This document shows, in pieces, positions 1-32,079 of a DNA stretch of 32,079 nt (its first letter is position 1; each line of letters opens with the position of its first letter). The notes beneath the pieces are model-generated. The model made no database searches. It was not told the DNA's origin and saw nothing but the letters and a program-made list of their open reading frames with translations. This DNA comes from an uncultured Bacteroidales bacterium (GTDB lineage: Bacteria > Bacteroidota > Bacteroidia > Bacteroidales > P3): the NCBI GenBank assembly GCA_900315935.1, contig ONBB01000024.1, forward strand, positions 1 to 32,079, given 5' to 3'. The translations under genes and the position numbers were made by a program.

Positions 1-1
1 C

Positions 2-745
2 GACACCCTGTTGACAGTGCACAGCATCACAGACACGCTCTACCTGCGCCACTACATACACGACACGCTGTACCTCACGGCCTTCGTGCACGACACGCTT
101 CACATGCATCACTACACGCACGACACGCTCTACATCACCCGCACCCTCCACGGGTATATCCACGACACCCTCTTCCAGCACCTGGAGCACCGGCTGCACG
201 ACACGGTCTTCCTGCAGCAGTACCTGCACGACACGCTCTACGTGGAGCGCTACCTGTACCACTACCTTCACGACACGCTGCCGGTGGACCTCACCCACGA
301 GCTGCACGACACGGTCTTCCTTGCCCGCTACCTGACGGACACGGTGGAGCGCTACATCGACCACCTGGTGCATGACACCCTCTTCAGCTACATCCGCCTG
401 ACGGACACCCTCTACCGCACTCGCACGCGCTACGCCAACGTCCACGACACGGTGCACCTGTACACCACCCTGACGGACACAGTCTATGTCCACGACACTG
501 TCTACGTCGCTGTCGACCCCATCGTACCCGCCAAGGCGAAGGTCTACGTGAGTCAAGGCCGCATCGCGGTGGAAGGTGCATTGGGGCGCGAAGTGTCGCT
601 CTACGACCTGTCCGGGCGCCTGTTGTCCGCGCGGCGCGAGGAGGCGGCACTCCTCACCTTCGAGGTGCCTGCTTCTGGGGTCTACCTTGTGCAGGTGGGC
701 ACATCGGTACCCCACAGGGTGGCAGTCGTCCTCAACGCAAGATGA
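2..745 (+). CDS. HDT-repeat surface protein with T9SS sorting domain (5' end outside window)
   Basis: The reading frame is open from the first complete codon, so the true start lies upstream. The visible part is almost entirely repeats of an (H/T)-D-T-(L/V)-(Y/F) motif, about 16 copies, followed by a short linker and a C-terminal domain of about 70 residues. That domain has the type A T9SS pattern: KVYV start, 'LYDLSGRLL', 'VPASGVYLVQV' and a basic end. The protein is therefore probably exported through the T9SS and held at or released from the cell surface. Repeat spacing is 10, 12 or 14 residues (6 once near the end). The next gene is a paralogue, 35 bp downstream and probably cotranscribed. 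I do not recognise a named family; a ligand-binding, fibrous or metal-binding role would be guesswork. Confidence 0.8.
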   Translation, partial: DTLLTVHSITDTLYLRHYIHDTLYLTAFVHDTLHMHHYTHDTLYITRTLHGYIHDTLFQHLEHRLHDTVFLQQYLHDTLYVERYLYHYLHDTLPVDLTHELHDTVFLARYLTDTVERYIDHLVHDTLFSYIRLTDTLYRTRTRYANVHDTVHLYTTLTDTVYVHDTVYVAVDPIVPAKAKVYVSQGRIAVEGALGREVSLYDLSGRLLSARREEAALLTFEVPASGVYLVQVGTSVPHRVAVVLNAR

Positions 746-780
746 ACCTACATAGTACATAGCAATAAAAAAGAAACATT

Positions 781-2301
781 ATGATAAAGAAAGCTTTACT
801 CCTTTTCGCCACACTTGTCGCGCTGTCCATCGTCGCCAGTGCCCAGTCAGTCACCCACACCGTTACGGTCCAGTCCGATGCGCCTGCCCTCGGCACCGCT
901 GCCGGCGGCGGCACCTACACCGCCGGCGACACAGCCACACTCTACGCCCTGCCGGCGGCCAACGTGCGTTTCGTGGGTTGGAACGATGGCGACGGAAGCA
1001 ACCCCCGCCGGGTGGAGGTAACAGCCGACACCCTCTTCACCGCTGTGTTCACCCCGCACGACACCGCCTATGTAACCCTGCACGACACCACCATAGTGCA
1101 CTTGGTCCACCTGCACGATACCACGCTGGTCTACATCCGGGATACCACCTTCGTCAACAGCTACATCCACGACACGGTCATCCGCTACGTGAACCACTAT
1201 GTGCACGACACGACCTACATCAACCGCTACGTTCATGACACGGCCTGGCTCACGCAGTACATCCACGACACCACGCTGGTAACCAACTATATCCACGACA
1301 CGGTGCTGCAGTACGTGAACCAGTATGTGCATGACACCACCGTGGTCAACCACTACTTCCGCGACACGCTCTACCTTCCTGAGCATATCTATGATACGGT
1401 CTACGTCAATCACAACGTGCACGACACCACCCGGGTCTACATCCGCGAGTACGTTCATGACACGACCTACATCACCAACTACGTGCACGACACGATGATA
1501 GCCTACGTCAATAACTATGTGCACGACACAACCTACATCAACAACTATATCCACGACACCACCGTCCTGGTGCGCACCCAGACGGACACCCTCTACCTGC
1601 ACCACTATGTGCACGACACCGCCTACCTCACCCTCTACATCCACGACACGGCCCATGTGAACCACTATATCCACGACACGGTGTGGCTCACCCAGACTGT
1701 GTGGGAATACATCCACGACACGGTGTTGCAGTATGTCAACCACTACATCCACGACACAACCTTCATCACCAACTACATCCACGATACGACCTACCTCGAG
1801 CGCTTCGTCGACGTCTACATCCACGACACGGTGCTGCAGTACATCAACCACTACATCCACGACACTACCTTTATCACCAACTACATCCATGACACGGTCA
1901 TCAACTACATCAACCGCTATATCCATGACACGACCTACGTCAATCACTATATCCACGATACGGTGTGGCTCACCCATACCGAGTGGGAATACATCCACGA
2001 CACGATATACCTCTACCACACCGTTCGCGACACGGTCTATATCCACGACACAATCTATATCAGCGACCCCGCCGGTGCGGACAGCCCGCAGGCCGTCAAT
2101 GCCAAGGTATACCAGCGTGGTGGCCGCGTTGTCGTCGAGGGTGCCGAGGGCCAAGGAGTGGCACTCTACGATGCCGTCGGCCGTCTCCTTGCCACCCGTC
2201 GTGACGGGCAGGGCGAGGTGAGCTTCGATATCCCTGCCAGCGGCGCCTACCTCGTTAAGATTGGCGACCTGCCGCCAAGACGTATCATGGTGGTCAGATA
2301 A
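781..2301 (+). CDS. HDT-repeat surface protein with InlB-like domain and T9SS sorting domain
   Basis: 506 residues. A Sec signal peptide (about 1-22, ending ASAQ) is followed by an InlB B-repeat/'bacterial repeat'-like domain (about 25-90, with the 'VGWNDGD' signature). Then come about 32 copies of an H-D-T motif (about 93-425) and a T9SS type A domain (about 437-506, with 'LYDAVGRLL' and 'IPASGAYLVKI'). The ATG at 781 is supported by the signal peptide directly after it. It lies 35 bp behind a partial paralogue, which suggests a tandem duplication and cotranscription. Residues between motifs alternate polar and hydrophobic/aromatic positions, suggesting short beta-strands. Predicted location is the cell surface. 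Function is unknown. The same InlB-like domain occurs just before the sorting domain of the protein at 27855. Confidence 0.85.
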   Translation: MIKKALLLFATLVALSIVASAQSVTHTVTVQSDAPALGTAAGGGTYTAGDTATLYALPAANVRFVGWNDGDGSNPRRVEVTADTLFTAVFTPHDTAYVTLHDTTIVHLVHLHDTTLVYIRDTTFVNSYIHDTVIRYVNHYVHDTTYINRYVHDTAWLTQYIHDTTLVTNYIHDTVLQYVNQYVHDTTVVNHYFRDTLYLPEHIYDTVYVNHNVHDTTRVYIREYVHDTTYITNYVHDTMIAYVNNYVHDTTYINNYIHDTTVLVRTQTDTLYLHHYVHDTAYLTLYIHDTAHVNHYIHDTVWLTQTVWEYIHDTVLQYVNHYIHDTTFITNYIHDTTYLERFVDVYIHDTVLQYINHYIHDTTFITNYIHDTVINYINRYIHDTTYVNHYIHDTVWLTHTEWEYIHDTIYLYHTVRDTVYIHDTIYISDPAGADSPQAVNAKVYQRGGRVVVEGAEGQGVALYDAVGRLLATRRDGQGEVSFDIPASGAYLVKIGDLPPRRIMVVR

Positions 2302-2320
2302 CCCCCGGATTCATGACAAA

Positions 2321-2350
2321 GGGCAGCGTCCGTCGGTCGCTGCCCTTCCC
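2321..2350 (+). terminator. Rho-independent terminator of the HDT-repeat genes
   Basis: An 8-bp perfect stem, GGGCAGCG (2321-2328) with CGCTGCCC (2338-2345), is followed by a pyrimidine/T-rich stretch. It lies 20 bp after the stop codon of the preceding gene. Confidence 0.7.
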
Positions 2351-2370
2351 TTTTCCCACCCATTCTCCAA

Positions 2371-2406
2371 GAGAGGAAGAAGAGAGGAAGAAGAGAGGAA
2401 GAAGAG
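2371..2406. repeat. 11-bp tandem repeat (GAGAGGAAGAA) x3
   Basis: Three exact copies of GAGAGGAAGAA are followed by a partial copy. The reverse complement of this unit (CTCTTCTTCCT, up to rotation) appears in the intergenic regions near 5496 and 21552 with fewer copies, so it belongs to a small dispersed repeat family. Confidence 0.85.
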
Positions 2407-2440
2407 GGTGGGTCTTATGCCTTGGGAATCATCTGGTTGT

Positions 2441-2472
2441 AAACTGACAAAAAATGCCCTTTTGTCAGGTTT
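2441..2472. repeat. Inverted repeat in the intergenic region upstream of the nrdJ terminator
   Basis: AAACTGACAAAA (2441-2452) pairs with TTTTGTCAG-GTTT (2460-2472) apart from one bulged G, with a 7-nt loop. A run of seven T residues lies about 10 bp further on (near 2480-2487). It could be a second terminator for rightward transcription or an operator; nothing in the sequence decides between these. Confidence 0.5.
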
Positions 2473-2530
2473 GTAGTCGTTTTTTTCGAGGATACAGCTA
2501 CTGGTAAAATTGATAGTATGTCCCCGAATG

Positions 2531-2570
2531 GGAAACAAAACAGGAGGCCCCCATCGATGGGGGCCTCCTG
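2531..2570 (-). terminator. Terminator of nrdJ (30-bp perfect palindrome)
   Basis: Positions 2541-2570 are a perfect 30-bp palindrome with arms CAGGAGGCCCCCATC. Read on the minus strand it is followed by TTTTGTTT, as expected for intrinsic termination 24 bp after the nrdJ stop codon. Confidence 0.85.
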
Positions 2571-2594
2571 TGCTATATGTGCTTGCTTGTTTTT

Positions 2595-5174
2595 CTAGCT
2601 GCATTTGCTCCAGCCGCAGTTCTGGCAGCTCTTGCATCCGTCGCGGTATACAATCTTGCTGCCGCAGTCGGGGCAGAGTTCGTCGGTCTCGGTGCCGTCC
2701 TTGATGTAGCGTTTCAGCGCGCGGGCCACACCGTTGGACCAGGTGGTGATGCTGTCCACGTCGAAGGTGAGCTTGCCGATGAGTTCCACCACGTTGGGGA
2801 TGGGCATGCCGTGGCGCAGGATGCCGGAGATGAGCTTGGCGTAGTTCCAGTATTCTTTCTTGAACATGCGGGATAGGCCGCCGATGGTTACGGGGTAGCC
2901 GTCGTGGTCGAGGAATTGGAAGTCGTAGCGCGCATGGGCGTCGCCTTTCTCCTTGACGCGTATCACCCAACCTTTCTCGACCCACTTGGGCAGCACGAAG
3001 TTCTCGGCGCGGCCGGTGAAAATCTCGTAGGGGCGACCTTCGTACATGCCGACGACGGCAATCCAATCCTCCTTTTCGTTCTTGAAGCGGACGATTTCGG
3101 CCTCGAGTTTCTTGGGGCGCTTGGGGGCTTTGCTTTCGCCGAAAGCGGGGGTGTCTTTCTTGCCCTCGCTGGTGGAGACCAGCACGCCGGTGCGCGATCC
3201 GTCGCGGTAGATGGTGCAACCCTTGCATCCGCTTTCCCAGGCGGTCTCGTAGATGGTGGCCACGGTCTCTTTGGTGGTCTCCTTGGGGATGTTGACGGTA
3301 ACGGAAATCGAGTGGTCCACCCATTTCTGTATGGCGCCCTGCATGCGCACCTTGGCCACCCAGTCGATGTCGGCGCTGGTGGCGTGGAAGTAGGGGCTCT
3401 GTTCGATGAGTGTCTGCAACGCTGTGTCGTCCATCTGCTTGACGGCCTCCACATCGTGTCCGTTGATGCGGGCCCAGTCGAGGAACTTGGGGTGGAATAC
3501 GTTGTACTCTTCGAAGTAGTCGCCGTTTTCGTCTTTGATGATGTTCTTGTTGGAGGCGTCGCGGTCGTTGGGGTTAATCTTTTTGCGGCGTTTGTAGGCG
3601 ACGAGGAACACGGGCTCGATGCCGCTGGTGGTCTGGGTGCAGATGCTGACGGTGCCGGTGGGGGCGATGGTGAGGAGGGCGATGTTGCGGCGGCCGTACT
3701 TGGTCATCTCGGCGTAGAGCTCGGGTTCGGCTTCGCGTATGCGCTGGATGAGGGGGTTGTTCTCCTCGCGGCGTGGGTCGTAGATGGGGAAGGAGCCGCG
3801 CTCCTTGGCCAGCTGTACGCTGGAGCCGTAGGCGGCGCAGCAGAGGGTCTGCTGCACCTTGACGGCAAATGCAGTGGCCTCCTCGCTGCCATATTGCAGG
3901 CCCAGGGCGGCCAGCATGTCGCCCTCGGCCGTGATGCCGAAGCCGCTGCGGCGCCCTTCGAGGCACTTCATCTTGATATTCAGCCACAGGTTGTGCTCCA
4001 CCTGCTTGATTTCGTCGCTCTCGGGGTCGGTCTCTATCTTCTTGAGTATCTGCTCCACCTTCTCCAGCTCGAGGTCAATCAGGTCGTCCATCAGGCGTTG
4101 CCCCTTGGCCACATGCTCGCGGAAGAGGTCGAAATTGAACGTGGCCTGTGGGGTGAAGGGGTTCTCGACATAGGAGAAGAGGTTGATTGCCTGCAGGCGG
4201 CAGCTGTCGTAGGGGCAGAGGGGTATCTCGCCGCAGGGGTTGGTGCTGACGGTGCGGTAGCCGAAGTCGGCATAGCAGTCGGGCACGCTCTCGCGGATGA
4301 TGGTGTCCCAGTAGAGCACACCCGGCTCGGCGCTGCTCCACGCGTTGGCGATAATCTTGTTCCACAGCGCGCGGGCATCTATCTCTTTGGTATATATGGG
4401 GTTGGGCGAGTCGATGGGGTACTGCTGCACGAACGGCTTGCCGCTGCGGACGCACTCCATGAACTCGTCGGTAATCTTCACGCTGACGTTGGCGCCGGTA
4501 ATCTTGCCCTGCTCCAGCTTGGCGTCGATGAAGTGCTCGGAGTCGGGGTGCTTGATGCTGATGGAGAGCATCAGCGCGCCGCGGCGGCCGCCCTGGGCCA
4601 CCTCGCGGGTGGTGTTGCTGTAGCGCTGCATGAAGGGCACGATGCCGGTCGAGGTGAGGGCCGAGTTCTTGACGGGGCTTCCGCCGGGGCGTATGTGGCT
4701 CAGGTCGTGCCCTACGCCGCCGCGCCGCTTCATCAGCTGCACCTGCTCCTGGTCAATTTTCATGATGCCGCCGTAGGAGTCGCTCTGGCCCGAATTGCCG
4801 ATGACGAAGCAGTTCGAGAGGCTGACCACCTGGAAGTTGTTGCCGATGCCGCTCATGGGGCTGCCCTGGGGTACTATATATTTAAAGTCTTTCAGCAGCT
4901 GGTAGATCTCCTCCTCCGAGAGGGGGTTCTGGTACTTCTGCTCGATGCGGGCATACTCCGCCGCCAGGCGGCGGTGCATCATGTCGGGGTTGAGCTCGTA
5001 GATCTTGTCGTCGTTGCGCAGGGCGTACTTGTTCATCCACACGTTGGCGGCCAGCTCGTCGCCGTGGAAATAGTCCACCGAGGACTGCATAATCTCCTCC
5101 GGTGTATACTGCCGGTACTCTTTGGGTTCCCGCTGGGGGGTGGTTGCAGAAAACAAGTCGCCTTGCGTCATCAT
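2595..5174 (-). CDS. nrdJ: Adenosylcobalamin-dependent (class II) ribonucleoside-diphosphate reductase
   Basis: 859 residues, the usual length of the long class II reductases. The enzyme reduces ribonucleotides to deoxyribonucleotides, using a radical generated from adenosylcobalamin, so it needs no O2 and no NrdB subunit. Visible marks are Cys122 in the 'SNCFVIG' segment, the catalytic N312-P-C314-G-E316 motif, 'GRRGALMLS', 'APTGTVS', and a C-terminal TSCPD-type region. The last 27 residues carry paired cysteines (CPDC, CKSC, CGWSKC), which would bind zinc and carry the redox cysteines. The start at 5174 gives the expected N terminus. It is a single-gene unit ended by the palindromic terminator. 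I saw no clear cobalamin riboswitch or consensus promoter in the 600 bp upstream. Confidence 0.95.
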   Translation of the reverse strand: MMTQGDLFSATTPQREPKEYRQYTPEEIMQSSVDYFHGDELAANVWMNKYALRNDDKIYELNPDMMHRRLAAEYARIEQKYQNPLSEEEIYQLLKDFKYIVPQGSPMSGIGNNFQVVSLSNCFVIGNSGQSDSYGGIMKIDQEQVQLMKRRGGVGHDLSHIRPGGSPVKNSALTSTGIVPFMQRYSNTTREVAQGGRRGALMLSISIKHPDSEHFIDAKLEQGKITGANVSVKITDEFMECVRSGKPFVQQYPIDSPNPIYTKEIDARALWNKIIANAWSSAEPGVLYWDTIIRESVPDCYADFGYRTVSTNPCGEIPLCPYDSCRLQAINLFSYVENPFTPQATFNFDLFREHVAKGQRLMDDLIDLELEKVEQILKKIETDPESDEIKQVEHNLWLNIKMKCLEGRRSGFGITAEGDMLAALGLQYGSEEATAFAVKVQQTLCCAAYGSSVQLAKERGSFPIYDPRREENNPLIQRIREAEPELYAEMTKYGRRNIALLTIAPTGTVSICTQTTSGIEPVFLVAYKRRKKINPNDRDASNKNIIKDENGDYFEEYNVFHPKFLDWARINGHDVEAVKQMDDTALQTLIEQSPYFHATSADIDWVAKVRMQGAIQKWVDHSISVTVNIPKETTKETVATIYETAWESGCKGCTIYRDGSRTGVLVSTSEGKKDTPAFGESKAPKRPKKLEAEIVRFKNEKEDWIAVVGMYEGRPYEIFTGRAENFVLPKWVEKGWVIRVKEKGDAHARYDFQFLDHDGYPVTIGGLSRMFKKEYWNYAKLISGILRHGMPIPNVVELIGKLTFDVDSITTWSNGVARALKRYIKDGTETDELCPDCGSKIVYRDGCKSCQNCGWSKCS

Positions 5175-5683
5175 GGGTGCTGATTTATGTTGTTAAGTTA
5201 TAATGAATTGCGGCAAAACGGGTGCTCCCGTTTCGGAGTGCTAAATTATATAGAATTCCACCGCCTCGGCCGACAAGTTATCAACAAAAAAACGGCCCCT
5301 CTCGGCACTCCTTTTGGTATCAAAGATTTGCTCGGTTGAAAACCTCGACGCACCCCGCTGGGGTACCCCCGCACGGAGTACCCGACCTCCCCTGGAGGCA
5401 GGGGCGAAAAAAGGGGTCGAAAAATTGGAAAAAAGTGAAAAACGGCTCAAAAAACGTGGTTTGCAAGCGGCTGACAATCAGGATTCAGGGGGTACCCTCT
5501 TCTTCCTCTCTTCGTCCATGCTAGGGGAGTGGTCGGGAAGGGGTGGGGAGTAGTAGTGAAGAGGAGGGGGCAAAAAACGTTATTAGAGGAGGTTTTGGGG
5601 CTGGATGCATCGCTATCGGTGAGGTGCTGTGGAAAAATAATGGGGCTGAAACACAGTGGTTTGAGAAAAAAATGCAAAAAATA
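5175..5683. other. Non-coding region between nrdJ and the tRNA promoter
   Basis: No convincing gene. It holds the nrdJ leader, A-rich tracts, and a copy of a dispersed intergenic repeat (about 5440-5530) resembling 21475-21600. A near-consensus minus-strand -7 box (AATCTTTG, 5321-5328) is the only weak promoter candidate for nrdJ. Confidence 0.5.
5440..5530 (+). repeat. Dispersed intergenic repeat, copy 1
   Basis: It shares an ordered set of blocks with 21475-21590: 'TTGaAAAACGGC', 'CAAGCGGCTGAC/CAACAGGCTGAC', then 'GGGTACCCTCTTCTTCC' and 'CTCTCTTCG(t/g)CCATG'. This copy carries one full CTCTTCTTCCT unit where the 21552 copy has two. Confidence 0.65.
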
Positions 5684-5715
5684 TTTGGCCATATCGGAAA
5701 AAGGTTGTACTTTTG
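5684..5715 (+). promoter_or_regulatory. Bacteroidota-type promoter for the tRNA-Ala genes
   Basis: TTTG at 5684-5687 and TACTTTTG at 5708-5715 (TAnnTTTG) are separated by 20 bp. The surrounding 'AAAAAGGTTGTA.CTTTTGCACC' context is nearly the same as at the promoter at 11331-11361. The first tRNA begins about 78 bp downstream. Confidence 0.8.
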
Positions 5716-5793
5716 CACCCGATTTCAAAAGAGCACGAGCGAAGTCGAGTGAACTTTGGAATTGAGATTTCGAGAGAAAAACGGAATGCAAAT

Positions 5794-5870
<77 letters not shown>

Positions 5871-5876
5871 AGAAGA

Positions 5877-5901
5877 GGGTCGCCACGAACGGCCCTTTTT
5901 T
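5877..5901 (+). terminator. Terminator after tRNA-Ala(GGC)
   Basis: GGGTCG (5877-5882) pairs with CGGCCC (5890-5895, one G-U pair), followed by six T residues. Partial read-through would be needed if the next tRNA uses the same promoter. Confidence 0.75.
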
Positions 5902-5911
5902 GATAGACAAC

Positions 5912-5984
5912 GGGGTAGTAGCTCATCTGGTAGAGCATTTGGTTCGCAATCAAAAGGTAGTGGGTTCGAGTCCCATCTACTCCA
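5912..5984 (+). tRNA. tRNA-Ala (anticodon CGC), CCA not encoded
   Basis: The acceptor GGGGTAG/CTACTCC has G3-U70 and discriminator A at 5984. The D arm is GCTC/GAGC. The anticodon stem is TTTGG/TCAAA (one G-U) with loop TTCGCAA (anticodon CGC). The T arm is GTGGG/CCCAT. The sequence after the discriminator is CGG, so CCA must be added by the nucleotidyltransferase, unlike in the neighbouring tRNA. Confidence 0.93.
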
Positions 5985-5994
5985 CGGAAACAGG

Positions 5995-6018
5995 AAACCG
6001 CTTGCAGGCGGTTTTTTT
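5995..6018 (+). terminator. Terminator after tRNA-Ala(CGC)
   Basis: AAACCGC (5995-6001) pairs with GCGGTTT (6008-6014), and the T run continues to 6018. Confidence 0.85.
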
Positions 6019-6126
6019 GCACTGAGTAGACAAAATATTATTCACGAAAACAAAGTCAATGAAGAAAACGGCATAGTGTAGAATATGCATATCGTAGAAT
6101 AGGAAAAAGCGAAGTAGCTGTACGCT

Positions 6127-6253
6127 GGAATCTTTGAAACTTCGACACTTTCAAATTTCCTCCCAGGGGAAGGCAACGGCGCTCCCGCCTTTTTAGGCGT
6201 GGGCTTTATCGTTGTAATTGGGAGGAAGGGTAGTCGAAGACCTCAAAGATTCC
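6127..6253 (+). ncRNA. Rod-shaped structured RNA A (candidate novel family)
   Basis: The segment folds into one long interrupted hairpin. GGAATCTTTGA (6127-6137) pairs with TCAAAGATTCC (6243-6253). CTTCGAC (6140-6146) pairs with GTCGAAG (6233-6239). TTCCTCCCA (6157-6165) pairs with TGGGAGGAA (6219-6227). CAACG (6174-6178) pairs with CGTTG (6210-6214). CCC/GGG and GCC/GGC close the tip around 6184-6203. Internal loops between the stems match those of the RNA at 11416-11585 ('TGAAA', 'CACTTTCA', 'AGGG', 'CCT'). It lies about 100 bp before the VWA-barrel gene. No good promoter is seen directly upstream. The strand is assigned from the shared motif, because the other copy follows a plus-strand promoter. 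Confidence 0.6.
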
Positions 6254-6318
6254 GATGACGGCGAAGAATAAGTGCCACGCTCTTTTTATGTGCATATTCC
6301 TTTCAAATGTAGGCACGT

Positions 6319-6326
6319 TAATTTTG
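6319..6326 (+). promoter_or_regulatory. Possible -7 box for the VWA-barrel gene
   Basis: TAATTTTG fits TAnnTTTG and lies 25 bp before the ATG at 6352. No TTTG at the right distance upstream is seen, so this is weak. Confidence 0.3.
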
Positions 6327-6351
6327 TTCATTATCCAATTAAAATAATAAG

Positions 6352-8094
6352 ATGAGAAACAGATTATCCTCTGCCATTTTTGGCATTCTGCTGTGTGCAA
6401 CCATGCTGTCCACATCGAAAGTGGCCGCCCAGGCCGAGCATTCACTTTACCACATTGATGGTTCATACAAAATGATTTATGATGAAGCTTCGCAAAGCTA
6501 TCGTTACCACCTGACAGATATCACAGACACTGGTGTTGTCATTCAGTACACAGATGGTATCAATAGGTTAGAAGGAAAAGTTGACCCGGAGTCCGAATCT
6601 ATAGAATTTATCTTCGATACGATCCATTCTAATGTCGGCTACAAAAACATCCGCTTTTGGAAATGGCAACCCGACAACAATGATCGCTACTACTGGCAGG
6701 AAGATGCGGAGGTGCGTCAGCCAGTGAATCAACGACGCCGCGACATGGCTCAGGTGGTGATACTGGTTATGGACTGCAGCGAATCCATGAGAAAAAGTGG
6801 CAACTTCAAGCCCATGAAAAAGATGGTTGAAGAGGTAGTAAACCGCTATGCCAGTGCTGTGTCTGGCAATATCCATCTCGGCATCGTGGCCTTCAGCACC
6901 GTACAAGAGGCCCGCAATAACATTTATCCCATAACGCCATTGACACCTGAGGTGGCAAAGGACATTAAGGACAATTTTCTGAAGAACTTAAATACTTACA
7001 ATAACACAGCTCTCTACTTTGCCATGGATACCGCGTCTATTCTTGTGGACAATTACATTAAGAATCTGCAGTTACCAGAAAACATCAAATTTTCTGGCGC
7101 AATGATGACCTGCTTTACCGATGGTTTCGATAATCATTCCATCCTTAAGGGGCATGTATACAAGCATGGTCTTGAAAATCCCTATTTGATTCATCTAGAG
7201 GGGAATGTCGTCAAAGGGCACCGCCTCACCTACACACACGCAAATGGCAAAAAAGATTGTCATGACTTGCAAGTGTACACCATCGCTTACCAAGACGAAG
7301 ATGCCGATGTATCGAGCAATATTTTTATGGCGGTCAACCGAAAACTCAATTCGGATGGCAAGCCTAGAGTTGCCAAGAACTTTGGCGAGGTTAATGACAT
7401 GTTCCAAAGCATCGCCAGAGATCTAGTTGAGCGTTTCCAGCAACTGCGCTGTTTTGTTCCTCGGGCATTTGAGGGACGTGTCCGATGGACTTTTGACAAT
7501 TCCAATATTAATCCTCGTGGGTTCTTCGGCTTTAGCGTAGGAGCCAATGCTGAATTCAACTTGCCGACAAGCGTGGCAAATCCCTACTTTGGATTTGGTG
7601 GTGGTGTGGGAATTGATTTCGCCTTTCCCAGAAGGGACTTTTCGGCCGATGGCGGATTTCTCAACTTTAAGTACACATTCTCTACCTCCGATCCTGCAAT
7701 ACACTTCTCATTCGGCTACCAACACCTTGGCAAACGACACCAGTTTGAACGCAAACTCCTTTGGGGTGTCGGTTTGGATGTCCGAAGTTCTCTGGGATCA
7801 GAGTTCAACATCAAAAATAAGTCGCTTAATTCGCAGCGCACTCAGTATAGCAAATCATATGACTGTGCAGACGAAATGGGGGTCGGTGCCGTCTTTAGGT
7901 TGGGCTCCATCGGTCCCAAGCACCTCTATTACTATTTTGACCTCACTGCCGGCGTCTACCGAATGGGACGTTATACCGAAACATATCAATGGAACACCAG
8001 GCATGGAGGGTATTGGTCATGCATAAACGAAACTTCAAAGAGTATGACCGCACTCTATTTCAATCTTTCGTTTAATTTGGGATACAAGTTCTAG
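6352..8094 (+). CDS. VWA-domain protein with probable C-terminal outer-membrane beta-barrel
   Basis: 580 residues with a signal peptide (1 to about 27, ending VAAQA), so the protein is exported. After an N-terminal region of about 110 residues comes a von Willebrand factor A domain (about 134-360). It has an intact metal-ion-dependent adhesion site: D141-C-S143-E-S145, a Thr near 219 and D257 in 'CFTDGFD'. From about 375 to the C-terminal Phe the sequence alternates aromatic/hydrophobic and polar residues, with Gly-rich turns ('FGFGGGVGIDF', 'HFSFGYQHLG', 'NLSFNLGYKF'). This is typical of a transmembrane beta-barrel ending in F. The barrel is my inference. The gene is clearly AT-richer than its neighbours and stands alone, which fits recent acquisition. 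It follows structured RNA A. Substrate or partner is unknown. Confidence 0.8.
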   Translation: MRNRLSSAIFGILLCATMLSTSKVAAQAEHSLYHIDGSYKMIYDEASQSYRYHLTDITDTGVVIQYTDGINRLEGKVDPESESIEFIFDTIHSNVGYKNIRFWKWQPDNNDRYYWQEDAEVRQPVNQRRRDMAQVVILVMDCSESMRKSGNFKPMKKMVEEVVNRYASAVSGNIHLGIVAFSTVQEARNNIYPITPLTPEVAKDIKDNFLKNLNTYNNTALYFAMDTASILVDNYIKNLQLPENIKFSGAMMTCFTDGFDNHSILKGHVYKHGLENPYLIHLEGNVVKGHRLTYTHANGKKDCHDLQVYTIAYQDEDADVSSNIFMAVNRKLNSDGKPRVAKNFGEVNDMFQSIARDLVERFQQLRCFVPRAFEGRVRWTFDNSNINPRGFFGFSVGANAEFNLPTSVANPYFGFGGGVGIDFAFPRRDFSADGGFLNFKYTFSTSDPAIHFSFGYQHLGKRHQFERKLLWGVGLDVRSSLGSEFNIKNKSLNSQRTQYSKSYDCADEMGVGAVFRLGSIGPKHLYYYFDLTAGVYRMGRYTETYQWNTRHGGYWSCINETSKSMTALYFNLSFNLGYKF

Positions 8095-8195
8095 CCCCGT
8101 GTTCAGAGCAGATAAGGCGGAGGGTGTCCCATAAGTAATTATTTTCTAACAAGAATTGCTTATTTGGAACAGACCTCAAACTACAGGTTAAATGG

Positions 8196-8235
8196 AAAGA
8201 GGGTGTCCATGACTTTTGGGACACCCTCTTTTTAT
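8196..8235. terminator. Bidirectional terminator between converging genes
   Basis: A 13-bp perfect stem, AAAGAGGGTGTCC (8196-8208) with GGACACCCTCTTT (8219-8231), ends in T-rich sequence on both strands. It serves the VWA gene (+) and the thioesterase operon (-). A second copy of GGAGGGTGTCCC occurs about 80 bp upstream, near 8118. Confidence 0.85.
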
Positions 8236-8239
8236 GTCT

Positions 8240-8620
8240 TTATTTTCCGAGGGCTTTGGCCTGGAACTTGGCGGTGTCGATGACGAAGCGCTCGTGGGTG
8301 CCTTCGCCTATAGGGCCGCGCTCGTCGTAGGCTTTCACGCTGAAAACCAGCCGGCGGCGGTCCACCTCCAGCAGCTCGCTCTCGCACCACACGCGCATGC
8401 CCACCGGCGTGGCGGCCGAGTGGGAGACGTTGACGTGGGTGCCTACCGTGCCCTGGCCTTCCTCCAGGTGCGGGAGGACGCTCTCGTTGCAGGTGCGCTC
8501 CATGAGGGCTATCATCATCGGCGTGGCGAACACCTCCACCAGGCCGCTGCCGATGCGGGCGGCCGACAGGTCGGGGGTTACCACCTGCTCGAGGCGGCCT
8601 TTGATTCCGGGATTCAGCAT
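8240..8620 (-). CDS. Hot-dog-fold acyl-CoA thioesterase (FlK-like)
   Basis: 126 residues. The sequence resembles the small FlK-like (fluoroacetyl-CoA thioesterase type) hot-dog proteins: 'ATPMMIALMERTC' (Thr33 and Glu41 at the positions of catalytic residues), 'GTHVNVSHSAATPVG' (His62/His67) and 'VDRRRLVFSV..YDE'. Such enzymes hydrolyse short acyl-CoA thioesters in the cytoplasm. The true substrate cannot be read from the sequence; fluoroacetyl-CoA is unlikely in this setting. It starts 3 bp after the stop of the nitroreductase gene, so it is the last gene of the operon, directly before the terminator. Confidence 0.8.
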   Translation of the reverse strand: MLNPGIKGRLEQVVTPDLSAARIGSGLVEVFATPMMIALMERTCNESVLPHLEEGQGTVGTHVNVSHSAATPVGMRVWCESELLEVDRRRLVFSVKAYDERGPIGEGTHERFVIDTAKFQAKALGK

Positions 8621-8623
8621 AGG

Positions 8624-9259
8624 CTACCAGCGGTTATAATGTATGCGCGAGGGATCCCACTTGTCCTTGGGCTGGGTGTCGCCGTTGGGGTAGCCGATGG
8701 GCACCACGGCATAGGGCACCACCGAGGCGGGCAGGCCGAGGGTGCGCTTGACGGGCTCCATGGTCTGCTGGTAGGGGTAGCAGGCGGTCCAGCAGGCGCC
8801 GAGGCCGTAAGCCTCGACGGCCAGGAGGAGGTTCTCGGTAACGGCACCCATGTCGTCGCGCCAAATCTGGTTCACCTGGGCCACGGCGGGGCCGTCGGGG
8901 TTGTCGCGCGTGGGTCCCATGTGAATGGTGTCGGCGCAGATGACGACCACGGCACCGCTCTCCTTGAATTTCTGCATGTTGAAGTTGCCGGCGAAGATGC
9001 TGTCATACTGGCTCTTATCGGTCAGCACGACGAAGCTCCAGGGGCGCCAGTCGCGGCCGCTAGGGGCGGCCATGGCGGCACGGAGGATGTTCTCCATCAC
9101 TGCGGCGGGGATGGTGTCGCCGGTGTAGGAGCGGACGCTCTTGCGGGCGAGGATGTTCTGCATGACGGTTTCGGCAGGGTCAACCTGCGCTACTTCCTGT
9201 TTGTTGCAGCAGGCGGCCATCATGGCGGCGACTGCAAGGAATAACATTACTTTCTTCAT
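8624..9259 (-). CDS. Nitroreductase-family lipoprotein
   Basis: 211 residues. The N terminus is a lipoprotein signal (hydrophobic run, then 'MMAAC', Cys17 or Cys18). A nitroreductase-like FMN domain follows, with 'RKSVRSYTG', 'AMAAPSGRDWRPW', 'AVEAYGLGACWTACYP' and 'VVPIGYP'. Family members use FMN and NAD(P)H to reduce nitro compounds, quinones or similar acceptors. A lipid-anchored, envelope-located version would see periplasmic substrates. Its start overlaps the stop of the upstream gene by ATGA (9256-9259), which indicates translational coupling. Substrate unknown. Confidence 0.85.
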   Translation of the reverse strand: MKKVMLFLAVAAMMAACCNKQEVAQVDPAETVMQNILARKSVRSYTGDTIPAAVMENILRAAMAAPSGRDWRPWSFVVLTDKSQYDSIFAGNFNMQKFKESGAVVVICADTIHMGPTRDNPDGPAVAQVNQIWRDDMGAVTENLLLAVEAYGLGACWTACYPYQQTMEPVKRTLGLPASVVPYAVVPIGYPNGDTQPKDKWDPSRIHYNRW

Positions 9260-9630
9260 TGGTATTGTATTGTTGATTGTTGGTCATTATGGGTGGCTCC
9301 GCTGGTAGTGTCGACCTGTGTGGTGTCTTCAGGGTAGACGACAGCACCCGCCATAGGCTCTACTTCACCCTCTACCTTCCCTTCGGTGCAGCTGGTGAAT
9401 GCCGCCAGCGACATGGCCACACCCGCCACCGCGGCGGCCTTGCCGAGGGTCATGCGGCGGTGCAGCTCATGCTCCAGGTACTTCACCTCGGCCTCGCAGC
9501 GCGGACAGGTGCCGTCGCACGGACCGTCGTAGGTGCATTCATGCTGCTCCAGCGGTATCTGGTTCTCGTCGGCCACACGCTTGCGGATGGCCTTCAACTC
9601 TTTACAGATGTTCTTGCCGTTAGTCTTCAT
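9256..9630 (-). CDS. Small protein with N-terminal Cys motif and lipobox-like segment
   Basis: 124 residues. The N-terminal half is soluble and carries Cys9, Cys32, Cys38, Cys42 and Cys45 ('ECTYDGPC', 'GTCPRCEAE'). This could be a zinc or Fe-S site. I have the impression that this module recurs at the N terminus of various Bacteroidota proteins, but cannot name a function. A hydrophobic stretch (about 62-80) ends in 'AFTSC' (Cys81), like a lipoprotein signal placed unusually deep in the protein. The rest is a short acidic, Thr-rich tail. It overlaps the genes on both sides (11 bp with namZ, 4 bp with the nitroreductase gene), so it is part of the same operon. Confidence 0.7.
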   Translation of the reverse strand: MKTNGKNICKELKAIRKRVADENQIPLEQHECTYDGPCDGTCPRCEAEVKYLEHELHRRMTLGKAAAVAGVAMSLAAFTSCTEGKVEGEVEPMAGAVVYPEDTTQVDTTSGATHNDQQSTIQYQ

Positions 9631-10768
9631 ATATCAAGTATTTCTTGCGTATTTCCATGAATTGGTCGAGGGCAGGCTGCCAGGTGGCGCGGATGGCCTC
9701 CTCGCTCATGCCCAGCTCAATTTGCTTGCGCAGCTCCTTGTTGCCGGCCAGCTTCTCGAAGAAGTTGCTCTTGAGGAAAAATTTCCCCTTGGGCACACGG
9801 CGGTGCATCTCCATCAAGTATTTGAGGCTGAAGGCTGTCGGAGCCGTTTCCTGCCGCAGGTCGAGGGTGTCGGTGCCGTAGGTGAGCCACTCGAAGGGGT
9901 GGTCGGTGCCGCGGCCGACGCCGCAGTTGGTGCCCTCGAAGAGGCAGAGCGAGGGGTAGAGGGCGATGGCGTGGGCGGTGCGCAGGTTGGGCGACGGCGC
10001 TACAGGCAGCTCGTAGATGCTGTCACGGTGATAGTTGTCCATTTTGACAACGGTGAGGTCGCAGGTGTCCTTTATCCATCGCTCGCCGTTAATCATCAGG
10101 GCATACTCACCGATGGTCATGCCATATACGACAGGCACAGGGTGCATGCCGACGAAGGAGCGGCAGGTGGCGGTGTCCAGCACCGGTCCGTCGACATAGT
10201 GCCCGTTGGGGTTGGGGCGGTCGAGGACGATAAGGGGGATTCCCTTTTCGGCGCAGGCTTCCATCACATAGTGCAGCGTGGAGATATAGGTATAGAAGCG
10301 GCAGCCCACATCCTGCAGGTCGAAGATGACGACATCCACGTCCATCAGCTGCTCTGGTGTGGGCTTTTTGTTCTTGCCGTATAAAGAAATGATGGGGAGC
10401 CCCGTTTTGGGGTCGGTGCTGTTATTGACATGGGCGCCCGCCGCGGCGGTGCCGCGGAAGCCGTGCTCGGGGCAGAAGATTTTCACTACATTGGCCCCTG
10501 CCGATAGCAAGGTGTCAACCAAATGTGTGTTTCCAACGATTGAAGTCTGGTTCCCAACCACGGCGATACGGGAGCCGGGGAAGGCTGTCGCTTCCATGAG
10601 GAAGAGCATTTCGGCACCCGTTCGCAAATCTGGGTACGCAGGCGTTTCGCCTGCAGAGCTGTTTTGCAGGCGAGACGCCTGCGTACCAGCGGGCTGCGCA
10701 TGGCAGGAGGAAAATAGTTGCGATAATATCGCAACACACAAGACCACAGATTGTGCCAAACGTTTCAT
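9620..10768 (-). CDS. namZ: Exo-beta-N-acetylmuramidase NamZ-like (DUF1343) lipoprotein
   Basis: The ATG at 10768 (MKRLAQ...) is chosen over an upstream TTG because it begins a signal peptide ending in 'LFSSC', a plausible lipobox. Family marks: 'RIAVVGNQTS', 'FCPEHGFRG', 'DVVIFDLQDVGCRFYTY', 'VLDRPNPN', 'YPSLCLFEGT..GVGRGT' and a C-terminal 'QIELGMSEEAIRATW' segment. Characterised members release N-acetylmuramic acid from the non-reducing ends of peptidoglycan fragments, so the role is probably cell-wall recycling in the envelope. Between the lipobox and the catalytic domain lies an insertion of about 18 residues encoded by a palindromic element (10633-10687). The downstream gene overlaps by 11 bp; dut lies 56 bp upstream and may share the transcript. 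Confidence 0.88.
   Translation of the reverse strand: MKRLAQSVVLCVAILSQLFSSCHAQPAGTQASRLQNSSAGETPAYPDLRTGAEMLFLMEATAFPGSRIAVVGNQTSIVGNTHLVDTLLSAGANVVKIFCPEHGFRGTAAAGAHVNNSTDPKTGLPIISLYGKNKKPTPEQLMDVDVVIFDLQDVGCRFYTYISTLHYVMEACAEKGIPLIVLDRPNPNGHYVDGPVLDTATCRSFVGMHPVPVVYGMTIGEYALMINGERWIKDTCDLTVVKMDNYHRDSIYELPVAPSPNLRTAHAIALYPSLCLFEGTNCGVGRGTDHPFEWLTYGTDTLDLRQETAPTAFSLKYLMEMHRRVPKGKFFLKSNFFEKLAGNKELRKQIELGMSEEAIRATWQPALDQFMEIRKKYLIYED
10633..10687. repeat. Palindromic element inserted in frame in namZ
   Basis: The outer arms are GGTACGCAGGCGT (10633-10645) and its exact complement (10675-10687). The inner arms are TCGCCTGCA (10647-10655) and TGCAGGCGA (10665-10673), with a 9-nt loop. The whole 55-bp element is translated without a stop and falls between signal sequence and catalytic domain. 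Confidence 0.9.
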
Positions 10769-10785
10769 TCTAATCAATTCATTCT

Positions 10786-10813
10786 ACACCCCTCTCTTGA
10801 AGGAGAAGGGTGT
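10786..10813. repeat. Inverted repeat between dut and namZ
   Basis: ACACCCCTCTC (10786-10796) pairs with GAGAAGGGTGT (10803-10813), 10 of 11 bp, with a 6-nt loop. It lies 11 bp after the dut stop and may attenuate transcription into namZ, or be another dispersed repeat. There is no T run. Confidence 0.6.
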
Positions 10814-10823
10814 GGGGGTGAGG

Positions 10824-11258
10824 TTATTTCCCCGTATGGCCGAAGCCGCCGGTGCCGCGCTCGGTGTCGGTGAGTTCCTCGGCTTGGACGATTTCGGCCT
10901 GCTCGTGGCGGGCGATGACCATCTGGGCGATGCGCTCGCCGTCGCCTATGATGAAATCCTCCTGCGAGAGGTTAATCAGTATCACGCAGATTTCGCCGCG
11001 GTAGTCGGCGTCGATGGTACCGGGGCTGTTGAGGACCGTGATGCCCTTCTTCAGCGCTAGGCCGCTGCGCGGGCGCACCTGGGCCTCGTAGCCCGCCGGC
11101 AACTCCATGAAGAGACCCGTCTTCACGAGTCCTCTCTCCATCGGCTTCAACGTAATCGGCCCCTCGGGCAGGAAGGCCCGCAAATCCATCCCCGCCGACT
11201 GCGCCGTCTCATATTTCGGTAGCGGGTGATGGCTCTTGTTTACAAATTTTACTTGCAT
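10824..11258 (-). CDS. dut: dUTP diphosphatase
   Basis: 144 residues from the ATG at 11258, the usual size for a trimeric dUTPase. All five motifs are present: AGMDLRA (22-28), RPRSGLALK (62-70), '[13 protein letters not shown]' (about 77-89, with the catalytic Asp), 'GERIAQMV', and the C-terminal '[10 protein letters not shown]' that closes over the substrate. It hydrolyses dUTP to dUMP, which keeps uracil out of DNA and feeds dTMP synthesis. The frame stays open to an upstream ATG at 11282, but the candidate -7 box at 11293-11300 would leave almost no leader for it, so 11258 is preferred. It is probably the first gene of the 8240-11258 operon. Confidence 0.95.
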
Positions 11259-11292
11259 ATTTTTCGTACCAATATCAATCATTATTGGGTTG

Positions 11293-11300
11293 CAAAAATA
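11293..11300 (-). promoter_or_regulatory. -7 box for dut
   Basis: The minus strand reads TATTTTTG (TAnnTTTG), about 35 bp before the chosen ATG. No clear TTTG at -33. It is divergent from the promoter at 11331-11361. Confidence 0.5.
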
Positions 11301-11330
11301 CGCAATTTCTGCGACATGGTAAAAATAATT

Positions 11331-11361
11331 TTTGCCAGTTTGAAAAAAGGTTGTATCTTTG
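11331..11361 (+). promoter_or_regulatory. Bacteroidota-type promoter for structured RNA B and the radical SAM gene
   Basis: TTTG at 11331-11334 and TATCTTTG at 11354-11361 are separated by 19 bp. The context 'AAAAAAGGTTGTATCTTTGCACC' (11343-11365 region) is almost the same as at the tRNA promoter, which suggests a strong promoter. Confidence 0.85.
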
Positions 11362-11365
11362 CACC

Positions 11366-11585
11366 GTCTTTCAACAGGAAGAAAGACCGAGAGAAAGCGC
11401 GTTTTCTCTATTCCGCTATCGGTGAAACTTGGACACTTTCACGAAGGAATTAAGTCGGAATAAGGCAAAATGACTTCTTACTTGTGTTGTATACCATTGC
11501 TATCGGTACACGCCAAGTGGAGTTACATCAGCAAGACCTTATCTACTTAATTCCGAATTAAAGGGAGTCCAAGCCCTACCGATAG
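11366..11585 (+). ncRNA. Structured RNA B: two 5' hairpins plus a long rod (candidate novel family)
   Basis: It starts where transcription from the promoter at 11331-11361 should begin. Two small hairpins come first: GTCTTTC/GAAAGAC (11366-11387) and AGAGAAA/TTTCTCT (11390-11409). A rod follows. CTATCGGT (11416-11423) pairs with ACCGATAG (11578-11585). CTTGGAC (11428-11434) pairs with GTCCAAG (11567-11573). GGAATTAAGT (11446-11455) pairs with ACTTAATTCC (11545-11554). ATAAGG (11460-11465) pairs with CCTTAT (11537-11542). An inner arm (CTTG..TACC with GGTACACGCCAAG) lies near 11481-11518. The core loops match RNA A. It could be a free small RNA (the rod is reminiscent of 6S RNA) or the leader of the radical SAM gene 75 bp downstream. 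Confidence 0.6.
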
Positions 11586-11660
11586 AGATTAGGGGAATGG
11601 ATGGCTCCACTTTCTTCGTATGAAAATAATGTATAAAAAAAAACAAATGTATACAACAAG

Positions 11661-12803
11661 ATGAACAGTAACTTGGCAACAAAAAAGTTTCGCACTAATA
11701 GGATGTGTTCCTTGATGGTTACACATGCATGTAATTTGAATTGTGTCTATTGTTTTGAGAAGTTCAAGACAAGCAAAATGATGACGTTTGAGACTGCCCA
11801 AAACATATTGAAAAAAGAGTTTGACGACTATCCCAAGATACAGACAGAAGGTAGCCGAATGGGGATAGATTTTATGGGGGGAGAGCCGTTGATTAACTTC
11901 GATGTAATAAAACGGGTTTATGAATGGACAAAATCTTTAAACTTGCCGTTCAATATTGTCTTTTCGGTTACGACCAATGGGACGTTGCTTGACACGGAGA
12001 AACAAGAGTGGTTTGCGCAAAATGCAAAAGATTTCCGTTTGGTTATGTCCGTAGATGGAAACGAGTATAGCCAGGTGGCAAACCGCGGTGTCTCAACAAA
12101 TACCTTGCCACTTGAATTCATCCGAGACACATGGCCAAACTCTTATTTCAAACAGACACTGACGCACGATACGTTACCCTACTATGCAGCGGGAGTCATA
12201 GCATTGAACGAACATGGTTTCCGTGTGGCCTCCTCTCTTGCACAGGGGCATACCTGGGCCGATGACGACGACAAAACGTATCGCGAGCAACTGAAGGCGC
12301 TAGGGCAGTACTACATAGACCATCCCGACATCCCTCTTTCAACCCCATTCGACATGATGTACATCCAGTTGCTTGACGAAAACATCTCACGGCCTCCCCG
12401 AAAGAATTGCGGAACAGGCACGGGCATTCATTTCTATGATGTAGACGGGAAGATGTATCCTTGCCACCTCTTTTTGCCGATGGTACATGGAAATCCCAAT
12501 GTGTTGGAAGAAATAAAAGACGTTGACTTTTGCAATGACATCGCTCTTATTGATAATGATTGTATTAATTGTCCAATATTGCGGGTATGCGCTACCTGTT
12601 ATGGATTCAATTATATGAAACGCCAATGCGTGGCGAAACGGGACAAAAGTATGTGCAAACTCTATCTTGCACAGGCGCAAGAAATATCGTCGTTCCAGAT
12701 ACGCTATTTCACATCTATCGACCGAAAACTAACCACTAATGAACTGCTTACACTCCAATCTGCGATGCGATGCTATGAACTTGTAGAAAACATAAGCATG
12801 TAA
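11661..12803 (+). CDS. Radical SAM/SPASM peptide maturase
   Basis: 380 residues. The radical SAM cluster is held by C24-x3-C28-x2-C31 (CNLNCVYC), followed by the SAM-binding 'GGEP' (73-76). The C-terminal SPASM-type region has C250-x12-G263-x4-C268, then C301-x2-C304-x5-C310-x2-C313, C323 and C332. This can ligate two auxiliary [4Fe-4S] clusters, as in enzymes that form thioether or C-C crosslinks in ribosomal peptides. There is no separate RRE domain that I can see. The gene is AT-rich compared with its flanks and follows structured RNA B. A 44-residue Cys-rich peptide gene begins 60 bp downstream and the unit ends in a strong terminator, so that peptide is the likely substrate. No exporter or protease gene is adjacent. 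An anaerobic sulfatase-maturase role is possible but less likely, since no sulfatase is nearby. Confidence 0.85.
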   Translation: MNSNLATKKFRTNRMCSLMVTHACNLNCVYCFEKFKTSKMMTFETAQNILKKEFDDYPKIQTEGSRMGIDFMGGEPLINFDVIKRVYEWTKSLNLPFNIVFSVTTNGTLLDTEKQEWFAQNAKDFRLVMSVDGNEYSQVANRGVSTNTLPLEFIRDTWPNSYFKQTLTHDTLPYYAAGVIALNEHGFRVASSLAQGHTWADDDDKTYREQLKALGQYYIDHPDIPLSTPFDMMYIQLLDENISRPPRKNCGTGTGIHFYDVDGKMYPCHLFLPMVHGNPNVLEEIKDVDFCNDIALIDNDCINCPILRVCATCYGFNYMKRQCVAKRDKSMCKLYLAQAQEISSFQIRYFTSIDRKLTTNELLTLQSAMRCYELVENISM

Positions 12804-12862
12804 GAACAGGAGGAAGCCGAAAATCCTTAAAAAGAGTAGGTATAATTTAAAAATTAATAATT

Positions 12863-12997
12863 ATGGCTGAGTATTTGAAAAAAGCCCAGGACATGATTGC
12901 CCAAAACTCGTCCGAGATTGCAGCCGAATCGGCAAGGATTTCAAGTATTGGATGCTCTATGTGCGGTTTGGGTTGCTCCGGCATTGTTGGCGACTGA
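12863..12997 (+). CDS. Cys-rich RiPP precursor peptide candidate
   Basis: 44 residues. The N-terminal part (1 to about 27) is charged and predicted helical (begins MAEYLKKAQDMIAQ), as expected for a leader. The C-terminal part is 'SSIGCSMCGLGCSGIVGD', with Cys31, Cys34 and Cys38 in a Gly/Ser-rich setting, as expected for a modified core. It lies directly after the radical SAM/SPASM gene and 20 bp before an intrinsic terminator, so the two genes form one unit. The ATG is preceded by an A/T-rich leader typical of Bacteroidota. Modification type (thioether as in sactipeptides/ranthipeptides, or other) is inference. I do not recognise the family. Missing nearby: transporter, leader peptidase, immunity gene. 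Confidence 0.75.
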   Translation: MAEYLKKAQDMIAQNSSEIAAESARISSIGCSMCGLGCSGIVGD

Positions 12998-13016
12998 TAA
13001 GTCGTTCTCAATGCAG

Positions 13017-13045
13017 AAAAGGATGCTTGCTAGCATCCTTTTTTT
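13017..13045 (+). terminator. Terminator of the radical SAM/peptide unit
   Basis: GGATGCT (13021-13027) pairs with AGCATCC (13032-13038), extended by A-T pairs, and is followed by seven T residues (13039-13045). Confidence 0.9.
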
Positions 13046-13054
13046 ATGGGTAGT

Positions 13055-13098
13055 TCCTACTCAACACCCATGTAACGCCTAGATGAATCCTAATGGGG
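13055..13098. repeat. Degenerate 11-bp tandem repeat, left copy
   Basis: Four 11-bp units start at 13055, 13066, 13077 and 13088 (TCCTACTCAAC, ACCCATGTAAC, GCCTAGATGAA, TCCTAATGGGG). They resemble the array at 14541-14617, and like that array they are followed by sequence matching the clpP 3' end. Confidence 0.75.
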
Positions 13099-13127
13099 CG
13101 GGGAGAAGGGAGGGGCAGGGGGGGGGG

Positions 13128-13200
13128 ACTTCTTGGTGAGCAGCTCGTCGATCATGCTGTAGGCGAGGGCCATCTCGGCGATGTGCTTGCCGTCAGATTC
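13128..13200 (-). pseudogene. Remnant of a clpP 3' end
   Basis: Read on the minus strand it encodes 'ALAYSMIDELLTKK', against 'ALAYGMIDEVLTKK' at the end of the intact clpP at 14699. Upstream 'KESDGKHIAEM' aligns loosely with 'KDSDRDHWFTAQE'. The clpP stop codon is lost. The match ends where the ATPase coding sequence ends (about 13193). It is a leftover of duplication, not a functional gene. Confidence 0.8.
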
Positions 13201-14323
13201 CTTTGACAAAATCTTGATAATTGTCGGGATTGACGACTGTAAAGGTGTGGTCGGGATAGTTCTTGGCAAAGGTGTCGGTCAGGCGGGGCTGCTTGGTGCC
13301 ACTCCATTTGAACTCGTAGGCATGCAGTACTCCGTCATAGTCCTCAATATAGTCGACCTCTTGTTGCTGCTGTGTGCGCCAAAAATAACTCTTGCCATAG
13401 AAGTTGGTATAGGCATTGTGTTTCATCCGTTCGCTGATGATATAGTTCTCCCACAGGGCGCCCGTGTCCGTTCGGAGAGCCAACGGCTTATAGTCTCCGA
13501 TTAAGGCGTTTCGCACCCCATTGTCGTAGAAGTAAATTTTGCGGCTTTTCTTCAACTCGGAGCGCACATTGCGGCTGAACGACCGCAGATGGAAAACCAC
13601 ATACGATTTCTCCAGCAGGTCGATGTAGCGTTGCACTGTGATGGAATTCAATCCCAGTAGCCGCCCCAGCTCGTTGAAAGACACCTCGCTACCGACCTGC
13701 AAGGCCAGTGCCTGCAGCAACTGTTCGATGATTTCGGGTTTGCGCACGTCTTGGAACGAAAAGATGTCTTTGTAGAGATAACTGCTCACGAGGCTCGTCA
13801 GGGTTTCACGCTCTTCGCCAGGCAGGTTGACCACTTCAGGGTATGAGCCATATATCAATCTGCGCTCCAGCAGTCTGCGCTCTTCCTGCATGCTGTTTTC
13901 GAGGATTAGCTCCTCGGCGGAGAACGGGAAGAGTACGTACTCATACTTACGACCTGTCAGAGGTTCGTTGATTGAGTTGGAAAGTTCGATTGCCGAAGAC
14001 CCGGTTACCACCACCTGCTTTTCGGGGTAGTTGTCAATCAACAGTTTCAAGGTGATGCCGATATTCTGTATGCGTTGAGCCTCGTCGATGAACACTATAT
14101 CATATCCTGCAGTTTCGGCGCCCAGCATGGTAGAGGTGGGGTCGGTGAGTTTGCGGCGCACATCGGGCTCGTCGCAGTTCCACACAAGTACCTTGCTATT
14201 ATAATCTGTTGCCAACATCTTTAGCAGCGTAGTCTTGCCGACCTGTCGTGGCCCCACAACAATAATAGCCTTTCCTCTAAAGAATCTTTGTTTAATTGTA
14301 TTAGAAATCAGTCGATTAATCAT
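13193..14323 (-). CDS. AAA-family ATPase with DUF4143 domain
   Basis: 376 residues. The N-terminal AAA_14-type ATPase has Walker A 'GPRQVGKTT' (about 24-32), Walker B 'DIVFIDEAQR' and 'VVTGSSA' (sensor-like). The C-terminal DUF4143 half contains a winged-helix-like part ('ELGRLLGLNSITVQRYIDLLEKSYVV') and a nuclease-fold-like end ('GALWENYIISE', 'QQEVDYIEDYDGVLHAYEFKW'). These proteins are common, highly variable accessory genes in Bacteroidota and their cellular role is not established. The gene sits between two copies of an 11-bp array plus clpP tail, so it probably arrived by insertion or unequal recombination. Its composition is AT-richer than clpP. Confidence 0.9.
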   Translation of the reverse strand: MINRLISNTIKQRFFRGKAIIVVGPRQVGKTTLLKMLATDYNSKVLVWNCDEPDVRRKLTDPTSTMLGAETAGYDIVFIDEAQRIQNIGITLKLLIDNYPEKQVVVTGSSAIELSNSINEPLTGRKYEYVLFPFSAEELILENSMQEERRLLERRLIYGSYPEVVNLPGEERETLTSLVSSYLYKDIFSFQDVRKPEIIEQLLQALALQVGSEVSFNELGRLLGLNSITVQRYIDLLEKSYVVFHLRSFSRNVRSELKKSRKIYFYDNGVRNALIGDYKPLALRTDTGALWENYIISERMKHNAYTNFYGKSYFWRTQQQQEVDYIEDYDGVLHAYEFKWSGTKQPRLTDTFAKNYPDHTFTVVNPDNYQDFVKGI

Positions 14324-14349
14324 CTTTATCTGTGTCTTGTTTTCAATGC

Positions 14350-14357
14350 AAATATAT
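14350..14357 (-). promoter_or_regulatory. -7 box for the AAA/DUF4143 gene
   Basis: The minus strand reads TATATTTG (TAnnTTTG), 27 bp before the ATG. The -33 position is only TTTA (14377-14380). The flanking region to about 14540 is AT-rich and holds no convincing gene. Confidence 0.45.
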
Positions 14358-14540
14358 GAACTTTTTCTAGTATAATAAAAAAAAGTTATAGTAATTTTTT
14401 ATTATGCTCAAAAATATACATCTAACTATCGTTTTGAACCAGCGGGCTATAAGAGTCGTGTATAAAATGAGTGGGGGGAGGAGAATTCGTATTCAGGTTG
14501 TTTCTATTTTTGTGGTTGTCAGTGGTTTGTGTGGTGTGGC

Positions 14541-14617
14541 TCCTATGCAGCTCCTAGTCAACTCCTACATAACTCCTAGATGGGTCCTAGGTAACTCCTA
14601 GGTAATTCCTAGTGGGT
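14541..14617. repeat. 11-bp tandem repeat (TCCTAGnnAAC), right copy
   Basis: Seven units start at 14541, 14552, 14563, 14574, 14585, 14596 and 14607. Consensus is TCCTAGnnAAC, with TCCTA the most conserved part. It lies just beyond the clpP terminator; a degenerate copy is at 13055-13098. Confidence 0.85.
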
Positions 14618-14640
14618 CCGAGTGGAGGAGGGAGGCGGTA

Positions 14641-14682
14641 AAAAGAAAATCTGGCTGACGAGTATGTTCCGTCAGCCAGATT
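14641..14682 (-). terminator. Terminator of the M23-trmD-clpP operon
   Basis: A perfect 13-bp stem, AATCTGGCTGACG (14648-14660) with CGTCAGCCAGATT (14670-14682), is followed on the minus strand by TTTTCTTTTT. Confidence 0.92.
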
Positions 14683-14698
14683 GGGATGGGGTTGGAGG

Positions 14699-15361
14699 TT
14701 ACTTCTTGGTGAGCACCTCGTCGATCATGCCGTAGGCGAGGGCTTCCTGGGCGGTGAACCAGTGGTCGCGGTCGGAGTCTTTCTCCACCTGCTCGAAGGG
14801 CTGTCCGCTGTGGAGGGAGATGATTTCGTAGAGTTCTTTCTTGAGCTTCACTATCTCGCGGACGGTGATTTCCATGTCGGTAGCTTGTCCGTCGGCGCCG
14901 CCCATGGGCTGGTGGATCATGACGCGGGAGTGGGGGAGTGCCGAGCGGCGCCCTTTCTCGCCGGCGCAGAGGAGGACGGAGGCCATGGAGGCGGCGAGGC
15001 CGGTGCAGATGGTGGCCACCTTGGGCTGGATGAACTGCATGGTGTCGTAGATGCCGAGGCCGGCGTAGACGGAGCCGCCGGGGGAGTTGAGGTAGATGGT
15101 AATCTCGCGGTCGGGGTCCATGTTCTCGAGGAAGAGGAGCTGCGCCTGGATGACGTTGGCGGTGTAGTCATCGATGGCGGTGCCGAGGAAGATGATGCGG
15201 TCCATCATCAGGCGGCTGAAGACATCCATCTGGGCGACGTTGAGCTGGCGCTCTTCGACGATGTAGGGGGTGAGCGAGGCGTTGATGGCCGAGGTGTACT
15301 TGGCGAAGGTGGTGCTGCTGATGCCACGGTGTCGGGTGGCGTATTTTTCGAATTCTGTCAT
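14699..15361 (-). CDS. clpP: ATP-dependent Clp protease proteolytic subunit
   Basis: 220 residues. The catalytic triad is Ser125 ('TGLAASMASVLL'), His150 ('VMIHQP') and Asp199 ('DSDRDHW'), with the His-Asp spacing of 49 seen in E. coli ClpP. 'NSPGGSVYAGLGIYDTM' and 'GGADGQATDMEI' are also typical. It forms the tetradecameric proteolytic chamber that works with a Clp/Hsp100 unfoldase in the cytoplasm. The usual partner clpX is not adjacent. It is the last gene of an operon with trmD and an M23 peptidase. A diverged duplicate of its 3' end is found 1.5 kb away, beyond the DUF4143 gene. Confidence 0.96.
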   Translation of the reverse strand: MTEFEKYATRHRGISSTTFAKYTSAINASLTPYIVEERQLNVAQMDVFSRLMMDRIIFLGTAIDDYTANVIQAQLLFLENMDPDREITIYLNSPGGSVYAGLGIYDTMQFIQPKVATICTGLAASMASVLLCAGEKGRRSALPHSRVMIHQPMGGADGQATDMEITVREIVKLKKELYEIISLHSGQPFEQVEKDSDRDHWFTAQEALAYGMIDEVLTKK

Positions 15362-15367
15362 ATTGTT

Positions 15368-15391
15368 GTTGATATGTTGATACGTTGATAT
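15368..15391. repeat. 8-bp tandem repeat (GTTGATAT) x3 between trmD and clpP
   Basis: GTTGATAT, GTTGATAC, GTTGATAT fill most of the 31-bp gap, placing the repeat in the clpP ribosome-binding region. Copy-number change here could affect clpP translation. Confidence 0.7.
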
Positions 15392-15392
15392 G

Positions 15393-16073
15393 TTATTGTT
15401 TTTTCAACAGTTCTGGGCGGCGTTCTTTGGTGCGGGCTATGGCTTGTTCCATGCGCCACTGCTCGATTTTGGCGTGGTTGCCGGAGAGGAGCACGTCGGG
15501 GACGCGCCAGCCGCGGAACTCGAGCGGACGGGTGTATTCAGGCGGTGCGACGAGGCCGTCCTGGAAGGAGTCGGCGAGGGCGGACTGCTCGTCGCCGATG
15601 ACGCCGGGGACGAGGCGTATGACGGCGTCGGCGATGACGGCGGCCGCCAGCTCGCCACCCGAGAGGACGTAGTCGCCGATGGAGATTTCGCGGGTGATGA
15701 AGTGCTCGCGGATGCGCTCGTCGACACCTTTGTAGTGGCCGCAGAGCACGAGGAGGTTCTGCTTGAGGGAAAGCTGGTTGGCCAGGGGCTGGGAGAGCAT
15801 CTCGCCGTCGGGGGCGGTATAGATTATGTCGTCGTAGGTGCGCTCGGATTGCAGTTTCTCGATGCAGTTGGCGATGGGCTCGACGCACATCACCATGCCG
15901 GCGGCGCCGCCGTAGGGGTAGTCGTCGACGGAGCCGTATTTGGTGAGTGAGTAGTCGTGCAGGTCGTGGAAGACAACCTCGACGATCCCTTTCTTTTGGG
16001 CGCGTTTGAGGATGCTTTCCTCGAAGAACATGGTCATCATGTTCGGGAAGAGGGTGAGGATGTCGAGTCTCAT
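15393..16073 (-). CDS. trmD: tRNA (guanine-37-N1)-methyltransferase
   Basis: 226 residues. It begins '[13 protein letters not shown]' and contains the trefoil-knot AdoMet site: 'YTAPDGE', '[14 protein letters not shown]', '[16 protein letters not shown]'. It also has the C-terminal '[27 protein letters not shown]' region. The enzyme methylates N1 of G37 next to the anticodon to prevent frameshifting. Its start overlaps the stop of the M23 peptidase gene by 4 bp (ATGA), which indicates coupling. No ribosomal protein genes are adjacent, unlike in many bacteria. Confidence 0.96.
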
Positions 16074-17332
16074 TTGACCTTGAGTTTTTGGCCTTCGCGT
16101 ATGGTTTTGTTCTGGCTGATGCCGTTGAGTGAGCAGAGTTCCTTGAGGCTCATGCCGTGGCGTTTGGCAATCTTGCCGAGGGTGTCGCCGCGGCGGACGG
16201 TGTAGGTGGAGGTTTTTCCGGAGTTGCCGGAGGCTTCGGATTTCCCGGAGGCACTGGAATTTCCGGCGTTGCTGGATTTACTGGATTTGGCGGAGGTGCC
16301 GCTGACGCGGAGGCGGTCGCCGGGATGGAGCACTTTGTTTTGGCTGATGCCATTGAGTTGGCAGAGGCGGCGGACGGTGGTGCCGTGGCGGCGGGCAATC
16401 TTTTCGAGGGTGTCGCCGCTGCGCACGCGGTACCAGCCGCCAGAGGCGCTGCTGGCCGACGAGCCCGAGGCGCGGCCACGGGAACTTACCTTGCGGAAGG
16501 AGGCGGGGGTGAGGGTGAGGCGGTCGGAGATGAGGTCGTGCGTGCTGCAGTCGATGACGGTCTCGGGGTTGATAGCGTTGCCGTGGTAGCGTATTTCGAA
16601 GTGGAGGTGTGCGCCGCGCGAGCGACCTGTGTTGCCGCAGAGGCCGATGACGTCGCCGGCCTTGACTTCCTGCCCCACCTGCACGTGGCGTTTGGACATG
16701 TGTGCGTAGTAGGTTTCGAGGCCGTTGGGGTGGTGAATGATGACGAGGTGGCCGTAGGAGCGGTTGTACTTGGAGATGCGCACGGTGCCGTCGAAGGCGG
16801 CGTAGATGGGTTCGCCGGTGGGCTGGGCGAGGTCGAGTCCGTAGTGGAAGCGTCGCCAGCGCGGGCCGAAGTGGGAGCTGGCGCGGGCTGTCTTGGGGGT
16901 GGGCCAGTGGAAGAACTGGCCGCGGGCCTCGTCGCGCAGCTGCAGGGTAACGGGCTCGCCCATGTGCATTACGTCGAGCTTGGGCATGTGGATGACGGCG
17001 GTGTCGAAACCTTCGATGAGTATGTCGTCTTCGCTGTCGACGCCGTCGTCGCTGAGGGTGTAGTTGCCGGGGAGGTCTTCCTCGTCTACATCGTCCTCCT
17101 CTTCGTCTTCGAAGATGAATGGGGCGGTGTAGAGGTATTGCTCGGTCTCGCGGTCGTTGCGGTGGTCGATGACCACGCCTTTGAACTCTTCGTCTTCGTA
17201 GATGACGTCCAGTTTGTTGACTTTGATTTCGGACTTGTCGGTTTTCTTATGAGGGTCGTGTACCTGTGCGTTGAGTGAGAGTTGCACGGACAAAGCGGTG
17301 AGTAGCAATATGATGCGTGCGATATATTTCAT
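16070..17332 (-). CDS. M23 metallopeptidase with two C-terminal LysM domains
   Basis: 420 residues from the ATG at 17332, which begins the signal peptide '[15 protein letters not shown]'. An acidic region (about 70-110, '[15 protein letters not shown]') precedes an M23/LytM domain. That domain has '[18 protein letters not shown]' and '[10 protein letters not shown]' zinc-ligand motifs and '[23 protein letters not shown]'. Two LysM repeats follow ('[14 protein letters not shown]', '[14 protein letters not shown]'), joined by a Ser/Gly/Lys-rich linker. It should bind peptidoglycan and either cut peptide crossbridges or act as an amidase regulator. The zinc ligands look intact, so an active enzyme is likely. 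It overlaps trmD by 4 bp. A consensus promoter lies 35-65 bp upstream. Confidence 0.92.
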
Positions 17333-17366
17333 TTTATTCTGTTCAATCGGTGTATAAAAAGTGTTG

Positions 17367-17397
17367 CAAAAATACATAAAATGTGCCAACTGACAAA
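17367..17397 (-). promoter_or_regulatory. Bacteroidota-type promoter for M23-trmD-clpP
   Basis: On the minus strand, TTTG (17394-17397) and TATTTTTG (17367-17374) are separated by 19 bp, just upstream of the M23 gene start. Confidence 0.8.
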
Positions 17398-17417
17398 ATA
17401 CAATAATCTTAAAAAAT

Positions 17418-17439
17418 CAAAAAACGCCCCTGGGAGGCG
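17418..17439 (-). terminator. Terminator of the dapB-fecCD-ABC-NlpC/CapA operon
   Basis: On the minus strand a short GC hairpin (17425-17439, arms CGCCTC and GGGGCG) is followed by TTTTTT. It lies about 30 bp after the stop of the last gene. Confidence 0.65.
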
Positions 17440-17460
17440 GTAGGGGAATGGTAGGGGAAT
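17439..17460. repeat. 11-bp direct repeat (GGTAGGGGAAT) x2
   Basis: Two exact adjacent copies lie between the operon terminator and the stop codon. The 11-bp period matches the other tandem arrays in the window. Confidence 0.7.
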
Positions 17461-17467
17461 ACAAAGA

Positions 17468-18952
17468 CTAAGGACTGCTATGGACGCTTATGGGCCTGAA
17501 GTCTCCGTCGGGGTGGAATTCGAGGCTTGGGAGCTCGAAATCCTGGAGGCTCAGATGGGCCATGAGGCGAGCGGCGCGGTGGTGCGGGTCGGGGCGCGGT
17601 CCCTTGCGGTAGGGCTGGTGGAAGGAGTGGATGTGTCCGTCGAGGAGGGTGCCGTCGGGGTTGAGTCGCACGGTGATGAGCGGTGCGTAGCCAGTGATAC
17701 CTTTGAGGCTGAATCCCACCGGAGTGCAGAAGTTGCCGAGGCTGTAGGCGACGAGGTGTCCGCGGTAGAGTTCCATGGCGCGCGGCACGTGTGGGCCGTG
17801 GCCGAAGACGAGGTCGGCGCCGAGGTCGATGCAGCGGTGCGCGAACTGGCGCAGGTGGCCGCGCGGCTCTCCGAGGTAGCGCTCGGCGCTGTCGGGCAGG
17901 TGCAGGCACGACGGGCCTTCGGAGCCGCCGTGGAAGGTAACCACCAGCAGGTGGCACGAGTCGCGCAGGCCGCGGAGGATGGCAGCCACCAGGGCGGTGT
18001 CGGTCAGGCGCGGCGTGTGGCTGTTGTGGCCGAAGGCGGCGATGCCGACCACGAGGGTGTCCAGGCGCAGCAGTGCGGTTCGGTATTGGCGTTTGAGGCC
18101 GGCATAGGCGATGCCCAGGCTGTCGAGCAGTGTCATGGTGTGGCGCAGGCCCGGGGTGCCGAAGTCGTTGCTGTGGTTGTTGGCCAGCGAAAGGAAGTCG
18201 AACCCCGCCTCGCGCAGCAGCGGCGCATAGGCCGGAGGCATGCGGAAGGAGTAGTTGTTGTCGCTTTCCTGTTTGCGGCAGGAGACGGAGGTGTCGCAGA
18301 AAGCGCCTTCGAGGTTTCCCATGGCGATGTCGGCGGCGGCCAGGATGGGTGTGGTGTGCTCGAAGAGGTGCGCGCCCGACGCCACCGGCAGGTGAGGGGT
18401 GGGGTAGGTGGTGCCGAGCATGATGTCGCCCACCAGTGCGAATGTGGTGATGCGAGGTGCTGCCGGGGTGGCCGGTGGGGTGGCCTTAGCTATCAGGCGG
18501 CAGGCGCCGCGGTAGCGCGGGGCGTAGTACGACTCGGAGGAGTGCGACACGCGGATGCCGTGGCCCACGGAGGCGTGGATGAAGTTGAAGCCGGAGCTGT
18601 CGGCGTCGGTAACGATGCCCACGTGGCCTATATGAGGGCGGATGGCGCGGCCGGCGAAGAACACCAGGTCGCCCGGCTGCCACTGGCCGCGCTCCACCGG
18701 GGTGCCGACGGGGTACTGTGCGGCCGACGAATGGGGCAGCGCGATGCCGTAGCGGCCGTAGATATAGCGGGTGAAGCCGGCGCAGTCGAACCCCTTGGTC
18801 GACGAGCCGGCCCAGCGGTAGGGGGTGCCGAGGTGGCGGCGCGCCTCGGCCAGGAGGCTGTCGACGACGATGTCGCTGCGCAGCTGTTGGCCGTGCAGCG
18901 GCAGCACGAGGAGCAGCAGGAGGGCGGTGAGCAGGGTTCGTAGGTGCGGCAT
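17468..18952 (-). CDS. NlpC/P60 endopeptidase fused to a CapA-type phosphoesterase-like domain
   Basis: 494 residues with signal peptide (1 to about 22). The first domain (about 28-155) is NlpC/P60: Cys57 in 'GFDCAGFTRYIYG', His110 in 'HIGHVGIV' and a further His126 ('FIHASVG'), i.e. a cysteine peptidase that cuts peptidoglycan stem peptides. The second (about 168-450) is CapA/PGA_cap-like: 'VGDIMLG', 'MGNLEG', 'SLANNHSNDFG', 'HGGSE', 'GHGPHVPRAMELY' and 'AYSLGNF'. This is the metallophosphatase-like fold seen in poly-gamma-glutamate synthesis proteins. Having both in one exported chain is unusual and suggests a peptide-bond or glutamyl-polymer processing role in the envelope. That role is inference. 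It starts 3 bp after the ABC ATPase gene. Confidence 0.88.
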   Translation of the reverse strand: MPHLRTLLTALLLLLVLPLHGQQLRSDIVVDSLLAEARRHLGTPYRWAGSSTKGFDCAGFTRYIYGRYGIALPHSSAAQYPVGTPVERGQWQPGDLVFFAGRAIRPHIGHVGIVTDADSSGFNFIHASVGHGIRVSHSSESYYAPRYRGACRLIAKATPPATPAAPRITTFALVGDIMLGTTYPTPHLPVASGAHLFEHTTPILAAADIAMGNLEGAFCDTSVSCRKQESDNNYSFRMPPAYAPLLREAGFDFLSLANNHSNDFGTPGLRHTMTLLDSLGIAYAGLKRQYRTALLRLDTLVVGIAAFGHNSHTPRLTDTALVAAILRGLRDSCHLLVVTFHGGSEGPSCLHLPDSAERYLGEPRGHLRQFAHRCIDLGADLVFGHGPHVPRAMELYRGHLVAYSLGNFCTPVGFSLKGITGYAPLITVRLNPDGTLLDGHIHSFHQPYRKGPRPDPHHRAARLMAHLSLQDFELPSLEFHPDGDFRPISVHSSP

Positions 18953-18955
18953 GGG

Positions 18956-19699
18956 CTAGTAGTCGAAGACGATGCGGCCGTCGGCCATGTGGGTGTCGAC
19001 GCCGTAGACGAGGCGTATGTTGTCGGGGGTAAGCCCTTCGGCCACAGGGCCGTGGAAGAGCAGTCTGCCCTCGTGGAGCAGCATCAGGCGGTCGCAGAAC
19101 TGGAGGGCGAGGTTGAGGTCGTGGATGACGATGAGGACGGTCTTGTCCGAGGCTTGGCGCAGGAGGCGCATGATTTCGAGCTGGTGGGCGATGTCGAGGT
19201 TGGAGACCGGCTCGTCGAGCAGCAGCAGGGGTGTTTCCTGCGCCAGGGCGCGGGCAATCATGACGCGCTGCAGCTCGCCGCCGCTCATCTGCGCAGGGGT
19301 GGAGAAGCGGAGGTGCCAGGTGCCGGTCTGGCGCATGCAGCGCTCGACGATGTCCCAGTCGGCCTGGCTCTCGTTCTGGAGGTGGCGCTGGTAGGGGTTG
19401 CGCCCCATGAGGACGGTCTCGAAGGCCGAGAACTCGAAGTCGGTCTGTGCGTGCTGTCGCACGAAGGCCAGCCGCTGGGCCAGCTGGCGGGCGGTGTAGT
19501 CGGCCACGGGCTTGTGGTCGATGAGCACATGTCCGCTGTCGGGCTGCAACAGGCCGCCGATGCAGCGCAGCAGGGTGGTCTTGCCGCAGCCGTTGGGACC
19601 CATCACGGCGGTGATGCACCCGGGAGCCACCTCGGCGCTGATGTCGCCCAGGATGACCCTTTGGCCGAAGGAGAGCTGTATGTTGCGGAGGGCGAGCAT
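18956..19699 (-). CDS. FecE/BtuD-type ABC transporter ATP-binding protein
   Basis: 247 residues from the ATG at 19699. The longer open frame further upstream is only read-through of the preceding region. Walker A 'GPNGCGKTT' (34-42), Q-loop region 'FVRQHAQ', signature 'MSGGELQRV' (about 138-146), Walker B 'LLLLDEP' (158-164) and switch 'VIHDLN' are all present. It energises the FecCD permease encoded just upstream. Substrates of this family are iron chelates, heme or cobalamin. No periplasmic binding protein or TonB receptor is encoded here to settle which. NrdJ needs cobalamin, but that is only circumstantial. Confidence 0.93.
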   Translation of the reverse strand: MLALRNIQLSFGQRVILGDISAEVAPGCITAVMGPNGCGKTTLLRCIGGLLQPDSGHVLIDHKPVADYTARQLAQRLAFVRQHAQTDFEFSAFETVLMGRNPYQRHLQNESQADWDIVERCMRQTGTWHLRFSTPAQMSGGELQRVMIARALAQETPLLLLDEPVSNLDIAHQLEIMRLLRQASDKTVLIVIHDLNLALQFCDRLMLLHEGRLLFHGPVAEGLTPDNIRLVYGVDTHMADGRIVFDY

Positions 19700-19711
19700 T
19701 TTTCTTTCCGG

Positions 19712-19765
19712 TTTTTCTAGTTTTTCTAGTTTTTCTAGTAATTCTAGTGTGTCTAGTGTGTCTAG
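19712..19765. repeat. 9-bp tandem repeat (nnnnnCTAG) x6 between permease and ATPase genes
   Basis: Units of exactly 9 bp: TTTTTCTAG three times, TAATTCTAG, then TGTGTCTAG twice. The last unit contains the stop codon of the permease gene, and the array fills nearly all of the 62-bp gap up to the ATPase start region. Each unit is three codons, so the minus-strand frame stays open across it. Confidence 0.85.
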
Positions 19766-20736
19766 TATGTTTTTTTGTTTTTGTACAGGAGGTAGATGAA
19801 GAGCGGGGCGCCGACCATCGAGGTGAGGCTGCCGACGGGCAGCTCGCTGGGGCGCAGCAGGGTGCGGGCCAGGGTGTCGCACACCAGCACGAACAGGGCG
19901 CCGCAGAGCATCGAGTAGGGCACCACCTTGCGGTTGTCGGGGCCCGCCACGAGGCGCACGGCGTGGGGCACGATGAGGCCCACGAAGCCGATGACGCCGC
20001 ACGAACTGACGGCGAAGGCGACCATCAGCGTGGTGGCTAGCAGCAGGGTGCGCTTCACCCGCTCCACCTCGCAGCCCATGCTCTTGGCGGCCTCGCTGCC
20101 GGCCAGCAGCAGGTTGAGGTCGCGCCCGTGCCACAGCACCGCGCCGATGCCCAGCACGGCCACCGGCGCCATCATCCACACATCCATCCAGCCCGACGAG
20201 CCGAAGGAGCCCATGGTCCAGAAGATGATGGCGTCCATCTTTTCCTGGTTGAGCACCATGAGGAACGAGATGAGGGCGGAGATGAGCAGGGTGAGGCATA
20301 CGCCGGTGAGGAGCAGGGTGGTGGTGTGCATGCGGTTGCCGATGGAGGCGATTTTGTAGATAAGCACCACAGTGGCCAGGGCAGCGGCCAGCGCCATGCC
20401 GCCCACGCCCCAGAGGAAGGCTTCCAGCCCCAGCAGTATGGCCACGGCGGCACCCAGCGAGGCGCCGCTGCTGACCCCCAGCACGTAGGGGTCGGTCAGG
20501 GGGTTGCGGAAGATGCTCTGGTAGGCGGCGCCGCAGACCGAGAGGACGGCACCCACCAGGGCGCTCATGATGACGCGCGGCAGGCGCAGCTGGAGGAAGA
20601 TGGGCGAGTGCCAGAGGTCGTCCCACCGGAAGTCGACGGCGCCGAAGAGGCAGCTGGCCACCATGGCCGCCAGCAGCAGCAGCGCGAGGCCGGCGACGAC
20701 CCAGGGGGAGGCACTATGTCGGGCTGTGGTTTTCAA
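19762..20736 (-). CDS. FecCD/BtuC-family ABC transporter permease
   Basis: 324 residues, the normal size for the family, with about nine to ten hydrophobic segments. Typical family stretches: 'RLPRVIMSALVGAVLSVCGAAYQ', 'NPLTDPYVLGVSSGASLGA', 'LNLLLAGSEAAKSMGCEVERVK', 'GVIGFVGLIVPHAVRLVAGPDNR' and 'LPVGSLTSMVGAPLFIYLL'. The start is taken as a TTG at 20736 that overlaps the dapB stop (TTGA), because no ATG occurs before the first membrane segment; this implies translational coupling. It moves iron-chelate, heme or cobalamin across the inner membrane with the ATPase downstream. Confidence 0.92.
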   Translation of the reverse strand: MKTTARHSASPWVVAGLALLLLAAMVASCLFGAVDFRWDDLWHSPIFLQLRLPRVIMSALVGAVLSVCGAAYQSIFRNPLTDPYVLGVSSGASLGAAVAILLGLEAFLWGVGGMALAAALATVVLIYKIASIGNRMHTTTLLLTGVCLTLLISALISFLMVLNQEKMDAIIFWTMGSFGSSGWMDVWMMAPVAVLGIGAVLWHGRDLNLLLAGSEAAKSMGCEVERVKRTLLLATTLMVAFAVSSCGVIGFVGLIVPHAVRLVAGPDNRKVVPYSMLCGALFVLVCDTLARTLLRPSELPVGSLTSMVGAPLFIYLLYKNKKTY

Positions 20737-21422
20737 TCCAGTAGGTCTTTCATCGTGTAGACCCCCTTCTCTTTCTTGGCCACGAGGAACTCGGCGGCCA
20801 GCAGTGCGCCGAGGGCGAGCCCCTGGCGGCTGTGGGCCTCGTGGGTGAGGGTGAGGGTGTCTTCGGCGCTGCGGTAGGTAACGACATGTGTGCCGGGCAC
20901 TTCGCCCTCGCGGAAACTCTCGATGGGGATGCTCTCCTGCGGGCGTCCGCCATGGTCGGCAATCTGGCCGGCCAGGGAGAGTGCGGTGCCGCTGGGGGCG
21001 TCGAGCTTGTGTATGTGGTGGGTCTCGGCGATGGAGACGGCGTATTGGCTGCGGCCGCGCATCAGTTCGGCCAGGCGCTCGTTGAGGCGGAACATGATGT
21101 TCATGCCGAGGCTGAAGTTGGAGGCGGTGAAGAGCGCGTGGCTCTCGGCGCGGCAGCGTGCCGCCACGATGTCGTAGTCGTCGTCCCATCCGGTGGTGCC
21201 GCAGACCACGGGCAGGCCGAGGTCGAAGCAGCGGCGTATGTTGGCCACGGCGGTGGCGGGGGTGGAGAACTCGATGGCCACGTCGGCCTGGCACACCAGG
21301 GGTTCGCGTTCGTTCCACTCGGCGAGGCTGTCCACGGTGCATATCACGCGGTGCCCACGCTCCCCGGCGAGGGCTTCAATGGCATGGCCCATACGGCCGT
21401 ATCCTATCAGTGCTATATTCAT
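20733..21422 (-). CDS. dapB: 4-hydroxy-tetrahydrodipicolinate reductase
   Basis: 229 residues, a short form of the family. NAD(P)H-binding 'GYGRMG' (7-12), 'CGTTGW' (74-79), 'ASNFSLGMN' and the catalytic/substrate segment 'HHIHKLDAPSGTA' (about 135-147, with the His pair and Lys139) are all present. It reduces hydroxy-tetrahydrodipicolinate in the lysine/meso-diaminopimelate pathway that feeds peptidoglycan. It is first in an operon with an ABC transporter and a cell-wall hydrolase fusion. A -7 box lies about 20 bp upstream. Confidence 0.96.
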   Translation of the reverse strand: MNIALIGYGRMGHAIEALAGERGHRVICTVDSLAEWNEREPLVCQADVAIEFSTPATAVANIRRCFDLGLPVVCGTTGWDDDYDIVAARCRAESHALFTASNFSLGMNIMFRLNERLAELMRGRSQYAVSIAETHHIHKLDAPSGTALSLAGQIADHGGRPQESIPIESFREGEVPGTHVVTYRSAEDTLTLTHEAHSRQGLALGALLAAEFLVAKKEKGVYTMKDLLD

Positions 21423-21442
21423 GTCGCGGTGAATTGAGGGTG

Positions 21443-21450
21443 CAAAGATA
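21443..21450 (-). promoter_or_regulatory. -7 box for dapB operon
   Basis: The minus strand reads TATCTTTG, giving a very short leader before the ATG at 21422. No clear TTTG at -33. Confidence 0.55.
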
Positions 21451-21474
21451 CAACTTTATTTTCAAACGGCATTT

Positions 21475-21600
21475 TTTTTGTTCCAAAAGTTGAAAAACGG
21501 CCGAAAATGGCCCCTCTGCAACAGGCTGACGGATAGTGTTTTGTGGGTACCCTCTTCTTCCTCTCTTCTTCCTCTCTTCGGCCATGGCAGGGGAGGGGCA
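21475..21600 (+). repeat. Dispersed intergenic repeat, copy 2
   Basis: Same ordered blocks as 5440-5530, ending in GGGTACCCTCTTCTTCC and a purine-rich GGGGAGGGG stretch. It contains two full CTCTTCTTCCT units (21552-21573). It sits upstream of the promoter for the T9SS gene. Confidence 0.65.
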
Positions 21601-21663
21601 GGGGAGGGGAGCGGCGATGGCTGTGGAGGGGGGGGCGGAAATAATATAAAATTTGCTAAAAAG

Positions 21664-21693
21664 TTTGTGTGTTGAAAAAAAAGTGTATCTTTG
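21664..21693 (+). promoter_or_regulatory. Bacteroidota-type promoter for the frameshifted T9SS gene
   Basis: TTTG (21664-21667) and TATCTTTG (21686-21693) are separated by 18 bp. The leader to the ATG at 21827 is about 130 nt. Confidence 0.7.
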
Positions 21694-21826
21694 CATTTTG
21701 GATTGCAGGCGTGTGCGTGTGTGTAAATGTGTCGTATGCAACGAATTGAGTGAAACAGACAGACAATATAAACCCAACTAACAACCGAAGGGCCCGATGG
21801 TATATAACCGGGCGACGAAAAAAACA

Positions 21827-22699
21827 ATGAAAAAAACGCTATTTGTTCTGGTGGCTGCGGTCCTGATGGCCGCTTCCGCCACCGCCCAGCCGGGTCTGAC
21901 CCGCATGGCACAGAGAGGACAGGCCAACGTGCCGCAGCTCAAGGCCGCCAAACAGCAGAATGCCAAGGAGAAGGCTTCCTTTGCAACCAAGCGCGCAGCC
22001 AAGTCGGTGGACAATCCTATTTGGGCCGACACGATGTCGTACTGCCTCGACGAGCCTTTCTTCAGTGGTATGGGTATGGGCAACGAGACCTCGACCATAC
22101 AATGGGGTATCAAGATTGAGGCTGCCGCCCTGGTGGGCCGCAACAACATCACCGAGGTGCATTTCTTTGTGCCCGCAGCAGGCAATTATGAGATGAGCAT
22201 CATCTTCGGCGCCAGCCCCGTCCTGGCACCCGGCGCCACCGCCGCCTACAGCCAGACGATTGCCGCCACCGCCGCCGACACCATGGCGTGGAAGACCGTT
22301 ACGCTGAGCAGCTCCCTGCCCGTGGTGACGGGTCAGGCCATGTGGGTTGTCTTATCCAACACTGGCGTCCCCTATCCGGCTGCCGCTGTCGAAGGAGCCA
22401 CCTATCCGAACGGCACCTACCTCTCGATCGATGGTGTGGAATGGACTACGCTGCCCGAAATAAACTTCGAAAACACGTGGATGATCCGCGTGGTGAGCGA
22501 CACCTACACCGTGCAGGCTCCGATGGTAACCCTCGCTGGCCCCAGCGTGGCGCAGCTCAACCAGACGCTGACCTTCACCGCCAGCTCGCCCAATAGCGAC
22601 AGCTACGAGTGGTATGTCGACGGTGCGTCCGAGAGCCACCACCGACGGCATGCACCAGGTGGTGGTGGGCGGCACGAACACCAGTGGCACCACCTATGA
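21827..22699 (+). CDS. T9SS surface protein, N-terminal part (frameshifted gene)
   Basis: The ATG at 21827 begins a signal peptide ('MKKTLFVLVAAVLMAASATAQ'); a start at 21797 would put extra residues in front of it. The product contains a region of about 190 residues rich in Ala/Thr (a beta-rich anchor-like domain). It then begins an Ig/PKD-like domain ('LAGPSVAQLNQTLTFTASSPNSDSYEWYVDG'-type, positions about 240-275). Directly after 'YEWYVDGASES' the frame changes: the residues to 22699 are His/Arg/Gly-rich and unlike any PKD sequence, while the expected continuation is found in the next frame. The intact product would be about 1,030 residues. This is either a real inactivating or phase-variable mutation or a sequence error. 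Confidence 0.75.
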   Translation: MKKTLFVLVAAVLMAASATAQPGLTRMAQRGQANVPQLKAAKQQNAKEKASFATKRAAKSVDNPIWADTMSYCLDEPFFSGMGMGNETSTIQWGIKIEAAALVGRNNITEVHFFVPAAGNYEMSIIFGASPVLAPGATAAYSQTIAATAADTMAWKTVTLSSSLPVVTGQAMWVVLSNTGVPYPAAAVEGATYPNGTYLSIDGVEWTTLPEINFENTWMIRVVSDTYTVQAPMVTLAGPSVAQLNQTLTFTASSPNSDSYEWYVDGASESHHRRHAPGGGGRHEHQWHHL

Positions 22700-24911
22700 C
22701 ACCATCGATGTCGATGTGGTCGACTGCACCCAGCCCATCGCCGACTTCCCCCATGTGGAGACCTTCGAGGGTGGTGTACCCTGCTGGACTTTTGTCAGCG
22801 CCGACACCGCCAACGACTACCTCACGGGTGTAGCCCAGGTGGACGCCTCCACCTATGGTGCAAGCGCCTACGTGCTGAGCAGCTATGACCTTGCCGAGGA
22901 CTACAACCAGTACCTCATCAGCCCCGAGCTGGACCTGGACGAGGGTACCCAGTATGCTGTACGCTTCTGGGTGAGGGGCCGTAATGCATCGGATGTCTTC
23001 CGCGTGCGTGCCTCCAGCACCACCAACGACACCGCCGCCTTCACCACCCTGCTGGCCGATGTGAATCCTGCCCCCACCGCTTGGACCGAGGTGGCCTATA
23101 CCCTCCCTGCCGGCACCAAGTATGTGGCTATCAACTACTATGGCGATTATGCCTACTATCTCTTCGTGGGCAACTTTGAGGTGAGCGAACTCACCGAACC
23201 TTCGGTGGCCCTCGCCGGTCCCGATTCGGTGGGCACCGGTATCAATGCCGTGTACACTGCCTCCACTGTGCTGGCCGATTCGCTGGCCTGGTACGTGAAC
23301 GGTACTTTTGTCGCCGGTGGCGCCAACACCTACACCCATGTCTTCACCGCTGCCGGCAACTACCAGGTGATGGTCGAGGCCATCAATGCCGTGGGCTCGA
23401 TCTACGACACGCTCGATGTAGTCGTCTACAGCTGCGACGGCACCACCATCCCCTACGCTCCCGACTTTAGCGAGGGCTTCGGCTGCTGGTTCAACGAGAG
23501 CCGCCTCACCCAGGGCATGGGCTGGTACGCCAGCGTAGAAGCCATGACCACGCCCGTCGGCCAGGTGATCTCCCTCTCGGGTCAGGCTTCCTTCTTCGGC
23601 GTGGTGGATGTGCCGACCGACAACTGGCTGTTCAGCCCCGTCATCACCATGCCCGCTACGGGTTCCTACGAGGTGGCTTGGCAGGTGATGTCGCTCGGTG
23701 CCCCCTCCTATCCCGGCGACCACTATGGTCTGTACCTCATTGCCGGTACCGACACCACCCTCCTCTTCGAAGAGACCCTCTCCGCCGCCGACACCGTCCT
23801 CGGCCAGCGTGTGGTTCTCCTGCCCGCCAGCCTCAGCGGCGACTTCCGCTTGGCCTTCCGCCACTTCAACTGCGCCGGCGGCTATGCCGTGGTCCTCGAC
23901 CAGATTGAGCTTCGCTCCATGAGCGCCGCCATTGTCAACCTCCGCGGCCCGGCCTCGGTTCTCATCAACGAGCCCGCCACCTTCACCGCCGTCAGCAGCA
24001 ATGCCGACAGCTACGCCTGGACCGTCGACGGCAGCGCCGTGAGCGAGACCTCCGCCACCCTCACCCACACCTTCACCACCGCCGGCAACCATACCGTCAG
24101 CGTTACCGCCACCAACAGCGTGGGCAGCAACAGCGCCACCATGACTGTTACCGCCATCGACTGCGGCATCTCCACCTTCCCCTATGAGAACGGCTTCGAG
24201 AGCGAGGCTCTCAACAACTGCTGGAACCTCTTCGCCACCGATCCCATGGACTATGGCTTCCTCTTCAACGACACTCCCGAATACTCCCGCAGCGGCAACG
24301 CCTGCCTCTTCGGCGCCTACAGCGACGATGTGAATGTCGACCAGTGGGCCGTCTCGCCCGCCATCACCCTGCCCGCCGAGGCTACGAACTTTGTCCTCTC
24401 CTGGTACGTGAAGCTCAACGAGTGGGAAGGTATCCCCAGCCAATATGAGGTGCGCCTCTCCACCACCGGCCGCACTGCCGCCGACTTCACCACCACCCTC
24501 TTCAGCGAGAGTGGCGACAATGCAAACTATGAGTTCCGCAATGTGTCGCTCGCCGACTACGCCGGCCAGACCATCTACATCGCCTTCCACAACATCACCG
24601 CCATGGGTGGCGACGCCCTGGCCATCGACGACCTCCGCATCGGCGAGGGCGAGGTGAGCATCGACCAGGTGGCCTCCGCCGCCATCAGCGTCAGCCCCAA
24701 CCCCGCCACCGGCATGGTCAATGTGTCGGCTGAAGGCATTGAGGGTCGCGTGAGCGTCGAAATCGTCGACCTCAACGGCCGCGTCGTCATGCAGCAGCAG
24801 GGCAATGCCGCCAGCTACCGCTTCGACGTCTCCAACCTCGCCGCCGGCGCCTACTTCGTGCGCCTCACTGGTGAGAACACCAACGCTGTGCAGAAACTGA
24901 TTGTCAAATAA
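22614..24911 (+). CDS. T9SS surface protein, C-terminal part (continuation after frameshift)
   Basis: The ATG at 22614 is probably not a real start; true homology begins near 22650 ('TTDGMHQVVVGGTN'), continuing the broken PKD-like domain. The order is: choice-of-anchor J/cleaved-adhesin-like domain ('FPHVETFEGGVPCWTF ... YLISPELDLDEGTQYAVRFW'), PKD-like, second J-like ('GCWFNES ... NWLFSPVITMP'), PKD-like, third J-like ('FPYENGFESEALNNCWNLF ... WAVSPAITLP'), and a T9SS type A domain ('SVSPNPATGMVNVSAEG', 'VEIVDLNGRVV', 'LAAGAYFVRLTGE'). Such domains are found in gingipain-type adhesin regions and bind host or matrix polymers. On its own this fragment lacks a signal peptide and could not be exported. 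Confidence 0.75.
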   Translation: MSTVRPRATTDGMHQVVVGGTNTSGTTYDTIDVDVVDCTQPIADFPHVETFEGGVPCWTFVSADTANDYLTGVAQVDASTYGASAYVLSSYDLAEDYNQYLISPELDLDEGTQYAVRFWVRGRNASDVFRVRASSTTNDTAAFTTLLADVNPAPTAWTEVAYTLPAGTKYVAINYYGDYAYYLFVGNFEVSELTEPSVALAGPDSVGTGINAVYTASTVLADSLAWYVNGTFVAGGANTYTHVFTAAGNYQVMVEAINAVGSIYDTLDVVVYSCDGTTIPYAPDFSEGFGCWFNESRLTQGMGWYASVEAMTTPVGQVISLSGQASFFGVVDVPTDNWLFSPVITMPATGSYEVAWQVMSLGAPSYPGDHYGLYLIAGTDTTLLFEETLSAADTVLGQRVVLLPASLSGDFRLAFRHFNCAGGYAVVLDQIELRSMSAAIVNLRGPASVLINEPATFTAVSSNADSYAWTVDGSAVSETSATLTHTFTTAGNHTVSVTATNSVGSNSATMTVTAIDCGISTFPYENGFESEALNNCWNLFATDPMDYGFLFNDTPEYSRSGNACLFGAYSDDVNVDQWAVSPAITLPAEATNFVLSWYVKLNEWEGIPSQYEVRLSTTGRTAADFTTTLFSESGDNANYEFRNVSLADYAGQTIYIAFHNITAMGGDALAIDDLRIGEGEVSIDQVASAAISVSPNPATGMVNVSAEGIEGRVSVEIVDLNGRVVMQQQGNAASYRFDVSNLAAGAYFVRLTGENTNAVQKLIVK

Positions 24912-24928
24912 GGTTCCGCACCGCTCCC

Positions 24929-24960
24929 AAGGGGGTGTCCTCTGACCGGGGCACCCTCTT
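24929..24960 (+). terminator. Likely terminator after the T9SS gene
   Basis: A 9-bp stem (AAGGGGGTG with CACCCTCTT, one G-U), extended by CC/GG, lies about 20 bp after the stop. The following T run is poor. Confidence 0.5.
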
Positions 24961-24986
24961 CCAAACCGAAACAAGGAAACACCGCC

Positions 24987-25313
24987 ATGAGTTGGCTCAT
25001 ACTTATACTGGCCGGACTGTGTGAGGTGGGCTTCGCCTTCTGCCTCGGCAAGACCAAGGGACTCGTCGGACTGCCCTACTGGGAGTGGATGGGTGCCTTT
25101 GCCGTGTTCTATGTGCTGAGCGCCGTGCTGTTGGCCAAGGCCACCCAGACGCTGCCCATCGGCACCGCCTACCCCGTGTGGACCGGCATCGGCGCCCTGG
25201 GCTCCGTGCTGGTCGGCATCTTCATCTTCCACGAGCCCGCCACTTTCTGGCGACTCTTCTTCATCACCACCCTCACCGCCTCCATCATCGGACTGAAAAT
25301 AGTATCGGAATAA
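24987..25313 (+). CDS. Small multidrug resistance (SMR) family exporter, SugE/Gdx-like
   Basis: 108 residues with four membrane segments. The essential Glu13 lies in the first helix ('LAGLCEVGFAFCLG'), and the family stretch 'TQTLPIGTAYPVWTGIGALGSVLVGIFIFHEP' (split here for family context) is clear. The features look closer to the SugE/Gdx (guanidinium/H+ antiport) branch than to EmrE. That subgroup call is tentative. No guanidine riboswitch is visible in the 75 bp upstream. It functions as a dual-topology or antiparallel dimer in the inner membrane. Confidence 0.9.
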   Translation: MSWLILILAGLCEVGFAFCLGKTKGLVGLPYWEWMGAFAVFYVLSAVLLAKATQTLPIGTAYPVWTGIGALGSVLVGIFIFHEPATFWRLFFITTLTASIIGLKIVSE

Positions 25314-25325
25314 ACATATAAAGCT

Positions 25326-25784
25326 ATGAAAATAAAATATCTGAGACTAAAGAATTGGTTGTTGATTTCGCTGGGAAGCCTACTGGGTATACAAGTGGGC
25401 TGTAGCAAAATATCCACCGAAGAATACGGCTGTCCCGAAAGATACTACCGTGCCAAAGGCACCGTCGTCAACGAAGAGGGAGACCCAATCCCCGGAATCG
25501 GTGTACAGAAGACGCGGGACTGGGAAAACAGAGGAGGCGAATGGGCCTATGTCGACACCACCGATGCCGATGGTCGTTTCGACGTTTGGACAAACTACCC
25601 TGACTCCAACAACTTCTCCACAGTCAGTTTCTTCGACATCGATGGGGAAGAAAATGGTAGCTATCGTGACACCACGGTGGCCGTCTCGTTCGACGGAGTG
25701 CCACTGCGTGGCGGCGACGGCAACTGGAACGAAGGCACCGCCACCAAAGAAATCACCGTCACCCTCCACCGCATCGACAAATAA
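25326..25784 (+). CDS. Putative lipoprotein, resembles the radical SAM-associated lipoprotein family
   Basis: 152 residues. A lipoprotein signal ends in 'GIQVGC' (Cys26). After it comes 'EYGCPERYYRAKGTVVNEEGDPIPGIGV', a carboxypeptidase-regulatory-like beta domain that recalls the 'radical SAM-associated putative lipoprotein' family of Bacteroidota (from memory, not checked). 'TTDADGRFDVWTN' and a final 'KEITVTLHRID' complete the beta sandwich. The gene lies 13 bp after the SMR gene. The expected partner radical SAM gene is not next to it. The only radical SAM gene in the window, at 11661, looks like a different type. The gene is somewhat AT-richer than its neighbours. Confidence 0.7.
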   Translation: MKIKYLRLKNWLLISLGSLLGIQVGCSKISTEEYGCPERYYRAKGTVVNEEGDPIPGIGVQKTRDWENRGGEWAYVDTTDADGRFDVWTNYPDSNNFSTVSFFDIDGEENGSYRDTTVAVSFDGVPLRGGDGNWNEGTATKEITVTLHRIDK

Positions 25785-25856
25785 AAAACTAACTGGCACA
25801 ATAAAACAGTATATTCCACGTTGTATTTAACTAGAAAAAAGAATAATAACAATCAT

Positions 25857-26894
25857 ATGGAAAAGAAAGACCTCCTGAAAGAAACCGTCAAGCACATTGA
25901 CATCAAGAAGTACGACAGTACCGAGCTTATCGACGCCATGCGCCACATGAGCTTCACCAGCCGCGACACCGCCCGTGCCGCCGACATCCTCTGCCAGATG
26001 CTGGCCGAGAAGGACTGCACCAACATCCTCACCCTGGCCGGCTCCACCTCCGCCGCTGGGTGCATGCAGGTGTACGTCGACATGGTGCGCAACAAGATGA
26101 TCGACGCCGTGGTCGCCACCGGCGCCTCCATCATCGATATGGACCTCTTCGAGGCGCTCGGCTACAAGCACTACATCGGCACCAAAGAGAATGTCGTGCC
26201 CGACACCACCCTCCGCGAGCTCTATATCGACCGCATCTATGACACTTTCATCGACGAGGAGGAGCTGCAGGCCTGCGACCAGACCACCTGCGATGTGGCC
26301 GACCTGCTCGAACCCCGCCCCTACAGCAGCCGCGAATTCATCTACGAACTCGGCAAATGGCTGGCCGATGGCCACAGCGTGAAGAAAGACAGCCTCATCC
26401 AGACCTGCTACGAGTGCGGCGTGCCTATCTTCGTCCCCGCTTTCAGCGACAGCAGCGCCGGCTTCGGCATCGGCAAGCACCAGTGGCTGCGCAAGAAAGA
26501 AGGCAAGCCCTATGTCAGCATCGACAGCGTGGCCGACTTCCTCGAACTTACCGAGATCAAGATGAACAGCCCCGAGAGCGGCCTCTTCATGGTCGGCGGC
26601 GGCACCCCCAAGAACTTCGCACAGGACACCGTCGTCTGCGCTGAAATCCTCGGCGTCGAGGTACCCATGCACAAATACGCCATCCAGATTACCGTGGCCG
26701 ACGTGCGCGACGGCGCCTGCTCCTCCAGCACCCTCCTCGAGGCCGGCAGCTGGGGCAAGGTGAGCGAGGAACTGCAGCAGATGGTCTATGCCGAAGGCAC
26801 CACCGTCATCCCTGCCATCGCTTCCTACGCCTATCACAACGGCGCCTGGAAGCAGCGCGAGTACAAGAACTGGCAGAAACTCTTCCAAAAATAA
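25857..26894 (+). CDS. Deoxyhypusine synthase-like protein (polyamine metabolism)
   Basis: 345 residues from the ATG at 25857; an in-frame codon at 25821 would add a Lys/Asn-rich tail and is unlikely. The NAD-binding deoxyhypusine-synthase fold is recognisable: 'LAGSTSAAGCM' (60-70), 'VVATGASI' (85-92), 'DLFEALGYKHYIG', 'VPIFVPAFSDSSAG' (189-202), 'FMVGGGTPKNF' (244-254). 'EAGSWGKV' has Lys301 where the catalytic lysine of eukaryotic enzymes sits. Bacteria lack eIF5A, so such proteins probably transfer aminobutyl groups between polyamines (homospermidine/spermidine-type synthesis). The exact product is unknown. An intrinsic terminator follows directly. Confidence 0.88.
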   Translation: MEKKDLLKETVKHIDIKKYDSTELIDAMRHMSFTSRDTARAADILCQMLAEKDCTNILTLAGSTSAAGCMQVYVDMVRNKMIDAVVATGASIIDMDLFEALGYKHYIGTKENVVPDTTLRELYIDRIYDTFIDEEELQACDQTTCDVADLLEPRPYSSREFIYELGKWLADGHSVKKDSLIQTCYECGVPIFVPAFSDSSAGFGIGKHQWLRKKEGKPYVSIDSVADFLELTEIKMNSPESGLFMVGGGTPKNFAQDTVVCAEILGVEVPMHKYAIQITVADVRDGACSSSTLLEAGSWGKVSEELQQMVYAEGTTVIPAIASYAYHNGAWKQREYKNWQKLFQK

Positions 26895-26916
26895 TCTACC
26901 AATATTGGTTATGCCT

Positions 26917-26945
26917 GCGGAGTGCCACTCCGCCGGTTTTTTTTT
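26917..26945 (+). terminator. Terminator after the deoxyhypusine synthase-like gene
   Basis: GCGGAGT (26917-26923) pairs with ACTCCGC (26927-26933), followed by a run of nine T residues. Confidence 0.88.
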
Positions 26946-26993
26946 ACTCTGTAAGTTCTTGCCCCCCTCTTGCATATATATATTAATAAAAGG

Positions 26994-27728
26994 ATGAAGA
27001 AACTGACAGTTCTACTATTTGCCGCGATGCTGTTTGCAGGCTGCATGATGGATAAGCCAACGGTAAAGAACTACCGTAGGGTGGTCAAGATGGACAACCT
27101 CACACCCGTAACAGTGGAACAACTGCGACAAATAATCTCTGCCGACACCACGCATTATAAGGTGGTGGTGCTGACCAGTTCATGCTGCGGTTTCTGCATA
27201 ATGAGTATGCGCGACGTCTACCCACGGAAGATGGCCGAGTGCGATAGCAGCCAAGTTCGCTGGTATTTCGTGGAAAAGAGCTACAGCACGGCGCAGTACA
27301 TGGACAAGGTGTTCAAGAGCTACCATATCGAAGAACCCCGCTACTGGATCAACGACACTCTGCCGCAGTACCGCCCGCTGATGATGAAGAGCATGTGGTC
27401 GGTGGTGTGGAACGTCATCTTTCACTATGGTGAGAGTCTTGAGGAGTCAGGATACGATGTTGCCGACAACTACCTGAACAATGTTGTGAATGCCATTGCT
27501 CCGCAGCCGCAACTCATCACAGGTCCCAACGGCATCCCCACCACGGTGATGCTCGACCCACAGGGCCGCATGAAATGCACCTACGTCATCGATGAATTTG
27601 GCAACACGACGTTTGAGCCCACCGACATACGCAACATAAACGTCCCCGTAACCGAACTGGACTACACCAAAGTCGACACCCTCTCTTATGCCCCGCAGAT
27701 CTGCTCTCCGGATGGCCAATGCAATTGA
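26994..27728 (+). CDS. Thioredoxin-fold lipoprotein
   Basis: 244 residues from the ATG at 26994, preceded by AAAAGG. The lipoprotein signal ends at Cys17 ('MLFAGC'). A thioredoxin-like domain carries the redox motif C65-G-F-C68 after 'VVVLTSS', and the later 'NGIPTTVMLDPQGR' has the usual cis-Pro position. An insertion of about 80 residues separates the two, larger than in plain thioredoxins. The C-terminal tail has two more cysteines ('ICSPDGQC'). Likely a periplasm-facing thiol oxidoreductase anchored in a membrane; partner unknown. It is a single gene with its own terminator. Confidence 0.8.
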   Translation: MKKLTVLLFAAMLFAGCMMDKPTVKNYRRVVKMDNLTPVTVEQLRQIISADTTHYKVVVLTSSCCGFCIMSMRDVYPRKMAECDSSQVRWYFVEKSYSTAQYMDKVFKSYHIEEPRYWINDTLPQYRPLMMKSMWSVVWNVIFHYGESLEESGYDVADNYLNNVVNAIAPQPQLITGPNGIPTTVMLDPQGRMKCTYVIDEFGNTTFEPTDIRNINVPVTELDYTKVDTLSYAPQICSPDGQCN

Positions 27729-27760
27729 AAAATAGTGAGATAAACCAGACTTATCCTATA

Positions 27761-27789
27761 AATCCGCATAATGAGTGCGGATTTTTTTG
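27761..27789 (+). terminator. Terminator after the thioredoxin-fold lipoprotein gene
   Basis: AATCCGCA (27761-27768) pairs with TGCGGATT (27776-27783), followed by T residues. Confidence 0.9.
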
Positions 27790-27854
27790 TACCTCCTGTA
27801 GTTTTTTGAGGCGTTTTTGCGTTTAACTAGGTGTGAAACATTTAAAAATTTAAT

Positions 27855-30800
27855 ATGATGAAAAAACTTTGTATTTTACTGATGGCCTTAATGGCTATGA
27901 CGGCTGCGGTGGCGCAGCCTGTCAGGGCAATTCCCTATCTGGAGAGTTTCGAGAACGGTATCGGCGACTGGCGTACCGTTGACGGCGACGGCGACGGCTA
28001 CGGCTGGCGCCGGGTTGACTATTCGTCCGTCCCCTCTATGTTCGCCCCGCTGGGCTATTTCGCCCACGATGGCAGTTCGGTTCTCTATTCCGAATCGGTC
28101 TACGACTCGGTGCCGCTCAATCCGTCGAACTGGGCGATTAGCCCTGTGATTGAGATTCCGGCCTCGATTTCCGACTCGGTCCAGTTCTCCTGGTGGGTGA
28201 AGTCGTTTGCCTCCGGCGTGGGCGACCACTACGAGGTGCTTCTCGCCATGGTGAACGACACTGTGGTGGACACCACGCGCTTCACCGATTTGCTTTTCTC
28301 GGAGACTATCAGTGCCAATACCTACCAGCAGCGGTCGGTGAATCTGTCGGACTATGCCGGCCTGTGGGTGCGCCTGGCTTTCCACCACTACAATTCCAAT
28401 GGCTCGTCGCTGCAGGTTGACTATGTGTCGGTGGGCAACGACAGCCTGCCGCTGGTGCGCCTGACGGGTCCCCTCAGCATCGATGCCGGCGACACGGCCA
28501 CTTTCATGGCGCAGCTGCTCAGCGGCTCCACCTCGGGGCTGACCTACAGCTGGATATGCGACGATGCCGGCTATATGGAATATGTGATCAGCGCCATCAA
28601 CCGTGTGGTGTGGAACGACGGCGGTCTGTTCCGCATCGGCGTGGTGGCCACGAATGCCTTCGGCAGCGACACCGCCTGGATGGATGTCGTGGTGAGCGAC
28701 TGCGGCCTGATGGACACCCTCCCCTTCATTGAGAATTTTGATGCCCTCAGCACCACCCGCAACTGCTGGAAGATGATTGACGACGACGGCAACGGCACCG
28801 CCTGGACCATGCGTGACGGCTGGGTCGAGTCCAATTCCGTTACTTTCTTCGGCCTGGTTCCCGATGCCGACAACTGGCTGATTTCGCCTCCCATCGCGCT
28901 CGGCGGCCTCAACACGCAGTTCACCTGGCAGGTGCGCCCGGCCAATTTCTCGCTGCCGGCCGAGCACTATACTGTGTACGTCAGCACCGGCAACGGCGAT
29001 GTGTACGACATGAGCCGCTACACGCCCGTGTTCTACGAGACGCTTACCGCCGACAGCAACTGGCAGATGCGTTTCCTCTCGCTGGCCGACTATGCCGACG
29101 ACACCATCCGCATCGCGTTCCGCCACCACCTGACCAACGACCAGGAGGCCCTGCAGTTGAGCAATATCGCCATCGAGCCTGCCGGAGCCCCCATCGTGCA
29201 GCTGCATGCCCCCAGCCGTGCCATCGTGGGCGACAGCGTGCGCTTCCGCCTCGACACCTTCAGCGTCTCGGCTATCTACGACATCACCTGGCGCGTGCAG
29301 ATTGATACGTTTGGCAACTACGCCACCTACTCCACCCTCGACCCGTTCGCTTTCATGTGGGACGAGTTCACCACCGAAGGCTACTACCGCATCTATGTCG
29401 ACGTAACCAACGATGAGGGCACCACCTCCGACTCGGCGCTCGTATACGTGAAGATTTGCGGTATCATCGACAGCCTGCCCTACCTGCACACCTTCGGCAT
29501 CGACGAGGACTGCTGGCGCTTCAGCGACGGCTGGTTTGTGGGCGACGAGATGATTGTCGACGGCAACGTCGTGCCCGCCGCCGTCAGCTTCTCGCACGAC
29601 GACTTTGGCAACGACCTGCGCCCCGACAACCGCCTCGGCACCCCCTACATCCATATTCCCGACAGCACCTATGAGCTCCGTTTCTTGGCTACCGAAGCCT
29701 ACTCCCTCTACTCCGACTATGCCTACGACCACTACAGCGTCATTGCCCGTGCGAACGGTGTAACCGACACCCTGCTGCGCAGCGTGGTGGGCACCAACGA
29801 CCTGCAGCGCCACCGCATCTACCTCGGCGCCTATGCCGGCAAGAACGTGCAGTTCGAGTTCTACCACAAGGCTTCCCCCATGGGCTACGGCCTGCAGCTG
29901 GCCCAGGTCGAGGTGGCTCCTGTCGCCGAGCCTGAGGTGGCCATCCTGGCCCCCGTCCGCGGCAGAACGGGCGAGCAGATTTCGCTTGGCTCCAATGTAA
30001 CCAGCAGCGAGGTGCTGGCCTACCAGTGGACGCTCCCCAGCGCCACCGCCGACACCCTCACCGCCCCCTCCCTCACCGCCCAGTGGAACACCGCCGGCAC
30101 CTACTCCATCATCCTCACCGTTACCTCGCCCCTCTACGGCGCCTTCAGCGACACGGCCCAGATTGAAATCATCGAGTGCTCCGGCATCGAGGAGCTGCCC
30201 TACACCGAGCACTTCGACGTCGACATGGCCTGCTGGCAGTCCTTCGACCTCGACGGCGACGGCTACGGCTGGGAGATGGCCGTCGGCAACGACCCCATGG
30301 ATCGCATCTTCGGCGCCGGCATGGCCTATGGCGCCAGCGGCAACGCCCTGGTCTCCTGGTCCACCCGCCCGTTGGGCAGCCTCTTCTCCTACGCTATGAG
30401 CGGCAACGGCGTCAGCCTCTCGGCCAACAACATGCTCGTCTCGCCGGCCGTTACCCTGCCCGATACCGGTGCCTGGCACTTCTCTTTCCAGGCCGTCAGC
30501 GCAGCTACCCGCTTTGCCGAACTCTTCGAGACCGTCAGCGACATGTACGACTCCGTCGAGGTGCTCCTGACCACCGTGGCTCCCTCCGCCAACCCCTCTC
30601 TGTCCGACTTCACCGTCCTGCTGCCCATGCAGGAGGTCGATGCCAGCACCTACGACGAAATCTCCGTCAGCCTCGAGAACTACCTCGGCCAGACCGTCTA
30701 CATCGCCCTGCGCCACCGTTCGAGCGGCAAGGTGGGCCTCCTGATTGACGAGGTGTCGATTAACATCGTCGAGCCCACCATGTACACCGTTACCGTAACC

Positions 30801-31211
30801 AGCTCCGACCCCTCCATGGGCTACGTCGAGGGTGGCGCCACCGTGGCCGAGGGCTCGGCCCTCACCATCAGCGCCGCCGGCCTCCCGGGCTTCCACTTCG
30901 TGCAGTGGAACGACGGCAACACCGACAGCGTCCGCACCGTTACCGTTACCGCCAATGTCGCCTACACCGCCTACTTCGCCGCCAATGTCGGCGTGGAGGA
31001 TGTGGAGGAGAGCACCATCGTCATCCGCCCGTTAGAGGGTGCCATCCTTGTCGAGGGCAACGACGAGCAGTGGCCGGTGCGTGTGTTCGACCTCGCAGGC
31101 CGACTGGTCAGCCAGCAGCGCGCCGTCGTCAGCCGCCACCCCGTGGCACAGGCCGGTGTCTACGTCGTCCAGGTTGGCCAACGGCATGTCCGCAAGGTGT
31201 ACGTCCGCTAA
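27855..31211 (+). CDS. Large T9SS surface protein with repeated choice-of-anchor J and PKD-like domains
   Basis: 1118 residues. A signal peptide (1 to about 21, ending AVAQ) is followed by four choice-of-anchor J/cleaved-adhesin-like domains, beginning near residues 25, 290, 540 and 785. Each has a 'LPY/IPY...F', 'W' and '(L/I)SP..I' pattern. PKD/Ig-like domains ('LTGPLSIDAGDTATF', 'LHAPSRAIVGDSVRF', 'ILAPVRGRTGEQISL') separate them. An InlB-like repeat follows (about 970-1040, 'FHFVQWNDGNTDSVRTVTV'), then a T9SS type A domain (about 1045-1118, 'VRVFDLAGRLV', 'VAQAGVYVVQV'). It is probably a surface adhesin or polymer binder; no catalytic motif is seen. It shares architecture with the frameshifted gene at 21827 and the InlB-like domain with the HDT protein at 781. 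Confidence 0.9.
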   Translation: MMKKLCILLMALMAMTAAVAQPVRAIPYLESFENGIGDWRTVDGDGDGYGWRRVDYSSVPSMFAPLGYFAHDGSSVLYSESVYDSVPLNPSNWAISPVIEIPASISDSVQFSWWVKSFASGVGDHYEVLLAMVNDTVVDTTRFTDLLFSETISANTYQQRSVNLSDYAGLWVRLAFHHYNSNGSSLQVDYVSVGNDSLPLVRLTGPLSIDAGDTATFMAQLLSGSTSGLTYSWICDDAGYMEYVISAINRVVWNDGGLFRIGVVATNAFGSDTAWMDVVVSDCGLMDTLPFIENFDALSTTRNCWKMIDDDGNGTAWTMRDGWVESNSVTFFGLVPDADNWLISPPIALGGLNTQFTWQVRPANFSLPAEHYTVYVSTGNGDVYDMSRYTPVFYETLTADSNWQMRFLSLADYADDTIRIAFRHHLTNDQEALQLSNIAIEPAGAPIVQLHAPSRAIVGDSVRFRLDTFSVSAIYDITWRVQIDTFGNYATYSTLDPFAFMWDEFTTEGYYRIYVDVTNDEGTTSDSALVYVKICGIIDSLPYLHTFGIDEDCWRFSDGWFVGDEMIVDGNVVPAAVSFSHDDFGNDLRPDNRLGTPYIHIPDSTYELRFLATEAYSLYSDYAYDHYSVIARANGVTDTLLRSVVGTNDLQRHRIYLGAYAGKNVQFEFYHKASPMGYGLQLAQVEVAPVAEPEVAILAPVRGRTGEQISLGSNVTSSEVLAYQWTLPSATADTLTAPSLTAQWNTAGTYSIILTVTSPLYGAFSDTAQIEIIECSGIEELPYTEHFDVDMACWQSFDLDGDGYGWEMAVGNDPMDRIFGAGMAYGASGNALVSWSTRPLGSLFSYAMSGNGVSLSANNMLVSPAVTLPDTGAWHFSFQAVSAATRFAELFETVSDMYDSVEVLLTTVAPSANPSLSDFTVLLPMQEVDASTYDEISVSLENYLGQTVYIALRHRSSGKVGLLIDEVSINIVEPTMYTVTVTSSDPSMGYVEGGATVAEGSALTISAAGLPGFHFVQWNDGNTDSVRTVTVTANVAYTAYFAANVGVEDVEESTIVIRPLEGAILVEGNDEQWPVRVFDLAGRLVSQQRAVVSRHPVAQAGVYVVQVGQRHVRKVYVR

Positions 31212-32079
31212 TCCCAACGCATTCCAATTGCAGGGACCCTCTTCCGGGGTCCCTTTTTCTATCTCCACGAAGGCGGAGCGGGAAGCACGGCCCTCCTTGT
31301 CCACCACGAAGCCCCATAGCTTGATATTTAGATGGTTCCATCCGTCGGGCAGCTGCATCTGCAGCCGTCCGCTGTGCCGCTCGGCAGGGTGGGAGAGGAG
31401 CCCCTCGTGGGTGTCCGTGTTGTATATATAAATGTATACGCGGTCGCTCCCCTTGGCGCGGGTCATGCCGCTATTCTTCTCGAAATCAACGCGCAGGATG
31501 CCGTCATCGCTGATAGTCGCCTCGCGGAAAAGCACCGGTGCAGCCGCCCCCTCGGATATCCGAATGCGCTCATACTCTGTAGGGACGCAGCGCGCTGCGT
31601 CCGCAATCGCACCGCGGGCGGAAGTGTCCGCAACCGCACCGCGCTCGGGAATGCCGGCAGCCGCTTTGCGGTCCGAAATGCCGGCTGGCGCTTTGCAGTC
31701 CGGAATGTTGGCTGACGCATTGCGGACGCGGCACGCCGCGTCCCTACATTTCAACTCCCCCTCTAAGTTAGAGGGGGTGCCCGAAGGGCGGGGGCGTGTG
31801 GTCTTGGAGCCATACACTCCTCCATCCTGCAACACACTCCTCCGCCCTTCGGGCACCTCCCCTAACTTAGGGGAGGAGTTAGATTGCAGACATTTCAACT
31901 CCCCCTCAAAGTTAGGGGAGGAGTTAGATTGCAGACTTTTCAACTCCCCCTCTAAGTTAGAGGGGGTGGCGCCGCCGCAAGCGGCGACGGGGGCGTGTGT
32001 ACGGCCGAAGCAGTGCTTGTTCATCTTGACGAAGGCGTTGCCCTCGGTCATCTGGTCGCGGGCGGCGCGCTCGCGCAAG
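31032..32079 (-). CDS. DUF6266-like protein with in-frame repeat insertions (5' end outside window)
   Basis: The frame is open from the window edge to 31032. Family-like parts are an N-terminal 'RDQMTEGNAFVKMNKHCFGR' segment and a C-terminal part containing 'EYERIRISEG', 'DRVYIYIYNTDTHEGLLS', 'PAERHSGRLQMQLPDGW' and 'WGFVVDKEGRASRSAF'. These match my memory of the Bacteroidota DUF6266 family, whose function is unknown. Between them lie about 130 residues encoded by two repeat blocks (31583-31743 and 31749-31995). After 'AFVEIEKG' the natural end of the family seems lost: the frame runs on for about 75 residues, through the terminator hairpin at 31232 and about 180 bp antisense to the T9SS gene. 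The gene may be decaying, or the extension may be tolerated. Confidence 0.6.
   Translation of the reverse strand, partial: LRERAARDQMTEGNAFVKMNKHCFGRTHAPVAACGGATPSNLEGELKSLQSNSSPNFEGELKCLQSNSSPKLGEVPEGRRSVLQDGGVYGSKTTRPRPSGTPSNLEGELKCRDAACRVRNASANIPDCKAPAGISDRKAAAGIPERGAVADTSARGAIADAARCVPTEYERIRISEGAAAPVLFREATISDDGILRVDFEKNSGMTRAKGSDRVYIYIYNTDTHEGLLSHPAERHSGRLQMQLPDGWNHLNIKLWGFVVDKEGRASRSAFVEIEKGTPEEGPCNWNALGLADVHLADMPLANLDDVDTGLCHGVAADDGALLADQSACEVEHTHRPLLVVALDKDGTL
31232..31258 (+). terminator. Terminator of the 1118-residue T9SS gene
   Basis: AGGGACCC (31232-31239) pairs with GGGTCCCT (31247-31254), followed by T residues. It lies inside the antisense open frame of the DUF6266-like gene. 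Confidence 0.88.
31583..31743. repeat. Composite repeat: 27-bp tandem units bounded by palindromes
   Basis: The left end is a perfect 20-bp palindrome, GGACGCAGCGCGCTGCGTCC (31583-31602). The right end is GGACGCGGC/GCCGCGTCC (31724-31743), and both ends are bordered outward by GTAG/CTAC. Between them 27-bp units start at 31600, 31627, 31654, 31681 and 31708, the last overlapping the right palindrome. Each unit is nine codons in the DUF6266-like frame, so the frame is kept. Confidence 0.88.
31749..31995. repeat. Clustered hairpin repeats (CTCCCCnTCTAAGTTAGAnGGGG type)
   Basis: At least four related units: 31749-31800, 31849-31898 (inverted orientation), 31892-31936 and 31928-31997. Each contains a near-palindrome CCCCTCTAA/TTAGAGGGG or its variant CCCTAACTTAGGGG. 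Two carry an extra hairpin (CCGAAGGGCGGGGG or GCCGCCGCAAGCGGCGAC). The block is translated through without stops. Confidence 0.85.

Follow-up and report, generated by a model that had tools for sequence, protein, structure and literature searches.

SPASM enzymes perform sactionine, thioether, C-C/cyclophane and epimerisation chemistries, and their motif comprises seven auxiliary-cluster cysteines arranged as C-x9-15-G-x4-C, C-x2-C-x5-C-x3-C and a last C. SCIFF/CteB is a small enzyme-peptide pairing. CteB has been named a ranthipeptide maturase in the literature. One study describes PapB as joining Cys to Asp/Glu in C-x3-D/E (PMC9413430). In a second study, radical SAM genes alone are the commonest RiPP areas in 1,136 surveyed Bacteroidales genomes (858 of 1,340), and PCAT transporters occur in seven of nine chosen Bacteroidales RiPP clusters together with GG-motif precursors (PMC10352776). 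HMP2_1881, a candidate of 108 bp mentioned in a survey of human-microbiome RNAs, is located near radical SAM genes (PMC8040213).

Here we analyse a locus in a 32,079-nucleotide stretch of DNA from an uncultured, gut-type Bacteroidales bacterium; the whole stretch is called the window (contig C4; the assembly has 31 contigs totalling 2,294,010 bases). Sequence comparisons indicate that one radical enzyme and one short Cys-rich peptide evolve together as an unnamed unit, accompanied in the window by two RNA elements.

Organization of the locus

The unit lies between a dUTPase gene (10824-11282) and an AAA/DUF4143 ATPase gene (13193-14323), both on the opposite strand, and has the following features:

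11354-11361, forward strand: -7 element TATCTTTG of the Bacteroidota type (TAnnTTTG), by sequence reading
11362-11622, forward strand: leader RNA (modelled core 11415-11589, 3' tag 11598-11616), multi-copy and covarying, with no Rfam match
11661-12803, forward strand: radical SAM/SPASM maturase of 380 aa, from Pfam PF04055, NCBIfam profiles, PDB profile and fold matches and a predicted model
12807-12842, forward strand: DUF805b RNA (RF02914), stem plus pseudoknot, the stem from the Rfam score and the pseudoknot from covariation in this analysis
12863-12997, forward strand: putative precursor peptide of 44 aa with the core C-x2-C-x3-C-x3-V-G-D, from conservation, codon pattern and motif rarity
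13015-13044, forward strand: intrinsic terminator, hairpin plus U run, from folding energy

An earlier note on this DNA had described an AT-rich unit in which a radical SAM enzyme with CNLNCVYC and SPASM cysteines is followed by a 44-codon Cys-containing frame and a terminator, and in which transporter, protease and immunity genes are lacking. This description holds. The enzyme frame is intact and its seven auxiliary cysteines are invariant, the small frame and the terminator are both read downstream of it, the GC content is 38-49% across 11501-13000 compared with up to 70% elsewhere in the window, and no transporter, protease or immunity gene was seen between the two flanking genes. The terminator hairpin folds with -16.5 kcal/mol (z -3.6); it is absent from the pattern-scanner output for 13015-13044. 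The structured RNA that the note placed upstream of the enzyme likewise folds, better than 200 of 200 shuffles (z -4.6), and what had been missed is that it is one of several copies in the genome and belongs to a multi-copy family. The DUF805b RNA between the enzyme and peptide genes (50.4 bits, gathering threshold 35.6) had also been overlooked.

Elsewhere in the window, two neighbouring frames at 11-745 and 781-2301 consist largely of HDT(V/T/L) repeats and have a sorting-like end at the C-terminus.

The radical SAM/SPASM enzyme

The enzyme scored 39.0 bits against Pfam PF04055 (Radical_SAM; cut-off 29.5), which places it in the radical SAM superfamily. C24, C28 and C31 are invariant across six enzyme homologues, as are C250, C268, C301, C304, C310, C313 and C332; the latter seven correspond to the SPASM motif, with the fourth spacing being x2, not x3. 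An NCBIfam scan returned 69 matching models, and the enzyme is below the cut-off of all of the best 25, on which our figures rest. The best profile was PapB (NF047865; 123.3 bits versus 340), followed by the CXXX-repeat maturase (TIGR04115; 109.7 versus 350), and the SCIFF maturase TIGR03974 gave 88.2 bits versus 425. Scores for the nif11-type, sactipeptide (RumMC) and cyclophane (YhhB) maturase profiles were significant and below their cut-offs. For all nine relatives scanned, the PapB or the CXXX-repeat profile was the best. Membership of the window enzyme in the PapB, CXXX-repeat or SCIFF families is ruled out by these sub-threshold scores, and the profile comparisons indicate an enzyme that is related to all three groups of maturases and a member of none.

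The top PDB entry retrieved with a six-homologue profile was 5WGG (E 9.7e-36), which we take to be CteB. The same entry was the top Foldseek match of the predicted enzyme structure (E 1.5e-15, TM-score 0.64 on the query), a model with a mean pLDDT of 76.7 and values near 50 in the SPASM half. The model opens directly at the radical SAM core, without an N-terminal RRE-like domain, and its C-terminus consists of two helices (residues 330-352 and 359-375) that may form a leader-binding site.

The 44-residue peptide

The peptide has cysteines at positions 31, 34 and 38 (C-x2-C-x3-C) and matched no NCBIfam or Pfam family, in agreement with the earlier note, which could not place it in a known precursor family. 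A profile of the peptides of the window, L014 and G032 was run, independently of the enzyme, against the 393 order genomes. Its four top genomes (G000, G538, G330 and G293; E 7e-24, 7e-10, 1.5e-8 and 0.0012), of which G000 is the window's own and matches by construction, are also the four best genomes of an enzyme search of the same size, and the peptide adjoins the enzyme in each. The list at E up to 0.1 comprised 32 genomes, and the peptide matches in the other 28 were weak, at 0.005 or worse.

Across six loci and nine peptides, four of them tandem copies in G032, the core C-x2-C-x2/3-C-x3-V-G is invariant, the spacing to the third Cys being x2 or x3. All DNA gathered contained 4317 frames of 30-70 aa; the C-terminal core motif occurred in 26 of them, all of which are copies of the six loci. 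When the last six core codons were compared in the 15 pairs of six peptides and the counts added up, base differences at the three codon positions numbered 9, 14 and 64 (64 of 87 at third positions), and codon differences were 57 synonymous versus 10 non-synonymous. Three nearly identical tandem copies in G032 are alone no proof of constraint (copies b and c differ by 3 non-synonymous and 4 synonymous changes). Coding selection on the small frame was one of two checks that the earlier note had proposed. The other, small Cys frames beside homologous enzymes, also came out in its favour: an adjacent small frame with CxxCx2-4C was found at 13 of 18 enzyme loci (window included) versus 0 of 147 control genes.

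By these comparisons the 44-codon frame is a real gene, and enzyme and peptide show the co-conservation of precursor and maturase that characterizes a RiPP unit. A precursor behind its enzyme had been thought unusual; this order is normal for the family, the peptide gene being 3' of the enzyme in five of the six loci and 5' of it in G538.

Distribution and the wider enzyme clade

Counting the own genome each time, the enzyme was found in 8 of 190 family genomes at E <= 1e-30, in 7 of 393 order genomes at 1e-60 (three-sequence profile) and in 3 of 326 phylum genomes at 1e-70 (six-sequence profile). Since few genomes carry it at any of these scales, its distribution is sporadic. A nucleotide-pattern scan of GTDB genomes returned one locus, L014, which is 57% identical. 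Viral contigs contained 34 relatives, including a nearly full-length one at 37% identity (L202) whose contig ends right behind the enzyme, and a phage-labelled record carries a relative at 36% with a Cys-rich frame of different pattern beside it; no match to the peptide was found in phage records.

Five of the 18 enzyme loci fail the strict CxxCx2-4C rule. In L017, L139 and L142 the Cys-rich frame follows a different pattern, in L141 the frame is zinc-ribbon-like, and no small Cys frame worth trusting was found beside the L016 enzyme. CXXX-like repeat cores occur in L018, L140, L184 and L185, and L019-L021 have a CWGG-type core ahead of two radical SAM genes. Because the cores differ so widely within the clade, the substrate seems to change and the pairing to persist; with such different Cys-rich cores adjoining the wider-clade enzymes, substrate rules do not transfer from one to another.

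In L016 and L142, the enzyme relatives lie amid GTPase/ATPase and peptidase-like genes resembling conflict-system modules (named by eye). A Phocaeicola massiliensis plasmid record (L237) holds an HTH gene, a TM-zinc-ribbon gene, a radical SAM gene and a CGCSGDCGSNW peptide. It also contains another peptide similar to this one and a long frame that is aminopeptidase-like by eye.

The leader RNA

Partial copies of 11362-11622 occur in its own genome, and the 3' tag TGGAWGGCTCCACTTTCTT of this stretch (at most one mismatch) was detected in 57 of 149 family genomes, compared with none for the reversed control pattern. Our set of 37 tag loci consists of L018, six further copies from the window's own genome, and a single locus for each of the 30 genomes listed first. 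The -7 element TAnnTTTG lies 211-247 nt upstream of the tag at 36 of the 37 loci and 129 nt upstream in L165, and the frame behind the leader starts with a signal or lipoprotein peptide at 29 of the 37 (by eye). With L165 dropped for having no helix anchors, the closing helix was at least 7 bp long in 35 of 36 loci, whereas swapped pairs reached this length in 9.4% of cases. For the inner helix P5, 34 of 36 loci gave at least 8 bp, as did 55% of swapped pairs.

Alignment A9 holds 31 of these 36 loci, the near copies L153, L157, L163, L166 and L172 being excluded. The model based on the 31 copies (R1) gave the window 98 bits, found 8 copies in the genome, one of them weak at 31.7 bits, and matched in 11 of 324 order genomes from 8 genera, own genome included. 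On alignments that were fitted to the model, the covariation score was 0.412 for 35 copies (36 of the 37 tag loci, L157 left out, of which all except L165 matched), with shuffles at 0.204 +- 0.009; for 45 copies it was 0.482, with shuffles at 0.202 +- 0.009 and slid structures at no more than 0.109, and both sides had changed in 31 of 39 pairs. A further leader selection left out L039, L148, L150, L153, L157, L158, L163, L165, L166 and L172, with the window replacing L170.

No leader match was found in Rfam 15, with the whole window at gathering threshold or with 11250-13100 and five relatives at E up to 1, and the open-access literature gave nothing useful on leader RNAs of this kind. As far as these two sources were searched, the family looks undescribed, and the leader offers what is apparently a new Bacteroidales regulatory RNA that can be tested.

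One of 30 tag loci, the window itself, has a radical SAM motif in the 1.5 kb downstream. A wider model, R2, whose training set held the window and L018 and not L136 or L237, recognised these four among 21 enzyme loci (L136 at 2e-7, L237 at 3e-4), with L019 marginal (0.08). At E up to 0.01, R2 gave 5 rows, three of which are training sequences, in the 202 kb of the 21 enzyme loci, versus 3 rows in 37 of 69 DUF805b loci (195 kb), so that no clear enrichment at enzyme loci is seen. A RiPP-specific leader is ruled out by these observations. Since R2 also matches DUF805b loci, the RNA is a general leader that is used by some RiPP units. In G034 (L158), promoter and leader together share 88% identity with those of the window across 311 bases and have a different gene behind them; no other match to the 4.1 kb of window compared was found there. 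With identity confined to this part, it is as if the leader moves as a cassette. The L014 leader is similar by eye (helices CAATTCGA/TCGAATTG, CTTCGCA/TGCGAAG and AGGGTCAAA/TTTGACCCT); it was found by neither R1 nor R2 and hence is not counted.

A second, shorter leader copy in the window (6127-6255, forward strand) scored 24 bits with R1 (E 0.001 in 179 kb) and 43 bits with R2, though it is part of the R2 training set, and is missing from the genome-wide R1 list. The frame behind it, 6352-8094, encodes a VWA-domain protein whose start is signal-like. Leader copies in L136 (6064-6192, reverse strand), L237 (906-1032, forward strand), L192 and L194 stand ahead of a small XRE-like HTH gene (by eye), and in L136 and L237 a radical SAM gene and a Cys-rich peptide lie downstream of the leader and the HTH gene.

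The leader may function as an attenuator. The RNA would then begin just past TAnnTTTG, and the leader strand GUGGAGC would pair with the upstream GCUCC inside a rod or, alternatively, with the 3' tail GCUCCAC running into a U-rich stretch, in which case 3' ends are expected after GGCUCCACUUUCUU. A middle-tail helix of at least 6 bp can be drawn in 31 of 31 common-tail copies and in 11 of 14 divergent ones, where three are unscorable and the best helix of L195 is not the expected one. Since 77% of swapped pairs also reach 6 bp, a leader switch between alternative pairings is only suggested by the aligned copies.

The DUF805b RNA

The DUF805b RNA begins three bases past the enzyme stop codon and ends (Rfam end) 20 nt ahead of the peptide ATG. 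Within the six loci it separates enzyme and peptide genes in the window and L014 only; the other four show none. Of 189 family genomes, 134 have it at E <= 0.001 and 101 have it above the cut-off. The sites that we examined were the best-scoring ones, not a random sample. Behind two sets of 30 and 44 such sites, 39 of the 74 frames are lipoprotein- or secreted-protein-like by eye, which rules out a RiPP-specific element; the remainder are other frames, often short, some of them precursor-like.

TAnnTTTG lies within 60 nt upstream of 26 of 77 elements versus 1 of 77 background stretches. For 60 of the 77 elements the distance to the first ATG is 18-28 nt. By that measure the window's distance is 21, and this usual spacing lends independent support to 12863 as the real start. 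In 74 of 79 elements, compared with 41 expected if the two positions were independent, the base before loop CC is the Watson-Crick partner of the base that follows GUAGG, and all four pair kinds are present, indicating by covariation that the RNA has a pseudoknot beyond the stem shown in Rfam.

The 1.5 kb downstream contained a radical SAM motif for 10 of 72 elements versus 13 of 441 control points (Fisher p 4e-4, with control points that overlap one another and elements that are the best-scoring). Such a motif was present upstream of 7 of 72, six of these in housekeeping-type radical SAM genes (by eye). Most of the ten (L040, L041, L048, L051, L053, L055, L059, L060, L066 and L080) lead Cys-containing, precursor-like frames. 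Given this excess of downstream radical SAM motifs, DUF805b may flag precursor genes skipped by annotation. The open-access literature yielded nothing useful on DUF805 RNA.

In L040, L048 and L053, DUF805b leads short peptides ending in NGPCDMCWGDLSL, followed by a radical SAM gene, and these form another candidate precursor family; the L053 peptide, the one of the three that was scanned, had no NCBIfam match. DUF805b-led peptides of the type MKKxFxxAKVxATN..MSWSCAPN precede a radical SAM gene in L041 and L055, and L055 additionally has the leader RNA farther upstream.

Proposed maturation and alternative explanations

The enzyme and the peptide probably form a two-gene RiPP unit in which the SPASM maturase modifies the 44-residue precursor by thioether (ranthipeptide-type) cross-linking. 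That the peptide is the enzyme's substrate, as the earlier note proposed, is supported by co-conservation and coding selection; the cross-link is suggested by family resemblance only. One transcript would open with the long structured leader RNA and then encode the maturase, the DUF805b RNA and the precursor. Lacking an RRE domain, the maturase would bind the precursor at its helical N-terminal half and, using a 5'-deoxyadenosyl radical and two auxiliary clusters, would form thioethers between core Cys sulphurs and residues nearby. The leading candidate acceptor, in analogy to C-x3-D/E in PapB, is the invariant Val four residues past the last Cys (C-x3-V; Cys38 to Val42). Export and leader removal, if any, would depend on genes elsewhere. 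Since the nearest relatives are ranthipeptide maturases, thioether cross-linking is likely, and since the enzyme is far below the family cut-offs, the thioether may be of the alpha type or not.

It is also conceivable, though unlikely, that the peptide is the substrate of a different modification, i.e. a sactionine (alpha-carbon) bond, a C-C/cyclophane link or epimerisation. The significant nif11-type, RumMC and YhhB scores, though under their cut-offs, would fit such a chemistry. However, the best profile, PapB, is that of a ranthipeptide maturase, as is the best PDB match by sequence and fold, 5WGG, taken to be CteB, and the three invariant cysteines of the peptide point to sulphur chemistry. 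We consider it quite improbable that the CxxCxxxC tail belongs to a metal- or [Fe-S]-binding metallopeptide that is matured or partnered by the enzyme and not cross-linked: its third-Cys spacing varies between x2 and x3, which is poor for a fixed cluster site, and the short Gly/Ser-rich core and the four tandem G032 copies look like RiPP precursors, even if the motif resembles cluster-binding motifs and the lack of a linked transporter or protease would suit an intracellular product. Short frames are common in this region, where 61 of at least 20 aa overlap 11000-14000, and a chance frame beside an enzyme with another substrate might be suspected on that account; this idea is contradicted by the codon pattern, the rarity of the motif and the co-occurrence with the enzyme, and we reject it as scarcely credible.

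Thioether maturation of the precursor can be combined with the attenuator into a more ambitious proposal, in which the leader would represent an undescribed Bacteroidales class of cis-regulatory attenuators that in each genome govern several genes for secreted proteins along with a few RiPP operons, and the maturase would make a new C-x3-V thioether. We offer this combination tentatively, judging that it has a somewhat greater chance of failing than of holding. If true, the cell envelope and an unnamed RiPP family that has no transporter would belong to one regulon.

Comparison with known systems

The open-access literature searched held nothing on similar precursors. With PapB-type maturases (NF047865; freyrasin) the unit has in common a SPASM enzyme, for which PapB is the best profile, and an adjacent Cys-containing precursor. 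It differs in that the precursor has only three cysteines and C-x3-V-G, without C-x3-D/E (the residues four past each Cys are Gly, Cys and Val), and in an enzyme score of 123.3 versus 340. The CXXX-repeat family (TIGR04115 enzyme, TIGR04114 repeat) supplies the second-best profile, whereas the window peptide has no CXXX repeat and no TIGR04114 match. The likeness to this family resides in the wider clade, where L018, L139, L140, L184 and L185 lie beside Cys-repeat frames, three of which gave weak TIGR04114 scores (12-14.5 bits versus 20). SCIFF/CteB (TIGR03974; 5WGG) is the best PDB relative by sequence profile and fold; in contrast to SCIFF, with six Cys in 45 residues, the window peptide has three, and the enzyme has no N-terminal RRE region. 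Unlike the surveyed PCAT/GG-motif clusters, the unit has neither a PCAT transporter nor a GG-motif precursor.

The two RNAs compare in a similar way with known elements. Like other cis elements, the leader RNA sits in the 5' leader of mRNAs. The DUF805b RNA of the window keeps the usual distance to the ATG, but lies between two genes of one unit, whereas typical DUF805b RNAs are mostly in 5' UTRs.

We conclude that the unit is real and, within the libraries searched, new as a family, although its kind, the radical SAM RiPP, is already known. Compared with the systems above, it would add to the radical SAM peptide toolbox a compact enzyme-substrate pair with a core of ~14 residues and without an RRE, and it raises a bench-testable question, C-x3-V as a thioether.
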